This document shows positions 1 through 64,000 of a stretch of 64,000 nucleotides of DNA, in pieces. Both the position numbers and the translations under genes were made by a program. The stretch's first letter is position 1, and each line of letters starts with the position of its first letter. Under the pieces are notes generated by a model. The model was not told the DNA's origin and searched no databases. It was given only the letters and a program-made list of their open reading frames with translations. This DNA comes from Streptomyces sp. NBC_00539. GTDB taxonomy: Bacteria; Actinomycetota; Actinomycetes; Streptomycetales; Streptomycetaceae. The stretch lies in assembly GCF_036346105.1 (NCBI RefSeq), contig NZ_CP107811.1, positions 4,421,501 to 4,485,500 of the forward strand, read 5' to 3'.

Positions 1-1
1 C

Positions 2-235
2 ACCGTCCCGCCGGGCGTGGAGGTCGATGTACGGGGCATCGGCTTCATGGGGGCGTTCGACCACCGCGAGGGCCCCGGCGTGCCGGAGCCGGGCGCACCG
101 CGGGTGGTGGTGACCGGCCTCGCCCTGATGGGCGGGGTGGAGGTACGGGTGAAGGAGCCGAAGGGCGTCAAGGGGTCCAAGGGCGGCAAGAGGGACGGGT
201 CGGTGGACGGCCGGTCGCCTCGGAAGGAGCTGTAA
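2..235 (+). CDS. C-terminal part of a DUF1707/LiaF-type protein (5' truncated)
   Basis: The reading frame is open from the first bases of the window and stops with TAA at 233-235, so only about 77 C-terminal residues are visible. The pattern VPPGVEVDV, GIGFMGAFDH and PRVVVTGLALMGGVEVR is the short beta-solenoid-like repeat seen at the C-terminus of actinobacterial DUF1707 and cell-wall-active-antibiotic-response (LiaF-like) proteins. The last 25 residues are a Lys/Gly/Arg-rich tail. The N-terminal DUF1707 domain would lie before the window, so the family call rests on this half alone. Confidence 0.6.
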   Translation, partial: TVPPGVEVDVRGIGFMGAFDHREGPGVPEPGAPRVVVTGLALMGGVEVRVKEPKGVKGSKGGKRDGSVDGRSPRKEL

Positions 236-299
236 GGGGCTCTCGTGGCGGCGTGCTGGCGCGCCGGGAACTCCTGAGGCCGCCCGGGAGTCGGATGCT

Positions 300-1715
300 A
301 TGCGGACGAAACCGGCCATGGGGGGAAGGCAGGAGCACGTGGAAGACGTGGACCATCGCGACGTGGACCCGCGCACGGGAGCGCAGCCCGGGGCCCCGAC
401 CGGGACCCGGACTGAGGCTGGGACCGGGACCGGGGCTGCCGTCGGACGCGGAGCATTCGGGTTCAGCGCGGCGGACGAGGAGCGGCGGCGCGGTGTCCGC
501 CGGATGAAGACCACCGCGACGGGGCTGCTGGCCCTGGTGGCGCTGGTCTACGTACTGGCCAAGTGGGCGCAGCACACCGGCGCGGGCGACTGGGCCGGGT
601 ACGTCGCGGCCGCCGCCGAGGCGGGCATGGTCGGCGCGCTCGCGGACTGGTTCGCGGTGACGGCCCTGTTCCGGCGGCCCCTGGGGCTGCCGATCCCGCA
701 CACCGCGATCATCCCGACGAAGAAGGACCAGCTGGGTGTGTCGCTGGGCGAGTTCGTGGGCGAGAACTTCCTCTCCGCGGAGGTCGTCCGGGCCCGGCTG
801 CACGCCCTCGGCATCGGCGGCCGGCTCGGCTCGTGGCTGGCGGATCCCGCGCACGCCGAGCGGGTCACGGCGGAACTGGCGACGGCCCTGCGCGGCGCCC
901 TGGCCGTGCTGCGGGACTCCGACGTCCAGGCCGTGGTGGGCGAGGCGATCACCAGACGGGCCGAGGGCGCCGAGATCGCTCCGGGGCTCGGCAAGACCCT
1001 GGAGAAGGTCGTCGCCGACGGCGGTCACCGCCGCGCCGTCGACCTGGTCTGCGCCAAGGCCCACGACTGGCTCGTCACGCACGGGGACTCGGTCATGGAC
1101 GCGGTCCAGGGCGGGGCGCCCGGCTGGACCCCGCGCTTCGTGGACCGCAAGGTGGGCGAGCGGGTGTACAAGGAACTGCTGCGCTTCGTGACGGAGATGC
1201 GGGACATGCCGGAGCATCCGGCCCGGAGCGCGGTGGACCGCTTCCTGACGGACTTCGCCGGCGACCTCCAGTCCGACACCCGGACCCGGGAGCGGGTGGA
1301 GCGGCTCAAGTCGGAGATCCTCGCGCGGGGCGAGGTGCAGGACGTGATCGCCTCGGCGTGGGCCGCGATCCGGTCGATGATGATCGCGGCGGCCGAGGAC
1401 GAGCAGAGCGAACTGCGGCTGCGGGTGCGGTCGTCCCTGATGTCCCTGGGCGCCCGGCTCGCGACCGACGGGCGGCTCCAGGCCAAGGTGGAGGGCTGGA
1501 TCGAGGACGCGCTGGTGTACGTGGTCACCACCTACCGCACGGAGATCACCTCGCTGATCACCGACACGGTGGCGGCCTGGGACGCCGAGCACACCTCCCG
1601 CAAGATCGAGGCCCACATCGGCCGCGACCTCCAGTTCATCCGCATCAACGGCACGGTGGTGGGCGCCCTGGCGGGCCTCCTGATCTACACGGTGTCCCGA
1701 GCACTGGGGGCGTAG
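300..1715 (+). CDS. DUF445 family membrane protein
   Basis: A 471-residue protein with a disordered Gly/Thr/Pro-rich N-terminus (about residues 1-65), a membrane segment (about 75-95), a long soluble helical region, and a closing membrane helix (about 447-468, NGTVVGALAGLLIYTV). The segment AGMVGALADWFAVTALFRRPLGLPIPHTAIIP just after the first helix is the hallmark of DUF445, a family of membrane proteins of unknown function. ATG at 300 has GGGAG at 286-290 at good spacing. GTG at 339 (AGGAG at 331-335, close spacing) is an alternative that would drop 13 residues. It probably stands alone as a transcription unit. Confidence 0.85.
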   Translation: MRTKPAMGGRQEHVEDVDHRDVDPRTGAQPGAPTGTRTEAGTGTGAAVGRGAFGFSAADEERRRGVRRMKTTATGLLALVALVYVLAKWAQHTGAGDWAGYVAAAAEAGMVGALADWFAVTALFRRPLGLPIPHTAIIPTKKDQLGVSLGEFVGENFLSAEVVRARLHALGIGGRLGSWLADPAHAERVTAELATALRGALAVLRDSDVQAVVGEAITRRAEGAEIAPGLGKTLEKVVADGGHRRAVDLVCAKAHDWLVTHGDSVMDAVQGGAPGWTPRFVDRKVGERVYKELLRFVTEMRDMPEHPARSAVDRFLTDFAGDLQSDTRTRERVERLKSEILARGEVQDVIASAWAAIRSMMIAAAEDEQSELRLRVRSSLMSLGARLATDGRLQAKVEGWIEDALVYVVTTYRTEITSLITDTVAAWDAEHTSRKIEAHIGRDLQFIRINGTVVGALAGLLIYTVSRALGA

Positions 1716-1733
1716 GGCCGGTGCGCGCCAAGG

Positions 1734-1820
1734 GCCGCACCTCCAGCCCGGCCGGCGTCTGGGCCGCACCTCCAGCCCCGCCGGCGTCCGGGCCGCACAT
1801 CCAGCCTCGCCGGCGTTTGA
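1734..1820. repeat. Three tandem 29-bp intergenic repeat units
   Basis: Units at 1734-1762, 1763-1791 and 1792-1820 each read gccgcac(c/a)tccagcc followed by a c(c)gccggcgt core. They differ at a few positions and run into gaggcgcggggtctggggcgg after 1820. The same family occurs inverted at 19064-19375. Each unit contains GCCGGC. This resembles the dispersed GC-rich intergenic elements common in Streptomyces genomes. I see no coding potential in 1716-1932. Confidence 0.75.
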
Positions 1821-1932
1821 GGCGCGGGGTCTGGGGCGGAGCCCCGGAAAGCCCGGCGCAGCCGGGGCCGCTCCGCGCAACGGCGCCGCAGCCCGCCCCG
1901 CACCCAACCCCCCGCACCCAACCCCCGGCCCC

Positions 1933-2235
1933 CTACCCCCGCCGGTCGGCCACGACCCACGCGGCCCCCGCCACAACCCCCGCCGCCCCGAAGACGGCCG
2001 GCCACGCCCCCACCTTCCGCGCCAGCGGATGCGCCCCCGCGAACCCGGCCAGGTACAGCGCTCCGAGCCCGGCAGCCGCCGGCACGCCACCGCGCCGGTG
2101 CCACTCCCGCCCCGCCGCGATCCCGGCGGCCCCCAGCACCACACCGCCCAGCGGCCGCTTCTTGGTCCAGCGGGCCACCGCGTACCCGCCCACCAGTCCG
2201 GCCGCCGCCACCATCGAGGTCGGTACCCGCTCCAT
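1933..2235 (-). CDS. Small hydrophobic membrane protein, function unknown
   Basis: About 100 residues. Hydrophobic stretches near residues 5-23, 28-45, 50-68 and 78-96 suggest three or four membrane passes, with a basic cluster RWTKKRP between the first two. The start is placed at ATG 2235 because GGGAG lies 5 bases upstream of it. A GTG at 2241 is in frame but overlaps that ribosome binding site. I do not recognise a named family, although small proteins like this are common in Streptomyces. Confidence 0.6.
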   Translation of the reverse strand: MERVPTSMVAAAGLVGGYAVARWTKKRPLGGVVLGAAGIAAGREWHRRGGVPAAAGLGALYLAGFAGAHPLARKVGAWPAVFGAAGVVAGAAWVVADRRG

Positions 2236-2366
2236 GTCCACTCCCTACGCGTCCTGGCCGTACGTACGGGCCGCACCCGCACGAACCGTCGCCGCACGAA
2301 CCGTCGCCACACGAACCGTCTCCGTACGGCCGTCCCCGTACGGGCCGTCTCCGTACGCCCACGAGG

Positions 2367-2543
2367 CTAACGGCCCCGCCTGACGGCCCGCCGCGCCCCC
2401 ACCCCGCCCAGCACCAGTACCGCCCCGCCGAACACCCCCTCCGGCACCGCCTCCCGTACGGCGGCCGGCAGCAGCGCCACCACCCCGAGTACGAGCAGGA
2501 AGGCGAGGGCGGCCCGCCCAACGGCCCGGAGCACTCTGTCCAC
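2367..2543 (-). CDS. Possible 58-residue membrane protein
   Basis: A short frame from GTG 2543 to TAG at 2367-2369 reads MDRVLRAVGRAALAFLLVLG and continues through VVALLPAAVREAVPEG and VFGGAVLVLGGVGARR, giving two hydrophobic helices with basic ends. GAGGGG lies just upstream of the GTG, at tight spacing. It is divided from the next membrane gene by a run of short direct repeats (gcacgaaccgtcgcc, about 2279-2325). It is plausible as a gene but too short for certainty. Confidence 0.4.
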   Translation of the reverse strand: MDRVLRAVGRAALAFLLVLGVVALLPAAVREAVPEGVFGGAVLVLGGVGARRAVRRGR

Positions 2544-2718
2544 GACCCCTCAACGCGCCTGCCGCCCCCACGACACGCCCCACCCCGCCGGGGTCGGATT
2601 TGTCGCACACTCGCCGCATCCGCCTGATACGCCGCCCATGGAACCCGGACCGCATAAATTCACTCTCCAAAGACAAACGGGAAAATCCCCGTCAACGCGC
2701 CCCAGGAGCCCGGACATC

Positions 2719-3255
2719 GTGATCTGCTACGGACAGGCCGTCCTCGACCTCGTGGACGAACTGGTCGACGCCTACGCCGACGTCTTCTCCGCCCCGCCGT
2801 GGAACGAAGACGAAGAAACCATTCGCCAGTTCGCGGACCGCCTCCCCGCCGACGCCCGGCGCCGTGGTTTCCGTACCGCCCTCGCCCAGTCCCCGGCCGG
2901 CATCGACGGGTTCGCCACCGCGTGGCTCACCCCGGCCGCCTTCCCCAAGAACCGCGCCTACGGCCAGGTCGCGGCGCAGCTCGGACCCGGCCGGGTCAAG
3001 GAACTGCTCGTCGGCGCGCTGGAGATAGACGAACTCGCCGTACGCCCCTACGCGCGCGGCCGCGGCACCGGACGCGCCCTCCTCACCGAGATCACCGCCG
3101 ACGCCCCCGACCGCCGCGCCTGGCTGCTGACCTCCCGACTGGCCCGGGACACGGTGGCGACGTACCGCCGCCTGGGCTGGCACGAGGTCGCCGCCCTCCC
3201 CGGCACCGAGACCGGCGTGATCGTCTTCCTGGCCCCGGACCACCCGAGCCGCTGA
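2719..3255 (+). CDS. GNAT-family N-acetyltransferase
   Basis: About 178 residues. The acetyl-CoA binding motif A is clear: LEIDELAVRPYARGRGTGRALL, with the R-G-x-G-T/A pyrophosphate loop, followed by the conserved tail TYRRLGW. The substrate is not predictable. GTG 2719 has AGGAG at 2704-2708 (long spacing) and fits where the conserved region begins. An ATG at 2638 is in frame, but the intervening 27 residues come from relatively AT-rich, promoter-like DNA and look non-coding. Confidence 0.8.
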   Translation: MICYGQAVLDLVDELVDAYADVFSAPPWNEDEETIRQFADRLPADARRRGFRTALAQSPAGIDGFATAWLTPAAFPKNRAYGQVAAQLGPGRVKELLVGALEIDELAVRPYARGRGTGRALLTEITADAPDRRAWLLTSRLARDTVATYRRLGWHEVAALPGTETGVIVFLAPDHPSR

Positions 3256-3311
3256 CCGGGGGTATCCGCTGACCGGGGGTATCCCGTTCCGGGGGCGGGC
3301 ATACCCGCGCC

Positions 3312-4310
3312 ATGATCACCACTACGCCCCAGCGGCTGGCCCGGCGCCAGCTCAACCTGGCCACCCGGCACCAACTCACCACCACGGCCGGAGTACCCGA
3401 CGGCACGATCACCTCCCGCACCCGCCCGGGCGGGCCCTGGCAGCGCTTACTGCCCCGGGTCTACCTCCTCCAGACCGGTCCCCCCGACCACCGTCAACGC
3501 GCCCTCGCCGCCGTCCTGTACGCCGCCGAGCCCGCCTCCGACCCCCTGTCGGGCGACACGGCCGCCCTCACCGGCGGCGCCGCGCTCGCCCTGCTCGGCA
3601 TCCGCGAGGCGCCGTACACCCCGGCCGACGTCCTGATCCGCGCCCCGCGCCGGCTCACCGCCACCCCCGAGGTCCGGCCGCTGACCACCTCCCGCTGGCC
3701 GCGCACCATCACCGTGAGCGGCGTCCCGAGCACCCGGCCGGTCCGCGCGGCCGCCGACTTCGCCGCCCGCGCCGACGACCCCGAGCGCATCCGCTCGACC
3801 CTGGCCCACGTCGTCCAGGCCGGCTGGTGCCACCCGCACGACCTGCACGCCGAACTGCGCTCCTCCCGCCTCCTGGGCCGCCCCGCGATCCGCTCGGCGG
3901 CGTCGGAACTCCTGGCCGGCGTCCGCTCGGTCGCCGAAGCCCGGGCCCGCGACACCCTCACCGCGACCGACCTCCCGACCCCGCTGTGGAACGCCCGCCT
4001 CCACACCCCGGACGGCACCTTCCTGGCCAGCCCGGACGCCTACTGGCCCGACGAGGGCGTCGCTCTGGAGATCGACTCCGCCGAGTACCACTACACCCGC
4101 GACGCCTGGCACGCCACCCTCCGCCGCCGCCTGCGCCTGGAGTCCCACGGCGTCCTGGTGGTCAGCGCGACCCCCTCCATGATCCGCGACACCCCCACCG
4201 AAGTCATCGCCGCCCTCCGCACCCTCCTCACCCTCACCACCCCCCGCCCCCACCCCCCAACCGCTACCGCCCGCGGCCACCAGCAGCTCTTCCTCCCCCT
4301 TCAGTCCTGA
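3312..4310 (+). CDS. AbiEi-like/DUF559-type protein
   Basis: A 332-residue protein. The N-terminal 60 residues (QLTTTAGVPDGTITSRTRPGGPWQRLLPRVYLL) resemble the winged-helix AbiEi_4 antitoxin-type domain. The C-terminal part (YWPDEGVALEIDSAEYHYTRDAW, then RLRLESHGVLVVSATP) has the layout of DUF559/Vsr-like PD-(D/E)xK folds, with an E-x-D pair after a hydrophobic strand. Such fusions are common single genes in Actinobacteria, usually with no AbiEii toxin beside them, and none is visible here. It converges with the next gene, overlapping it by 10 bases. Confidence 0.6.
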   Translation: MITTTPQRLARRQLNLATRHQLTTTAGVPDGTITSRTRPGGPWQRLLPRVYLLQTGPPDHRQRALAAVLYAAEPASDPLSGDTAALTGGAALALLGIREAPYTPADVLIRAPRRLTATPEVRPLTTSRWPRTITVSGVPSTRPVRAAADFAARADDPERIRSTLAHVVQAGWCHPHDLHAELRSSRLLGRPAIRSAASELLAGVRSVAEARARDTLTATDLPTPLWNARLHTPDGTFLASPDAYWPDEGVALEIDSAEYHYTRDAWHATLRRRLRLESHGVLVVSATPSMIRDTPTEVIAALRTLLTLTTPRPHPPTATARGHQQLFLPLQS

Positions 4311-5098
4311 GCGGCTGCCGACAGCAGATAAGCGACATCCATGTGCTGCCCGGCTTTGTGCAGTGCGGCGGTGATGTTCAGAACCGCCTGCCTGTCTGCC
4401 CGCTCGCTCGCGCTGGAAAGTACTGTTTCCGCCGCTGCGTCCTTGCCCGCCGTACGGCAGGATGCGACGGCTTCCACGACCTCACTCGGGGAAGCCGTGC
4501 TTCCCACCCGCCACAGCATCACGCCGGCGTCGCGAGTCCGGCCGGTGGCGAAATAGCGGAGAACGGTCTCAAGCTCGGTCCAGGCTGGGCCAGCTTGTTC
4601 CGTGCTCTGCCGGTCCCCCTCCGGCAGGGGGACCGGCAGAGCAGCAGGTACCACTGCCGACGCGTCAGGCCGTACATGTACTCGTGCTCGGGGCCGCACG
4701 ATCCGCCGCGGCCGGACGGTCGGCGAAGCCGGCGCGACGGTGACGCTGCTGGCGGGCCTGCTCCTTGCGGTCGGCGAAGCGGCGACGGTGTGGCGGCAGC
4801 AGGGGCAGTGCCGTGCCGCAGCGTGCTCGCGAAGAGTGCGCAGTTCTTCGTAGGTGCACGGCAGCGTATGCCCAGCGGCCAGGGCCTCTGGTTCGATCAC
4901 CTCGAAAAGGCTCTTGAGCAGCGACTCTTCCGGGACGCGGCCGCCGTTCAGGTGATTGGACAAGGTGGTCGGCGCGATGTTCGCATCCGAGGCGATGGCT
5001 GCCTGGGTCCGCTCACTGCACTCGCGTAGCAGGCGTAACTTCGCGACCAGTACGCGGTGCGGAACGGAGAGTCCCGGCGGCAAGCTCTTCCACTTCAT
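4301..5098 (-). CDS. XRE-type helix-turn-helix regulator
   Basis: About 265 residues. The N-terminus MKWKSLPPGLSVPHRVLVAK followed by the ERTQAAIASDANIAPTTLSNHLNG helix-turn-helix matches a Streptomyces regulator family that starts with M-x-W-x-x-LP. The middle is an Arg/Pro-rich linker holding CPCCRH, a possible metal or redox cluster. The C-terminus (AVASCRTAGKDAAAETVLSSA, then HMDVAYLLSAA) is a helical sensor-like domain found in such proteins. ATG 5125 is also in frame, but the family start is better matched by ATG 5098. It lies divergent to the HNH-like gene and is a candidate controller of the island. Confidence 0.65.
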   Translation of the reverse strand: MKWKSLPPGLSVPHRVLVAKLRLLRECSERTQAAIASDANIAPTTLSNHLNGGRVPEESLLKSLFEVIEPEALAAGHTLPCTYEELRTLREHAAARHCPCCRHTVAASPTARSRPASSVTVAPASPTVRPRRIVRPRARVHVRPDASAVVPAALPVPLPEGDRQSTEQAGPAWTELETVLRYFATGRTRDAGVMLWRVGSTASPSEVVEAVASCRTAGKDAAAETVLSSASERADRQAVLNITAALHKAGQHMDVAYLLSAAAQD

Positions 5099-5334
5099 CG
5101 GTCTAGGTGACAACGCGACCCCCATCGTGCATCAGCAACTGGCTTTCTGAGCATGCCTGTTCACAGGGGCAGCGCGAAGGCGTCTGGAGCTTTCACCTGC
5201 CCTCGAAATGCTCAAGAGGGGTAGACGGTGACTAGCCGTCAGGCAAAGCTTGGTGCTGTCCGCAAGCGCTGTCCGGTGAGTAATCCCGCCCAGCCGGATT
5301 CAGGACGACCTCTGCCGGAAGAAGGAGTTATTCA

Positions 5335-6009
5335 ATGGCGCTGCCGTCATGGACGGATACGAAGCTGGGGACCATGAAGCGTGCCGCGTTGTGGCTCGTC
5401 TCCGTCGTCGGGGAAGGGAACACCTTCACCAAGGAAAACGTCAAGGAGGCGTTTCCGGGTGTGAGCCAGGCTGATCGCCGGGTTCGTGACTTGCGCAAGC
5501 ACGGATGGCGCATCGACACGAACCGGGAGGATTCCAGCCTGGGGCAGCATGAGCAGCGGTTCGTCGCGCAGGGCGAGCCGGTCTGGCAGCCGGGCAAGGG
5601 GAGTGTGCCGGCTCAGTCCCTCACGGATACGCAGCGACGCGAAGTCCTGGCGCGGGACGGCCACTTCTGCCGTTCGTGCGGCATCGCGCCCGGCGAAGAA
5701 TATCCCGGCACTTACCAGTCGGCGCAGCTGGACATTGCCCGTCGGCCCGTGAAGCAGAGTGACGGGACGGTCCAGGTGGAGAACGTGGCTGAGTGCAACC
5801 GCTGCCGAGTGGGTGGGCGGGGCAAAGAGGCTGACGTGCAGGCACTGATCGTGGGAGTCAGCAGGCTGGCCCCCATGGAACGGGCGATGCTCAGCGACTG
5901 GATCGACGCGGACCAGAGGGAGTTCGGCACGGTCGAACGGTACTGGGCCGACTACCGGACCCTGCCGGCCGAGTCGAGGGAGAAAGTCCGTAAGGCGCTC
6001 AGTGACTGA
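5335..6009 (+). CDS. Degenerate HNH-fold protein with N-terminal winged helix
   Basis: 224 residues. Residues 1-65 look like a winged helix (RRVRDLRKHGWRIDT). Residues 97-165 form a treble-clef HNH-like module: RDGHFCRSCG with C112 and C115, VENVAECNRC with N150, C154 and C157. The usual first histidine (D-H in a strand before P) is absent; the aligned segment reads LDIARRP. The zinc scaffold and the N are therefore kept but the metal-activating His is not. It may bind DNA without cutting, or use other residues. A GAAGGAG box precedes the ATG, and the gene leads the ParB-SNF2 set by 80 bases. Confidence 0.6.
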   Translation: MALPSWTDTKLGTMKRAALWLVSVVGEGNTFTKENVKEAFPGVSQADRRVRDLRKHGWRIDTNREDSSLGQHEQRFVAQGEPVWQPGKGSVPAQSLTDTQRREVLARDGHFCRSCGIAPGEEYPGTYQSAQLDIARRPVKQSDGTVQVENVAECNRCRVGGRGKEADVQALIVGVSRLAPMERAMLSDWIDADQREFGTVERYWADYRTLPAESREKVRKALSD

Positions 6010-6092
6010 ATCTAGCCGTTGAGGCCGGCCGGGGCGGCAAGCGCGTCCCCGGCCGTGTCTGCCCGTGTTTCGATATGGAGGGATTACATACT

Positions 6093-7508
6093 GTGAGTAC
6101 GGATTTCGGGCGGCCGCCGCGCGCTCCGCAGAATCGCGCGCTCGTGAACGAGAGGCTCAGGGAAGCCGAAGCCGGCACAGGCCTGCAGGAGACGCTGACC
6201 ATCGAGTGGCGCACCAAGCCGCATGTCGTTCAGGTCATCGACATGCCGGTGGACGGAGTGTTCTACAACCCTGCGACCCACAGGATCCGTGCCCAGCGCA
6301 GTTTCGATCCTGACCGGGACCGGCAGCTCGTGGCTGATCCGTGGAGTCCAGAGAGCCAGGATTATCTGCATGACCTTCTTCAGGCGTCTCCCTCGAACCC
6401 GGCCAAGCGGGACACGGAGTTCGAGGACCTCAAGAGCAGCCTCAAGGAGTACCGGCAGAACGAGCCGGGGCTCATCACCCGCGACGGAGTGCTCGTCAAC
6501 GGGAACACCCGTGTGGCCGCTCTGCGCGAACTCGGGGTCAGCAGCGTCCGTGTGGGCGTTCTGCCGGAGTCCTGCACCTGGGACGACATCAACGCGGTTG
6601 AGCTGTCACTCCAGCTGAGGCACGACACGCGGCGCCCGTACTCCTACATCAACCGGCTCCTCACCATCGAGGAGCAGGTGGCTCACCGGCCGCTCGCCGA
6701 CATTGCAAGAGACTTCCGCATCAGGGTTTCGACGGCCGAGCAGGATCTGTGGGTCCTCGCATGCCTCCGGGACCTGGCGGAGCGGTCCCGTGCCGGCAGC
6801 AAGGCGCAGCTCCGCTTGATGGACTTCGAGGATGCCCAGGAGAAGCTCCGCGAGCTGCACCGCGCCTACAGCAAGGAATCGAAGCAGAACCCGGATCGGG
6901 CAGAACTGGTCAAGGAGAACAAGCTCGCCCTGATCGTCCTCGAATTCTCGAAGACCGACGTACGTCTCGCGGAGGCGGACTTCCGGACCCGCTACCTCGA
7001 GAACCGGCTGCCGGGCGAACTCAATGCCGCCCTCGTTGCCGCGCCGGCGCGGACGATTCCGGGCATCAACCGCGGGGTCCGGGGGGACTCGGCTCAAGTG
7101 GCTGCGGCGAAGGCGTTCACCGACGTGCTTCTGCGGGCCAAGGCGGTTCAGCGGTCCGTCGATGTGGTGAGCGTCCCGGAAGCCCAGGAGGCGGCTGCCA
7201 CGTGGCAGAAAGCCAGAGAAGCTGTGAACGAGGCTCTTGTGCCGGCCGGCAAAGATGCGCGCGTGCAGAAGCGGAAGCAGGCTGCGCCCGACCGCCTCAA
7301 CGATGCCTGTGAGGACATCAATCAGTGCGTGACGGACATGGCGTTGGCCCGTGCGTCGCGGAGCCTGGATGACGACGCGCTGGAAGAGGCGGTGGTCGCG
7401 CTCAAGGGAAGCCTGACCAAGCTGGCGCGGGAGGCCGCACGCAGCATCACTGTCCCGGGTGACGGCATCGCTTGGCTTCTTGAAGCGGTAAAGCTGGAGG
7501 GAGTGTGA
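6093..7508 (+). CDS. ParB/sulfiredoxin-fold nuclease-like protein
   Basis: About 471 residues from GTG 6093. That start is chosen because GGAGGG at 6077-6082 sits 10 bases upstream, while the in-frame ATG 6075 overlaps the box itself. The fold is marked by GLITRDGVLVNGNTRVAALRELG (around residues 127-148), the ParB-type G-N-x-R nucleotide-binding/nuclease motif. The following helical region includes RRPYSYINRLLTIEEQVAHRPLADIARDF, resembling the ParB helix-turn-helix portion. The C-terminal 150 residues are helical and unfamiliar. It overlaps the SNF2 gene by 4 bases (GTGA), so the two products are probably made together. Confidence 0.7.
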   Translation: MSTDFGRPPRAPQNRALVNERLREAEAGTGLQETLTIEWRTKPHVVQVIDMPVDGVFYNPATHRIRAQRSFDPDRDRQLVADPWSPESQDYLHDLLQASPSNPAKRDTEFEDLKSSLKEYRQNEPGLITRDGVLVNGNTRVAALRELGVSSVRVGVLPESCTWDDINAVELSLQLRHDTRRPYSYINRLLTIEEQVAHRPLADIARDFRIRVSTAEQDLWVLACLRDLAERSRAGSKAQLRLMDFEDAQEKLRELHRAYSKESKQNPDRAELVKENKLALIVLEFSKTDVRLAEADFRTRYLENRLPGELNAALVAAPARTIPGINRGVRGDSAQVAAAKAFTDVLLRAKAVQRSVDVVSVPEAQEAAATWQKAREAVNEALVPAGKDARVQKRKQAAPDRLNDACEDINQCVTDMALARASRSLDDDALEEAVVALKGSLTKLAREAARSITVPGDGIAWLLEAVKLEGV

Positions 7509-9328
7509 CGGCGCTCGGGGAACCGTCTCTGCGTGTGGGTTTCGACGTGTCCCGCACCAAGGCGGTTCTCCGCGCCGGAGAGGCGTTCCGTGCGGAACTG
7601 ACGCATCTGGCGGCTCGTTTCCCGGGTGGTGGCCAGCGGGGGCCGCTGGCGATGGAGCTGTCTCTCGATGAATTCCTCGCAGGGATCGATTCTCTCGCTG
7701 ACTGGCCGCATCCTGACTCGGTCGAATGGGAGGAAGAGCTAGCGGAACTCGTCAATGGAGTCCTGGACGACGCGGACCGCGCCGAGGAGCACCTGCGATG
7801 TGGTCCGGCCGCCTCACCGGTTGAACTGGATGGTCTCGATGCGACGCTCGGCGGTGGGTGGTGCGCGAACCTCACGGATTTCCAGCGAAGGGACATTGCC
7901 AGGCTGCTTTCGTTGCGCCATGGCGCGAACTTCAGCGTCCCGGGTGCGGGTAAGACCCGTGTGGGCCTCGCTGTCTACGCGGCGATGAAAGAGGCGGGCG
8001 AGGCGCGGCGCTTGCTCGTGGTGTGCCCGAAATCCGCTTATGAGTCCTGGCTATCCGAGGCCCGCCAGTGCTTCAATGAGCCCCCCGTCACCCAGGTTAT
8101 GGCCAGGTATCCGGGTATCGGCGCAGAAGTCATTCTCGTGAATTACGAGCGGCTGGACCGGTCTCTGAACGAGCTGGCGGAGTGGCTGCGCGCCGTGCCC
8201 TCCATGGTGATTCTCGATGAGGCCCACAGGATGAAACTCGGCACGCAGGGAACTTACGGCAGTGCCTGCATGGCGTTGGGGCCGATCAGCCGCCGTCGGC
8301 TCATCCTGACCGGTACCCCCGCTCCGAACGGGGCACGTGATCTTGAAAACCTGCTCTCGTTCGTCTGGCCGGGCCACGGGCGCAGGGTGGTCACCCAGGC
8401 TGTCGCCGGAGGGGACCTCGCGCATGCAAGCTCCGTTCTGAAGCCGCTCTTCACGCGCACAACGAAGCAGGAGCTGGGCTTGCCGCCCTTCCAGCCCCGT
8501 ATCCGCTACGTCAAGTTGCCGGATCTCCACCGTGAGGTCTACGACGCCCTGGTCGGCCGCTTCACAGCCCGTGCCGAACTCTCACGAGCGGATTTCGATG
8601 CACTGGGGAAAGCGATGCTGCGTCTGCTGATGGCCGCCACCAGCCCGGCCCTCCTCATTGAGGGGGGCAGCAAGTACGAGCCCCTGAGCTACCGCGTGCC
8701 GCCGCTGGAGGTCCCGGAGGGTGAGCCGCTGTTCGCTCTCATGCGTAACCTTCCGCAGCACGAGCTGTCTCCCAAGTACACGGAGACGATTAACATCGTT
8801 GCCGAAAACGCCGCCTTGGGGCGCAAGACGCTTATCTGGTCGACTTTCGTCCGGAGCATCACCACTCTCGAAAGCCTTCTGTCGGCCTACGGGCCGGCGG
8901 TGGTCTATGGCGGGACGGCCGACCGCGAAGAGCAGATCCGGCGTTTCAGGGAGGATCCGGACTGTCACGTGCTCATCTCCAACCCGTCCACGCTGGGTGA
9001 AGGGATCAGCCTCCACCACGAGTGCCACGACGCCGTCTACGTGGACCGTGATTTCATGGCCGGACGCTTCTTGCAGAGCCTCGACCGAATCCACCGCCTG
9101 GGCCTCGCACCCGGTACTGAGACGCGGGTCACGGTGCTGGCGGCCGAAGGGACGATCGACGAGGTGGTCGCGATGCGGCTTGAAGCCAAACTGGAGTTCA
9201 TGGGCGCGATCCTTGATGACCCCTCGGTCCGGGAACTCGGTGATCTGCAGGAGGAGCCGTCGGTCGCCGGTGGGATGGATATGGCTGACGTCCGCGCGCT
9301 CCTTGAACACGTAGGTGCCTCCTGGTGA
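7505..9328 (+). CDS. SNF2-type DEAD/DEAH-box ATPase
   Basis: 607 residues from GTG 7505, overlapping the ParB-like stop. Superfamily 2 motifs are complete: Walker A FSVPGAGKT (143-151), motif II DEAH (238-241), motif III LTGTPAPNG (268-276), and motif VI QSLDRIHRLG (524-533) with the arginine finger. There is no recognisable nuclease domain, and the 120-residue N-terminus is unassigned. SNF2-type ATPases beside DNA methyltransferases usually translocate on duplex DNA in defence or remodelling. Position immediately before the methyltransferase suggests one functional unit. Confidence 0.85.
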   Translation: MTALGEPSLRVGFDVSRTKAVLRAGEAFRAELTHLAARFPGGGQRGPLAMELSLDEFLAGIDSLADWPHPDSVEWEEELAELVNGVLDDADRAEEHLRCGPAASPVELDGLDATLGGGWCANLTDFQRRDIARLLSLRHGANFSVPGAGKTRVGLAVYAAMKEAGEARRLLVVCPKSAYESWLSEARQCFNEPPVTQVMARYPGIGAEVILVNYERLDRSLNELAEWLRAVPSMVILDEAHRMKLGTQGTYGSACMALGPISRRRLILTGTPAPNGARDLENLLSFVWPGHGRRVVTQAVAGGDLAHASSVLKPLFTRTTKQELGLPPFQPRIRYVKLPDLHREVYDALVGRFTARAELSRADFDALGKAMLRLLMAATSPALLIEGGSKYEPLSYRVPPLEVPEGEPLFALMRNLPQHELSPKYTETINIVAENAALGRKTLIWSTFVRSITTLESLLSAYGPAVVYGGTADREEQIRRFREDPDCHVLISNPSTLGEGISLHHECHDAVYVDRDFMAGRFLQSLDRIHRLGLAPGTETRVTVLAAEGTIDEVVAMRLEAKLEFMGAILDDPSVRELGDLQEEPSVAGGMDMADVRALLEHVGASW

Positions 9329-9447
9329 GGTAACCGTCACCTGAGCGGCACGGGGCGAGTGGGCTTGGTGCGAGGCGGTTCGGTGCCCGGATGTCGGTGG
9401 CGGATGCGACACTTGCCTGTCTGCATCAGCCACACCAGGAGGACTCG

Positions 9448-10653
9448 ATGGATGCCAGCGAGCACACGCTGACCTCGATTGAGATTTGCGCGGGAGCCGG
9501 GGGTCAAGCCATCGGCCTCCACCAGGCCGGGTTCAGCCACCTGGCGCTCGTGGAGATCGACCGGAACGCCGCGAAGACCTTGACCCACAACATCGAGCGC
9601 CGGCCCGGGTGGAGTTTCGAGCGGAAGTACTGCGAGATCATCACTGGGGACGTCAAGGACTTCGAGCCCGAGAACCTCAAGAAGGCCTTGGACCACTTCG
9701 GTCATCCGATCGAGCCAGGCGATGTAGACCTGCTTGCTGGCGGTGTCCCGTGCCCTCCGTTCTCCCATGCCGGAAAGCAGCTGGGAAAGGACGACGAGCG
9801 TGACCTTTTCCCGACGATGCTTGATCTGGTCGACCGGATCCATCCGAAGGTGGTGATGATCGAAAACGTCAGGGGCATCAAGGACGAAAAGTTCCAAGAT
9901 TACCGCGACTATGTGGTGGCCCGCCTGGAGGGTGGCCGGGCGAAGGATCCAGTCGACGGCATCACGCGGGATTTCGAAGGTGCCGGATACAAGGTCTGCG
10001 GCTGGAAGATTCTGGAAGCGAGCAATTTCGGGGTTCCGCAGCTCCGGCCGCGCGCCATTCTCGTCGCCATCGATGCGGGCGTGCTGGGTGACCTGGAGTT
10101 CGAGTGGCCTGCCGCTAAGACTGCTGATGTACCGGTAAGTGTTTTCCGGGCTCTTGAGGAGAGCATGGAGAATCGATTCGCGCCTCTGCTGAAAATGGGC
10201 GGCGACATCCAAGTTCGCGCTCAGGAGCGTCTTGAGCGGTGGCGCAAGCTCGCGGGGGAAGCCCAGGACCTGAAAAAGGGTGGAGGAGTCGCCCCGACGC
10301 TGGTTGGTGGTTCGAAGAAGCACGGCGGAGCTGATCTCGGGCCGAGCAGGGCCAAGGCGGCATGGGCAAGCCTTGGCGTCTCCGGCCTGGGCGTGGCCAA
10401 CGAAGCGGTGATGAGCCTCGCCAAGGAAACCTTTGAGCGTGACCTCCTGCGCCCTGACGGCCCCATGCTCACAGTTTCCCAGGCAGCGATCATCCAGGGC
10501 TTCCCAGAAGAGTGGGAGTTCGACGGCGGGAAGACCGCTCAGTACCGGCAGGTCGGCAACGCCTTCCCGCCGCCGGTCGCGAAGGCCGTGGGCGAAGCGA
10601 TCGCTGACGTACTCCGTGCCGCCCACAAGCGAGACCAGGCGAGCCGCCCGTAG
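9448..10653 (+). CDS. DNA (cytosine-5) methyltransferase, probably protecting the NaeI-type target
   Basis: 401 residues. ATG 9448 is chosen because AGGAGG lies just upstream; an ATG at 9391 is in frame but lacks a site. Motif I is EICAGAGGQAIGL (12-24). Motif IV is GGVPCPPFSHAG with catalytic Cys102. Motif VI is ENVRG (139-143), motif VIII QLRPRAIL, and motif X QVGNAFPPPVA. It transfers methyl from AdoMet to C5 of cytosine. The NaeI homologue encoded nearby suggests GCCGGC as the target, but specificity is inferred from that neighbour alone. It converges on vsr with a single base between stop codons. Confidence 0.9.
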   Translation: MDASEHTLTSIEICAGAGGQAIGLHQAGFSHLALVEIDRNAAKTLTHNIERRPGWSFERKYCEIITGDVKDFEPENLKKALDHFGHPIEPGDVDLLAGGVPCPPFSHAGKQLGKDDERDLFPTMLDLVDRIHPKVVMIENVRGIKDEKFQDYRDYVVARLEGGRAKDPVDGITRDFEGAGYKVCGWKILEASNFGVPQLRPRAILVAIDAGVLGDLEFEWPAAKTADVPVSVFRALEESMENRFAPLLKMGGDIQVRAQERLERWRKLAGEAQDLKKGGGVAPTLVGGSKKHGGADLGPSRAKAAWASLGVSGLGVANEAVMSLAKETFERDLLRPDGPMLTVSQAAIIQGFPEEWEFDGGKTAQYRQVGNAFPPPVAKAVGEAIADVLRAAHKRDQASRP

Positions 10654-10654
10654 C

Positions 10655-11116
10655 TCAGCCGGCCTCGGGTCCGCTGCTTCCCAGACGGCTCCGGACCGCA
10701 TCAGCGATCCGGGCCGCGCAGACAGCTGAGTCTTGGTGTTCCCAGAATCGCAGGACCAGCCAGCCCGTCTCCACGAGTTTCGCGTCGGTATCCCGGTCAC
10801 GCGCTACGTTCCGCGCGACCTTTTCCGACCAGTAGCCGGAGTTGGTTTTCGGCGGCACATAGTGCTCGGGGCAGCCGTGCCAGTAGCAGCCATCGATGAA
10901 GACAGCCACCTTCGCCGGACGGAACACCATGTCAGCCGTCCGGCGAAGACCAGGCAGCGGCTTAGCTGCCACCCGGTACCGCAGGCCCTGCGCGTGCACG
11001 AGCCTGCGCACTAGCTGTTCAGGCTTGGTGTCACGGCTCCGGATCGCTTGCATGTTGCGCCGCCGGGCGGCTGAGGAAGCCCAAGAACCCGCAGGGCGGT
11101 CCCAGTCTTCAGTCAT
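10655..11116 (-). CDS. vsr: Very short patch repair (Vsr) endonuclease
   Basis: 153 residues, close to the usual length. The family is recognised from NMQAIRSRDTKPEQLVRRLVH, the catalytic aspartate in TADMVF (D62), the zinc/catalytic cluster FIDGCYWHGCPEH (74-85), and GWLVLRFWEH near the end. Vsr nicks DNA 5' of a T:G mismatch produced when 5-methylcytosine deaminates, starting repair to C:G. This limits mutation at sites methylated by the partner enzyme. Its placement tail-to-tail with the methyltransferase is a recurrent arrangement for C5 restriction-modification systems. Confidence 0.92.
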   Translation of the reverse strand: MTEDWDRPAGSWASSAARRRNMQAIRSRDTKPEQLVRRLVHAQGLRYRVAAKPLPGLRRTADMVFRPAKVAVFIDGCYWHGCPEHYVPPKTNSGYWSEKVARNVARDRDTDAKLVETGWLVLRFWEHQDSAVCAARIADAVRSRLGSSGPEAG

Positions 11117-11145
11117 GGTGCTGTTCCGCTCCCAGGTGTCTCACG

Positions 11146-11440
11146 TCAGCCCGAGCCCTGCGGGCGCTCAGGGCACATCATCCAATCTACGACGCTCGCA
11201 TCGCTGCCATGCGTCTGAGGTGCCCCCGCCGTGCGGGAGAGCCGCTGACGCACTCGATCTTCATCAGCATCCACGAGGTCTCGGCGAGGGTGTACTCCAG
11301 CGCGGACAGGCCCGTCGGCGTCGGCCTGCCGGATGCAGGTCCGCAGAGCCTCGTGGAGCACGCCGAGATCCTCGGCCATACTGCGGATCAAGGGCTTCGG
11401 CTCGGCAGTCCGGTACGTCTGCACCACCGATGGGGGAGCC
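11146..11440 (-). pseudogene. Remnant of an IS3-type transposase orfA
   Basis: Between vsr and the NaeI-like gene, the minus strand encodes EPKPLIRSMAEDLGVLHEAL followed by RTCIRQADADG. This matches the helix-turn-helix/leucine-zipper start of IS3-family OrfA (pattern I-x-x-V-A-x-D-L-G-x-x-x-E-x-L-R-x-W-V-R-Q). No intact upstream or downstream part is present, and after the ADADG the frame loses similarity. A neighbouring frame reads LSALEYTLAETSWMLMKIE and is unassigned. No terminal inverted repeats were found. The remnant accounts for most of the 324-base gap. Confidence 0.5.
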
Positions 11441-12412
11441 TCATTCGCTGTCCGTGTGCTTGGGCAGAAACGGAGCTGCCTCCACGGGGTCACCGTCGTC
11501 GGCGAGCACCCAGGAACGGCCGTCCAGCTCGACGCGGGGGCGGCCGGCGTGATGCGGCCGCGCCGAAGCGACCCGGAAGCTGACCAGTTCACCCTGTCTC
11601 GGCACAGCCACACCCAGCTCCCTTGCGATCGCCTGATGGCTGCTGAAGTGGCCGGGGATCAGCAATCCCTCCTCCCGCAGCACGGTGCGTGCCCGCCCTT
11701 TGGCCTCGCGGACCCGCGCCATGTAGTCGCTCTGCTGCGCCACGGTCCGGATGACACCTCGGCCTATTCTTCTCCGCTGTACCCGCCGGAACAGTTCATT
11801 CACGCGCTTCTGCCCGGACGCCAGAGAGAGGATGGCGTTACGTGTGTCCTCCGGTAGGTGCAGGAGAACGTTCTCTGGGAGCTCTGCGTGATGCCAGAGC
11901 CAGAGAATCTTGTTCCTGTGCTCTGCCTTCACCATGAGTTTCAAGTCGCGGTTCTTCCGACCGGTCAGCCATGCCTCCTCGATACGCAGCAGCCCTGCGC
12001 TCCAGCGGCTAGCGAGGTCGTCGGCCCAGACCAGCAGGCACAGGTGGCCAACTGCTTCTGGCGGGATCATCCAGTTGCCGAGCCGCTGCGAGTACTTGCA
12101 GTCGACGTCCGCACCAGCGATCCGGTAATCCATCGCGACGCCGTCGTCAAAACTGAACTCCCGCTGCAGATTGATCTCTACGAGCGTTCCCGCATGCGTC
12201 TTCTCCGTCTTGTACAGCTTCTCCCACTCGTACCGTCCGGTGACCTCACCGTTCAGTAGTTGGTCGATGGTGTCACGCAAGACCTGGGCGAAACGCAGGC
12301 CCGTGGGGTCCAGGCGGAGCAGCTGCGCATGTACGGCCCACAACTCAGGGTCGCTGTGAAGAGACGCCTGAGCATGGATGTTGGCGGCGGCCGAGACTTC
12401 CGGTTGCAGCAA
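11441..12412 (-). CDS. NaeI-family type IIE restriction endonuclease
   Basis: Up to 323 residues, near NaeI's 317. From memory of NaeI, the match runs almost end to end: LRDTIDQLLNGEVTGR, KTEKTHAGTLVEINLQREF, ADVDCKY, WMIPPEAVGHLCLLVWA, RVNELFRRV and GDPVEAAPFLP. The NaeI active-site residues E70, D86, D95 and K97 correspond to E79, D95, D104 and K106 here, all present. NaeI cuts GCCGGC when a second copy is bound at an effector domain. The start is uncertain: TTG 12412 is the first candidate, and the nearby CTG 12409 is possible. The gene may be read from a promoter within or before the SEC-C gene 37 bases upstream. Confidence 0.88.
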   Translation of the reverse strand: MLQPEVSAAANIHAQASLHSDPELWAVHAQLLRLDPTGLRFAQVLRDTIDQLLNGEVTGRYEWEKLYKTEKTHAGTLVEINLQREFSFDDGVAMDYRIAGADVDCKYSQRLGNWMIPPEAVGHLCLLVWADDLASRWSAGLLRIEEAWLTGRKNRDLKLMVKAEHRNKILWLWHHAELPENVLLHLPEDTRNAILSLASGQKRVNELFRRVQRRRIGRGVIRTVAQQSDYMARVREAKGRARTVLREEGLLIPGHFSSHQAIARELGVAVPRQGELVSFRVASARPHHAGRPRVELDGRSWVLADDGDPVEAAPFLPKHTDSE

Positions 12413-12449
12413 GAGCAGACCTGCCCGAGGTGACGTCGTGGTTGCGGGG

Positions 12450-13457
12450 TCAGAAGCGCTGGGCTTCGCCGTGGCACTCCGGGTAGGGCTTGCCCAAGGT
12501 GCACCAGCAGGGGGAGGTGGGGGTGGGGGGCCAGGGGGTGGCTTTGCCGCGGGCGGCGAGGGTGGTGGCGTATTCCGCCAGGAGGCTGGGGGAGGCCGGG
12601 GAGGTCTTCTCGGAGGCCGCGAAGGCCTCGTACGAGGGGACGCTCGCGGTGACGATGCCGAGGTTGGTGGTGCCGGAGGCCGCCAGGGCGCGGAGGGACG
12701 CTTCGATCTGTTCCAGGTGCTGCGCGTGCGAGGGGTATTCCGCGGCGAGCGTCGGGTAGCTGGTCAGGAGTTCGGCCAGTTCACGCTGGGGCCAGTGGAG
12801 GATCGCCACCGGGAAGGGGCGGGAGAGGGCGGCGCGGCGGTCGCCCAGTTCGGCGCGGAGACGGGCGATCTCGGCGCGGAGCTCGGCCGGGTCGTCGGAG
12901 CCCAGGGCCCAGATGCGCTTCGGGTCGTGGAGCTCGTCCAGCGGGATCGGGCCGATGTGGCGGGTGTCCGCGACCATGTCCCAGTCGTCGTGGGGGCGTC
13001 CGAGGAGGCGCCGGACGCGGTGGCGGCCCGTGAGGAGGGCGGTGGTGGCCTGGGTGAGGGGGGTGTTCTCCGGGATGAGGAGGGTCGCCGCCTGCGTGAA
13101 GCACTCTTCCGAGGCGGTCAACTCGTCGTGGTTCTCCAGGGCTTCCGCGATGACCTCCCAGGGGGCCGGGTCCGCGGGGGCCGCCGTGCGGATGCCCTGG
13201 ATCAGGGCGCGGGCCTCGGCCTCGTGGCCGTACTCCCAGAGGTTCGAGGCCTGGAGCGCCTTGATCAGGTGCGGGTCGTCGGGCTCGGAGGCCAGGAGCC
13301 GGTCGTAGAGCGCGCTTGCCCGTTCCCGTTCGTCGGCCAGTTCGAGGTGGGCCGCGGCCTGGAGGAGCAAGGGCTCCTGGTCCTCGGGGTAGCGGGTCGC
13401 CGTGCGGATGAGGCGCTCGGCTTCGGCGATGTGCTCGGCAGGCGTGTCGGGGCGCAT
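12450..13457 (-). CDS. TPR-like protein with C-terminal SEC-C motif
   Basis: 335 residues. Residues 5-140 are TPR-like helices (EAERLIRTATRYPEDQEPLLLQAAAHLELADERERASALYDRLLASEPDDP). The C-terminus SPCWCTLGKPYPECHG (about 317-332) is a SEC-C-type zinc motif (C-W-C, later C-H), as found at the end of SecA. Function is unknown; such proteins are single genes in many Streptomyces. The composition is typical of the chromosome, so the island boundary falls between this gene and the endonuclease. Its start is 44 bases from the divergent sortase start. Confidence 0.7.
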   Translation of the reverse strand: MRPDTPAEHIAEAERLIRTATRYPEDQEPLLLQAAAHLELADERERASALYDRLLASEPDDPHLIKALQASNLWEYGHEAEARALIQGIRTAAPADPAPWEVIAEALENHDELTASEECFTQAATLLIPENTPLTQATTALLTGRHRVRRLLGRPHDDWDMVADTRHIGPIPLDELHDPKRIWALGSDDPAELRAEIARLRAELGDRRAALSRPFPVAILHWPQRELAELLTSYPTLAAEYPSHAQHLEQIEASLRALAASGTTNLGIVTASVPSYEAFAASEKTSPASPSLLAEYATTLAARGKATPWPPTPTSPCWCTLGKPYPECHGEAQRF

Positions 13458-13501
13458 GGTTCACACCGTACTGCCGCTGGTCAGTTGACGGGGGAGGTCT
13501 T

Positions 13502-14338
13502 ATGGTGCCGCCCGTGCGGGATCACATGCCTGTGGTGGTGCAGGGGAGCGGCCGGCGGGGGCGCCGGGCCGGTCTCGCGGGGGTGCTGTGGGCGGCCGCC
13601 GAAGCGGCCGTCACGGTGGGGGTGGTGGTGTTGTTGCTGGTGGTGCACCAGGTGTGGTGGACCAATCGGCAGGCCCTGGCGGGCGCCCGGGAGGAGGTCC
13701 GGGCGCTGGAGCGGGGATGGGAGGAGCCGGTGGCAGGGATCCCGCCCGCGGCGGAACCACGGCCGGAGTCAGAGCCCGAACCGGATCAGGAGCCGGAACC
13801 CGGGCCGGAACCCGGGGCCGGGCGGTCGGGCGCGCCCGCGGCGGCGGTCGGGGCGGGGCCGGCGCCGTCTTCGCCGCCTGCGGCCCGGGCACCCGAGCGG
13901 GACCGGTCGTACGCCGTGCTGCGCATCCCGCGCCTCGGGCTCGTCGTGCCCGTCGCACAGGGGATCGACAAGAAGGCCGTCCTGGACAAGGGGTACGCCG
14001 GGCACTACCCCGGGACCGCGCAGCCGGGTGCGGAGGGGAACTTCGCACTGGCCGGCCACCGCAACACGCACGGGGAGCCGTTCCGGTACCTGAACCGGCT
14101 CAGGGCGGGGGACGAGGTGACGGTCGACGTGCGGGGGCAGAGGTACACGTACGTCGTGGGGCGGATCCTGCCCGAGACCACCGAGCGGGACACGGGCGTG
14201 GTGGCACCGGTGCCGCGCAGCGTGGTGAAGCCGGAGTTCGGCTACAGCGAGCCCGGTGCGTACATCACCCTGACCACCTGCACGCCCGAGTACACCTCCA
14301 AGTACCGGCTGGTCGTGTGGGGGACGTTGAAAAAGTGA
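13502..14338 (+). CDS. Class E sortase
   Basis: 278 residues. An N-terminal membrane helix (about 30-50) is followed by a Pro/Glu/Ala-rich linker (80-130) that spans the cell wall, then the sortase barrel. Catalytic residues are H186 (LAGHRNTHG), C260 (TLTTCTP) and R269 (KYRLVVWG). Class E sortases in actinomycetes cleave LAXTG signals and attach proteins to peptidoglycan, in Streptomyces mainly chaplins. ATG 13502 follows GGGAGG at ideal spacing. A possible substrate with LAHTG lies at 19575. Confidence 0.92.
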   Translation: MVPPVRDHMPVVVQGSGRRGRRAGLAGVLWAAAEAAVTVGVVVLLLVVHQVWWTNRQALAGAREEVRALERGWEEPVAGIPPAAEPRPESEPEPDQEPEPGPEPGAGRSGAPAAAVGAGPAPSSPPAARAPERDRSYAVLRIPRLGLVVPVAQGIDKKAVLDKGYAGHYPGTAQPGAEGNFALAGHRNTHGEPFRYLNRLRAGDEVTVDVRGQRYTYVVGRILPETTERDTGVVAPVPRSVVKPEFGYSEPGAYITLTTCTPEYTSKYRLVVWGTLKK

Positions 14339-14444
14339 GCGCGGAAAACGGTGATCACGGGAACTGGGGCGTGGGGCGGGGAGTTGGGTCAGTACAGTAG
14401 TTCGTGTCGGTGGCCGAGGGGCTGAGCGGAAGGGGGTGGGCGGC

Positions 14445-14738
14445 ATGGCCGGGCGTATGGTCGAGCTGTTGCTGACCCTGCTGCTGCTCGGAGGCTTCCT
14501 CGGGCTGCTGCTCGGGGAGAACGGGCTCGCCGCAGTGGTGGTCGCCGTCGCGGCCGCCGTCGCGGTGGGCGTTTCCGCCTTGGCCGCGAGCCGGGTGCGT
14601 CTCGTACCGCCGCACCGAATACGTACCGCGATCCGTGATCGCGAGCAGCGCACGGCGTTCCTGCCGCAGCGCGATCCCGACGCCTCGGGCCGGTCGCGTC
14701 CCCGGGCTCCCGGCCGTCTCGTCCCGACGGCCGCGTAG
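14445..14738 (+). CDS. DUF6412-type small membrane protein
   Basis: 97 residues with two hydrophobic helices (about 4-22 and 27-48), then a basic tail RVRLVPPHRIRTAIRDREQRTAFLPQRDPDASGRSRPRAPGR. This layout and its position directly before a YidC-like gene match the Streptomyces family I know as DUF6412. The AAGGGGG site at 14430-14436 fixes the ATG at 14445 over a GTG at 14436. Function is unknown. The linkage suggests a helper or partner of the YidC-like insertase. Confidence 0.65.
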   Translation: MAGRMVELLLTLLLLGGFLGLLLGENGLAAVVVAVAAAVAVGVSALAASRVRLVPPHRIRTAIRDREQRTAFLPQRDPDASGRSRPRAPGRLVPTAA

Positions 14739-14885
14739 GGGCGCGCAGTACATCAGGGCGGGGCCGCCGGTCGGCCCCGGCCGTGGCACCGTCTTCCGCT
14801 CACTGATCATGTCGTCGCCCCTCGCGGGTCGTCACGCCGAAATGCATCTCTTTCGACGTTCGACGAGACCCTTCGGAGGGCCCGC

Positions 14886-15639
14886 GTGTCCGTTTTCACC
14901 CATCTTGTTGCCGAGCTGGGCCGGCTGTTGGAGCCGGTACTGGCCGAATCCGCGACCGCTGTGGCGATCGTGCTGTTCACCATGCTCGTACGCCTCGCGC
15001 TGCACCCGCTCAGCCGGGCGGCGGTGCGCGCCGGGACGCCCACGGCCGGCTGCCTGCCCATGCTGTTGCAGCTGCCCGTGTTCTACGTGATGTACCGCGG
15101 GTTCTCCTCGGCGAAGGTCGGCGGGGCGGCCAACGAGCTGCTGGGCCACCGGCTGCTCGCCGCGCCCCTCGGCGACCGCTGGGCCGACGCACTGGGGGCA
15201 GGGCGGGGTGTTCGGGGCGCCCGGGCTGGTGTTCCTCGGGCTGTTCGCGGCCATCGCGGCGGTGGCGGCCTGGAGCGCGGTACGGGGGCGCCGGGCCGCG
15301 CTGGCTCCGGGCGGACTGGCCGGCGGCGGGGCTGGGGCCGGCGGTCGTGCCGGTGGCGGCGCCGCTGTGCGGGCGGCTTCCGGCGCCGGGGCGAAGGCCG
15401 GTGCCGGGCGCGGGGGCGCCGGGCGCGCGGGCGCGGGTCTGGGCGCGGGCGCGGGCGTGCTGAGCGCCGAGCAGGAGGCGGCGATGCGGAAGATGGGCGG
15501 CGTACTGCCCCTGCTGTCCTTCGGGACGCTGATCACCGCTGCCGTGGTACCGCTCGCCGCCGGGCTCTACCTGCTCACCACCACCGCCTGGTCGGTCGCC
15601 GAGCGGGCCTGGCTGCAACGGGGTGTGGCGGCAGCCTGA
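14886..15639 (+). pseudogene. YidC/Oxa1-type membrane protein insertase, frameshifted
   Basis: From GTG 14886 (CGGAGG just upstream) the frame encodes a helix (AVAIVLFTMLVRLALHPLSRAAVRA) and LPMLLQLPVFYVMYRGFSS, the start of a YidC-like core. At 15194-15198 a run of five G shifts the frame. With four G the protein would read DALGQGGVFGAPGLVFLGLF and continue to 15639, ending in two more helices and a Gly/Ala-rich loop. One extra base therefore splits a gene of about 250 residues. It could be a true mutation or a homopolymer error. YidC inserts membrane proteins; this looks like a secondary paralogue. Confidence 0.75.
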
Positions 15640-15677
15640 CGGAGGCCGGCGTTCCAGTCCGTGAACAGGGTCTTGCA

Positions 15678-15732
15678 GATTGGCCGGACATCTTGGAGGA
15701 TCGGCCAATCCTCCGATGGCCGCAACCCATCG
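15678..15732. promoter_or_regulatory. Nested inverted repeats upstream of the FAH-family gene
   Basis: Three perfect dyads overlap here. gattggcc at 15678-15685 pairs with ggccaatc at 15703-15710. ggaggat at 15695-15701 pairs with atcctcc at 15708-15714. cgatgg at 15714-15719 pairs with ccatcg at 15727-15732. They end 55 bases before the start of the hydrolase gene. They could be operator half-sites for a repressor or alternative RNA hairpins in the leader; I cannot name the regulator. Confidence 0.5.
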
Positions 15733-15786
15733 TCCGGCCCGGGGTATGCCCATGGGCCGACCACCCTCGACCACGGGAGAATGCCC

Positions 15787-16647
15787 ATGAAGCTGCTGCG
15801 TGTCGGACCCGTCGGGTCGGAGCGCCCCGCGCTGCTCGACCAGGACGGCATCCTGCGGGACCTGTCCGGCCTGATCACGGATGTGGACGGCGCGCTCCTC
15901 GCCGACGACTCCGTGCTGTCCCGGGTACGTGACGCGGCGGCGGCGCCCGGGGAACTTCCCGTGCTCGACGCCGAAGGGCTGCGCCTGGGCTCCCCGATCG
16001 GCCGCATCGGCAAGGTCGTGGGCATCGGCCTGAACTACTTCGGGCACGCCGCCGAGATCGGCGCCGAGCCGCCGGCCGAGCCGATCCTGTTCCTCAAGGC
16101 GGCCGACACGGTCGTCGGCCCGGACGACACCGTCCTCATCCCGCGCGGCAGCGTGAAGACGGACTGGGAGGCCGAGCTCGGCGTCGTCATCGGCGCCACC
16201 GCCCGCTACCTGGCCTCCGCCGAAGAGGGCCTGGCGCACGTGGGCGGGTACACGGTGGTCAACGACGTATCGGAGCGCGAGTTCCAGATAGAGCGCGGCG
16301 GCACCTGGGACAAGGGCAAGAACTGCGAGACGTTCACCCCGCTCGGCCCCTGGCTGGTCACGGCCGACGAGATCCCCGACCCGCAGGCGCTCGGCGTCCG
16401 GCTCTGGGTCAACGGCGAGCTCAAGCAGGACGGCAACACCTCGGACCAGGTGTTCCCGGTCGGCGAGGTCGTGCGGTACCTGAGCCAGTTCATGACCCTG
16501 TACCCCGGTGACGTCATCGTCACGGGCACCCCGGCGGGCGTGGCCATGGGCCAGCCGGAGCCCAAGCCGTACCTGCGCGCCGGTGACGTGGTGGAGGTCG
16601 AGATCGACCTCCTCGGGCGTCAGCGCCAGGAGTTCAAGGGCGCGTAA
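15787..16647 (+). CDS. Fumarylacetoacetate hydrolase family protein
   Basis: 286 residues. The FAH fold is marked by IGKVVGIGLNYFGHAAE, the metal ligands in DWEAELGVVIG (E-x-E with a following D in GYTVVNDVSERE), and the end motif LYPGDVIVTGTPAGVAMGQ. Members act as 2-hydroxyhepta-2,4-diene-1,7-dioate isomerases, ureidoglycolate lyases or acylpyruvases, using a divalent metal to cleave or isomerise beta-diketo-type acids. The exact substrate is not set by the sequence. ATG 15787 is preferred because GGGAGA lies upstream; ATG 15781 is an alternative. Nested dyads upstream suggest regulation. Confidence 0.85.
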   Translation: MKLLRVGPVGSERPALLDQDGILRDLSGLITDVDGALLADDSVLSRVRDAAAAPGELPVLDAEGLRLGSPIGRIGKVVGIGLNYFGHAAEIGAEPPAEPILFLKAADTVVGPDDTVLIPRGSVKTDWEAELGVVIGATARYLASAEEGLAHVGGYTVVNDVSEREFQIERGGTWDKGKNCETFTPLGPWLVTADEIPDPQALGVRLWVNGELKQDGNTSDQVFPVGEVVRYLSQFMTLYPGDVIVTGTPAGVAMGQPEPKPYLRAGDVVEVEIDLLGRQRQEFKGA

Positions 16648-16673
16648 CGAGCCGGCGGCCGGGAAGGCAGGAC

Positions 16674-16717
16674 GGCGGGAGGGGCGGACCCCCGGGGGGC
16701 GGCCCGCCCCTCCCGCC
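16674..16717. terminator. Bidirectional hairpin between convergent genes
   Basis: A perfect 14-bp stem, 16674-16687 (ggcgggaggggcgg) with 16704-16717, around a 16-base loop. It sits between the convergent hydrolase and oxidoreductase genes and has no T tract, as is common for high-GC terminators. Confidence 0.65.
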
Positions 16718-16746
16718 CGCCTGCGCTCCCGGCCGCCCCCCGTCTT

Positions 16747-16792
16747 GAGCCGTCCGGTGGACGCCCTGCCGCGAGCCGTCCGGTGGACGCCC
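16747..16792. repeat. 20-bp direct repeat
   Basis: gagccgtccggtggacgccc occurs at 16747-16766 and 16773-16792, with six bases between, just downstream of the oxidoreductase stop. No function is evident. Confidence 0.6.
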
Positions 16793-16811
16793 GGCCGTGA
16801 GTCCGGCCGCC

Positions 16812-17924
16812 TCAGGCCGCGTCGCCGGGGGCGAGTGTCACCGTGACGCCGTCGCGCGACGACCGGCGGGCTGCCTCCAGGACCGCGAGGCACTGCGCCG
16901 CCTCACGTGCCGTCACGGGAGCCGGGCCGCCCTCGCGCAGTGCCGCGGCCACCGCCGCGTAGTACGCCGGGTAGTCGCCCGGGGCCGTCGGCACCGGGGT
17001 CCCACCACCGGTCAGCGGGGATTCCCCCGCGCCCAGCCGGCCCCACAGGTGCTCGGGCTCCATGCCCCACTCCTGTCCGTCCCCGCCCGGCCGCAGCCCC
17101 TCGCGCAGCGCGGCCTCCTGCGGGTCGAGGCCGTACTTGACGTAGCCGGCGCGCGAGCCGAGCACGCGGAAGCGCGGACCGAGCTGGGCGGTGGTCGCGC
17201 TGACGTACAGGTGTGAGCGGACCCCGCCGGCGTGCGTGATCGCGATGAAGGTGTCGTCGTCGGCCTCCGCCCCCGCGCGGCGCACATCGGTCTCCGCGTA
17301 GACCCGTACGGCAGGGCCGAAGAGGACCAGCGCCTGGTCGACGACGTGGCTGCCGAGGTCGTACAGCAGTCCGCCGATCTCCTCCGGCGCCCCCGACTCC
17401 CGCCAGCCTCCCTTGAGCTGCGGCCGCCAGCGCTCGAAGCGGGACTCGAAGCGCTGGACGTCGCCGAGTTCGCCGTCGGCGAGGAGCCGGCGCAGGGTGA
17501 GGAAGTCGTTGTCCCAGCGGCGGTTCTGGAAGACGGACAGGAAGGTGCCGGTCCGCTCGGCGAGCGCGGCGAGCTCGTCCGCCTCGGCGGCGGTGGCGGC
17601 CAGCGGCTTGTCCACGACGACGGGGACGCCGGCGGTGAGGGCGGCCTTGGCCAGCGGGACGTGCGTCTTGTTGGGGGAGGCGATGACGACGAGGTCGACG
17701 GGGTCGGCTCCGTCCGAGCCGTCCCAGAGCGCGGCGGCGGAGCCGGCGATCCGGATGCCGGGGTACTCCTCGCGCGCCCGGGCCTGGCGGCCGGGGTCGG
17801 AGGTGACGACCGCATCGAGGACGAGCCCTTCGGTGGCGGTGACGAGGGGGGCGTGGAAGACGGAGCCGGCCAGTCCGTAGCCGACGAGTCCGACGCGGAG
17901 GGGGGAGGTGGCGTTCAGGGGCAT
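16812..17924 (-). CDS. Gfo/Idh/MocA-family NAD(P)-dependent oxidoreductase
   Basis: 370 residues. The Rossmann start is LRVGLVGYGLAGSVFHAPLV. VDKPLA (in place of the usual EKP) and the C-terminal beta-sheet region GGLLYDLGSHVVDQALVLFGP complete the family pattern, the last with the conserved D-x-x-x-H. The likely role is oxidation or reduction of a sugar, inositol or related polyol. ATG 17924 (MPLNATSPLRVG) is taken as start rather than the in-frame codon at 17960, which overlaps the operator region. It is divergent from a ROK regulator and probably controlled by it. Confidence 0.85.
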   Translation of the reverse strand: MPLNATSPLRVGLVGYGLAGSVFHAPLVTATEGLVLDAVVTSDPGRQARAREEYPGIRIAGSAAALWDGSDGADPVDLVVIASPNKTHVPLAKAALTAGVPVVVDKPLAATAAEADELAALAERTGTFLSVFQNRRWDNDFLTLRRLLADGELGDVQRFESRFERWRPQLKGGWRESGAPEEIGGLLYDLGSHVVDQALVLFGPAVRVYAETDVRRAGAEADDDTFIAITHAGGVRSHLYVSATTAQLGPRFRVLGSRAGYVKYGLDPQEAALREGLRPGGDGQEWGMEPEHLWGRLGAGESPLTGGGTPVPTAPGDYPAYYAAVAAALREGGPAPVTAREAAQCLAVLEAARRSSRDGVTVTLAPGDAA

Positions 17925-17937
17925 GGGCCATACTTTG

Positions 17938-17950
17938 GCAACAGTGTTGC
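17938..17950. promoter_or_regulatory. Candidate ROK operator
   Basis: gcaacagtgttgc is a perfect 6-bp dyad around one base, embedded in ttggcaacagtgttgcgtaa. It lies in the 50-base gap between the divergent oxidoreductase and ROK genes, where a shared operator is expected. Confidence 0.55.
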
Positions 17951-17974
17951 GTAAGTGCAAGGAGAGGCGGCGGG

Positions 17975-19063
17975 GTGAATCGGGGCAATGGGGTCAACCT
18001 GCCCGTGGTGCGGGGGCACAACGAGGCGCTGCTGCTCGGGCTGTTGCGGGACGCGGGACCCGGCGGGCTGGGCCGGGCCGACCTCGCCGGCCGTACGGGG
18101 CTCACCCCGCAGGCCGTCAGCAAGATCACGGCGCGGCTCACGGCGGAGGGGCTGGTCGCCGAGGCCGGCCGGGGCGCGTCGACGGGCGGCAAGCCGCGGA
18201 CCCTGCTGCGGCTGGTGCCGGAGGCGCGGTCCGCGGTGGGGGTGCAGCTGGACCGGGACGAGCTGACGGCCGTACGGGTGGACCTGGCGGGGCGCGTCGT
18301 CGCGCGGTGGAGCGGGCCGCTGGACTTCGCGGCGGGACCGGCGGCGGCGGTCGAGGCGGTGCTACGGGCGGTCGTGCGGGTTCGCGAGGCGGGCGGGTCG
18401 GGGGCGCCGCTGCTCGGGGTGGGGGTCGCGGCGCCGGGTCCGCTGGACTGGCGGGACGGGGTACTGGGGCGGGTGACGGGGTTCCCGGAGTGGGAGGGGT
18501 TCCCGTTGCGGGAGGTGCTGGCGGGGCGGCTGGGGGCGGGGGTGCCGGTGGTGGTGGACAAGGACACCAACGCGGGGGTCGCGGCGACGGCGATGGCGGC
18601 GACCGCGGAGGCGGACGGGCGGGGCGCGAACTGTGTCTACGTGCACGTCGGGACGGGGGTGGGGGCGGGACTGCGGCTGGACGGCGCGGTGTTCCGGGGG
18701 CCGCGCTCGCTGGCGGGGGAGTTCGGGCACCAGGTGCTGGAGCTGGACGGGCCGCCGTGCCGGTGCGGGGGGCGGGGGTGCGTGGAGGCGCTGTGCCTTT
18801 CGGCGCTCGCGCGGGGGGATCTGGCGGGTGCGGCGCGGGTACTGGGGGAGGGGGCGGCGAACGTGGTCGCGCTGTTGGACGTGGAGCGGGTGGTGCTGGG
18901 CGGGAGGGTGGTGGAGGCGGAGCCGGGGGTGTTCGCGGAGGGGGTCGGGGCGGTGCTGGTGAGGCGGGCGGGGGCGGGGGTGGCGGTTGCCGTCGCCGGG
19001 GCGGGGGTGGCGGAGGGGGCGGCGGAGTTGGTGCTGGGCCCGGTGTTCGGGCGGGGGGTCTGA
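17975..19063 (+). CDS. ROK-family transcriptional regulator
   Basis: 362 residues. A winged helix-turn-helix (LGRADLAGRTGLTPQAVSKITARLTAEGLV, about 32-62) precedes the sugar-kinase-like ROK fold. VGVAAPGPLD, VDKDTNAGVAA and HVGTGVGAGLRLDGAVFRGPRSLAGEFGH are present, with the zinc loop CRCGGRGCVEALC. Most ROK regulators are repressors released by a sugar or sugar phosphate. Codon bias at the third position is extreme toward G, more than in its neighbours. AAGGAG lies upstream of the GTG start. Confidence 0.88.
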   Translation: MNRGNGVNLPVVRGHNEALLLGLLRDAGPGGLGRADLAGRTGLTPQAVSKITARLTAEGLVAEAGRGASTGGKPRTLLRLVPEARSAVGVQLDRDELTAVRVDLAGRVVARWSGPLDFAAGPAAAVEAVLRAVVRVREAGGSGAPLLGVGVAAPGPLDWRDGVLGRVTGFPEWEGFPLREVLAGRLGAGVPVVVDKDTNAGVAATAMAATAEADGRGANCVYVHVGTGVGAGLRLDGAVFRGPRSLAGEFGHQVLELDGPPCRCGGRGCVEALCLSALARGDLAGAARVLGEGAANVVALLDVERVVLGGRVVEAEPGVFAEGVGAVLVRRAGAGVAVAVAGAGVAEGAAELVLGPVFGRGV

Positions 19064-19375
19064 GGTTTCCGGGGCTCCGCCCCGGGGCCTGCGCCTCAAG
19101 CGCCGGCGGGGCTGGTGGTGCGGCCCTGCGCCTCAATCGTCGGCGGGCTGGAGGTGCGGCCCTGCGCCTCGATGGCCGCGGGGCTGGAGGTGGCCGCCGT
19201 GGCCCGGTTCGGTGCGGCGCCGTTGCGCGGAGCGGCCCCGGCTGCGCCGGGCTTCGTGGGGCTCCGCCCCACGCCCCGCGCCTCAAACGCCGGCGGGGCT
19301 GATATTGCCCTGCGCCTCAAGCGCCGGCGGGGCTGATATTGCCCCGCGCCTCAAGCGCCGGCGGGGCTGGAGGTG
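19064..19375. repeat. Mosaic of GC-rich intergenic repeats
   Basis: The gap after the ROK gene contains at least six copies of a unit built around gcgcctcaa(g/a)cgccggcggggct, with spacers such as ggaggtgcggccct and gatattgcc. A segment ggggctccgcccc occurs near 19070 and 19257. These are the same family as the units at 1734-1820 but in inverted orientation, and most copies contain GCCGGC. Nothing protein-like is visible. From 19376 to 19574 the DNA holds only the presumed promoter region of the next gene. Confidence 0.75.
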
Positions 19376-19574
19376 GCTGGCGTGGCGCTGGGTGTGGCCG
19401 CCGGGGCAGGGCTCGGTGGGCCGCGTCCGATCAGGCGTAATGGCGGGGGCCGTGCGCGCGGATGGGTGGGGGCGGGGGTGGGGCATGGGAGAGTGCGGGC
19501 GGCGGGGTGATTGTCGCCTCGTCCGATCATCGTCTTCCTCACTGTTTCCGTCCGGCGAGCTGCGAAGGTCCTCC

Positions 19575-20333
19575 ATGCGACTACGCGAAGCCCTTGCCCC
19601 TCCCGCCCTGCTGGCCGCCGCGTTCCTCTCGCTCCTCGCGCCCGGCACGGCCTTCGCCGACATCGGCAACGGCGGCGGTGCCCGCCCCGCCCCCGCGCTG
19701 CCCTCGCGCGCGAAGGCGACCTGCGGGGACGCCAAGAGCAGCGCCTTCCCCATCGGCGCCCGCATCCGTGGCGGCCCGGCCGTGTACCGCACCGGCGACG
19801 GTCCCCAGACCTGGTACCTGGACCTGACCAACACCACCTCCGGCGAGTGCACCGCCATCCACCCCGTCGTCGTCTTCACCGACAAGGCCCGCACCCTGCG
19901 CCCCGCCCACCTCCGGATGGACTTCGAGACGTCCGGCGGCCCCCGCCCCGTCACCCTGGAGCGCAGCGACCGGGACGAGATCATCGCCGTCTTCGACGGC
20001 GCGGGCGAGGACTTCCCCGGGTTCGCCATCGGCGCCGGCGGCTCCCGTACCGTCCGCGTCTCCCTCGCCTTCGCCCCCGACGCCCCCCACGGCGAGGTCC
20101 TCGCCGACGCCGCCGTCGTCCAGCGCAAGGGTGACGACGGCGACTGGGTCGGCGAGGCGGGCGGCTACCGCTTCTCCGTCGAGGGGCCCGAGGACGAAGC
20201 CGGCGAGGCGGGCGCGCTCGCGCACACCGGCCCCCGCCCCTGGGTGTCCGCCGCTGCCGCCGTCGCCACCCTCGCCACCGGCGGCGCGCTGCTGCTCGGC
20301 GCACGTCGGCTGCGGGCCCGCGCCGAAGACTGA
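19575..20333 (+). CDS. Secreted protein with LAHTG sortase signal
   Basis: 252 residues. A signal peptide (MRLREALAPPALLAAAFLSL to about residue 30, ending AFADIG) precedes a beta-rich extracellular domain (about 45-205; TWYLDLTNTTSGECTAIHPVVVF, RTVRVSLAF). The C-terminus has LAHTG followed by a hydrophobic helix and the basic tail RRLRARAED, a complete cell-wall sorting signal of the LAXTG type used by class E sortases. The start ATG follows GAAGG. The extracellular domain is not one I recognise. Confidence 0.8.
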   Translation: MRLREALAPPALLAAAFLSLLAPGTAFADIGNGGGARPAPALPSRAKATCGDAKSSAFPIGARIRGGPAVYRTGDGPQTWYLDLTNTTSGECTAIHPVVVFTDKARTLRPAHLRMDFETSGGPRPVTLERSDRDEIIAVFDGAGEDFPGFAIGAGGSRTVRVSLAFAPDAPHGEVLADAAVVQRKGDDGDWVGEAGGYRFSVEGPEDEAGEAGALAHTGPRPWVSAAAAVATLATGGALLLGARRLRARAED

Positions 20334-20365
20334 CGTACACACCGAGGACTGACGTACACACCGAG
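20328..20365. repeat. 19-bp tandem duplication
   Basis: gactgacgtacacaccgag occurs twice head to tail, at 20328-20346 and 20347-20365, with a third partial copy after. The first copy covers the stop codon of the LAHTG protein gene, so it probably arose by slippage at the gene end. Confidence 0.75.
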
Positions 20366-20400
20366 GACTGACGGTCACCCGGCCCGCGTACAGTCCGAGG

Positions 20401-21171
20401 GTGGAACATCCCAGTCAGAGCCAGCCCCACCGCCCCGGACAGGCCGTGCGGTCCGGCATCCCCGAGCACGGGCGCATCCCCAAGTACTACGCGGTCAAGG
20501 CCCGTATCTCCGTCCTGGTCGAGGAACTCGGGGAGGGCGGCCTGCTGCCCACCGAGCGTGATCTTGCCGAGCAGTACGAGGTCTCCCGCGAGACCGTCCG
20601 CCAGGCCCTGCGCGAGCTGCTGCTGGAGGGCCGGCTGCGCCGCTCCGGCCGGGGGACCGTCGTCGCCGGGCCCAAGCTGGAGCAGCCGCTGTCCCTCGCG
20701 AGCTACACCGAGGGCGTGCGCCGCCAGGGCCGCCGTCCGGGCCGTCACCTCATCGGCCTGGAGCGTTTCCCCTGCCCGCCCGAGCTGTCCCGCGGCATCG
20801 GCGCCGAGACCGGTGAGCCGGTCTGGCACCTGGAGCGGGTCCTGCTCGCCGACGACGAGCGCGTCGGTCTGGAGAGCACGTACCTGCGCGTCGCCCGCGC
20901 GCCCCGCCTCGACAGCGATTTCCAGCCGGACTCCTCCTTCTACGGGTACCTCCGCGACCGCCTCGGCATCTCGTTCGGCGACGCCGACGAGAAGCTGGAG
21001 ACGGTCCTCGCCACCCCCCGCGAGGCGTTGCTGATCGGCACCCCGCCCGCGCTGCCGATGCTGCTCATCCACCGTTTCTCCCGGGACCAGGACGGCCGCC
21101 CGCTGGAGCGGGTGCGTTCGCTCTACCGGGGCGACCGGTTCAGCTTCACGACCCGCCTGCGTTCCGAGTAG
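20401..21171 (+). CDS. GntR/HutC-family regulator with UTRA domain
   Basis: 256 residues from GTG. The winged helix LLPTERDLAEQYEVSRETVRQALRELLLEGRLRRSGRGTVV is the GntR DNA-binding domain. The remainder (SLASYTEGVRRQG through FSFTTRLRSE) is the UTRA effector fold, as in DasR and PhnF. It heads a set with phosphonate-type enzymes and an ABC transporter, so a phosphonate ligand such as 2-aminoethylphosphonate is likely. Confidence 0.85.
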   Translation: MEHPSQSQPHRPGQAVRSGIPEHGRIPKYYAVKARISVLVEELGEGGLLPTERDLAEQYEVSRETVRQALRELLLEGRLRRSGRGTVVAGPKLEQPLSLASYTEGVRRQGRRPGRHLIGLERFPCPPELSRGIGAETGEPVWHLERVLLADDERVGLESTYLRVARAPRLDSDFQPDSSFYGYLRDRLGISFGDADEKLETVLATPREALLIGTPPALPMLLIHRFSRDQDGRPLERVRSLYRGDRFSFTTRLRSE

Positions 21172-21232
21172 CCTCGGCATTCCCCCACCAGAGCGAGCGA
21201 AAGGGACGCCGTCTTGTCACAGAAAGATAACG

Positions 21233-21242
21233 GGTCTAGTCC
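21233..21242. promoter_or_regulatory. GGTCTAGTCC box in the leader of the phosphonate genes
   Basis: GGTCTAGTCC matches the core of the DasR-type box upstream of the chitinase at 40655. It lies between the UTRA regulator stop and the preferred start of the oxidoreductase gene. It could bind the local UTRA regulator or DasR itself, both HutC/GntR types. Confidence 0.45.
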
Positions 21243-21318
21243 AAGCGTCGGGGGTTGTTCACCGGCCCGCCACCGCACCGCCCCCTCCGTGCCACGGCCC
21301 GCGCCCACCGTGGACCGC

Positions 21319-22440
21319 GTGAGAGTCATAGTCGTCGGAGGCGGCGTGGTCGGCACCATGCACGCCTGGCAAGCAGTCGAACGCGGCCACGAGGTCGTCC
21401 AGATCGAACGGGAAGCGGAGGCCCGTGGCGCGTCCCTGCGCAATTTCGGCCAAATCTGGATCAGCGGCCGGGCCGGGGGCGAGGAGCTCGACGCCGCCCT
21501 GCGCGCCCGCGAGCTCTGGGAGCGGATCGGCGCACGGGTGCCCGGCCTGGGCTTCCGCGCCATCGGCTCCCTCACCCCGGTCCGCACCCCCCGCGAACTC
21601 GCGGTCGCCGAAGCGGCCGTCGCCCGCCCCGACGCCGCCGCCCGCGGCTACGAGCTCGTCACCGCCGAGGAGGCCCGGGCGATCAACCCGGCGCTGCGCG
21701 GCTCCTTCGAGGCCGCCCTGTGGTGCGAGCGGGACGCGGCCGTGGAGCCGCGCACCGCGCAGCTCCACCTGCGCGACGCCCTGCGCGCCACCGGCCGGTA
21801 CACCTTCCTTCCCGGACGGGAGGTGCGCGAGGTCGTCGGCGCCGGCGCGGTCCGCGACGACCACGGGGACGTCCACCGCGGTGACGCCGTCGTCCTCGCC
21901 ACCGGCGCCTGGCTGTCCGGCCTGGTCCGCGAGCTGGTCCCCGACCTGCCCGTACGCCGCGTCCGGCTCCAGATGATGCAGACCGCCCCGCTCGGCGAAC
22001 CGCTGACCACCTCCGTCGCGGACGCGGACAGCTTCCGCTACTACCCCGCGTACCGGTCACAGGCCCTCGACGACCTGAACGCCGGGCAGGAGCAGGCGCC
22101 GGTCGCCGCCGCGCACAAGATGCAGCTGCTCATGGTCCAGCGCCGGGACGGCGGCCTGACCATCGGCGACACCCACGCGTACGAGCACCCGTTCGCGTTC
22201 GACACCGACGAGGACCCCTACGAGCACCTCACCGGGGTAGCCGAGTCCTTCCTGGGCCGCCCGCTGCCCAGGATCCGGCGCCGGTGGGCGGGCGTATACG
22301 CGCAGTGCACCGACACCACCCGCGTCGTCCACCGCCAGCAGGTCGCCGACGGCGTCTGGCTGGTGACCGGACCCGGCGGGCGCGGCATGACGTGCTCGCC
22401 CGCGATAGCCGAGACCACCGCGAACGAACTGGGCTGGTAA
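21319..22440 (+). CDS. FAD-dependent oxidoreductase of phosphonate clusters (TIGR03364 type)
   Basis: About 373 residues from GTG 21319, which begins directly at the dinucleotide-binding motif RVIVVGGGVVGTMHAWQAVERGHEVVQIE. GTG 21310 and TTG 21214 are in frame, but the longer form would include the operator-like box. The fold is DAO/glycine-oxidase type (ending WLVTGPGGRGMTCSPAIAE). Family members sit next to phosphonatase-like hydrolases. They are thought to oxidise 2-aminoethylphosphonate or its N-methyl form to phosphonoacetaldehyde. The cluster lacks the PLP transaminase PhnW, which fits this role. Confidence 0.8.
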   Translation: MRVIVVGGGVVGTMHAWQAVERGHEVVQIEREAEARGASLRNFGQIWISGRAGGEELDAALRARELWERIGARVPGLGFRAIGSLTPVRTPRELAVAEAAVARPDAAARGYELVTAEEARAINPALRGSFEAALWCERDAAVEPRTAQLHLRDALRATGRYTFLPGREVREVVGAGAVRDDHGDVHRGDAVVLATGAWLSGLVRELVPDLPVRRVRLQMMQTAPLGEPLTTSVADADSFRYYPAYRSQALDDLNAGQEQAPVAAAHKMQLLMVQRRDGGLTIGDTHAYEHPFAFDTDEDPYEHLTGVAESFLGRPLPRIRRRWAGVYAQCTDTTRVVHRQQVADGVWLVTGPGGRGMTCSPAIAETTANELGW

Positions 22441-22445
22441 CCGAT

Positions 22446-23149
22446 ATGACAGACACGAACGCCGCCACCCGGGCCCACGGCCTGGTCGTCCTCGACATGG
22501 CCGGAACCACCGTCTCCGACGGCGGCCTCGTCGAGCGCGCCTTCGAGCGCGCCGCCGAACGCCTCGGCGTCGAGCCGGGCAGCGCCGACCACGCGGCCAA
22601 GCTCCAGTACGTCCGCGACACCATGGGCGAGTCGAAGATCTCCGTCTTCCGCCACCTCTTCGGTACCGAGGACCTCGCCCGGCGCGCCAACTCCGCCTTC
22701 GAGCAGGCCTACGGGGAACTCGTCGACGACGGCCTGATCGCCCCGGTCCCCGGCGCCCGCGAAGCCGTCGAGGAACTGCGCGCCGAGGGCCGAACCGTCG
22801 TCCTGACCACCGGCTTCGCCCGCGTCACCCAGGACGCCATCCTCGACGCCCTCGGCTGGCGCGACCTCGCCGACCTCACCCTCTGCCCGGCCGACGCCGG
22901 CGGCCGCGGCCGCCCCTACCCCGACATGGTGCTGGCCGCCTTCCTGCGCACGCGCGCGGTGGCCGACGTACGGGACTGCGTGGTCGCGGGAGACACGGCG
23001 TACGACATGCTCAGCGGTGTCCGCGCCGGCGCCGGGATCGTGGCCGGCGTCCTCACCGGCGCCCACGGCCGCGAGGCGCTGACCGCCCACGGCGCGACCC
23101 ACGTCCTCGGCTCCGTCGCCGAACTGCCCGCCCTGCTGGCGGAGCCGGC

Positions 23150-23153
<4 letters not shown>
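22446..23153 (+). CDS. Phosphonatase-like HAD hydrolase
   Basis: 235 residues. The nucleophile motif is VVLDMAGTTVSDGG with D17 and alanine at +2, as in phosphonoacetaldehyde hydrolase PhnX (D-W-A-G-T-T) and unlike ordinary HAD phosphatases. The cap segment RDTMGESK keeps a lysine (K64) where PhnX has its Schiff-base lysine (M-G-x-x-K). Motif III is in GRPYPDM and motif IV in VVAGDTAYDM. It should break the C-P bond of phosphonoacetaldehyde to acetaldehyde and phosphate. The start is five bases after the oxidoreductase stop. Confidence 0.82.
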
Positions 23154-24191
<1,038 letters not shown>

Positions 24192-24199
<8 letters not shown>

Positions 24200-25174
24200 G
24201 GCCACGGAAAGCCGCCCCCAGCCGGCGCCCGCGTCCGCCCAGCCGGCCCCCGAGGACGCCCCGGCGACGTTCGCCCCCGCCCCCTCCCCGTTGCCCGGCC
24301 CGCGCCGGGCGGCGGTGGGGGCCGGGGGCCCCGGGTCCCGGCCCCGGAAGGTGCGCGCCGTGCCCGCCTGGGTGTGGTCGTCGCCGCCGCTCGCCGCGCT
24401 CGCGCCGGCCTTCCTGTATCCCCTCGCCCTGGTGGTCCGGCAGTCTTCACCCCCGAGGGCGGCGGCGGCGCGCTGGGCGCCTACGCCTCCGTCTTCGCCT
24501 CCACCGCCTTCCGCGAAGCGCTCGGCACCACCGTCCGGCTCGCCGCCGGCGCCACCATCGGCTGCCTCGTCCTCGGCTTCGCCCTCGCGCTGGTCATCGC
24601 GTTCGTGCCCTTCCCCGGGGCCAAGGCGGTCGCCAAGTCCATCGACGTCTTCCTCTCCTTCCCCTCGTTCCTCATCACCCTCGCCCTCCTCTTCGTCTAC
24701 GGCACCGCCGGCATGGCCAACGGACTGTGGCGCGACGCCTTCTCCACCCCGGACGGCCCGTTCCACTTCCTCACCACCGCCTGGGGCGTCCTGCTGGCCG
24801 AGATCACCTACTTCACGCCGTTCGTGATGCGCCCGCTGCTCGCCGCCTTCTCCCAACTGGACACCGCGCAGCTGGAAGTGGCCTCCTCGCTCGGCGCGCG
24901 GCCCGCCCGGATCATCCGGCAGGTCATCCTCCCCGAGGCCCTGCCGGCCCTCGCCGCGGGCGGCAGCCTCGTCCTCGTCATGTGCCTCAACGAGTTCGGG
25001 ATCGTCCTGTTCACCGGCGCCAAGGACGTCACCACGCTCCCGATGCTCATCTACGGCAAGGCGATCCTCGAATCCGACTACGCGGGCGCCTGCGTGGTGG
25101 CCGTCGTCAACATCACGGTCTCCGTCGGTCTCTTCGGTCTCTACCGGATGGTGGGCAAGCGTGCTGGTGCATAG
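24192..25174 (+). pseudogene. ABC permease for 2-aminoethylphosphonate, frameshifted
   Basis: GTG 24192 opens a Pro/Ala-rich N-terminus and the first helix (LAALAPAFLYPLALVVRQS). Then at about 24444 the frame is lost: cagtcttcac should read cagtccttcac to give RQSFTPEGGGGALGAYASVF. The remaining 240 residues continue in another frame to 25174. They include the permease EAA loop (EVASSLGARPARIIRQVILPEALPAL). A single missing base therefore separates the first helix from the rest. The rest of the operon is intact, so a sequence error or a recent mutation is likely. Confidence 0.75.
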
Positions 25175-25958
25175 CAGAGCGGGCCGTTGGGCCGCCTGGG
25201 CGCTGTTCGGCGTCCTCTTCCTCCCCCTCTTCGCGCTGCCCCTCCTCGTCGTGGTGGCCGCTTCCTTCGCGACCCACTGGTCCGGCGCCTTCCCCTCCGG
25301 CCCGACCACCCAGCATTACGCCTCCGCCGTCCAGGGCGAATCGCTGCGGGCACTGACGACCTCCCTGGTCACCGCTCTCCTCGCGAGCCTGATCGCGCTC
25401 ACCGTCGGCACCTGGGCCGCGCTGGCCGCCGCCGGGCTGGGCAAGCGCGGGAAGCGGTTCCTGGACGCGTTGTTCATGCTGCCGGTCGCCGTGCCGTCCG
25501 TCGTCGTGGGCCTGGCCGTGCTCGTCGCGTTCAGCAAGCCGCCGCTGCTGCTCAACGGCACGAGCTCCATCGTCGTCCTCGCGCACACGGTCCTCGTCAC
25601 GGCGTTCGCCCACCAGTCGGTCTCGGCCGCCCTCGTCCGTCTCGATCCCGCGTACGAGCAGGCGGCGGCCTCCCTGGGCGCCCGTCCCTCGTACGTCCTG
25701 TGGCGGGTCAAGCTCCCGCTGCTGCTGCCGTCCCTGACGGCGGCCGCCGGGCTCTGCTTCGCGCTGTCCATGGGCGAGTTGAGCGCCACGATGATGCTCT
25801 ACCCGCCGGACTGGACGCCCCTCCCGGTCCGGATCTTCACGGCCACCGACCGGGGTTCGCTGTTCCGCGGCTCCGCGATCGCGGTGGTCCTCATGGCCGC
25901 CACCCTGCTGGTCCTGCTGGCCGTCTCCCGCGTCCGCACCAGGGCCTCCTACCGCTGA
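25161..25958 (+). CDS. ABC permease (2-aminoethylphosphonate type)
   Basis: 265 residues, GTG start overlapping the previous gene by 14 bases. About six membrane helices are visible, with the EAA loop YEQAAASLGARPSYVLWRVKLPLLLPSL that contacts the ATPase. It pairs with the frameshifted permease upstream to form the membrane channel. Confidence 0.85.
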   Translation: MLVHSRAGRWAAWALFGVLFLPLFALPLLVVVAASFATHWSGAFPSGPTTQHYASAVQGESLRALTTSLVTALLASLIALTVGTWAALAAAGLGKRGKRFLDALFMLPVAVPSVVVGLAVLVAFSKPPLLLNGTSSIVVLAHTVLVTAFAHQSVSAALVRLDPAYEQAAASLGARPSYVLWRVKLPLLLPSLTAAAGLCFALSMGELSATMMLYPPDWTPLPVRIFTATDRGSLFRGSAIAVVLMAATLLVLLAVSRVRTRASYR

Positions 25959-26013
25959 GCCCCTCCTCGCCACCCCCCGACCCGCTGACTCCCTTTCCCG
26001 GTAAGGAAGTTCC

Positions 26014-27093
26014 ATGCCCAGCTCCCGCATGCCCCTGCGCACCGCCGCCGCCCTCACCGGCAGCCTGGCCCTCACCGCCTCCCTCACCGCCTGCGGCGGG
26101 TCCGCCTCCCCCGCCGGCTCCGACGGCGGCGGGAAGACCGTCACCGTCTACAGCGCCGACGGCCTCAAGAGCGACGGGGGCGACGGCTGGTACGACAAGG
26201 TCTTCGCCGACTTCACCAAGAAGACCGGCATCGAGGTCAAGTACGTCGAAGGCGGCTCGGGCGAGATGGTCCAGCGCGCGCTCCGCGAGAAGACCAACAC
26301 CCAGGCGGACGTCCTCGTCACCCTGCCGCCCTTCATCCAGCAGGCCGACGGCAAGGGCCTGCTCCGGGCGTACCGGCCGCAGGGCTCCGACAAGGTCAAC
26401 GGCGGTGCCAAGGACGCCGACGGCAAGTGGACCTCGGTGGTGAACAACTACTTCGGCTTCGTCTACGACAAGAAGGAGCTGGCGCAGGCCCCCAGGACGT
26501 GGGAGGAACTGCTCGACGCCACGTACAAGGGCAAGATCCAGTACTCCACCCCGGGCGTCGCGGGCGACGGCACGGCCGTCCTCGTCAAGGCGGTGCACGA
26601 CTTCGGCGGCAAGGAGCCGGCGATGGAGTACTTGAAGAAGCTCCAGGCCAACAACGTCGGCCCGTCCTCCTCGACCAGCAAGCTGGCGCCCAAGACGGAC
26701 AAGGGCGAGCTGCTCGTCGCCAACGGCGACGTGCAGATGAACTACGCGCAGTCCAAGTCCATGCCGAACCTCGGCATCTGGTTCCCGGCCAAGGACGGCG
26801 GCAAGCCCACCACCTTCGGCCTGCCGTACGCCGCCGGTCTGGTCGAAGGGGCCCCGCACACCGAGAACGGCAAGAAGCTCCTCGACCACCTGCTCGGCGA
26901 GGACGCCCAGAAGCTGGTAAGCGAGGTCGGTGGCGGCTTCCCGGCCCGCACCGACGTCAGGCCCACCGATGCCAACGCCGTCGAACTCGCCAAGATCATG
27001 ACGGGGGTCGAGGTCTTCGAGCCGGACTGGGCGGACGTCGGGAAGAACCTCCCCGCCTACGTCGACGCGTGGAAGTCGGCCACCGGCAGCTGA
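26014..27093 (+). CDS. 2-Aminoethylphosphonate ABC transporter substrate-binding lipoprotein
   Basis: 359 residues. A signal peptide ends in a lipobox-like LTASLTACGG (Cys27), so the protein is probably anchored outside the membrane. The mature part is an iron/AEP-type periplasmic binding fold: TVTVYSADGLKSDGGDGWYDKVFADFTKKTGIEVKYVEGGSGE near the start and FGLPYAAGLVEGAPHTENGKKLLDHLL near the end. It is the last gene of the operon and precedes a 13-bp hairpin. Confidence 0.85.
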   Translation: MPSSRMPLRTAAALTGSLALTASLTACGGSASPAGSDGGGKTVTVYSADGLKSDGGDGWYDKVFADFTKKTGIEVKYVEGGSGEMVQRALREKTNTQADVLVTLPPFIQQADGKGLLRAYRPQGSDKVNGGAKDADGKWTSVVNNYFGFVYDKKELAQAPRTWEELLDATYKGKIQYSTPGVAGDGTAVLVKAVHDFGGKEPAMEYLKKLQANNVGPSSSTSKLAPKTDKGELLVANGDVQMNYAQSKSMPNLGIWFPAKDGGKPTTFGLPYAAGLVEGAPHTENGKKLLDHLLGEDAQKLVSEVGGGFPARTDVRPTDANAVELAKIMTGVEVFEPDWADVGKNLPAYVDAWKSATGS

Positions 27094-27129
27094 CCGGCCG
27101 CCCGCCGGTCACGCGGCGGAGGAGGCGTC

Positions 27130-27162
27130 CGGGCCGTGGACGCCCCCCACGTCCACGGCCCG
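27130..27162 (+). terminator. Hairpin after the phosphonate operon
   Basis: A perfect 13-bp stem, 27130-27142 (cgggccgtggacg) with 27150-27162, around a 7-base loop, 37 bases after the binding-protein stop. There is no T tract. Confidence 0.65.
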
Positions 27163-27244
27163 TGCCGGATAGGGTGGTAAAGACCAGAGGCCCCAGGTCA
27201 GAGACCCCGGAGGGCACAGGCCCCGCAGAGCGGAGAACAGTCCC

Positions 27245-28024
27245 GTGGCAGAGCGCAAGCCGATCGAATCCTGGCTCACCGACATGGACGGCGTCCTCAT
27301 CCACGAGGGAACCCCGATCCCGGGCGCCGACACCTTCATCAAGCGGCTGCGCGAATCCGGCAAGCCCTTCCTGGTCCTTACCAACAACTCCATTTACACC
27401 CCCCGTGACCTGCACGCGCGCCTCAACCGGATGGGTCTGCACGTTCCCGTCGAGAACATCTGGACCTCGGCGCTCGCGACCGCCCAGTTCCTCGACGACC
27501 AGCGCCCGGGCGGCACGGCGTACGTCATCGGCGAGGCCGGTCTGACCACCGCCCTGCACGACATCGGCTACATCCTCACCGACCACGAGCCCGACTACGT
27601 GGTCCTCGGCGAGACCCGTACGTACAGCTTCGAGGCGATGACCAAGGCCGTCCGCCTGATCAACGGCGGCGCCCGCTTCATCTGCACCAACCCGGACGAG
27701 ACCGGCCCCTCCATCGAGGGTCCGCTGCCCGCCACCGGCGCCGTCGCCGCGCTGATCACCAAGGCGACCGGCAAGCAGCCGTACTTCGCGGGCAAGCCCA
27801 ACCCGCTGATGATGCGGACCGGCCTGAACGCGATCGGCGCGCACTCCGAGAGCAGCGCCATGATCGGCGACCGGATGGACACCGACGTACTGGCCGGCCT
27901 TGAGGCGGGCATGCAGACCTTCCTCGTGCTGACCGGCCTGACCTCGATCGAGGACACCGAGAGGTTCCCCTACCGCCCCACCAAGACGGTCGACTCCATC
28001 GCCGACCTGATCGACCTGGTGTAG
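27245..28024 (+). CDS. HAD-IIA (NagD-like) phosphatase
   Basis: 259 residues from GTG. Motif I is WLTDMDGVLIHEG, motif II LTNNS, and the C-terminal GKPNPLMMRTGLNAIG and MIGDRMDTDVLAG are motifs III and IV of subclass IIA. Family members dephosphorylate nucleotides or sugar phosphates. It begins after the operon hairpin and is probably transcribed separately. Confidence 0.88.
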   Translation: MAERKPIESWLTDMDGVLIHEGTPIPGADTFIKRLRESGKPFLVLTNNSIYTPRDLHARLNRMGLHVPVENIWTSALATAQFLDDQRPGGTAYVIGEAGLTTALHDIGYILTDHEPDYVVLGETRTYSFEAMTKAVRLINGGARFICTNPDETGPSIEGPLPATGAVAALITKATGKQPYFAGKPNPLMMRTGLNAIGAHSESSAMIGDRMDTDVLAGLEAGMQTFLVLTGLTSIEDTERFPYRPTKTVDSIADLIDLV

Positions 28025-28105
28025 AACGCTGCCGTGCCGGCCCTCGGCCGGCCCCTCGGTCGGCGCCCCCTTCGTGCGTACGGCTGACTCGTACGGTCCA
28101 AGGGT

Positions 28106-28131
28106 GCGCCGCTCCGGATGCGGAGCGGCGC
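28106..28131. terminator. 11-bp hairpin
   Basis: gcgccgctccg at 28106-28116 pairs perfectly with 28121-28131 around gatg, between the NagD-like gene and the next coding region. Confidence 0.55.
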
Positions 28132-28138
28132 GCCGCGC

Positions 28139-28165
28139 GTGAATCTCCTTGTTGAGGAGGTTCAC
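28139..28165 (+). promoter_or_regulatory. Hairpin covering a ribosome binding site
   Basis: gtgaatctcc (28139-28148) pairs with ggaggttcac (28156-28165) through nine Watson-Crick pairs and one G-U, around a 7-base loop. The right arm contains GGAGG, the ribosome binding site for ATG 28167. The hairpin could mask translation starts until opened. Confidence 0.5.
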
Positions 28166-28166
28166 C

Positions 28167-28775
28167 ATGCGCAGTGCTCTGATCGCTCTCCGTGCCACCG
28201 GGGTGGCCGTCGCCCTGACGGCCCTCACCGCCGTCACCGCGCCCGCGACCGTCGCCGAGGACTGGGGCCGCAGCGGTGTCTCGGTCAGGCCGGACCCCGC
28301 CGAACCCGGGGACCTGGTCAAGCTGGAGGTGCGCGGCTGCGACGGCGGCTGGGCGTCCGCGAGATCCTCCGTGTTCGTCTCGGAGGTCCACCTGTCCTCC
28401 GGCCACGACGACCGCCGCGTCCTGTGGGGCGACGCGCTCATCGCCGGGCACGCCCAGGCCGGCTCCCACGAGATCCACGTCAAGTGCGACGGGCACGACG
28501 GCCGGGTCAGCGGCTCGATCCGGATCAGGGAGCGGCGCCACCACCCCGATCCGCACCACTCGCCGGTCTGGCCGGTGCACGCGGGCGGCGGCGCGATGGC
28601 CGCCGACGTGGCGGCCAGGTCCTCGGAACTGGCGGCCGCGCCCGCGAAGAAGAACCACGAAGGCGACGGCCCCGGGATGCCCCAGACGGTGATCGGCGCC
28701 GTCCTCGCCGCCGTGGCCACCCTGGCCGTCGCGGGCAGGGCGCTGGCGCTGCGCCGCCGTCGCAGCGGCGAGTGA
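28167..28775 (+). CDS. Secreted or membrane-anchored protein beside a sortase
   Basis: 202 residues. A signal peptide (to about residue 35, APATVAEDW) is followed by a small beta domain with two cysteines (RGCDG, HVKCDG), then a His-rich stretch RERRHHPDPHHSPVWPVH. A C-terminal helix with RRRRSGE tail completes it. The end looks like a membrane anchor without a clear LPXTG-type motif. It is 10 bases before the class F sortase gene, so the pair is probably an operon. No family is recognised. Confidence 0.7.
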   Translation: MRSALIALRATGVAVALTALTAVTAPATVAEDWGRSGVSVRPDPAEPGDLVKLEVRGCDGGWASARSSVFVSEVHLSSGHDDRRVLWGDALIAGHAQAGSHEIHVKCDGHDGRVSGSIRIRERRHHPDPHHSPVWPVHAGGGAMAADVAARSSELAAAPAKKNHEGDGPGMPQTVIGAVLAAVATLAVAGRALALRRRRSGE

Positions 28776-28785
28776 GGGCCCACCG

Positions 28786-29454
28786 GTGAACGAGGAGCCC
28801 CGCGGCTCCGGCGGCTCCCGCCTGCTGACGTTCGCCGCGTGGACGGTGCTGGTGCTCGGACTGTGGTTGTGGGGGCGGGAGATCACCGGAGTTCCCGTAC
28901 CGCCCGCGGGACGGGCCGGGGGCGCCGGGGCCGCGGTCCCCGGTCTGCCCACCGCGCACTCCCCGCTGGCGGCGGCCCCGCCGGCGCGGCTCGACGTACC
29001 GTCCCTGGGCATCCAGGCGCCGGTGATCTCCCGCGGCCTCGACCGCGAGGGGGCGATCGAGCCGCCCCCGTACGAGAACCCGGGCACCGTCGGCTGGTGG
29101 AGCGGCGGCACCCAGCCGGGCCGGGCAGGGACCGCCCTGCTGGTCGGCCACGTGGACACGCGCACGAAGCCGGCGGTGTTCTACGGGCTGAGCACGGCGC
29201 AGCCGGGCGAGAAGGTGGGCGTGGTGCGGGCGGACGGCTCGGTGGCCGAGTTCACGATCGAGGAGGTACGGGTCTACGAGCGCGCGGGCTTCGACCCGCA
29301 GAAGGCGTACGGCCCCAAGGTGGCGGGCCGCGCCGAGCTTCGGCTGGTGACCTGCGGCGGGACGTACGACAAGAAGGCCAAGGAGTACTCGGCGAACGTG
29401 GTGGTCGCCGCGTACCTGACGGGCGTGAAGGCCGGGCCGGGTACGGCGGTGTGA
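28786..29454 (+). CDS. Class F sortase
   Basis: 222 residues from GTG. One N-terminal membrane helix (15-30) leads to the catalytic barrel. Catalytic residues are H122 (LVGHVDT) and C190 (LVTCGGTYD). The usual arginine about ten residues after the cysteine is not obvious; the segment reads DKKAKEYSANVVV, with lysines. Class F sortases are found in actinomycetes with mostly unknown substrates. The upstream anchored protein is the natural candidate partner. Confidence 0.8.
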   Translation: MNEEPRGSGGSRLLTFAAWTVLVLGLWLWGREITGVPVPPAGRAGGAGAAVPGLPTAHSPLAAAPPARLDVPSLGIQAPVISRGLDREGAIEPPPYENPGTVGWWSGGTQPGRAGTALLVGHVDTRTKPAVFYGLSTAQPGEKVGVVRADGSVAEFTIEEVRVYERAGFDPQKAYGPKVAGRAELRLVTCGGTYDKKAKEYSANVVVAAYLTGVKAGPGTAV

Positions 29455-29500
29455 GGCGGCTTCGTCCCGTGCTCGGCGACGCCGCGCGGGACGGAACGAA

Positions 29501-29532
29501 GAAACCCCCGCAGCTTTCGCTGCGGGGGTTTC
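29501..29532. terminator. Bidirectional terminator between sortase and tRNA-Lys
   Basis: gaaacccccgcagc (29501-29514) pairs perfectly with 29519-29532 around tttc. The stem has A-rich and T-rich outer ends, so it can stop the sortase transcript and the opposing tRNA transcript. Confidence 0.85.
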
Positions 29533-29541
29533 TCCCGTCTG

Positions 29542-29615
29542 TGCGCCGCCAGGGACTCGAACCCCGGACCCGCTGATTAAGAGTCAGCTGCTCTAACCAA
29601 CTGAGCTAGCGGCGC
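29542..29615 (-). tRNA. tRNA-Lys (anticodon CTT)
   Basis: 74 bases on the minus strand, with a 7-bp acceptor stem (GCGCCGC with GCGGCGC), anticodon stem-loop GCTGA-CTCTTAA-TCAGC, T-loop TTCGAGT and discriminator A; CCA is not encoded. It is identical to the copies at 38127 and 46091. Confidence 0.97.
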
Positions 29616-29630
29616 CTGCTGACAGGGAAA

Positions 29631-29658
29631 ACTCTACCCCACCTGCGGGGGTGCTCAT
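29631..29658 (-). promoter_or_regulatory. Promoter for the first tRNA-Lys
   Basis: On the minus strand ATGAGC (29653-29658) and TAGAGT (29631-29636) are spaced by 16 bases, ending about 15 bases before the tRNA. The surrounding bases resemble the promoter of the second copy at 38087, suggesting gene duplication with its promoter. Confidence 0.6.
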
Positions 29659-29802
29659 GACCAGCCGCGCCCGCGTTGTCCGATTAACCCATGTTTGGGG
29701 AGTTTGTCGTGCACGATATGTCTGGGTCGAGCCGCATCTGATGCCCCGCCAGATGCGTGCCCGGCCGGACGAGTGGACGAGCAAGGGGAGTGGACGGAAC
29801 GC

Positions 29803-31260
29803 ATGACGACGCAGCCTCCGGTGCATGTGCAGACGGCGCCATCGATGCCGATGCCGATGCCGATGCCGGTCTTCGAGGAGTACGAGCCCGCGGGCGACTG
29901 TGTCTGCCTGGGCTGTGTGCACCGGCGCCGCACCCTCGCCCGCGGGCGGGCCACAGCGCTCCGGGACGGCGGGCCCCCGGGCGCGCGCGGCGCCCGACGC
30001 GCGCTGGTGGTGGCCACCGCGGCGGGTGTGGTGCTGAGCGGTGGCGGCGCGACCGCACTGGCCACGGCCCGCCCGGCACCCGGCCCGAGCCCGGTCCCGG
30101 TGGCGCCGACACCGCCGAGGCCCCCGGCGGACGGGCCCGGGTCTCCGCAGGGCGTACCGGCGCCGCTGCACGGGCCGAAGGGATCGCCCGCCAAGCCGCC
30201 GGGCCGGCCGGGTGCGCCCGCGACGGTGAGACGGATCGACCGCTCGACGATCATCAACCGGGCCAAGGTGTGGCTGGAGCAGCAGGTTCCGTACAGCATG
30301 TCCGACTACTGGTCGGACGGCTACCGGCAGGACTGCTCGGGCTTCGTCTCGATGGCCTGGAACCTCGGCACGAACGAATGGACCGGCAGCCTCGACAAGT
30401 TCGCCAAGAAGATCACCAAGGAGGAACTGCTGCCGGGGGACATGCTCCTCTTCCACAACCCCTCCGACCCCAACAACGGCTCGCACGTCACCCTCTTCGG
30501 CGGCTGGGTCGACGAGACGCGCACGAGCTACGTCGCCTACGAGCAGACCCGCCCGACGACGCGCAAGCTCGCTACGCCGTACGGGTACTGGAACAACGCG
30601 ACGAAATACCTCCCGTACCGCTTCACGGGCGTGACCGGCGGGCTCCTGCCGGACGCCCCGGGGACCGACCCGAAGCCGGCTGCTCCGTCCGCGTTCCCCG
30701 GCGCGAAGATGTTCGGGCCGGGCGCGAACAACGAGTACGTGGCGCGCCTGGGCCGGATGCTGATCGACCGGGGCGGGCGGCGCTTCTACCCCAAGGGACC
30801 GAGCACGAAGTGGAGCGAGTCGGACCGGCTCGCCACGCAGGCCTTCCAGCAGGCCCAGGGCTGGACGGGCGCCGAAGCCGACGGCATCCCGGGGGCGCAC
30901 ACGTGGCGGCTGCTGGTGGAGGGCCAGGGCAACGACATCATCCCGACGCCGGACGCCGCCCCGGGCCCCGGCGGCCACCCCGCGCACCCGTCCCCGGGTG
31001 CGTCCGGCCCGGCGGCGGGCGCGCCCGCCTACCCGGGGCCGGGGGCCTTCCGGCCGGGGCGGTCGGGCCCGGCGGTCGCCGCGCTCGGGCGGCAGTTGAT
31101 GGCCAAGGGGTTCGGCAAGCACTACACGTCCGGCCCGGGCTCCGTATGGGGCGAGGAGGACCGGCGCAACGTCGAGGCCTTCCAGCGCGCGCAGGGCTGG
31201 CGCGGGGCGTTGGCCAACGGTTATCCGGGCCCGGAAACCTGGCGCCGGCTGTTCGCATGA
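29803..31260 (+). CDS. NlpC/P60-like protein with two peptidoglycan-binding domains
   Basis: 485 residues. The N-terminus is Met/Pro-rich with C-V-C-L-G-C, then one membrane helix (65-87). A Pro-rich linker leads to a cysteine peptidase-like core: DCSGFVSMAW (C178) and SHVTLFGGW (H228). Two peptidoglycan-binding modules follow (about 305-370 and 425-485; RLGRMLIDRGGRR, WSESDRLATQAFQQAQGW). It should act at the cell wall. ATG 29803 is used as start; the upstream in-frame extension runs into tRNA-promoter DNA. Confidence 0.82.
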   Translation: MTTQPPVHVQTAPSMPMPMPMPVFEEYEPAGDCVCLGCVHRRRTLARGRATALRDGGPPGARGARRALVVATAAGVVLSGGGATALATARPAPGPSPVPVAPTPPRPPADGPGSPQGVPAPLHGPKGSPAKPPGRPGAPATVRRIDRSTIINRAKVWLEQQVPYSMSDYWSDGYRQDCSGFVSMAWNLGTNEWTGSLDKFAKKITKEELLPGDMLLFHNPSDPNNGSHVTLFGGWVDETRTSYVAYEQTRPTTRKLATPYGYWNNATKYLPYRFTGVTGGLLPDAPGTDPKPAAPSAFPGAKMFGPGANNEYVARLGRMLIDRGGRRFYPKGPSTKWSESDRLATQAFQQAQGWTGAEADGIPGAHTWRLLVEGQGNDIIPTPDAAPGPGGHPAHPSPGASGPAAGAPAYPGPGAFRPGRSGPAVAALGRQLMAKGFGKHYTSGPGSVWGEEDRRNVEAFQRAQGWRGALANGYPGPETWRRLFA

Positions 31261-31271
31261 CGGAGGCAACG

Positions 31272-34200
31272 ATGTACCCCACGCGCACCACGACCACCAC
31301 GGGCACGTTCCCCGTCCCCGCGGCGGAGCGACCCCCCACCGCCGGCCGGCCCCCGCGCCCGGGCCGCTGGACCACCCACCGCCCGACACCCGCCCCGCCC
31401 CCGGAGGCGGTGGGCCCGGTCCAGGCCCCGGGCGCGGCCCCGGCTGCGGGAGTGACCCCGGCCCCGGGCGTGACCCCGGCCCCGGCTGTGGTCCCGGCTG
31501 CGGGGGCTCCGGTTCCGGCCCCGGGGGTAGCTCCGGCCGTGACCCCGGCCCCCGCTGTGATCCCGACTCCCGGGGCGGCTCCGGCCCCGGCCCTGGCGGG
31601 GGCCTCGGCGGCGGGGCCGGCCCGGACGGGGACTCCGGCCCCGGTGTGGCCCGCACCACCGGCCCGGACCCAGGCGCCGGATGCGGCGCGCATGGCGGAA
31701 CCGGCCCCCGTGCCGGCTGGAAGCCCGGGTCCGAGCCTGGCCCCTGCCCGGGCGGGGGCCTCGGCGGTGACTCCGCCCCAGGCCCCGGATCCGGCCGCCC
31801 GGACGGAGGCCTCCGGCTGGATGGCGGCTCCAGCGGCTGCGGCCCAGAGGGAGGTGCCGGCCCCGGTCTGGCCCCCGTCCCCGTTCCGGACGGAGGCACC
31901 GACGGCCGCGCCCGTGAACCCGTCCGTGGAGCGGAGCATGTCCGCTGCCGGGACGGCTGCCGCTGACCGGACGGTGACCCCGTTCCCGGCGGTGGCTCCG
32001 CCGCACACCCCGGCCCGGACGGAGGCACCGGTGGTGGCTCCGGTCCCGGTCCAGGACCCGGGGGAAGGTGCGGGCCTGAGCCCGGCCCCGGCCCCGATGG
32101 CTTCGCCTCAGTCCCCCGCCCGGGCGGAGGACTTGGGCGGCACTGCAGTTCCCGCTCCGGGGCCGGGTGGACGCCCGGGCCTGAGCCAGGCTCCCGCCCG
32201 GGCCGTGGCACCGGCCGCCGCCCCCGCTCCGGTCCGGTCCGCACCTGCGGCCAGGACGGACGCCCCGGGCCCGACTCCGGCGGCGCCCGTGAGCGTGTCC
32301 TGTGCCGTGACGACTGCCGCGGTCCCGGCGGTGCCTTCGGCCGCGGCCGCGCCTCTGGAGCCGCTCCGGGAGCCGGGTCGTTCCCCTGCCGGGGCGGCCG
32401 CCTGGACGTCGGCGCCGACGGACGCTCCGTACCAGGCCCCGGCTCTGGCCGCCCTGCGTGCGGCCTCGCAATCGAGCCGGCCTCTTGTCGGGACGGCCGC
32501 CTCGTTCTCGGCCGTGCCCGTGAGCCCGTACCAGGGGCGGAGTGCTTCCCCTGCCCGGGGGACGGGCTCGGCCGGTGTCCCGGCGGTGGCTTCGCCTCAG
32601 GCCCCGGCCCCGGCCGACACGACGGGCGCGTCGGCGGTGCCGGCCTGGCCCGCGCCCGCCCGGAGGGAGGCGTCGGCAGAAGCTGCGGCCGGGTACCCGA
32701 ACCCGTCCCGCGCGTCAGGCTCGTCGGCTGCCGGCACGGCCGCCCGGGCGTCCACCCCGGCGGTGGCACCGCCCCCGTTCCCGGGGCCGGGCACGGCTTC
32801 GGCGGTGTCCCGGGCTCGTACGGAGACGCCGGCCATGTCCGCGTTTCCGGCGCGGGCGGAGGAGCCTGAGGCGGCAACGGCTTCGCCGCAGGCCCCGGCC
32901 GCGGCTTCGGCGGCAGCGGCGCCCGCCCCGGGCCGGGCGCAGGCCCCCGACGTGGCGGTGAACCCCGTTCCGGCGGGGGTCCGTTACCCGGAGCCGGCCA
33001 TGCCCCCGGCCCCGCCCCGGGATCCGGCGGCAACGACCGGGGTACCGGCCGCGGAGTCGGCCCCGGCGCCGCGGGCGGCTGCGGCCCCCGACCGGGCCCG
33101 GGCGCAGGCCCCGGCGTCGGCCCCCGACGTGGCGGTGAACCCCGTTCCGGCGGGGGTCCGTTACCCGGAGCCGGCCATGCCCCCGGCCCCGCCCCGGGAT
33201 CCGGCGGCAACGACCGGGGTACCGGCCGCGGAGTCGGCCCCGGCGCCGCAGGCTGCTGCGGCCCCCGACCGGGCCCGGGTGCAGGCCCCGGCGCAGGCCC
33301 CCGACGTGGCGGCGAACCCCGCTCCGGCGGCGGCCCGTCACCCGCACCCGGCGTCGGCCCCCGACGTGGCGGCCGACCCGCACCCGCACCCGGCGTCGGC
33401 CCCCGACGTGGCGGCCGACCCGCACCCGCACCCGGCCGCCACCGCCCCCGAGCGGCATGACCGGTCCGGGGTCGTCGAGGGGCCGCGCGACCCGGCGGGC
33501 GAGGAGGCGAGGACGCACCCCGAGGCGATCCCGGCCGCGCGGGGGCAGGCGGAGGGCGGCGCGTACCGGGCCGCCGGGCAGCGGCAGAGGTCCGTCGTCG
33601 ACCTCGTGGCCCGGGCCGTCGCCCGGGTGATGGACCCCGGGGTCCGGGACGACCCCGCCCCCGGCCCCCGCCCCGAACCCGAGCCCGGCCCCCGCCCCGA
33701 CCCCGAGCCCGTCCGCGGGACCGCCGTCACCGAGGTCCCCGTACACCTGCCGTTCCTCGGCCACCCCCGCCCGGCCCTCCCGGCCCCGCACCCCCGCCGG
33801 CAGCCCCCCGCGCCCCCGGCCGTCCGACCGGCCCCCGCCGGCCGCCGCGTCCCCCGGGGCGACGACGGCCTCCGCGAGCACCGCGGCCCCGTCCTGCCCG
33901 GCTGGTGTGCCGTCGGCATCGGCGCCCTCGCCCTCACCGGCTGCGCCGCGGTGCTCTGGCGGGCCGGCGCCACCCCCGACCTCCTCGCCGTGGCCTTCGG
34001 CGCGGCCCCCCGCGCCTACCACGGGCTGCCCGCCACCTCCTGGCCCCCGCTCGCCTTCCTCGGCGTCGTGGCCCTGCTCGCCCTCGGCGGACTCGGCCGC
34101 GCCAAGGCGGGTCACGCCTGGGTGCTGACCCTGTTCGGCCGCTACCGCGGCACCGTCCGGCGGACCGGTCTCACCTGGGTCAGCCCGCTCCTGCTCCGCC

Positions 34201-34754
34201 GCCGCGTCGACGTACGGCTGCGGCACTGGCGCAGCGAGCCCATGCCCGCCGTCGACGCCGGCGGCCTCGCGCTCCAGGTCGTCGTCCAGGTGGTCTGGCA
34301 GGTCAAGGACACCGCCCGGGCCACCCTCGCCGTGGCGGACCACACCGCGTACCTCGCCGAACAGGTGGAATCGGCCATGGCCCGGGTCCTGTCCCAGCTC
34401 CCCGCCGACGCCTTCCACGAGGACGCCCCCACCCTGCGCGACGCCGAGGCGGTCGGCGACGCGCTGACCCGGATGGTGGCGGCCGAGACGGAGGCCGTCG
34501 GGATCGAGGTGTTCTCCGCCCAGCCCACCCGCATCGAGTACGCCCCCGAGGTCGCCGAGGCGATGCGCCGCCGCCGGGTCGCGGCGATCGACGCCAAGCA
34601 CCGGGACACCGTCCTGAGCTCGGTCGTGGACGCCGTCGACGACACCGTCCACCGGCTCACCTCGCGCGGGATCGTCGAGCTGGACGACTACGAGCGCAAG
34701 GCCCTGGTGAAGGACCTGACCGTCGCCTTCTACACCGGGCGCGCCGACCAGTAA
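31272..34754 (+). CDS. Long Pro/Ala-rich protein with C-terminal SPFH (band 7) domain
   Basis: 1160 residues. Residues 1 to about 870 are low-complexity Pro/Ala/Gly/Thr sequence with internal repeats (see 32946-33299). Two membrane helices follow (about 877-898 and 920-942). The end is an SPFH domain: GHAWVLTLFGRYRGTVRRTGLTWVSP through EVFSAQPTRIEYAPEVAEAMRRRRVAAIDAKHR. SPFH proteins scaffold membrane domains. ATG 31272 has GGAGG at correct spacing; ATG 31257 overlaps the stop of the NlpC gene and is an alternative. The two genes form an operon. The length of the disordered part is unusual for this family. Confidence 0.75.
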   Translation: MYPTRTTTTTGTFPVPAAERPPTAGRPPRPGRWTTHRPTPAPPPEAVGPVQAPGAAPAAGVTPAPGVTPAPAVVPAAGAPVPAPGVAPAVTPAPAVIPTPGAAPAPALAGASAAGPARTGTPAPVWPAPPARTQAPDAARMAEPAPVPAGSPGPSLAPARAGASAVTPPQAPDPAARTEASGWMAAPAAAAQREVPAPVWPPSPFRTEAPTAAPVNPSVERSMSAAGTAAADRTVTPFPAVAPPHTPARTEAPVVAPVPVQDPGEGAGLSPAPAPMASPQSPARAEDLGGTAVPAPGPGGRPGLSQAPARAVAPAAAPAPVRSAPAARTDAPGPTPAAPVSVSCAVTTAAVPAVPSAAAAPLEPLREPGRSPAGAAAWTSAPTDAPYQAPALAALRAASQSSRPLVGTAASFSAVPVSPYQGRSASPARGTGSAGVPAVASPQAPAPADTTGASAVPAWPAPARREASAEAAAGYPNPSRASGSSAAGTAARASTPAVAPPPFPGPGTASAVSRARTETPAMSAFPARAEEPEAATASPQAPAAASAAAAPAPGRAQAPDVAVNPVPAGVRYPEPAMPPAPPRDPAATTGVPAAESAPAPRAAAAPDRARAQAPASAPDVAVNPVPAGVRYPEPAMPPAPPRDPAATTGVPAAESAPAPQAAAAPDRARVQAPAQAPDVAANPAPAAARHPHPASAPDVAADPHPHPASAPDVAADPHPHPAATAPERHDRSGVVEGPRDPAGEEARTHPEAIPAARGQAEGGAYRAAGQRQRSVVDLVARAVARVMDPGVRDDPAPGPRPEPEPGPRPDPEPVRGTAVTEVPVHLPFLGHPRPALPAPHPRRQPPAPPAVRPAPAGRRVPRGDDGLREHRGPVLPGWCAVGIGALALTGCAAVLWRAGATPDLLAVAFGAAPRAYHGLPATSWPPLAFLGVVALLALGGLGRAKAGHAWVLTLFGRYRGTVRRTGLTWVSPLLLRRRVDVRLRHWRSEPMPAVDAGGLALQVVVQVVWQVKDTARATLAVADHTAYLAEQVESAMARVLSQLPADAFHEDAPTLRDAEAVGDALTRMVAAETEAVGIEVFSAQPTRIEYAPEVAEAMRRRRVAAIDAKHRDTVLSSVVDAVDDTVHRLTSRGIVELDDYERKALVKDLTVAFYTGRADQ
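32946..33299 (+). repeat. Two nearly identical 177-bp in-frame repeats with degenerate tail
   Basis: Units at 32946-33122 and 33123-33299 encode 59 residues each, starting PDVAVNPVPAGVRYPEP and ending in RAQAPASA or RVQAPAQA; they differ at only a few residues. From 33300 shorter copies follow (PDVAANPAPAAARHPHPASA, then PDVAADPHPHPASA and PDVAADPHPHPAAT). The pattern points to repeat expansion and shortening by recombination or slippage. Confidence 0.85.
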
Positions 34755-34855
34755 CGACGGGGAACACCACCACGGAACGGGTGGCCGGTCACGACCGGAC
34801 CACCCGTTCCCCCTTTGGTATGGACATGGCCAACTCCCGTCAATAATCTGGAACT

Positions 34856-34866
34856 TGGTCTAGACC
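34856..34866 (+). promoter_or_regulatory. DasR-type operator upstream of the LPMO gene
   Basis: tggtctagacc (34856-34866) lies in acttggtctagacctg and is close to the published DasR box (ACTGGTCTAGACCAGT-like). DasR is the N-acetylglucosamine-responsive repressor of chitin genes. The site is 90 bases before the start. Confidence 0.75.
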
Positions 34867-34955
34867 TGCACTCCAGCGATCCGATCGGCCCGAACGCGAT
34901 CCCCACCGCGTGCGCACGCCCTCCCGCCTGTCTCCCCCCACGTCCAAGGAGCATC

Positions 34956-35561
34956 ATGCGTCACCTCCGCATGCCCAAACGGTCCGCCGCCGCGCTCGGT
35001 CTCGGCGTCCTGGCCACCGTCACCCTCGCCGGCGCCCCCACCGCCAGCGGCCACGGCTACACCGACACCCCCATCAGCCGCCAGAAGCTCTGCGCCAACA
35101 AGACCGTCCCCGACTGCGGCCCCATCCAGTGGGAGCCGCAGAGCGTAGAGGGCTACAAGGGCTTCCCCGCCGCCGGCCCCGCCGACGGCCAGATCTGCTC
35201 CGGCGGCCACAGCGAGTTCGCCCAGCTCGACGACCCGCGCGGCGGCGCCTGGCCCGCCACCGGCGTGACCAGCGGCCAGAGCTACTCCTTCCGGTGGCAA
35301 TTCACCGCCAACCACTCGACCACCGACTTCAAGTACTACGTCACCAAAAACGGATGGGACCCGAAGAAGCCGCTCACCCGGGCCTCGCTCGACCCCCAGC
35401 CCTTCCTCACCGTCGCCTACAACGGCGCCCGCCCCGCCATGACCACCGTCCACCAGGGCACGATGCCGAGCGGGAAGACCGGCCGTCACATGATCCTCGC
35501 GGTCTGGACGGTCAACGACACCCCGATGGCCTTCTACGCCTGCTCCGACGTTCAATTCTGA
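34956..35561 (+). CDS. Chitin-active lytic polysaccharide monooxygenase (AA10)
   Basis: 201 residues. The signal peptide ends at PTASG, leaving histidine 33 as mature residue 1 (HGYTDTPISRQ). With H120 (FTANH) it forms the copper histidine brace. F193 in MAFYACSDVQF occupies the axial position typical of AA10. The enzyme oxidatively cuts crystalline chitin (or cellulose), opening it to chitinase. There is no carbohydrate-binding module. It is probably co-regulated with the chitinase at 40764 through DasR-type boxes. Confidence 0.92.
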   Translation: MRHLRMPKRSAAALGLGVLATVTLAGAPTASGHGYTDTPISRQKLCANKTVPDCGPIQWEPQSVEGYKGFPAAGPADGQICSGGHSEFAQLDDPRGGAWPATGVTSGQSYSFRWQFTANHSTTDFKYYVTKNGWDPKKPLTRASLDPQPFLTVAYNGARPAMTTVHQGTMPSGKTGRHMILAVWTVNDTPMAFYACSDVQF

Positions 35562-35587
35562 CGCATCGTCAGATAACCTCCGGCGGC

Positions 35588-37258
35588 ATGCGGACGACAC
35601 ACGGAACCGTCGCGGAGCTCATAGCGCGCCAATGGGGCGACCACCGGCCCGGGCTGAGGTACGAGAACACCGTCCTCACCCATCACCAGAGCGCCCAGCA
35701 GGCCGCCGCGCGCGCCGCGCTGCTCGTCGACCTCCTGCCGCCGGGTGCGGAGCCGCACATCGGGGTGCTGCTCGACAACACCCCGGAGTTCCCCCACTGG
35801 CTCGGCGCGGCGGCCCTCGCGGGGGCCGCCGTCGCCGGGATCAACCCCACCCGGCGCGGACCCGAACTGGCCCGCGACATCCTGCACACCGACTGCCGGA
35901 TCCTGGTCACCGAGCCCGCCCACCTGCCGCTGCTGCGCGGCCTCGACCTGCCCGGCGTACGGATCCTGGTGACCGGGAGCGAGGAGTACGCCGCCCTCCT
36001 CGCCCCCTTCGCCGCCGTCACCCCCGGGGAGGCGGTCCTCGGCGGCGGTCCGGGCCCCGGCTCCCGCCTCCTGCTCTACTTCACCTCCGGCTCCACCGGC
36101 GCCCCCAAGGCGGCCGTGTGCAGCCAGGGCCGCCTGGCCGCCGCCGGAGCCTCCCTGGCCCGCACCTTCCGGGTCACCCCGGACGACGTCCACTACATCT
36201 GCATGCCGCTCTTCCACGGCAACGCCGTCATCGCCGCCTGGCTGCCCGCCCTGGCCGGCGGCGCCTCGGTCGCGCTGCGCCGCCGGTTTTCGGCCACCGC
36301 GTTCCTGGACGACGTACGGGCCCACGGGGCGACGTACTTCACCTACGTCGGCCGGGCCGTCCAGTACCTCCTCGCCACCGAGCCCCGCCCCGACGACCGC
36401 GAGCACACCCTCCGCCTTGGCTTCGGCACCGAGGCCGGCGCGGTCGACGCGGCCCGCTTCGCCGAGCGGTTCGGGGTCCGGCTGGTGGAGGGCTACGGGG
36501 CCACCGAGGGCGGCGCCTCCGTGCAGCGGACCCCCGGCACCCCGGCCGGCGCCCTGGGCCGGGCCGCGCCCGGGGACGACCTCGCCGTCGTCGACCCGGA
36601 GACGGGCAAGGAGTGCCCGCCGGCCCGACTGGACGGACGGGGCCGCCTCCTCAACGGGGAGGAGGCCATCGGCGAGCTGGTCAACCGGGGCCGCAGCCTC
36701 TTCGAGGGCTACTGGCGCAACCCCGAGGCGGAGGCGGCCCGCACCCGCGAGGGCTGGTACTGGACCGGGGACCTCTTCTTCCGCGACCCGGACGGGTTCC
36801 TCTACTTCGCCGGCCGCACGGACGACCGGCTGCGGGTCGACAGCGAGAACCTGGCGGCGGCGGTGATCGAGAACATCCTGGCCCGCTGGTCCGAGGCCTC
36901 GGCGGCCGCCGTGTACGCGGTCCCGGACGAGGTGGCGGGGGACCAGGTGATGGCCGCCGTGGCCCTGCGCGAGGGCGCGGCGTTCGACCCGCGCGCGTTC
37001 GAGGCGTTCCTCGCGGCCCAGCCCGACCTCGGTACGAAGATGGCCCCGCGCTACGTCCGCGTCCTCGACGCACTGCCGGTGACGGCGACGAACAAGATCC
37101 ACCGGGTGGCCTTGCGACGGGCGGGTTTCCTCGTCCCCGAACCCGTCTGGTGGCGCCCGCCCGGCGCCGACGGCTACCGCCGCCTGGACGGGGAGGGCCT
37201 GCGCGCGCTGCTGGCGGCGTACGAGGACCAGGGCCGCCGGGACCTCCTGGACCGCTGA
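35588..37258 (+). CDS. Acyl-CoA synthetase/AMP-binding protein
   Basis: 556 residues. The P-loop-like LLLYFTSGSTGAPKAAVCSQ, the A5 motif EGYGATEGG and GWYWTGDLFFRDPDGFLYFAGRTDDRLRVDSENL (A7/A8) define the adenylate-forming family. VTATNKIHRVAL near the end carries the A10 lysine. It activates a carboxylic acid as acyl-AMP and then acyl-CoA; chain length is not predictable. The start ATG 35588 is 27 bases after the LPMO stop, with only a weak ribosome binding site. The functional link to that gene is doubtful. Confidence 0.83.
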   Translation: MRTTHGTVAELIARQWGDHRPGLRYENTVLTHHQSAQQAAARAALLVDLLPPGAEPHIGVLLDNTPEFPHWLGAAALAGAAVAGINPTRRGPELARDILHTDCRILVTEPAHLPLLRGLDLPGVRILVTGSEEYAALLAPFAAVTPGEAVLGGGPGPGSRLLLYFTSGSTGAPKAAVCSQGRLAAAGASLARTFRVTPDDVHYICMPLFHGNAVIAAWLPALAGGASVALRRRFSATAFLDDVRAHGATYFTYVGRAVQYLLATEPRPDDREHTLRLGFGTEAGAVDAARFAERFGVRLVEGYGATEGGASVQRTPGTPAGALGRAAPGDDLAVVDPETGKECPPARLDGRGRLLNGEEAIGELVNRGRSLFEGYWRNPEAEAARTREGWYWTGDLFFRDPDGFLYFAGRTDDRLRVDSENLAAAVIENILARWSEASAAAVYAVPDEVAGDQVMAAVALREGAAFDPRAFEAFLAAQPDLGTKMAPRYVRVLDALPVTATNKIHRVALRRAGFLVPEPVWWRPPGADGYRRLDGEGLRALLAAYEDQGRRDLLDR

Positions 37259-37324
37259 GGCAACCGACCGGGACGGCCGCCCGTCTTGAAGGCAAAGGCG
37301 GCAAGGGGCGAGGGGGGTGGCGCG

Positions 37325-38008
37325 ATGAAGGCGAAGACGACAACGGCCGCGGTCGGCCGGTCGGTGGCGGCGGGGGCGCTGTGCGCCCTGCTCGCGGCCT
37401 GCGGCACGCACGTGGCGGGCACCGCCTCCCCGTCCGCGGCCCCGGCCCCGCCGACCTGCGCACCCAACCTCCCCACGGAGGAGGAGACGGGGACCACCCC
37501 GAACATCCCGACCGAGGAGGAGACGGGGACCACCCCGAACATCCCCACGGAGGAGGAGACGGGGACCACCCCGAACATCCCCACCGAGGAGGAGACGGGC
37601 AGCACCCCGAACATCCCCACCGAGGAGGACACGGGAGCTCCGCCGAACCCGCCGACCGACCAGGGGGACGGGACTCCCGGGCCGCCCACGGACGGTGCGC
37701 CGGCCTGCCAGGTGGTCGACGGCTGGTACGACATGACCCGCGACTTCAACGAGTACTACGCCCGCCACCGCACCGACGAGGACGAGTTCATGCCGACGGG
37801 CAGCGTCACCCTGGTACGGATCCGCAAGACGGCCCGCAACACCGAGGCGTGGATCACGTTCTCCACCGGGGCGGTCGGCAAGGGTGAGGGCGAGGACGCC
37901 CGCCGCGTCGCCACGGTCTTCGGCGCCTGGCGCCACGAGGTCTTCGGGGACCGGGGCACGGTCGGGGTACGGACCGGGCGCGACGTCAAGGTCACCACGA
38001 CCTGGTGA
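37325..38008 (+). CDS. Repeat-containing lipoprotein
   Basis: 227 residues. The signal peptide ends in ALLAACG (lipobox; Cys about 26). Residues 48-107 are five 12-residue repeats NIPTEEETGTTP, then Pro-rich spacer and a C-terminal domain with one Cys (ACQVVDGWYDMTRDFNEYYARHRTDEDEF). The repeats are acidic and probably form an extended stalk holding the domain away from the membrane. I do not recognise the domain. Confidence 0.75.
   Translation: MKAKTTTAAVGRSVAAGALCALLAACGTHVAGTASPSAAPAPPTCAPNLPTEEETGTTPNIPTEEETGTTPNIPTEEETGTTPNIPTEEETGSTPNIPTEEDTGAPPNPPTDQGDGTPGPPTDGAPACQVVDGWYDMTRDFNEYYARHRTDEDEFMPTGSVTLVRIRKTARNTEAWITFSTGAVGKGEGEDARRVATVFGAWRHEVFGDRGTVGVRTGRDVKVTTTW
37466..37645 (+). repeat. 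Five 36-bp tandem repeats
   Basis: Each 36-bp unit encodes N-(L/I)-P-T-E-E-(E/D)-T-G-x-x-P. Copies one to three are nearly identical in DNA; four and five are diverging, as expected for a repeat that grows and shrinks by slippage within the lipoprotein gene. Confidence 0.85.
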
Positions 38009-38086
38009 TCGCCGCCGTGATCGGGTGTGCGATCCGCTGTGATCCGCTGTGATCCGGCGTGATCGCCGGCGGCCCCGGTATTGGTT

Positions 38087-38114
38087 TTGAGCACCCCCCG
38101 GGACCAGGTAGTAT
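38087..38114 (+). promoter_or_regulatory. Promoter for the second tRNA-Lys
   Basis: TTGAGC (38087-38092) and TAGTAT (38109-38114) with 16-base spacing, 12 bases before the tRNA. This is a housekeeping sigma-type promoter. The preceding 80 bases contain short repeats of gtgatccgc. Confidence 0.7.
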
Positions 38115-38126
38115 TTTCTCTGTCAG

Positions 38127-38200
38127 GCGCCGCTAGCTCAGTTGGTTAGAGCAGCTGACTCTTAATCAGCGGGTCCGGGGTTCGAGTCCCTGGCGGCGCA
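38127..38200 (+). tRNA. tRNA-Lys (anticodon CTT)
   Basis: 74 bases, identical to the copies at 29542 and 46091 but on the plus strand. The acceptor stem GCGCCGC/GCGGCGC, CTT anticodon in a 7-base loop, and T-loop TTCGAGT are all intact. Confidence 0.97.
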
Positions 38201-38206
38201 CCTGTA

Positions 38207-38250
38207 CTTCGGGCGGTTCCCGGTTCACCGGGAACCGCCCGAAGTGTTTT
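38207..38250 (+). terminator. Strong terminator after tRNA-Lys
   Basis: A perfect 17-bp stem, 38207-38223 with 38228-38244, around a ttca loop, followed by tgtttt. It ends the tRNA transcript and may also serve the convergent IclR gene. Confidence 0.88.
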
Positions 38251-38291
38251 CCGGCCCGGACTTCCTCCCCGGGTCACCGCCCGGGCCCGGC

Positions 38292-39050
38292 TCACAGCGT
38301 GAGCGACAGCAGCAGCGGCGCGGCCTTCCGGTTCAGCGCGTCCGCTGCGGCCCGCAGCCGGTGCGCGTGCTCGACCGGCATCGACAGGGCCAGGCAGCCG
38401 ACGGAGGCCCCGGCGGTGATGGGGACCGCCGCGCAGACCGTGCCGACGGCGTACTCCTGCAGGTCGAGCACGGGGACGGTGGCCGGCTGGCTGTCGAGCT
38501 TCGAGAACAGGATCCGCTCGTTCACGATCGTCTTCGACGTGAGCCGGGCGATCTTGTGCCGGGCCAGGTGGTCGCGGCGCCCGTTCTGGTCGAGCTGGGT
38601 GAGCAGGCACTTGCCGACCGCGCTGGCGTGCGCCGCCGAGCGGAAGTCGACCCACTCGTGGACCTTCGGGGTGCGCGGACTGTCCGCGAACTGCGTGATG
38701 CGGACCTCGCCGTCCACGTACCGGCTGATGTAGACCGCCGCGCCGACCGAGTCGCGCAGCCGGTCCAGGGTCTCCTGGAGCTTCTCCTGCAGCGCCTGTT
38801 TCCGGTCGCTCCCCGAGCCGAGCAGGACCAGGGAGTCCCCTATGGCGTAGGCGCCGTCGGACACCTGCAGGACGTATCCCTCCCGGCGCAGCATGAGGAG
38901 CATGGGCGCGAGATGGGCCGCGGGCAGGCCGGTCTCACGCCCGATCTGTGCGTCCGTCACGCCACCGGTGTGGCGCGCGATCGTTTCGAGTACGCGAAGC
39001 GCGTACTGCACCGAGTGGAACGGCGCGGTCGGCTCGGGCTTCAGCGCCAC
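38292..39050 (-). CDS. IclR-family transcriptional regulator
   Basis: 252 residues. A winged helix (VQYALRVLETIARHTGGVTDAQIGRETGLPAAHLAPMLLMLRREGYVLQ) is followed by the IclR effector domain (HASAVGKCLLTQL, VPVLDLQEYAVGTVCAAVPITAG). The target is unknown; the nearest divergent gene is the flavin-dependent oxidoreductase at 39289. Confidence 0.87.
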   Translation of the reverse strand: MALKPEPTAPFHSVQYALRVLETIARHTGGVTDAQIGRETGLPAAHLAPMLLMLRREGYVLQVSDGAYAIGDSLVLLGSGSDRKQALQEKLQETLDRLRDSVGAAVYISRYVDGEVRITQFADSPRTPKVHEWVDFRSAAHASAVGKCLLTQLDQNGRRDHLARHKIARLTSKTIVNERILFSKLDSQPATVPVLDLQEYAVGTVCAAVPITAGASVGCLALSMPVEHAHRLRAAADALNRKAAPLLLSLTL

Positions 39051-39288
39051 GGTTTCCCCCTACCAGGTTGTTACCGCTTGCCCTACCACGATAGCCATCA
39101 AGCGGCCCATCCGGAGCGCCTGTTGGGGAGATTGATGGCTCAATCAAGTCGCTTGTTCAGCAGGTATCCGAATGGCATATGCCCCTGGCAAGACCATCTT
39201 CCCGGTCTGCCGGGAATGCCCGGCCCCGGCCCACGGTTCGAGTTCTTCGTACGGACGTGAAGGAGTGCGGAATGGGACGGGAGCGACG

Positions 39289-40509
39289 ATGAGTGACGCA
39301 GGGGACGCGGGGGACACCGGGACGAGCGCGGCAGCGGCCGAGGACCCGCACGTGAGTACGGGGGCGGACCCGGGCGCGCGGGCAGGCGCGGGAGCGGAAG
39401 CCGACGGGGCCCCCACGGACCGCACGGACCGTACGGACCCCATCCGTGGGCAGGTGCGGGGCCGGGCGCCGGTGCCGCTGTCGGTGCTGGACCTCGTCAC
39501 CGTCGGGTCGGGCGGCAGCGCACGGGAGTCCCTGCGCACCAGCGTGGCGATCTCCCGGCTGGCGGAGTCCCGCGGCTACCACCGCCACTGGGTCGCCGAG
39601 CACCACTCCATGCCCGGCGTGGCCAGCTCCTCCCCGGCGGTGATCCTCGCCCACCTCGCTGCCCACACCTCCCGGATCCGGCTCGGATCGGGCGGCGTCA
39701 TGCTGCCCAACCACGCCCCGCTGGCCGTCGCCGAGCAGTTCGGGACCCTGGAGGCCTTCGCCCCGGGCCGGATCGACCTCGGTCTCGGCCGCGCCCCGGG
39801 GACCGACCCCGGCACGGCGGCCGCGCTGCGCGGGCCCGCGCGGGCGGAGGAGGCCCACGACGAGTTCCCGCGCCGCCTCGGGGAGCTGATCCGCTTCCTC
39901 GACGACAGCTTCCCCGACGGGCACCCGTACGCCCGGGTCCATGCCGTACCCGGTCCGGTCCAGGGTCCCGTCGGGCGGCCCCCGGTGTGGCTGCTCGGCT
40001 CCTCCGGATTCAGCGCCCGCCTGGCCGGCGAGCTGGGCCTGCCGTTCGCGTACGCCCACCACTTCTCGGCGGCCGGGACGCTGCCCGCGCTGGACCTGTA
40101 CCGGCAGAGCTTCCGCCCCTCGGCGGTGCTGGACGCCCCGTACGCCGTCATCGGGGTCTCCGCGCTGGCCGCGGACACCGAGGAGCAGGCGCGGGCCCAG
40201 GTGCTGACGGGCGCGCTGTCGATGCTGCGGCTGCGCTCCGGCCGGCCCGGTCTGGTCCCGACGCCCGAGGAGGCGGCCGCGTACCCGTTCTCGCCGCCGG
40301 AGCGGGAGTTCGTGGACGGCTGGCTGGCCAACATCGTGCACGGCACGCCCGACGAGGTGCGTTCCGGGCTCGACGCGCTGGTCGCCCGGACGGGGGCGGA
40401 CGAGCTGATGCTGACGGCCAACGCCCATGGCGGAGCGGCCCGGTTGCGCTCGTACGCTCTCGTAGCAGATGCGTACGGGATGCCCGTGGAGGGCTCGCTT
40501 CCGGCTTGA
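39289..40509 (+). CDS. Luciferase-like (LLM class) flavin-dependent oxidoreductase
   Basis: 406 residues. After an acidic, disordered 55-residue N-terminus comes the LLM barrel: PLSVLDLVTVGSGGSARESLR, RGYHRHWVAEHHSMPGVASSSPAV, RIRLGSGGVMLPNHAPLAVAEQFGTLEAFAPGRIDLGLGRAPG. This is the MsnO8/YhbW-type subgroup. It probably uses reduced FMN to oxidise an unknown small molecule. ATG 39289 follows GGGAG. Confidence 0.88.
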   Translation: MSDAGDAGDTGTSAAAAEDPHVSTGADPGARAGAGAEADGAPTDRTDRTDPIRGQVRGRAPVPLSVLDLVTVGSGGSARESLRTSVAISRLAESRGYHRHWVAEHHSMPGVASSSPAVILAHLAAHTSRIRLGSGGVMLPNHAPLAVAEQFGTLEAFAPGRIDLGLGRAPGTDPGTAAALRGPARAEEAHDEFPRRLGELIRFLDDSFPDGHPYARVHAVPGPVQGPVGRPPVWLLGSSGFSARLAGELGLPFAYAHHFSAAGTLPALDLYRQSFRPSAVLDAPYAVIGVSALAADTEEQARAQVLTGALSMLRLRSGRPGLVPTPEEAAAYPFSPPEREFVDGWLANIVHGTPDEVRSGLDALVARTGADELMLTANAHGGAARLRSYALVADAYGMPVEGSLPA

Positions 40510-40577
40510 GCGCACAAGAACGGGGTGCGGCTGGTTCTTTGCCGAAACCTTGCCGGAACGTGGCTTAGGGAAGCCTT

Positions 40578-40615
40578 AAACCGCTCGTCACCGGGGGTGG
40601 CGGGCGGTTTTTCCT
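40578..40615 (+). terminator. Terminator after the LLM oxidoreductase
   Basis: aaaccgctcgtcacc (40578-40592) pairs with ggtggcgggcggttt (40596-40610) through 13 standard pairs and two G-U, followed by further T. It is a typical intrinsic terminator. Confidence 0.85.
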
Positions 40616-40654
40616 GCGCGTCCAGCCCTCTGACGAGCGGATTTGAGCCCCGAG

Positions 40655-40682
40655 TGGTCTAGTCCTTCTTTGGTCCAAACCA
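40655..40682 (+). promoter_or_regulatory. DasR-type/chitinase direct-repeat operator
   Basis: TGGTCTAGTCCT (40655-40666) and TGGTCCAAACCA (40671-40682) form a 12-bp direct repeat 16 bases apart, the arrangement known from Streptomyces chitinase promoters. Both halves resemble the DasR box. It lies 80-110 bases before the chitinase start. Confidence 0.75.
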
Positions 40683-40763
40683 TTGACTGGGGCTCGGCGT
40701 GATCGCTATCACTTCTCTCACCCGAAGCTGACGCATCCCCTCCCACCCCCACGGAGTCAGTTC

Positions 40764-42464
<1,701 letters not shown>

Positions 42465-42490
42465 TCCCCCCACCCCGCGCCGAGCGACCC

Positions 42491-42524
42491 TGCGCCCCGA
42501 CCCCAGCCAGGGGTGCGGGGCGCA
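42491..42524. terminator. Hairpin between chitinase and c-di-GMP gene
   Basis: tgcgcccc (42491-42498) pairs with ggggcgca (42517-42524); inside it accccagccaggggt forms a second 5-bp stem. It separates convergent genes and has no T tract. Confidence 0.6.
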
Positions 42525-42565
42525 GGCGTGCCCGGCGCCCGGTCCGCCAGGCCGAAAGAGACGGC

Positions 42566-44455
42566 CTAGAGGCCGGTGCCCCGCGGGCGGGTGCCGATCA
42601 TCTCCGCGATGCGTTCCGGGGCGACCGCGCGGGAGTAGAGCCAGCCCTGGCCGGTGTCGCAGCCGACGCGGCGCAGCCGGGCCGCCTGCCCGGCCGTCTC
42701 CACGCACTCCGCCGTCACCGTCAGGCCCAGCCGGTGCGCCAGCTGGACCAGAGCCTCCACGATCGTCTCGTCGGCCGGGTTGGGGTGGGCGCCCTCCTCG
42801 TAGCGGAAGCCGCGCACGAAGGAACCGTCCAGCTTGAGCACCGACACCGGCAGCCGGCTGAGGTAGGCGAGGTTGGAGTACCCGGTGCCGAAGTCGTCGA
42901 TCGCGATCCGTACCCCCATGTCGCTCAGCGCCTGGAGCGCCTGCAGGGGCCGTCCCGCCGAACCCATGACCGCCGACTCCGTCAGCTCCAATTGGAGCAG
43001 CTGCGGCGCGAGGCCCGTCTCGGCGAGGATCTCCGCGACGTCACCCACCAGGTCGGAGTCCCACACCTGCCGCACCGCGACGTTCACCGACACGAACACC
43101 GGTGCGTCGCTGGGCTGCTCGATCTGCCAGCGCCGCGCCTGCCGGCAGGCGGTCCGCAGTACCCACTGGCCCAGCTGGACGATGGAGCCGTCCTCTTCTG
43201 CAATTCCGATGAACCGATTCGGCGTCAACGTGCCGAACTGCGGGTGGTTCCAGCGCACCAGCGCCTCCACCCCGCGCACCGCACCGCTCTCCAGGTCCAC
43301 CAGCGGCTGGTACTCCAGCGCGAACTCACCCCGCTCCACGGCCGGGCGCAGCGTGGACGACAGGGCCTGGCGGGTCATCCGGTGGGCGTTGCGCTCCGGG
43401 TCGAACAGGGTCCAGCGGGCCTTGCCGTCGGCCTTCGCCCAGTACAGGGTCGTGTCGGCGGCCTGCATCAGGCCGGTCGCCGAGGTCCCGGCGGCGGCCC
43501 GTTCCACCACGCCGATGGACGCCGACACCGACAGCCGTTGCCCGGCCAGGTCGAACGGCTCCTGTACGGCGGTCAGTACGCTGCGCGCGAGCTCCGCGAG
43601 CTGCTCGGTGCCGGTGGAGTCCTCGACCAGCAGGGCGAACTCGTCGCCGCCGAGCCGTGCCACCAGGTGCCCGCTGGTGCGCCCGTATCCGGACTGGTCG
43701 GCGCACTGGGTCAGCCGGGCGGCGACCGCGGTCAGCAGCCGGTCGCCGACGCGGTGCCCGAGGGTGTCGTTGACCGCCTTGAATCCGTCGAGGTCCAGGT
43801 AGCACAGGCCGATCCGGCCCGTGCCGCCGTCCTCGTACGAGGACGCCTCCAGGGCGGCGGACAGCCGCTCGAAGAACAGCGCCCGGTTGGGCAGCCGGGT
43901 CACGGGGTCGTGCATCTGGAGGTGGCGCAGCCGGGCCTGGAGGTCGCGCCGGTCGCTGATGTCGGCAACGGACAGCAGGACGTCCCGGGTTCCCGGTACC
44001 GGCCCCAGCGTCACCTCGGTCCACAGCGAGTGCCCGTCGGGGTGCTTGAGCCGGCGGGTGCAGCGCAGCCGCGCCTGGCGCCCGCGGAGCACCTCCTGGT
44101 ACGCCTGCCAGGTACGGGCCTCCGCCGCCAGGTCGACCAGCTCCGCCGCGGCCCGCTCGACGAGTTCGTGCGGTTCGGCGCCCAGCAGTGCGGCCAGGGC
44201 CCGGTTGGCGGCGACGACGTAGCCCTCGCGGTCGACCACGGCCATCGCGAGGTGGGCCGCGTCGAAGGCGGCCCGGAAGTCGCGTGCTCCCGGCGCGGGC
44301 CGGGTGGGCGTGGCCGGCATCGACGGAACCTCCGGCTCGCTCGACATGCCCGGCAGGGCCGGCACTGCTGGGTGACGCTCCGTAATGGCCGATCGGATGC
44401 GGTCGGCCGCCGAACCGGTTCCCTCTGAGGTTCCGCTCACCGTTGGCTCCCGCAT
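42566..44455 (-). CDS. PAS-GGDEF-EAL cyclic di-GMP enzyme
   Basis: 629 residues, no membrane helix. A PAS domain lies at about 60-170. The GGDEF domain (about 180-345) has intact RLGGDEF (267-273) and no RxxD inhibitory site at the usual place. The EAL domain (about 365-615) has EAL at 397-399 and DDFGTGYS at 520-527. Both synthesis and hydrolysis of c-di-GMP are thus possible, with PAS sensing setting the balance. In Streptomyces such proteins control development. The start ATG is followed by 50 disordered residues. Confidence 0.92.
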   Translation of the reverse strand: MREPTVSGTSEGTGSAADRIRSAITERHPAVPALPGMSSEPEVPSMPATPTRPAPGARDFRAAFDAAHLAMAVVDREGYVVAANRALAALLGAEPHELVERAAAELVDLAAEARTWQAYQEVLRGRQARLRCTRRLKHPDGHSLWTEVTLGPVPGTRDVLLSVADISDRRDLQARLRHLQMHDPVTRLPNRALFFERLSAALEASSYEDGGTGRIGLCYLDLDGFKAVNDTLGHRVGDRLLTAVAARLTQCADQSGYGRTSGHLVARLGGDEFALLVEDSTGTEQLAELARSVLTAVQEPFDLAGQRLSVSASIGVVERAAAGTSATGLMQAADTTLYWAKADGKARWTLFDPERNAHRMTRQALSSTLRPAVERGEFALEYQPLVDLESGAVRGVEALVRWNHPQFGTLTPNRFIGIAEEDGSIVQLGQWVLRTACRQARRWQIEQPSDAPVFVSVNVAVRQVWDSDLVGDVAEILAETGLAPQLLQLELTESAVMGSAGRPLQALQALSDMGVRIAIDDFGTGYSNLAYLSRLPVSVLKLDGSFVRGFRYEEGAHPNPADETIVEALVQLAHRLGLTVTAECVETAGQAARLRRVGCDTGQGWLYSRAVAPERIAEMIGTRPRGTGL

Positions 44456-44797
44456 TGCTCGTGAGTGTCCGTGCAGGAAAGTGTGCCGATCATAGAGGCT
44501 GCCGGACGGCCCTATCCAGCGGCGTCGCCGGGTGGAGGGACGTACTTCGGCGGGATGACGCCGTGATGACGGTTCGTCGGCCTGACCACGGGTGATCGTT
44601 TCTGCGCGGCTGTGAGCATGCGGAGCCCGTCATTGATCTCAGGTGACCGCTCGTGACGGTCCGTAGGCGGGGTCGTGAAGCCGGGGGGTCACCGACTTGC
44701 CCTACTGCTCACTCATGTGGGGCACCGGAACAGGGCATAAGTAAGACAATCGCCTCAAGGTGGACGAGATGGTACTAATCCACCACCGGAGGTCGAT
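44456..44797. other. Divergent intergenic region of 342 bases
   Basis: This lies between the c-di-GMP gene and the M6 protease. It should hold both promoters. I see no coding frame, repeat or hairpin of note, except CGGAGG just before the GTG start of the protease. Confidence 0.5.
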
Positions 44798-46033
44798 GTG
44801 CCGCCCCAGCAGACACCCGGGGGAGTGGACCATCCCGGCATCCGAAGTGCCGCGGCGGTTCTCACCTCCATGGCGGCGGTCGCCGCCATGTCGCTCGTCG
44901 CCACCCCGGCGGCCGCCGCGTCCGGCGCCGGCCCCTGCGCCCTGACCCGCACGGCCGCCCACCACTCCCTCGGCCTGGACACCTGGAACCGCGCCTACCC
45001 CAAACCCGTCCGCACCCTGAACGCGGTCATGGTCTTCCTCTCCTTCCCCGACCACCGCGCCACCGTCACCCCCGACCAGCTGACCGGCGACTACTTCCCC
45101 GCCACCAGCGAGTTCTTCGAGCGCGCCTCCTACGGACGCTTCCGGCTCGTCCCGCACCCGCAGAAGCAGTGGATCGCGATGCCCAGGCCCTCCACCGCGT
45201 ACGGGATACAGCGCGACTGGGCGCCCGAGGCCCGTGCGGCCTACCTGCGCGACGCGGTCGCGGCCGCCGACCCCGCGGTGGATTTCAGCCAGTACGACGT
45301 CGTGTACTTCGTCGCCGACCCCAACGCGCCCGGGGTGGACTCGGACGCCACCAAGGTCGTCAACTTCGACCGGCCCCTCGTCGCCGACGGCACGGAGCTG
45401 CGGCGGATCGTGACCGTCTTCGAGCGGCACCCCCCGGACCGCAACGTCCTCGCGCACGAGACCGGGCACGTCTTCGACCTGCCCGACCTCTACCACCGCC
45501 CCACGGACGGCAAGGGCGACTGGGACACGTTCGTCGGGGACTGGGACGTCATGGGCAGCCAGTTCGGGATGGCCCCGGACCTGTTCGCCTGGCACAAGTG
45601 GAAGCTGGGCTGGCTCGACGCCTCCCAGGTGGACTGCGTGCCGTCGGGCACCTCCCTGCACACCCTCCAGCCGATCGCCGAGGGCGTCCCCAGGGGCGGT
45701 TCCGGTGGCACCCGGCTCGCGGTGGTGCGCACCGGCCCGGGCAGCGCCATCGCCGTCGAGGCCCGCGGCTCCGCCGGCAACGACGGGGACACCTGCACCG
45801 AGGGCGTGCTGGTCTACCGCGTCCGCAACGAGGCGGCCTCGGGCGGCGGCCCGATCGAGGTGCTGGACGGTCACCCGCGCTCGGAGGCGTGCTGGGACCG
45901 CTCGGTCTACCCGCCGCTGGCGGACGCCCCCCTGGAAGTGGGCGAGGCGTTCACGGTGCCGGGGGAGAGGATCCGGATCGAGGTGGCGGACCGGACCCCC
46001 TCGGGCGCCTACACGGTCAAGATCACGACGTAG
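44798..46033 (+). CDS. Secreted M6-type metalloprotease
   Basis: 411 residues from GTG 44798, with CGGAGG upstream. A signal peptide (hydrophobic 17-42, ending AAAASGA) leads to the catalytic motif LAHETGHVFDLPDLY with H220, E221, H224 and D230, the HExxHxxxxxD/E metzincin-like zinc site of M6 (immune inhibitor A-like) proteases. MGSQFGMAPDLFAWHKWKLGWLD downstream supports this family. It is shorter than the 700-residue InhA-type, but matches the small actinobacterial group. It should cleave external proteins. Confidence 0.88.
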   Translation: MPPQQTPGGVDHPGIRSAAAVLTSMAAVAAMSLVATPAAAASGAGPCALTRTAAHHSLGLDTWNRAYPKPVRTLNAVMVFLSFPDHRATVTPDQLTGDYFPATSEFFERASYGRFRLVPHPQKQWIAMPRPSTAYGIQRDWAPEARAAYLRDAVAAADPAVDFSQYDVVYFVADPNAPGVDSDATKVVNFDRPLVADGTELRRIVTVFERHPPDRNVLAHETGHVFDLPDLYHRPTDGKGDWDTFVGDWDVMGSQFGMAPDLFAWHKWKLGWLDASQVDCVPSGTSLHTLQPIAEGVPRGGSGGTRLAVVRTGPGSAIAVEARGSAGNDGDTCTEGVLVYRVRNEAASGGGPIEVLDGHPRSEACWDRSVYPPLADAPLEVGEAFTVPGERIRIEVADRTPSGAYTVKITT

Positions 46034-46050
46034 GGACCGTCCGGGCACAC

Positions 46051-46084
46051 GAAGAAGACCCCCACTCGCGTGGGGGCCTTCTTC
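46051..46084. terminator. Bidirectional terminator between protease and tRNA-Lys
   Basis: gaagaagacccccac (46051-46065) pairs with gtgggggccttcttc (46070-46084) with one mismatch, around tcgc. It resembles the element beside the first tRNA-Lys. Confidence 0.82.
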
Positions 46085-46090
46085 CGTCTG

Positions 46091-46164
46091 TGCGCCGCCA
46101 GGGACTCGAACCCCGGACCCGCTGATTAAGAGTCAGCTGCTCTAACCAACTGAGCTAGCGGCGC
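46091..46164 (-). tRNA. tRNA-Lys (anticodon CTT)
   Basis: The third identical 74-base copy, minus strand. The end of the next minus-strand gene overlaps its first ten bases. Confidence 0.97.
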
Positions 46165-46730
46165 CTGCTGACGTCGTAGACATTAGCATCCCGGTCGGCG
46201 GATCGAAAAATCGATACCTGCAGGCGGGCGGCGTGCAGGAACGCCCACAGCAGCGTGTCGGGCCCGGGCAGCCGGGGCCGCCGGGAGTCCGGGGCGACCA
46301 GCCAGCGCGACGGTCCGGACCCGGCGGCGAGCGGTGGAACGGTGACGGCGTCGCCCAGGCCGTGACAGATCGGGGCCGCCGTCTGCGCACCCCACTCCTC
46401 CCAGGCGAGCAGGGCCGGCAGCCGGTGGGCCGTGCCGGGGGCGGCGAAGAGCAGCATCCGGCCCCGGTGCACGGCGGCGGGCCCGCAGCCGGGGCCCTCG
46501 GCCCAGAGCAGGTCGAGCATCCGCCGGCCGAGCACGAGCGGGACGTTGACGACGTCGAACGCGACCCCGCAGGGCAGCACCGCCGGGGCGGCGGGCCGGC
46601 CCTCCCACGCCGCGAGGGCGCTGCGCGGGTGGGCGCACGCGGAGGCGAGCCAGGCGGCGCCCTCGTGGGTGACCCGGGTGGCGGGTGCGGGGCGGACGGC
46701 GAGGGCGGGGCAGCCGGTCGAGGTCGTCAT
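46155..46730 (-). CDS. Primase/polymerase-like small protein
   Basis: 191 residues from ATG 46730 (MTTSTGCPALAV). The opening helix AAWLASACAHPRSALAAWEGRPAAPAVLPCGVAFDVVNVPLVLGRRMLDLL resembles the N-terminus of actinobacterial bifunctional DNA primase/polymerase-like proteins. The metal-binding aspartates of an active polymerase are not evident. The middle and C-terminus (RWLVAPDSRRPRLPGPDTLLWAFLHAARL) are weakly conserved. Its stop codon TAG lies inside the tRNA-Lys gene, so the two transcripts would overlap. Confidence 0.45.
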   Translation of the reverse strand: MTTSTGCPALAVRPAPATRVTHEGAAWLASACAHPRSALAAWEGRPAAPAVLPCGVAFDVVNVPLVLGRRMLDLLWAEGPGCGPAAVHRGRMLLFAAPGTAHRLPALLAWEEWGAQTAAPICHGLGDAVTVPPLAAGSGPSRWLVAPDSRRPRLPGPDTLLWAFLHAARLQVSIFRSADRDANVYDVSRRR

Positions 46731-46849
46731 GCCCCAGGTGTACCGCCGGTAGTGGAGCAACTCCTCGGAGTTACCGAATTCCGGGACAGGGCCGGGTCGC
46801 CCGGAGTATGGTGCGCGCCGCATATGCCAGGGGCCCCGGACGGCAGGGC

Positions 46850-47197
46850 CTACGCCTCGTCCGGACCGCCGCCGCGCCGGAGGCTCTCGCCGAACTCGAT
46901 CATCTTGACGGCGTAGTCCTCGGTCCAGTCCGCCTGTTCCGCGATCTCACGGGCGGGCAGCCGGTCGAACCGCCGCGGGTCGGCCAGCTGGGCCGCCGCG
47001 AGCGCCTGGAACTCGACGGCCCGGTCCTGCGCCGCCCGGAAGGCCAGCGTCAGCTCGGTGGCGCGGGCCAGCAGCTCCCGCGGGTCCTCCATCGACTCCA
47101 GGTCGAAGAAGTGCTCGGGGTCCGAGGCCGCCTCCGAGGGCTCGAAGAGCAGCGGCGCGGGCCGCAGCCTCCGTTCGGTCCGCTCGGGCTCTGCCAT
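46850..47197 (-). CDS. Conserved hypothetical protein
   Basis: 115 residues from ATG 47197, with AGGAGG upstream; the in-frame extension to 47263 lacks a site. It is mostly helical and charged: HFFDLESMEDPRELLARATELTLAFRAAQDRAVEFQALAAAQLADP, then a helix-turn-helix-like EIAEQADWTEDYAVKMIEFGESLR. It may be a small DNA-binding protein; I do not recognise the family. Confidence 0.6.
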   Translation of the reverse strand: MAEPERTERRLRPAPLLFEPSEAASDPEHFFDLESMEDPRELLARATELTLAFRAAQDRAVEFQALAAAQLADPRRFDRLPAREIAEQADWTEDYAVKMIEFGESLRRGGGPDEA

Positions 47198-47288
47198 GCC
47201 TGTCCTCCTGTGTGCTGCGCGCGAATCCTTCCGGGCCACCCTCCATTGTCCAACGCCCCGCAAGGGCGCACTCGCCTCCGCGCGCGCC

Positions 47289-47846
47289 TCAGGCGGAGAC
47301 GGGCTCCGACGCCAGGGCCGCGACCTCGTCCAGCATGCCGGTCAGCTCTTCGGCGAGGCCCTCCGGGGCCTGGAAACCGTCCGGGCCGACCAGGGCGTTG
47401 ATGCCGGGCACCGCCACCCGGCGCTCGGTGGGGAGCATGCCGAGGCGGGTCAGCACCGGCAGCAGCATCTCGGCGGCCGGGGCGCCGCCCGTGGGGCCGG
47501 CGCTGTAGCTGAGCAGGGCCACCGGCTTGCCGCGCCACTCGTTGTAGAGGAAGTCGATGGCGTTCTTGAAGGGCGCGGTGAAGCCGCCGTTGTACATCGG
47601 CATGACGAAGACGAACGCGTCGGCGGAGTCGACGAGGGCGCTCCACTCCAGGGTGTGCGCGTTGGCGTACACACCGCTGGAGGCGTACTCGGGCTCGTCG
47701 AGGAAGGGCAGGGCGATCTCGGCGAGGTCGACGGAGGTGACCTCGAAGCCGCCGTGTGCGCGGGCCTGTTCGCCGACCCACGCGGCGAGCGGGCGGCCCG
47801 AGGAGGTGGGGCGGGTGGCGGCGGAGATGACGTGCAGGCGGGTCAT
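47289..47846 (-). CDS. NAD(P)H-dependent FMN reductase
   Basis: 185 residues. MTRLHVISAATRPTSSGRPLAAWV, VDSADAFVFVMPMYNGGFTAPFKNAIDFL and GKPVALLSYSAGPTGG define the flavodoxin-like NADPH-dependent FMN reductase family, including the phosphate-binding S/T-x-R start and the P-x-Y-N-G isoalloxazine loop. It supplies reduced flavin or reduces quinones. ATG 47846 follows GGGAG. Confidence 0.88.
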   Translation of the reverse strand: MTRLHVISAATRPTSSGRPLAAWVGEQARAHGGFEVTSVDLAEIALPFLDEPEYASSGVYANAHTLEWSALVDSADAFVFVMPMYNGGFTAPFKNAIDFLYNEWRGKPVALLSYSAGPTGGAPAAEMLLPVLTRLGMLPTERRVAVPGINALVGPDGFQAPEGLAEELTGMLDEVAALASEPVSA

Positions 47847-47993
47847 GTGCGGTGAACTCCCGTAGAACGTGTGTGCTGTGTCGGCGACAGTCTGGTCGTT
47901 GCCGCGCCCCGGAGGAAGCCGCACCCGCGCGGTATGTCAGGCCCCGCCCGCACGGGGCCCGTTGGGGATCCGTCCGGGCGGGCGGTCCGCGGC

Positions 47994-49325
47994 TCAGGGG
48001 CGCCAGGGGATGCGGTGGTCGGACCAGAAGTCCCAGGTGGACATCATCGCCTCCCAGCCGTCGGGGAACTTGACCGTCACGCCCAGCTGGACCGGCTCCG
48101 TGGACGGATGGTCGTCCAGGAGGGCCGCGACGCCCGCGCGGGCCACGACCACACAGGCGTGCCGGTGCCGGGACGCCAGGACGCACAGGCGGCCCGTCTC
48201 CAGGTGGAAGGCCGTGGCGTCGGGCCGGCCCGACAGGGGGTGCAGGACCACCGTCAGGTCGTACTCGCGGCCCTGGAGGCGATTCGCGGTGTCGACGGTG
48301 ACGCCCGTGACGCCGAGGCCCGCCAGGGCCGTACGCACGGCGGCCGCCTGGTCACGGTGGGCGGTGCCCACGGCGATCCGGTCCGCCGTCAGCGGGGTCG
48401 GCCCGCCGGGGTGCTCGTCCTGCGTCACCGCGCCCCGGTCCAGGGCCCGGCGGACCACCAGCGCCACCGCCGCGACCGCCTCCGGATCCGTGCGCGGGGT
48501 GTGCCGCGCGGGCAGCTCCAGCAGGCCCCAGCCCGACTCGGCGGCCTCGTCCAGCACCCGGTCCGGGCCCGACCCGTCGGAGGCGACCCCGTACGACAGC
48601 CGCCGCTCACCGGGGCCCGTACCGCTGCGGAACCGGCTGTACGGGTAGAAGGCGCGCGAGACCAGCGGGGCCGCCGACGCCGGGAGCCGCCACGACACCG
48701 GCAGCCGGTGCTGCGGCAGCCCGGGGTTGTGTGCCAGCAAGGTGGACACCGCCGACGCCGAAGGGTCGTAGGACAGCCCCGCCCACTGCTCGGCGCCGAC
48801 CACGCTGAACGGGTCCAACTGCCCCGGGTCGCCCACGAACAGCGCCCGCTCGAACAGCCCGGCCACCGCCAGCAGCGCGTCCGAGCGCATCTGGTACGCC
48901 TCGTCCACGATGGCGTGCTCCCACGGCTCGGCGTCCTTCACGTACGCCCACTTCGCCGCCGTGGACACGGTGATCGGCAGCTCCGCGAGCTCCCCCGGCT
49001 TGGCCGAGAGGGTGACCGAGGGCAGCTCGCGCAGGGCGGGGTCGTAGGCGTCGCCCTCGCTGCTGTGCAACCGGCCGACCCTCAATCCCGGGTCCTTCTC
49101 GTGCAGCCGCAGCACCAGGTCGTCCACCTGGGCGTTGGTCTGCGCGACCACCATCAGCCGGCGCCCCGCGGCGGCGAGTTCCCGGGCGGCCCGCACCACC
49201 AGCGTGGACTTCCCGGCCCCGGGCGGGGAATCCACGACGACACCCCGGTCGGTGCCGTGCAGGGTGTCGTGCAGGATGGCGGCGGTCGCCTGGGCGGCCG
49301 CGGCCCCCGGGTCGAAGGCGGTCAA
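47994..49325 (-). CDS. Dna2/Upf1-like superfamily 1 helicase
   Basis: 443 residues from TTG 49325, whose bases overlap the upstream stop (TTGA). Walker A is SPPGAGKST (33-41), motif II DEAYQM (141-146), motif III GDPGQLDPF (165-173). VDTANRLQGREYDLTVV and ASRHRHACVVVARAG are motifs V and VI. The set is that of SF1B helicases related to Dna2, NAM7 and Upf1. There is no nuclease domain here; one is encoded two genes upstream. It is the last gene of a three-gene operon. Confidence 0.82.
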   Translation of the reverse strand: MTAFDPGAAAAQATAAILHDTLHGTDRGVVVDSPPGAGKSTLVVRAARELAAAGRRLMVVAQTNAQVDDLVLRLHEKDPGLRVGRLHSSEGDAYDPALRELPSVTLSAKPGELAELPITVSTAAKWAYVKDAEPWEHAIVDEAYQMRSDALLAVAGLFERALFVGDPGQLDPFSVVGAEQWAGLSYDPSASAVSTLLAHNPGLPQHRLPVSWRLPASAAPLVSRAFYPYSRFRSGTGPGERRLSYGVASDGSGPDRVLDEAAESGWGLLELPARHTPRTDPEAVAAVALVVRRALDRGAVTQDEHPGGPTPLTADRIAVGTAHRDQAAAVRTALAGLGVTGVTVDTANRLQGREYDLTVVLHPLSGRPDATAFHLETGRLCVLASRHRHACVVVARAGVAALLDDHPSTEPVQLGVTVKFPDGWEAMMSTWDFWSDHRIPWRP

Positions 49326-50890
49326 AGGATGTCTCCGTCGGTGACGGGGTCGGGGAGGGGGAGCGCGGCGGTCGCCGATCCCGGCGGGCCGCCGTGGGTC
49401 CACGGGGTGTGCTCCGGGTCCGGCAGCTTCGGGCCGCCGCGCGCGTCGTGCTCGAACAGCGTCCAGCAGAGCCGGTCGCCCTTCTCGGGCACCGTGCCCG
49501 GCGCCGGTTCCCGGCCCGAGCCCATCTTGTCGAGCAGCCGCAGCACGATCGCGCCGGCCCCCTCGAAGCGTACGAACTCGGCGGCCTGCGGGCGACCGTC
49601 CAGCGAACGGAACACCTTCCCGCCGGCCCCGTCGGTCAGCTGTGGCCGGTCCTCGGTGACCACCGTCACCAGCGGCCTCGGGCGCGGGCGCGCCGACCCG
49701 GTCCACTCCATGACCACTTCGGTGACCTCGCCGGCGAACGCCTCGCCCGCCAGGCGCCGGCCCGCCATCACCAGGGGGTCGTCGAGCGCCTCCTGGGCGT
49801 CGAGCCGTACCTGCTCCGTCTCCCGCGTGGCCAGCTTCTGCGCGGCCGTCACCGCGTCGTCGCGGCGCGGCTGCGGGGGCTCGCCCGCCCGTACGCGGTC
49901 GCGGTGGGCGGTGTACGACCAGCGGTCACGGGTCCAGCGTTCCCCGGTCCGCTCCCCGGCGGGCAGGGCGCGCAGCAGGTCCAGGGAGCGCCACACCGCG
50001 TCCCACGTCGGCCGCAGCTGTCCGCCGACCAGCTCGCGCAGCGCCCCCTCGGCCCGGTCGGCGGCGTCCCGGTCACCGGCGGCGCGCGCGGCGTCGTAGC
50101 GGGCCATCGCGGGGGCCAGCAGCTTGTTGTCGAAGGCCGGGTCCGTGGCGGGCCCGGCGGGCGGGACCAGCAGGAGGCCGTCCCGGTCGCGGGCCAGCTC
50201 CGCGCGCAGGGCGGCCTCCGCGCCGTTCTCGCCGCCCGGCGGGGCGATCCAGGCCAGCAGGGCGCCCAGGTGCTGGTCCTCGACGCTGCTCTGCCCGGTC
50301 GCCCAGTGCCGGGCCAGCAGTTCGGTCGCCGACAGCAGGAGGGAGGAGCCGGGGACCCGGGAGCGTTCGGCGAGGTGCGTGAACCAGCGCCCCAGCAGCG
50401 GCACTTGGGTGGGCACCGGATACGGGTTCTCGGGGTCCTCCTCCGCGGTGCGCCGGAACCGCATCGACCGCCCGAGCAGCCGCACGTACTCCACGCCCGC
50501 CCGGCTCGGCACGATCAGCTGCGGCGCGTCCACGCACAGCTCGGTCTCCACCTTGACCCGCTTGCCGGTCTCCGGGTCGGTCTCGGTGCGCTCGGCCGGC
50601 TCGACGGCATCGGCGTACGCGTCGATGTACGGCATCACCTGACGCGCCAGCTCCGCCAGGAACTCCCAGCGCAGGTCCCGGTCGCGCGGCTGCGGTATGA
50701 CCAGCAGGCACGGGTCGTCCCGGTCGGTGCCCACCAGCGCGCCGAGCGGCGCCCCGGCCTCGCCGGAGGTCGTCAGCGGTACGAAGACCAGCGGGCGCCC
50801 GCTCAGATGGCGGTGCCGTACGGTCGCCAGGGCCCGGGCCCGGCCCGAGCGGACCGCCTCCAGCCGCGCGAGGGTGTTCAGCAGGGGCAT
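49322..50890 (-). CDS. Uncharacterised protein between nuclease and helicase genes
   Basis: 522 residues from ATG 50890. It begins MPLLNTLARLEAVRSGRARALATVRHRHLSGRPLVFVPLTTSGEAGAPLGALVGTDRD and is mostly mixed alpha/beta, with a helical middle (DRDAADRAEGALRELVGGQLRPTWDAVWRSLDLLRAL). No Walker motif, metal cluster or nuclease motif was found. It overlaps the nuclease gene by 13 bases and the helicase by 4, so all three products are probably made in fixed proportion. It may be the bridging or specificity subunit. Confidence 0.7.
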   Translation of the reverse strand: MPLLNTLARLEAVRSGRARALATVRHRHLSGRPLVFVPLTTSGEAGAPLGALVGTDRDDPCLLVIPQPRDRDLRWEFLAELARQVMPYIDAYADAVEPAERTETDPETGKRVKVETELCVDAPQLIVPSRAGVEYVRLLGRSMRFRRTAEEDPENPYPVPTQVPLLGRWFTHLAERSRVPGSSLLLSATELLARHWATGQSSVEDQHLGALLAWIAPPGGENGAEAALRAELARDRDGLLLVPPAGPATDPAFDNKLLAPAMARYDAARAAGDRDAADRAEGALRELVGGQLRPTWDAVWRSLDLLRALPAGERTGERWTRDRWSYTAHRDRVRAGEPPQPRRDDAVTAAQKLATRETEQVRLDAQEALDDPLVMAGRRLAGEAFAGEVTEVVMEWTGSARPRPRPLVTVVTEDRPQLTDGAGGKVFRSLDGRPQAAEFVRFEGAGAIVLRLLDKMGSGREPAPGTVPEKGDRLCWTLFEHDARGGPKLPDPEHTPWTHGGPPGSATAALPLPDPVTDGDIL

Positions 50891-52050
50891 GCGGAGTCCT
50901 CCGACGGGGTGCGGGCGGGGGCGAGCGCCAGCGCCTCGGCCCGCAGCCGGGCGGCCTGGCGCAGCGCAGCCCCGGTCGGGTCCTCGGCGGGCCCGGCTCC
51001 CGCGGCGGCGGCCAGGGCCTCCCCGACGGTGCCCAGCCCGCCCAGCTCGGCCCGCAGCGACCGGCCCAGCGCCCCCACCTCGTCGGCGGCGCGGGCCCGC
51101 TGGCGGCAGTGGAAGGCCAGCTCGCAGGCGGCCAGGCATTCGGGGGCGTAGGCCGCGGGGACCGCCGAGACGGCCCGGTCGAGCTCCTCGGCCGGGCGGG
51201 CGGGGTCGAAGCACAGGCCCTCGGGCAGCAGGGCGGCCAGCTCCTCGACCCGGGTCAGCCGCTCCAGCTGGCGACGGGTGACGGAGCGCTCCCGGCGGAC
51301 GTCGACGGGTGCGGCGGTGGGCAGGTTGGAGAAGTCCTTCGGGCAGACCAGCAGCACCTCGTGGCCCACGGTGGCGCCGGGCAGCTTCCGGGCGGTGTCC
51401 TCCAGGGCCAGTACGTACACGGCCGCCTGCCGGGCGGCGGCGCCGACCTTCGCCGGGTCGGCGCTCCCGTCGATCATCGGGAACGACTTGATCTCCACCA
51501 CGGTCCAGCGGCCGTCGGGGTGCACCACGACGGCGTCCGGCTCCAGGTACGCGGGGGAGCCCGCCACCTCCAGGGCCAGCATCGGGTGGTCCAGCAGCGT
51601 CCAGGTGCCGGCGGCGCTCGCCTCGCGCAGTGCGAGGGCGGTGCGGGCGGCGCGTCCCTGGGGGCCGGCGGCGGTGAGGTCGGAGACCGGGGCGGCCGGG
51701 CCGGGCGGCTCGGCCCCGGCGCCGAGGTGTTCGTGCACCAGGCCTAGCAGCTCCGCTCCGCCGTCGCCCTTGACCTTGGCCTCGAAGGAGTTGCCCCGGA
51801 CGATCGCGAACTGCGACTGCCCGAAGGCGGAGGGCGACCCGAGGGCCGTGGCGAGGGCGGTCTTGTCCACGCCCGCCCCGTCGAGCAGGGCCCGTCTGCC
51901 GCAGCCGGGGTTGGCGGCGAGGGCGGCGAGCGCGCGGGCGTCGAGCGGACGGGGCGGCACGGCGGGGCCGCGCAGGTCGGCGAGCCGCTGCCGCAGGGGG
52001 GTCGTCTGCGGTGTCGTCTGCGGAGGGACGCTGGGCGGGTAGGAGCTCAC
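50878..52050 (-). CDS. Cas4/RecB-like Fe-S nuclease
   Basis: 390 residues from GTG 52050. The PD-(D/E)xK core is E90, D172 (YLEPDAVV), E186 and K188 (VVEIKSF), with the RecB-type Q208...Y212 (ARQAAVYVL). C50 (NPGCGRRALL) near the start and C305, C309 and C315 near the end (ECLAACELAFHC) fit a four-cysteine iron-sulfur cluster as in Cas4, AddB and Dna2. It should degrade or trim DNA ends. It is the first gene of the operon with an unknown protein and a Dna2-like helicase. Confidence 0.75.
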   Translation of the reverse strand: MSSYPPSVPPQTTPQTTPLRQRLADLRGPAVPPRPLDARALAALAANPGCGRRALLDGAGVDKTALATALGSPSAFGQSQFAIVRGNSFEAKVKGDGGAELLGLVHEHLGAGAEPPGPAAPVSDLTAAGPQGRAARTALALREASAAGTWTLLDHPMLALEVAGSPAYLEPDAVVVHPDGRWTVVEIKSFPMIDGSADPAKVGAAARQAAVYVLALEDTARKLPGATVGHEVLLVCPKDFSNLPTAAPVDVRRERSVTRRQLERLTRVEELAALLPEGLCFDPARPAEELDRAVSAVPAAYAPECLAACELAFHCRQRARAADEVGALGRSLRAELGGLGTVGEALAAAAGAGPAEDPTGAALRQAARLRAEALALAPARTPSEDSACPC

Positions 52051-52317
52051 GGGCGGAAGTGTCCCATCCGCCACTGACAATCGTGGCCCTACGCCCGAAA
52101 TCCGGCTGCGTCGGCGGTGAGCGGGCGGTCCGGGGCGCGGCGGTGGAGCGCGGTGTGCCGGGCGCGGCTGCCGGTGTGCGGCCGGTGTGCCGCGGCGCCC
52201 GGCGAGGTGGCCCGTGGACGCGTCGGGGATGATGGACGGGCGCGAAGGGCGCATCCGTACCGGTACGGGCCTCATGTCCATCGGTACGTCCCTCCACCCC
52301 GACCGGGAGAAACGCAC

Positions 52318-52914
52318 ATGGCCCCCCGCATCCTGCTGGCCCGCCACGGCCAGACGGCGTGGTCCCGGCTCGGCAAGCACACCGGACGCACGGACGTTCC
52401 GATGCTGGAGGAGGGCCGGCGGGGCGCGAAGCTGCTCGGCGAGCGGCTGGCCCGGGACCCGTGGGCGGGCCTGCGCGGCCTGGAGGTGCGCACGAGCCCG
52501 CTGGTGCGGGCCAGTGAGAGCTGCGACCTGGCCGGCTTCGGGGCGCAGGCCGAGGCGTGGGACGCGCTGATGGAGTGGGACTACGGCGACTACGAGGGCA
52601 TGACCCCGGCCGAGATCCAGGCGGTTCGTCCGGGCTGGCTCATCTGGCGCGACGGGGTGCCGGGCGGTGAGTCCGTCGCCGATGTCGCGGCCCGCGCGGA
52701 CGAGGTCGTCGCCTGGGCCCGCTCCGCGGAGCGGGACGTCCTCGTCTTCGCGCACGGCCACATCCTGCGGACCCTCGCCGCCCGCTGGCTCGGCTTCGAG
52801 GCCTCCTTCGGCGCCCGCATCCGCCTGGACCCCACCTCCCTGTCGGTCCTGGGCTGGGCGTACGGAGCCCCGGCACTGGAACGCTGGAACGACACGGGTC
52901 ACCTGGACGGCTGA
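52318..52914 (+). CDS. Histidine phosphatase (phosphoglycerate mutase-like)
   Basis: 198 residues. The catalytic RHG motif [20 protein letters not shown], a conserved R before S in [14 protein letters not shown] in [10 protein letters not shown], and the second histidine in [11 protein letters not shown] are all present. It is a cytosolic phosphomonoesterase of unknown substrate. ATG 52318 follows GGGAGA. Confidence 0.9.
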
Positions 52915-52999
52915 GGGCTGCCGGGACAGCCGCCGGGCCCTGTCCGGTCAAGTGGCGTGTGCCATACCGCTGTTGGACGTCTGGTGTGAAGATCGGCGC

Positions 53000-53341
53000 A
53001 TGACGATCACCTCCGTGGTGCTGCGGCGCCGAGTGGACGACCTCGAAGGGGCTCTGCCCTTCTACGAGAAGCTGACGGGCGAGGCGCCGGCCCGGTTCGC
53101 CTTCGCCGGGCTGGAGCTGGCGAGCGTCGGACCGTTCCTGCTGTTCACGGGGCCGCCGGAGGTCGCGGCGCGGTTCGCCGGTGTCTCGGCCACCCTCGCC
53201 GTCGCCGACCTCGACGCGGTGGTGGCGGCCGGGGTGGGGGCCGGGGCGGAGCTGGTGGGGGCGCCGACGGACACCCCCAACGGGCGTCGGGCCGTCCTGC
53301 GCCACCCCGACGGGGCGGTGTACGAGTACGTCGGCGGCTGA
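53000..53341 (+). CDS. VOC-family (glyoxalase-like) protein
   Basis: 113 residues: VVLRRRVDDLEGALPFYEKLTGE and VLRHPDGAVYEYVG are the strands of a single VOC module. Many such proteins bind a metal or small molecule; here histidine and glutamate ligands are incomplete, so a binding or resistance role is as likely as catalysis. Confidence 0.78.
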   Translation: MTITSVVLRRRVDDLEGALPFYEKLTGEAPARFAFAGLELASVGPFLLFTGPPEVAARFAGVSATLAVADLDAVVAAGVGAGAELVGAPTDTPNGRRAVLRHPDGAVYEYVGG

Positions 53342-53351
53342 CCGGGCGCCC

Positions 53352-54683
53352 TCACGTCACCAGCGCCGCCCGGCGGTACAGGAACGCGGCCACGTGCGGG
53401 GAGCGCTGGTGGGGGAGCAGGGCGCGGGCCGTCGTCGCGAGCATGGAGCTGATCCGCGTCGACTGCACCGCGGCGAGCAGGTCCAGCACCCGTCCCCCCG
53501 CCCAGGCCGCCTCGTCGGGAGCCCCCGCGTTGGCCAGGTCACCGGCGAGTTCGGCGGTGTAGAAGGCCACGTTCCGGGCGAAGTGCGGGTCCTGGAGGTC
53601 CGCCGCGCGCCGGGCGTGCCGGGCCGCCCGCGCGTGTTCCCCGAGCGCCGCCCAGCAGCGGGACTCCAGGGATTCCAGTTCGGCCTCGCCGAAGAAGCTC
53701 ATCCACTCGGGGTCGGCGTCCGTCTCGCCCCGCGCGAACTCCGTGTGCGCCCGTGCCAGCGCCTCCTCGCAGGACTTGCGGTCGCCCAGCCCCGCCCAGC
53801 CGCCCGCCTCCCGCAGCGCGAGGAGCGCGAGCAGCCGCGGGGAGTCCAGCGCACGGGCGGCGCGGAAACCGGCCTGGGCGGCCCGTACCGACTCGCGGGC
53901 CCGCCCGCAGTCCCGGGCCAGGAACGCCATGTTGCTGAACGCGTGCGCCTCCAGGGCCGGGTTGCCCGCCACCCGGGCCGTGGCGAGGGCTTCCGCGTAG
54001 TGCGAGCGGGCGTCCTCGAAGCGGCCCGAGTCGTGGGCCAGCCAGCCCACCGAGACGGCCAGTTCCCCGGCGCCCGCGTGCAGGCGGTCCTCGGTCGACT
54101 GGCGGGTGGCCCCCGCGTCGAGCAACGCGTAGGCGGCGCGCAGCGGTTCGGCCGCCCGCCGGTACAGGGCGTCGGCGCCGTGCCGGTCGTCCAGCAGCCG
54201 GATCTGGCGTACGGCGTCCTCGACGGCGGCGGCCTCCGCCGCCCCCGCCCGGGACGGCGGCCGGCGCGAGTCGCCGAGCAGTGGGGTGAGGCCGAGCGTC
54301 GCGGCCGCCACGGTCGCGGAGCCGCCGGCCATGAACGCGCGACGCAGCACGTCACTCTCCTTGGGACGGGGGGCGGGTGGGGAGGGGGCGGGCGGCGCGG
54401 CCGTGGCGCGCCGCCCCGAACGGCCGCGCACCGACTCGCGCGGGAAGAACCCGAGATCGGCCGTCGTGCGGCCGGGGAACATGTGCAGGAACACCCGCTC
54501 GTAGGCGTAGTTGGGGCAGCGGATCTCCCCCGATTCGACCCGGCCGATGTAACGGGCGTCGCAGGAAACCGTTTCGCCGATCTCGCGTGCCGCGCGGCGC
54601 ACCAACGCCGCGAACTCCGCGGGGGAGTGGGCGCCGCGCAACCGCCGGAAGGCGGTATTGGGTGAGTGGGGGGACGCCGCCAT
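53352..54683 (-). CDS. XRE-like regulator with TPR domain
   Basis: 443 residues from ATG 54683. The N-terminal 75 residues (FAALVRRAAREIGETVSCDARYIGRVESGEIRCPNYAYERVFLHMF) are an atypical helix-turn-helix. A hydrophobic stretch (FMAGGSATVAAATLGLTPLLG, about 115-137) looks like a Tat-like or membrane segment. The rest is a set of TPR-like helices (EDARSHYAEALATARVAGNPALEAHAFSNMAFLARDCGRARESVRAAQ). It resembles the streptomycete Spiral/SARP-like peptide-sensing regulators. It is divergent from a small gene. Confidence 0.72.
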   Translation of the reverse strand: MAASPHSPNTAFRRLRGAHSPAEFAALVRRAAREIGETVSCDARYIGRVESGEIRCPNYAYERVFLHMFPGRTTADLGFFPRESVRGRSGRRATAAPPAPSPPAPRPKESDVLRRAFMAGGSATVAAATLGLTPLLGDSRRPPSRAGAAEAAAVEDAVRQIRLLDDRHGADALYRRAAEPLRAAYALLDAGATRQSTEDRLHAGAGELAVSVGWLAHDSGRFEDARSHYAEALATARVAGNPALEAHAFSNMAFLARDCGRARESVRAAQAGFRAARALDSPRLLALLALREAGGWAGLGDRKSCEEALARAHTEFARGETDADPEWMSFFGEAELESLESRCWAALGEHARAARHARRAADLQDPHFARNVAFYTAELAGDLANAGAPDEAAWAGGRVLDLLAAVQSTRISSMLATTARALLPHQRSPHVAAFLYRRAALVT

Positions 54684-54720
54684 GGACGTGGCCTCTCTGG
54701 ACTTCGGGCTTTGTACACGC

Positions 54721-54739
54721 TCGTGCCCGGCGGGCACGA
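54721..54739. promoter_or_regulatory. Dyad between divergent genes
   Basis: tcgtgcccg and cgggcacga form a perfect 9-bp inverted repeat around one base, 38 bases before the TPR regulator start. It may be that regulator's operator, shared with the divergent gene. Confidence 0.5.
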
Positions 54740-54915
54740 ACGTACCGCCGCCGGAGGACCGTTCATGCGATGTTTGCCTACAAAACGGATATCTCACCCG
54801 TGATCTGCCATGAACTGCCATCCTTTGCGGCAACGTTGCGCCGCACCCGTTGACGTTCCGCCGCGTTGAACCCATGCGGAGTGGCTCGTACGCGGATCGA
54901 GGAGGGGTTCCCTTG

Positions 54916-55407
54916 ATGGAGGGCGGCATGGAGAGCACTGGAACGAACACCGCGCCCCGGCCGGGCGCATCCCTGACCGCGGGTGCGTTCCTGACCGCGG
55001 GCGGACCGGCCGGCGCGCCCGACCTGGTGACCGTCCCCACCCGCCAGGGCCTGGAGGCGGTCGACATCATCCGCCGGGCCACCGGCCACACCGCCCCCGG
55101 GGTCGGCCCCGTCCTGCACGACGGCTCCGGCGACACCCTGGGCTTCCTCGTGCCGCCCGGCACCGCCGACGCCTGGGACCTGCCGGGCAGCGCCTGTACG
55201 CACACCAACGGGCGCGGCATGCGCTTCGGTGACCTCATCGGCGGTGACCTCGCCGTGGGCGACCCCGACACGGTCCCGCCGGCGGCCGGGGACACCGCCT
55301 GGCTGCTGCCGCCGGAGGCGGTGGGGCCGGTCACCGACCCCGACGTGCTGCGCGCCGCGCTCGGGGAGGCTGCCCGGCTGATCGAGGCGGCGGACAACTG
55401 CCGCTGA
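54916..55407 (+). CDS. Conserved hypothetical protein
   Basis: 163 residues. ATG 54916 is chosen with GAGGAGG about 10 bases upstream; ATG 54928 is possible. The core LVTVPTRQGLEAVDIIRRATGHTAPGVGPVLHDGSGDTLGFLVPPGTADAWDLPGSACT has the look of a Streptomyces-specific small protein often found divergent from TPR regulators. Function is unknown. Confidence 0.65.
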   Translation: MEGGMESTGTNTAPRPGASLTAGAFLTAGGPAGAPDLVTVPTRQGLEAVDIIRRATGHTAPGVGPVLHDGSGDTLGFLVPPGTADAWDLPGSACTHTNGRGMRFGDLIGGDLAVGDPDTVPPAAGDTAWLLPPEAVGPVTDPDVLRAALGEAARLIEAADNCR

Positions 55408-55462
55408 GGCCCTGACCAGCCCAGACGCACCTCGGGACCGGCCCGCCCGGCATACTGGGGCC

Positions 55463-56329
55463 ATGGCTGGCAAGAGCAAGGGCAAGCGGCGCGGGACCGG
55501 TGAGCCGGTCGTCGGACAGGTGGACGGCGGCCACGCGGAGCTGGCCCCCGACCGTGAGCGCGCCCGGGCGTGGACCCTGCTCATCGACGGGGCCCCGCAG
55601 TCGCACGTCGACCTGGCCGACCCCCTCCACCTCGACTTCGCCTACCAGCGGCGCATCGGCCACCTCATCGACCTCGTCGCGCCCGCCCGCCGCCCCCTGA
55701 ACGTGGTGCACCTGGGCGGCGGGGCCCTGACCCTGGCCCGCTACACCGCGGCGAGCCGCCCCCGCTCCACCCAGCAGGTGGTGGAGATCGACGCCGCCCT
55801 GGTGGCCTTCGTACGGGAACACCTGCCGCTGGACCCGCAGACGCGGGTCCGCATCCGGGCGGTGGACGCGCGGGCCGGGCTGGCCAAGGTTCCCGACGGC
55901 TGGGCGGACCTGGTCATCGCGGACGTGTTCAGCGGCTCCCGCACCCCCGCGCACCTGACCAGCACCGAGTTCCTGGACGACGTGCGCCGGGCCCTCGCGC
56001 CCACCGGGTGGTACGTGGCGAACCTGACGGACGGCCCGCCGCTGACCCACCTGCGGGGCCAGATCGCCACCGCCGCCTCCCGCTTCGCCGAAGTGGCCCT
56101 GGCGGCCGACCCGGTGGTGTGGCGGGGCAAACGATTCGGCAACGCGGTCCTCGTCGCCGCCGACCGGGAGCTGCCGGTGGCGGAGTTCACCCGCAGGGTC
56201 GCGAGCGACCCGCACCCGGGCCGCGTGGAACACGGCCGCTCCCTCTCGGACTTCGCCGGCGGCGCCACCCCCGTGGCGGACGCCTCGGCCGTCCCCTCCC
56301 CGCAGCCCCCGCCGTCGGTGTTCGACTAG
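55463..56329 (+). CDS. Spermidine-synthase-like methyltransferase-fold protein
   Basis: 288 residues. NVVHLGGGALTLARYTAASRPRSTQQVVEIDAALVAFVREHLPL is motif I and post-I of the spermidine synthase fold. ADLVIADVFSGSRTPAHLTSTEFLDDVRRALAPTGWYVANL continues it. It lacks the typical N-terminal tetramer domain, so it may not make polyamines. It starts with a Lys/Arg-rich tail. Its stop overlaps the next convergent gene by four bases. Confidence 0.82.
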   Translation: MAGKSKGKRRGTGEPVVGQVDGGHAELAPDRERARAWTLLIDGAPQSHVDLADPLHLDFAYQRRIGHLIDLVAPARRPLNVVHLGGGALTLARYTAASRPRSTQQVVEIDAALVAFVREHLPLDPQTRVRIRAVDARAGLAKVPDGWADLVIADVFSGSRTPAHLTSTEFLDDVRRALAPTGWYVANLTDGPPLTHLRGQIATAASRFAEVALAADPVVWRGKRFGNAVLVAADRELPVAEFTRRVASDPHPGRVEHGRSLSDFAGGATPVADASAVPSPQPPPSVFD

Positions 56330-57822
56330 GCCGTCCCTTCCGGGTGGTCCCGATGTGCGGCGGCTGTCGCGCGCAGGCGGGTCTTGTCCGGTTTGCCGCG
56401 GTCGGTCAGGGGGAGGGACGGGAGCCAGAAGACGGCCGTGGGGCTGTGGGCGGGGGACAGGGCTGCCGTCGCCAGGGCGCAGGCGGAGGCGGCGATCGCC
56501 CCGCTCGGGGCGTGGCCCGGGGCCGGGACGAGGAAGGCGCAGAGCTGTTCGCCGGTGACCGGGTGCGGGCGGCCGACCACCGCCGCCCCGGACACCGCCG
56601 GGTGGCGGGTCAGGGCCGCCTCGACGGGGGCGCAGTAGATGTTGTCCCCGTCCACCATCACCACGTCCTCGACCCGGTCGTCGAGGTACAGGTAGCCGTC
56701 CGCGTCGAAGTGGCCGAGGTCGCCCGTCCGCAGCCAGCCGTCGCGCAGCACCTCGGCCGTCAGCCCGGGCTGCTTCCAGTAGCCGGCCATCACCGTGCCG
56801 GAGCGCACCCACACCTCGCCGGTGGCCCCGGCCGCCGCGCGGACCTGCACCTGCACCCCGGGGGCGGGCCGACCGACCGAGGCCAGCAGGGCGGGGCGCG
56901 CGGCGCGTGCGGCGTCGTGGTCCGCCTCCGAGAGGCGGCAGACGACCCCGGCCTCGTTCATCCCGTACCCCTGGCGCCAGCGCACGCCCGGACCCCAGCG
57001 GGTCAGGGCCTGCCGCAGCCGTTCGGGGGCGATGGGGGAGTCGCCGTACGAGACGCGCTCCAGCCCGGGCACGCCGCCGGCGGTCACCGGGTCGTCCAGC
57101 AGCCGGTACACCATGGAGGTCGTCAGGTACGTGGACACGGGCCCGAGCCGCCGGCACGCCGCGGCGAACTCCCGCGGGACGAACGGGCCGCCCAGGACCT
57201 CCGACCGGCCGCCCGCCCGCAGCTGCTCCAGGCAACGGCCCCCGGAACGCTGGGCCAGCGAGGTCACCGACAGGTACACCGTCTCCGCGCTCCGGGCGGC
57301 GTCACGGGCGGCCATCGCCGCGAACGTGGACGCGACGCCCTTGGGCCGGCCCGTCGTACCGCCCGTGTACGTCACCCGGGCCACGTCCCCCTCGGCCGCC
57401 CGCACCGGCACCGGACGCGCCTCGCGGGCGGCGGCCCGCTCCAGCAGCGCCGCGAGGGCGATCCGCGCGGCGCCGGTCTCCGGCACCGGGGTGTCGTGGA
57501 CCACCAGGACGGGCTCGCAGTCCCGCAGGAGGAAGTCCAGGCCGTGGGTGGCGGGCCCCGCGCTCACCTGGGTCAGCCGCGCCCCCAGCACGTGTGCGGC
57601 CAGCCGCACCAGCAGCGCCTCGTGCCGGTTCCCGGCCGTCACGCAGGCCAGCCCGGCCCCGCGCCGCACGCCGAGCTCCTCCAGGGCGCCCGCCAGCCGG
57701 TACGCCCACGCCAGCACGTCGGCGTAGGTCAGCAGTACCGGACCGGCGCCGATCGCGGGCCGGTCACCGTACCGCTCGCACGCCGCCACCAGCTCCGTGA
57801 CGTACCGCGCTCCCACGCCCAT
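56326..57822 (-). CDS. Adenylate-forming enzyme (AMP-binding/ligase)
   Basis: 498 residues. RVTYTGGTTGRPKGVAST is the P-loop, GYGMNEAGVV the A5 motif, GWLRTGDLGHFDADGYLYLDDRVEDVVMVDGDNIY the A7/A8 region, and LPLTDRGKPDKTRLR the A10 lysine. It activates a carboxylate to acyl-AMP and probably acyl-CoA. No carrier protein or partner gene is near, so the pathway is unknown. Confidence 0.83.
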   Translation of the reverse strand: MGVGARYVTELVAACERYGDRPAIGAGPVLLTYADVLAWAYRLAGALEELGVRRGAGLACVTAGNRHEALLVRLAAHVLGARLTQVSAGPATHGLDFLLRDCEPVLVVHDTPVPETGAARIALAALLERAAAREARPVPVRAAEGDVARVTYTGGTTGRPKGVASTFAAMAARDAARSAETVYLSVTSLAQRSGGRCLEQLRAGGRSEVLGGPFVPREFAAACRRLGPVSTYLTTSMVYRLLDDPVTAGGVPGLERVSYGDSPIAPERLRQALTRWGPGVRWRQGYGMNEAGVVCRLSEADHDAARAARPALLASVGRPAPGVQVQVRAAAGATGEVWVRSGTVMAGYWKQPGLTAEVLRDGWLRTGDLGHFDADGYLYLDDRVEDVVMVDGDNIYCAPVEAALTRHPAVSGAAVVGRPHPVTGEQLCAFLVPAPGHAPSGAIAASACALATAALSPAHSPTAVFWLPSLPLTDRGKPDKTRLRATAAAHRDHPEGTA

Positions 57823-57857
57823 GCCCAGCTCCCCGCCTCGCCCCGACGACCGTATCC

Positions 57858-58406
57858 CTACCGGTCGTCGATCTGCACGCGCGGCGCCTCGTTGTACCAG
57901 GTGCAGAACACCGACACCTCACGGCCGTCCAGGGTGAAGGTGACGCGGATCCAGCAGTCCTGCTTCCACACCTGCATGCGCCAGCCGCCCGCCGGGGTCG
58001 CGGAGACCAGCTCGGCCGAGGAGGCGCCGAGGTCGAAGACCACCCGGCCGCCGTCGACCGTGTACCCCTTGACGTCCCCCGGCTCCTCGTCCCCGGCCAC
58101 CCTGCGGGGCGGCGGCGAGGACTTCGGCTTCCCGGCGGGCGGCGAGGACGGCACCGGAACGGACTGCGGCGCGGACGCGGACGGCGCAGAGGAGTCGGGC
58201 GCGGGCGTCGCCGTGTCCGACGGCGCGGCCGGGGACGCCTGCGCGCCCTGTGCGGAGGGGGCCGGCGGCAGTGCGGCCAGCGGAACGGCGCGCGGCGGAT
58301 CGTAGGCCGTTCCGGACATGACGGTGTGGACGCCCCACCAGGACAGCGTCACCGCTGCCCCCGTGGCGAGCGTCCAGGCGAACGCGTGCAGAAGTCCCCG
58401 GTGCAT
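57858..58406 (-). CDS. Membrane-anchored or secreted protein
   Basis: 182 residues. One N-terminal helix (AFAWTLATGAAVTLSWWGVHTVMSG, about 8-32), then a Pro/Ala/Ser-rich linker (40-105) and a small beta domain with two cysteines (MQVWKQDCWIRVTFTLDGREVSVFCTWYNEAP). It probably sits outside the membrane. It is divergent from the two-component system by 78 bases. Confidence 0.7.
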   Translation of the reverse strand: MHRGLLHAFAWTLATGAAVTLSWWGVHTVMSGTAYDPPRAVPLAALPPAPSAQGAQASPAAPSDTATPAPDSSAPSASAPQSVPVPSSPPAGKPKSSPPPRRVAGDEEPGDVKGYTVDGGRVVFDLGASSAELVSATPAGGWRMQVWKQDCWIRVTFTLDGREVSVFCTWYNEAPRVQIDDR

Positions 58407-58484
58407 CGGGGCACATACTGCACCACTCGCCCCAAGGGTGGACCGACACCCCGCCCGGTCGCCCGAATGGACTACGGTGCCGCC

Positions 58485-59171
58485 ATGGCAAGTGTGCTCG
58501 TGGTCGAGGACGACCAGTTCGTACGTTCCGCCCTCATCCGGCACCTGACCGACGCCTCCCACGCCGTGCGCAGCGTCGGCACCGCCCTGGAGGCGCTGCG
58601 CGAAGTCGCCCACCACCGCTTCGACGTGGTCATCCTCGACCTCGGCCTGCCCGACCTCGACGGGTCCGAGGCGCTCAAGATGCTGCGCGGCATCACCGAC
58701 GTACCGGTCATCATCGCGACCGCCCGGGACGACGAGGCGGAGATCGTGCGCCTGCTCAACGACGGCGCCGACGACTACCTCACCAAACCCTTCTCCGTGG
58801 AGCACCTCTCCGCCCGGATGGCCGCCGTCCTGCGCCGCTCCCGCGCCGCGGGCGCCGAACCGCCCTCGCGCGTCCTGCGGGTGGGCGGGCTCGCCATCGA
58901 CCCGCTGCGCCGCCAGGCCGAGCTGGACGGGGCGGTACTGGACCTGACCCGCCGGGAGTTCGACCTACTGGCCTTCCTCGCCGGACGTCCCGGCGTCGTC
59001 GTGGCCCGGCGCGAACTGCTCGCCGAGGTGTGGCAGCAGGCGTACGGCGACGACCAGACCATCGACGTCCACCTGTCATGGCTGCGCCGCAAGCTGGGCG
59101 AGACCGCCGCCAACCCCCGCTACCTGCACACGCTGCGCGGGGTCGGGGTCAAGCTGGAGCCACCGCGGTGA
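58485..59171 (+). CDS. OmpR-type response regulator
   Basis: 228 residues. The receiver has VVEDDQF (acid pocket), VVILDLGLPDLDG with the phosphorylated aspartate, T in IIATARDDE and K in DYLTKPFS. The winged-helix effector ends VWQQAYGDDQTIDVHLSWLRRKLGE. ATG 58485 is taken; ATG 58467 is also in frame. The kinase gene follows after 10 bases. Confidence 0.93.
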   Translation: MASVLVVEDDQFVRSALIRHLTDASHAVRSVGTALEALREVAHHRFDVVILDLGLPDLDGSEALKMLRGITDVPVIIATARDDEAEIVRLLNDGADDYLTKPFSVEHLSARMAAVLRRSRAAGAEPPSRVLRVGGLAIDPLRRQAELDGAVLDLTRREFDLLAFLAGRPGVVVARRELLAEVWQQAYGDDQTIDVHLSWLRRKLGETAANPRYLHTLRGVGVKLEPPR

Positions 59172-59181
59172 GGCGGCGGCC

Positions 59182-60552
59182 GTGAGGTGGGCGCTGGTCA
59201 AGGTGTGCCTCGCCGTCACCGCGATGGTGGTCATCGCCTTCGCCGTGCCGCTCGGGCTGGTGGTCCGGGAGATGGCCAGCGACCGCGCGTTCTCCAACGC
59301 CGAACGGCAGGCGGCGAGCATGGCGCCGACGCTGTCCATCACCACCGATCCCGTGCAGCTGCGCAAGGCGGTCGAGTCCACGCAGATGGGCGCCGCCCAG
59401 CGGATGGCCGTCCACGTCCCGTCGGTCGGCGGCCGGTTGGCGGTCGACATCGGTGCGGGCTGGGCGGGCCCCCACGCCGTGGAGGAGACCCGGCGCATGG
59501 GCCGGGCCACGACCGCCTCGGTGGCCGGCGGCGGATCGGCGCTGCTCCAGCCGACCGCGCTCGGCTCCGGCGACATCGCGGTGATCGAGATCTACGTACC
59601 GGAGAGCGAGGTCAGCAACGGGGTCACCACCGCCTGGCTGGTCCTCGCCGGCGTCGGGCTCGCCCTGATCGTGGGCTCGGTGGCGGTCGCGGACCGGCTC
59701 GGCGCCCGCCTGGTACGGCCGGCCGAGCGGCTCGCGGACGCCGCGCACGGGCTGGGCCAGGGGCGGCTCGGGGTGCGGGTGCCGGAGCAGGGGCCGAAGG
59801 AGCTGCGCTCGGCGGCCGTCGCGTTCAACGCGATGGCGGACCGGGTGGTGGAACTCCTGGCCAACGAGCGGGAGCTGGCCGCCGACCTCTCGCACCGGCT
59901 GCGGACCCCGCTGACGGTGCTGCGGCTCAACGCGGCCTCGCTCGGGGACGGCCCGGCCGCCGAACAGACCCGGGAGGCCGTGGAGCAGCTGGAGCGGGAG
60001 GTCGACACGATCATCCGTACCGCACGTGAGCAGCGCGCCCCGGCCGTCGTCGGCGGTCCCGGCGCGGGCTGCGACGCCTCGGAGGTGATCCGCGACCGGA
60101 TGGCGTTCTGGTCGGCGCTCGCGGAGGACGAGGGCCGCGAGGTCCGTCTCGCGGGGGTGGACCGGCCCGTACGGATCCCGGTGGCCCGGCCCGAGCTGGC
60201 GGCGGCGCTGGACGCGCTGCTGGGCAACGTGTTCCGGCACACCCCCGAGGGGACCCCCTTCGCGGTGGACGTGCACGACGCGGGGGACGCCGTCATCGTC
60301 CTCGTATCGGACGCGGGGTACGGGATCGCCGACCCGGAGGAGGCCCTGCGGCGCGGGAACGACGGCGGCCGGGACGGCTCGACGGGGCTCGGCCTGGACA
60401 TCGTGCGGCGGGTCGCGGAGTCGACGGGCGGCGACGTCCGGCTGGGGCGCTCGGTGCTGGGCGGCACCGAGGTCCGGATGTGGATCGCCCTGGACGGCAG
60501 GACGCGGGGCGGGGACCGCCGCAGCCGCCGCAAGGGCCGGGGCGCCGGATAG
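59182..60552 (+). CDS. Sensor histidine kinase
   Basis: 456 residues from GTG. Two membrane helices (about 7-28 and 150-172) enclose an extracellular sensor region. HAMP follows, then the H-box ELAADLSHRLRTPLTVLRL, N-box ALLGNVFRHTPEG, G1 VSDAGYGI and G2 STGLGLDIVRR. It pairs with the regulator upstream. The signal is unknown. Confidence 0.92.
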   Translation: MRWALVKVCLAVTAMVVIAFAVPLGLVVREMASDRAFSNAERQAASMAPTLSITTDPVQLRKAVESTQMGAAQRMAVHVPSVGGRLAVDIGAGWAGPHAVEETRRMGRATTASVAGGGSALLQPTALGSGDIAVIEIYVPESEVSNGVTTAWLVLAGVGLALIVGSVAVADRLGARLVRPAERLADAAHGLGQGRLGVRVPEQGPKELRSAAVAFNAMADRVVELLANERELAADLSHRLRTPLTVLRLNAASLGDGPAAEQTREAVEQLEREVDTIIRTAREQRAPAVVGGPGAGCDASEVIRDRMAFWSALAEDEGREVRLAGVDRPVRIPVARPELAAALDALLGNVFRHTPEGTPFAVDVHDAGDAVIVLVSDAGYGIADPEEALRRGNDGGRDGSTGLGLDIVRRVAESTGGDVRLGRSVLGGTEVRMWIALDGRTRGGDRRSRRKGRGAG

Positions 60553-60739
60553 GGCCGCAGCACCCGGCAGGGCCGCGGGACCGGTAGCGACAGCGACTCG
60601 GCACCCGGCGGTACCCGGTGGCGACTCGGCCCCCGGCGCGGGCGCCGCCCGGACGGCTGCGGCCGGGTTGCCGCCCCCACCGGCCGCCCCGAGTGTGGCC
60701 GTGAAGGACCGAACCGCCACCACCACCGAAGGGGCCCCG

Positions 60740-61033
60740 ATGCGCGTCATGCTCCGCGCCCACATGGACACCGCCGCGACCAACGAATCGATCAAGAGCG
60801 GCGCTCTCCCCCAGGCCATGCGCAAACTGCTGGAGATGCTCAAGCCCGAGTCCGCCTACTTCGGCCTCTCCGAGGGCGTCCGCTCGTGCTGGATCGTCTT
60901 CGACATGCAGGACAGCTCACAGCTTCCGGTGATCGGTGACGAGCTGTTCAGCCAGCTGGGCGCCGAGCTGGAGATCTGTCCCGTCATGACCGCCGAGGAC
61001 CTGACCAAGGGCCTCCAGGCCATCGGGCGCTGA
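60740..61033 (+). CDS. DUF3303-like small protein
   Basis: 97 residues: MRVMLRAHMDTAATNESIKS followed by an alpha/beta dimeric ferredoxin-like pattern (WIVFDMQDSSQLPVIGDELFSQLGAELEICPVMTAEDLTKGL), as in DUF3303 proteins. Function is unknown. ATG 60740 follows a weak AAGGGG site. Confidence 0.65.
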   Translation: MRVMLRAHMDTAATNESIKSGALPQAMRKLLEMLKPESAYFGLSEGVRSCWIVFDMQDSSQLPVIGDELFSQLGAELEICPVMTAEDLTKGLQAIGR

Positions 61034-61085
61034 ACCGGTCCCGCCGCCGCAGGCGGGCGGCGGGACCTCCGTCGCGCGGCGCTGT

Positions 61086-62414
61086 TCAGTCGAGCCGGCC
61101 GCTGCGGGCCAGACCGGCGTACCAGCGGGCGCTGGAGCGCGGCGTGCGGACCTGGGTCTCGTAGTCGACGTGGACGATGCCGAACCGCTTGCCGTACCCG
61201 TAGGCCCACTCGAAGTTGTCCATCAGGGACCACAGGAAGTAGCCCTCGACCGGGGCGCCGTCCGCGAGGGCCCGGTGGACCGCCGCGAGGTGCTCGCGCA
61301 CGTACCGGATGCGCTGGGGGTCGTGCAGGTCGGGGGCGTAGGCCGCGCCGTTCTCGGTGACCAGCAGCGGCAGGCCCGGTGCCTCGCGGGAGAAGCGGGT
61401 CAGCAGCTCGTGCAGGCCGCTCGGGTCGACGGACCAGTCCATGTCGGTCAGCTCGCCCGGCGGCTGGTGGAAGGCGACCGAATCCGCCCCCGGCCAGGGG
61501 GAGTGGCCACTGGAGCCGTGGCCGTCGGCGCGGGGGCCGCCCGGGGCGGCGGACGCGGAGACCACCGCCGGGGTGTAGTAGTTGACCCCGAGGAAGCCCA
61601 GCGGCTGCCGGATCACCGCCTCGTCGCCGGGCCGCACGAACGCCCAGTCGCTCACCGGGGCGGTGTCCTCCAGCAGGTCCTGCGGGTAGGCGCCGTGCAG
61701 CAGCGGCCCGGTGAAGATCCGGTTCGCGAGGGCGTCGATCCGGCGCGCCGCGTCCGCGTCGGCCGCCGAGCCGGTCAGCGGCCTCACCGCACTCGGGTTG
61801 AGCGCGATGCCGACCCTCGCGGAGGAGGGCAGCACGGTCGCCGCCAGGCCGTGGGCCAGGTTCAGGTGGTGCGCGGCCCGCAGGGAGTCGGCGGGACAGG
61901 TGCGGCCGGGCGCGTGGACCCCGGAGGCGTAGCCCAGGAAGGCGCTGCACCAGGGCTCGTTGAGCGTCGTCCACAGCCCGACCCGGTCCCCCAGCGCCCG
62001 CCCGACCTGCTCGGCGTACGCGGCGAAGGCGTAGGCGGTCCCGCGCTCGGGCCAGCCGCCCGCGTCCTCCAGTTCCTGCGGCAGGTCCCAGTGGTAGAGG
62101 GTCGGGCAGGGCTGGATGCCGTACGAGAGCAGCTCGTCCACGAGCGCGTCGTAGAAACCGATCCCGCCGGAGCGCACCCGCGGCCACGACACCGAGAACC
62201 GGTAGGCCCCGAGCCCCAGTTCGGCCATCAGCGCCACGTCCTCGCGCCACAGCCGCAGGTGGTCCGTCGCCACGTCGCCGGTGTCACCGCCGCGCACCTT
62301 GCCCGGTGTGCGGCAGAACGTGTCCCAGATGCAGGGGCCGCGCAGCTCGGCGCCGCCCTCGATCTGGAACGCCGCCGTGGCCGCGCCCCACAAGAACCCC
62401 TCGGGGAACTCCAT
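61086..62414 (-). CDS. GH1 beta-glucosidase
   Basis: 442 residues from ATG 62414. The family signature is [19 protein letters not shown]. The acid/base glutamate is E153 (TLNEPW) and the nucleophile E354 (VTENGAAY). It hydrolyses beta-glucosides such as cellobiose inside the cell, since no signal peptide is present. It follows two sugar ABC permeases, matching the order of the Streptomyces cellobiose operon cebEFG-bglC. A CebR box would lie beyond the window, so the assignment is not proved. Confidence 0.9.
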
Positions 62415-62419
62415 CGCGC

Positions 62420-63244
62420 TCAACCCTTCACCGCCCCCTGCATGATGCCGCCGACGATCTGGCGGCCGAAGACCAGGAACACCAGCAGCAGCGGGAGCGT
62501 GCCCAGCAGCGCACCCGCCATGATCACGGACTGGTCGGGTATGTAGCCGCGTCCCAGTCCCGTCAGGGCCACCTGCACCGTGGGGCTGCCGTTCTGCGTC
62601 AGCGCGATGACCGGCCAGAAGAAGTCGTTCCAGGTCATCACGAACGTCAGCATCCCCAGTACCGCCATCGCCGGGCGGGCGGCGGGGAAGACCACGTGCC
62701 ACACGATCCGCAGCGAACTCGCCCCGTCCGTGCGCGCGGCCTCCACCAGCTCCACCGGCAGCGCCTGCGCCAGGTACTGCCGCATGAAGAACACCCCGAA
62801 GGCGGACACCAGCGCCGGCAGGACCACCGCCTGGAGCCGGTCCGTCCACGACAGCTCGGCGATCAGCATGTACAGCGGTACGACGCTCAGCTGCGGCGGG
62901 ATCAGCATCGTCGACACCACCAGCGCCAGCAGCCCCCGGCTGCCCCGGAACCGCAGCCGCGCGAACGCGAAGCCCGCCAGGGTGGACAGCACGACGGTGC
63001 CCGCCGCGACCGTGCCCGCGACCACCAGCGTGTTCAGCAGGGCGGTGCCCATGTGGGCGTCGGTCCAGGCGATCGACAGGTTGCGGCCCAGGTTCCCGCC
63101 GAACCAGAACGGCGGCGGGGTCTGCGCGAGGCGGGTGTTGGTGCGGGAGGCCGCGATCGCCGTCCACACCAGGGGGAAGAGGGAACCGGCGGTGAACAAC
63201 GCCAGGACGACGTACGTGGGCTTGCCCGCGCGCAGGACCTTCAC
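62420..63244 (-). CDS. Carbohydrate ABC permease (CebG/MalG-like)
   Basis: 274 residues from GTG 63244, overlapping the upstream stop (GTGA). Six helices and the EAA loop [29 protein letters not shown] are present. Its stop is six bases before the beta-glucosidase start. With the partner upstream it forms a sugar import channel. Confidence 0.88.
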
Positions 63245-64000
63245 CGCGGGCCTCCCCGCACCAGCCGGGCCACGCCCGCGACCAGCAGCAGCATCAGGAA
63301 CATCGCCCACGCGATCGCCGACGCCCGCCCCAGGTGCAGGTTCACCCAGCCCTGCTCGTACAGGTACAGGCCCAGCGTCTGGAACTGGTGGTCCGATCCG
63401 CCCGTGGCACCCGAACCGCCGTTGAACAGCAGCGGTTCACCGAACAGCTGGGTGGCGCCGATCGTGGACACCACACAGGTGAAGAAGATCGTCGGGCGTA
63501 GCGAGGGCACCGTCACGTGCCGGAACTGCTGCCACCGCGAGGCGCCGTCCAGCGCGGCGGACTCGTACAGGTCCCCGGGGACGGCCTGCATGGCCGCCAG
63601 GTAGATCAGCGCGTTGTAGCCGGTCCACCGCCACACCACGATCGTGGACACCGCCACCTGGGAGGCCAGGGTGCCGTTCTGCCAGTCGACCGGCCCGAAC
63701 CCGACTGCGGACAGAGCCCAGTTGACCATGCCGTAGTCCCGGCCGAAGAGCAGCACGAAGACGAGCGTGGCGGCGGCCACCGAGGTCGCGTACGGGGTCA
63801 GCACCGCGACCCGGAAGAACGCCGAGCCCCGCAGCCGGTAGTTGAGCAGGTGCGCCAGACCCAGCGCGATCAGCAGCTGCGGCACCGTGGAGAGCAGCCC
63901 GATGGTGAGGGTGTTGCGCAGCGCGTTCCAGAAGAACGCGTCGTCCCACAGCCGGGTGAAGTTCCGCAGGCCCACCCACGTCATGGCGTCCGGGTCGGTC
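63241..64000 (-). CDS. Carbohydrate ABC permease (CebF/MalF-like), 5' end beyond the window
   Basis: About 253 residues are visible. [30 protein letters not shown] and the EAA loop [28 protein letters not shown] mark the MalF-like partner. The reading frame is open through the window end, so the N-terminal helix lies outside, probably after a binding-protein gene. Confidence 0.85.

Follow-up and report, generated by a model that had tools for sequence, protein, structure and literature searches.

Among the described restriction systems, those of the CglI/NgoAVII type depend on ATP and combine a C5 methyltransferase with a separate site-binding R-protein and an SF2 ATPase, according to PMC4267653. 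ATP hydrolysis by the CglI complex requires unmodified sites, and NgoAVII is less strict in this respect. The R-protein does not need nuclease activity to switch on the ATPase, as an active-site mutant continues to do so (PMC4267653). Neighborhoods of partly similar composition were predicted in 2008 to be restriction systems: GHKL (MORC) ATPases are found there with a cytosine methylase, Vsr, a SWI2/SNF2 helicase, and HNH nucleases (Iyer 2008, PMC2292703). ParB-related folds are another point of comparison. SspE-type type IV enzymes use a ParB/Srx-fold NTPase that acts with an HNH domain. This pairing is also seen in GmrSD (PMC5512222), and the same paper discusses polyvalent phage proteins with ParB-fold DNases and with SNF2 adjoining methylases. 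ParB-CTPase-fold proteins that function outside chromosome segregation share the ParB fold and a conserved Box II arginine; the main text of PMC12704722, where they are described, does not mention SNF2. BREX, phosphorothioate, and NTP-dependent conflict systems are covered for comparison in PMC12839542, PMC10853773, and PMC7159879.

In Streptomyces sp. NBC_00539, seven genes that unite several of these components fill an island at approximately 4296-12467 of the window, the 64,000-nucleotide stretch analyzed here (positions 4421501-4485500 of the 7.5-Mb genome). The GC content is 0.651 in the island and 0.743 in the remaining window, and two chromosomal genes form the borders (Table 1). All six ORFs of the original prediction are present where it placed them. 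Its core of NaeI, C5 methyltransferase, and Vsr was confirmed by the family matches in Table 1, as was the coupling of a ParB-fold protein to an SNF2 ATPase, whose genes overlap by four bases (GTGA). The low-GC island that it described is real in composition but was drawn too short, omitting the divergent HTH regulator. Elsewhere in the window, GC climbs to its maximum of 0.81-0.845 at 31001-34000.

Table 1. Genes of the island and its two borders, with positions in the window
Feature	Positions	Strand	Remarks
Left flanking chromosomal gene, outside the module	3312..4310	+	Genome G012 has this gene and the right flank enclosing another insert
Divergent HTH regulator (P0009)	4301..5125	-	PF13560 2.5e-6, 28.2 bits (cut-off 27); left end of the island
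HNH1, winged-helix and zinc (4 Cys) protein, degenerate HNH	5335..6009	+	Proposed sequence reader
ParB/Srx-fold protein; HTH region of ParB type, C-terminus helical	6075..7508	+	Proposed nucleotide-gated clamp
SWI2/SNF2-type ATPase	7505..9328	+	PF00176 2.5e-19; proposed dsDNA motor
C5-cytosine DNA methyltransferase	9391..10653	+	PF00145 1.3e-54
Vsr mismatch endonuclease	10655..11116	-	PF03852 6e-22; TIGR00632 134.2 bits (cut-off 97.85)
NaeI restriction endonuclease homologue	11441..12412	-	PF09126 1.4e-122
Right flanking SEC-C/TPR gene (P0010), outside the module	12450..13457	-	SEC-C weak (0.044); clear in a homologue (5.5e-6)

A ParB search of 296 Streptomyces genomes gave matches in 51, of which 43 held 44 full-length places, 3 held a distant form, and 5 held weak and unrelated matches. 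The module is thus present in 43 of the 296 genomes. The set analyzed comprises 54 loci: 43 retrieved places, ten loci on named GTDB contigs, and the window itself. HNH1 and a methyltransferase match were found at every one of them, and Vsr at 52. ParB and SNF2 are always on the same strand with 0-63 bp between their matches, and HNH1 shares this strand at 48 loci and is divergent at 6. Because the trio is complete at all 54 loci with ParB and SNF2 so placed, its association is not due to chance. No two of the 62 proteins in the SNF2 tree are identical. Inter-locus distances of ParB correlate with those of SNF2 at 0.935, of HNH1 at 0.817, of the methyltransferase at 0.679, of Vsr at 0.40, and of NaeI at 0.381 (22 loci). 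HNH1, ParB, and SNF2 are a unit, and NaeI is a looser companion. The co-occurrence of these genes with and without NaeI, which the original prediction had proposed as its check, was borne out, since NaeI is absent from 32 of the 54 loci.

The phylum sampled evenly (396 genomes, 236 genera) gave three hits, all in Streptomyces and including the genome of the window itself, so the Streptomyces-type module is rare in other genera. Single loci of this type are found in Streptacidiphilus, Microbispora, and Nocardia. No ParB match was obtained in 50,697 phage records, and none was confirmed among viral contigs.

HNH1 has weak family matches (HTH_39, 0.0016; a phrog HNH family, 0.0023). Its four structural zinc cysteines are kept in 54/54 sequences, whereas the catalytic histidine of the HNH motif is missing: column 136, which we take to be its position, is R in 51 and K in 3. 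All seven HNH2 proteins have H at the corresponding position. The 54 HNH1 sequences were picked by their position beside ParB; a split from HNH2 by the histidine motif would be circular alone, and best matches assign the same seven loci to HNH2. An additional HNH copy away from ParB in L096 likewise lacks the histidine. The earlier view of a zinc-binding HNH-like protein was therefore correct for the zinc site, and HNH1 is otherwise a degenerate member. When the ParB and HNH profiles were searched against PDB sequences, nothing meaningful emerged, and structure models were needed. The HNH1 model (pTM 0.43) found no strong match: Foldseek returned none at E <= 0.001, and VIA gave weak rows only.

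For the ParB protein, Pfam offered nothing credible, but phrog_620 ('ParB-like') was hit at 6.7e-9. The best matches of its AF2 model are solved ParB proteins, which supports a ParB/Srx fold in the modeled N-terminal part. The Box II arginine (P motif, NGNTR) is present, with R146 in 11/11 and at least 92% of 55 rows. In the C motif, E176, L179, and Q180 are conserved, and 'ENLQR' is altered by eye from what we take to be the usual ENxxR-type motif. In SNF2, the Walker A, DEAH, TGTP, and RIHR motifs (GAGKT, DEAH, LTGTP, and DRIHRLG) are each preserved by 92% or more of 63 rows. A scan of the seven island proteins and one protein from a flank found no ParA match.

A second lineage has a distant ParB-SNF2 pair with NOV_C downstream. 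It is carried by plasmids of Rhizobium, Kozakia, Mesorhizobium, and Azospirillum, and the same arrangement is seen in three Streptomyces loci (L122-L124). Upstream of the distant ParB lies a protein related to the PADLOC type II enzyme family PDLC03501 (2.1e-19 to 2.5e-18 in the six scanned). A true member of this family is encoded directly behind the methyltransferase in Rhizobium (2e-137) and on eight other aligned plasmids. The methyltransferase-adjacent copies read HDY...I[E/D]LKG in 9/9, and the ParB-adjacent copies DT[V/I]Y...[I/V]IQKG in 7/7, so that the acidic residue of ExK is lost in all of the latter. The first acidic residue of these PD-(D/E)XK copies is also lost in the alignment, although its role might be taken by a conserved Asp that precedes it by two positions. 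Judged by these residues, the restriction-enzyme copy preceding ParB-SNF2 looks disabled in two unrelated nuclease folds. NOV_C, by contrast, has D..GYD...ExK intact, each column being conserved in at least 85% of 25 sequences, and this domain (DUF3883) was named a novel REase domain in PMC3710099. An exception is an S. albidoflavus plasmid (L013), where ParB, SNF2, and NOV_C are present and the HNH1 reader, methyltransferase, and Vsr were not found in a 21-kb stretch. On the Kozakia plasmid, contrary to a first impression, a methyltransferase is present, encoded away from the module together with Vsr and a split enzyme gene. This type II enzyme gene of Kozakia baliensis is annotated as two ORFs (L189:2093-2951), and ParB, SNF2, and NOV_C are each annotated as a single ORF. 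On the Rhizobium plasmid, two Ku genes (L018:14160-15892) are found approximately 2-4 kb downstream of ParB-SNF2-NOV_C.

From these sequence features, we give just short of an even chance to the reading that the trio joins a disabled-restriction-enzyme reader, a ParB clamp, and an SNF2 motor beside a methyltransferase and an exchangeable nuclease. The trio may help the cell distinguish foreign DNA from its own. Targets would be read by HNH1, or by the PD-(D/E)XK copy in the second lineage; ParB would load as a clamp, SNF2 would move along the duplex, a nuclease differing between loci would cut, and the methyltransferase would mark self. We infer the steps that go beyond sequence and fold; among experimentally tested systems, CglI/NgoAVII comes closest. 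Of the trio, HNH1 had been expected to be the member most closely tied to the methyltransferase. This expectation failed: controlling for SNF2, partial correlations with the methyltransferase were 0.167 for HNH1, 0.205 for ParB, and 0.318 for Vsr. The suggestion that the accessory genes form an extra translocating, DNA-sensing, or regulatory layer is supported in part. If the clamp-and-motor reading is right, disabled restriction enzymes with unrelated folds were put to new use on two or more occasions, reading targets on behalf of a DNA motor and a ParB clamp, and chromosome-segregation clamps are joined to restriction. This would account for some of the 'ParB' and 'SNF2' genes located next to C5 methyltransferases, and a testable system with exchangeable nucleases would be at hand in a genus of industrial use, where restriction hampers genetic work.

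The module resembles the MORC/paraMORC neighborhoods in its cytosine methylase, Vsr, SWI2/SNF2, and HNH genes. However, the window has ParB where they have a GHKL ATPase, and the HNH protein is degenerate while the nuclease is exchanged between loci. Scanning of the seven island proteins plus one flanking protein gave no GHKL/HATPase match; at L102, a module neighbor matches HATPase_c_2 (2.9e-8), and its cluster is present in 20/62 loci. Unlike GmrSD/SspE, the module consists of separate proteins, with a Spo0J/Noc/KorB-like ParB that includes an HTH region, an HNH protein without the catalytic histidine, and an SNF2 motor. With matches up to E = 1 considered, neither P0001 nor P0002 showed DUF262 or DUF1524. 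In PADLOC 2023, SNF2-type helicases of DISARM, Dpd, Zorya, Hma, and Druantia II match in part. The module SNF2 reaches 33.7 bits against DrmD of DISARM, where the cut-off is 610. DruM2 of Druantia II is the best match of the methyltransferase (2.8e-107), and DruE is absent from the 19 matches of P0003 and from those of P0001 and P0002. The ParB has only a partial MTase_II match (3.6e-5), and HNH1 has none at E up to 0.01. No published description of a ParB-SNF2-HNH1 module was found in a partial literature comparison, outside which subscription papers and bioRxiv lie. The original prediction, which knew of no established name, agrees with this. Because neither the literature compared nor PADLOC 2023 gave a description, we call the module a putative new form of ATP-dependent m5C restriction, a kind already known.

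The nuclease beside the module varies. The NaeI homologue of the window aligns with structure 1ev7 (1.8e-91), including the D...DCK stretch, whose residues we take to be catalytic. NaeI changed at least nine times on the SNF2 tree. None of the five nuclease families sought was found at 14/54 loci; since 13 of these share one 15-row clade, they amount to one or two events. A mutual exclusion of NaeI and NOV_C had been expected; raw counts gave Fisher p 0.035, but the idea was dropped, as independent tree pairs gave no support (median p 0.5). NaeI and NgoMIV have the common target GCCGGC, and at two loci, one from Nocardia and one from Streptomyces (L011 and L111), the enzyme close to the module is NgoMIV rather than NaeI. 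At L115:12681-14759, a frame that is DUF262-like by eye lies between NOV_C and Vsr.

The methyltransferase that accompanies the trio in 54/54 loci also fits a role in self-protection. In the interval between replication or repair and the action of the methyltransferase, a disabled restriction-enzyme copy, a natural competitor for the enzyme's sites, would shield unmethylated host sites, and SNF2 would strip restriction enzymes from them. SNF2 proteins such as Mot1 do remove proteins from DNA. We consider this unlikely: the 14 loci with none of the five nucleases sought would have nothing known to protect from, 20 NaeI loci with methyltransferase and Vsr manage without the trio, and the more complete form carries its own nuclease, NOV_C. 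The near-constant Vsr could instead mean that the trio aids Vsr repair of T:G mismatches at m5C in bacteria without MutS/MutL, and we know of no MutSL in high-GC actinobacteria. Vsr, however, also accompanies most trio-free NaeI loci (20/26 with methyltransferase and Vsr), its distances correlate weakly with those of ParB, the distant forms occur in alphaproteobacteria, which possess MutSL, and NOV_C is left unexplained; a repair accessory is distinctly improbable.

Adjacency in the window, and the module within approximately 10 kb in 17 of 46 NaeI genomes of the Streptomyces sample, would suit a motor that helps the type IIE enzyme unite two sites. This has very little probability given the 32 loci without NaeI, the low ParB-NaeI correlation, and the repeated NaeI changes. 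A shade less credible still is that unrelated defense genes merely share an integration hot spot. This location is probably a hot spot for defense: in G012, where the right flank orthologue is 89%, both flanking genes lie 3.3 kb apart around a different insert (L185:10770-13925). Its 1051-aa ORF, read off the sequence, looks like a PLD-helicase. SEC-C or PrsW genes also border many module loci. Nevertheless, the trio adjacency is constant across several sites, a methyltransferase is present at every locus, the methyltransferase clade (99/100) is found solely with the module among the 80 rows examined, and inter-locus distances are correlated, all of which speaks against mere co-residence.

Regulators also accompany the module: one of three regulator queries matched within the stretch of 44/54 loci. 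A DUF5753-type HTH regulator is found near the module regulator at 25/54 loci (e.g., L108:4497-6416) and is absent from the window; in many of these loci, it adjoins a HATPase-type ATP-binding protein. At L106:1376-7060 and L109:9105-14769, approximately 5.7 kb separates the trio from its methyltransferase. This spacer holds an HD protein (by Pfam in L106) and genes that are, by eye, NUDIX-like, HAD-like, and radical-SAM-like.
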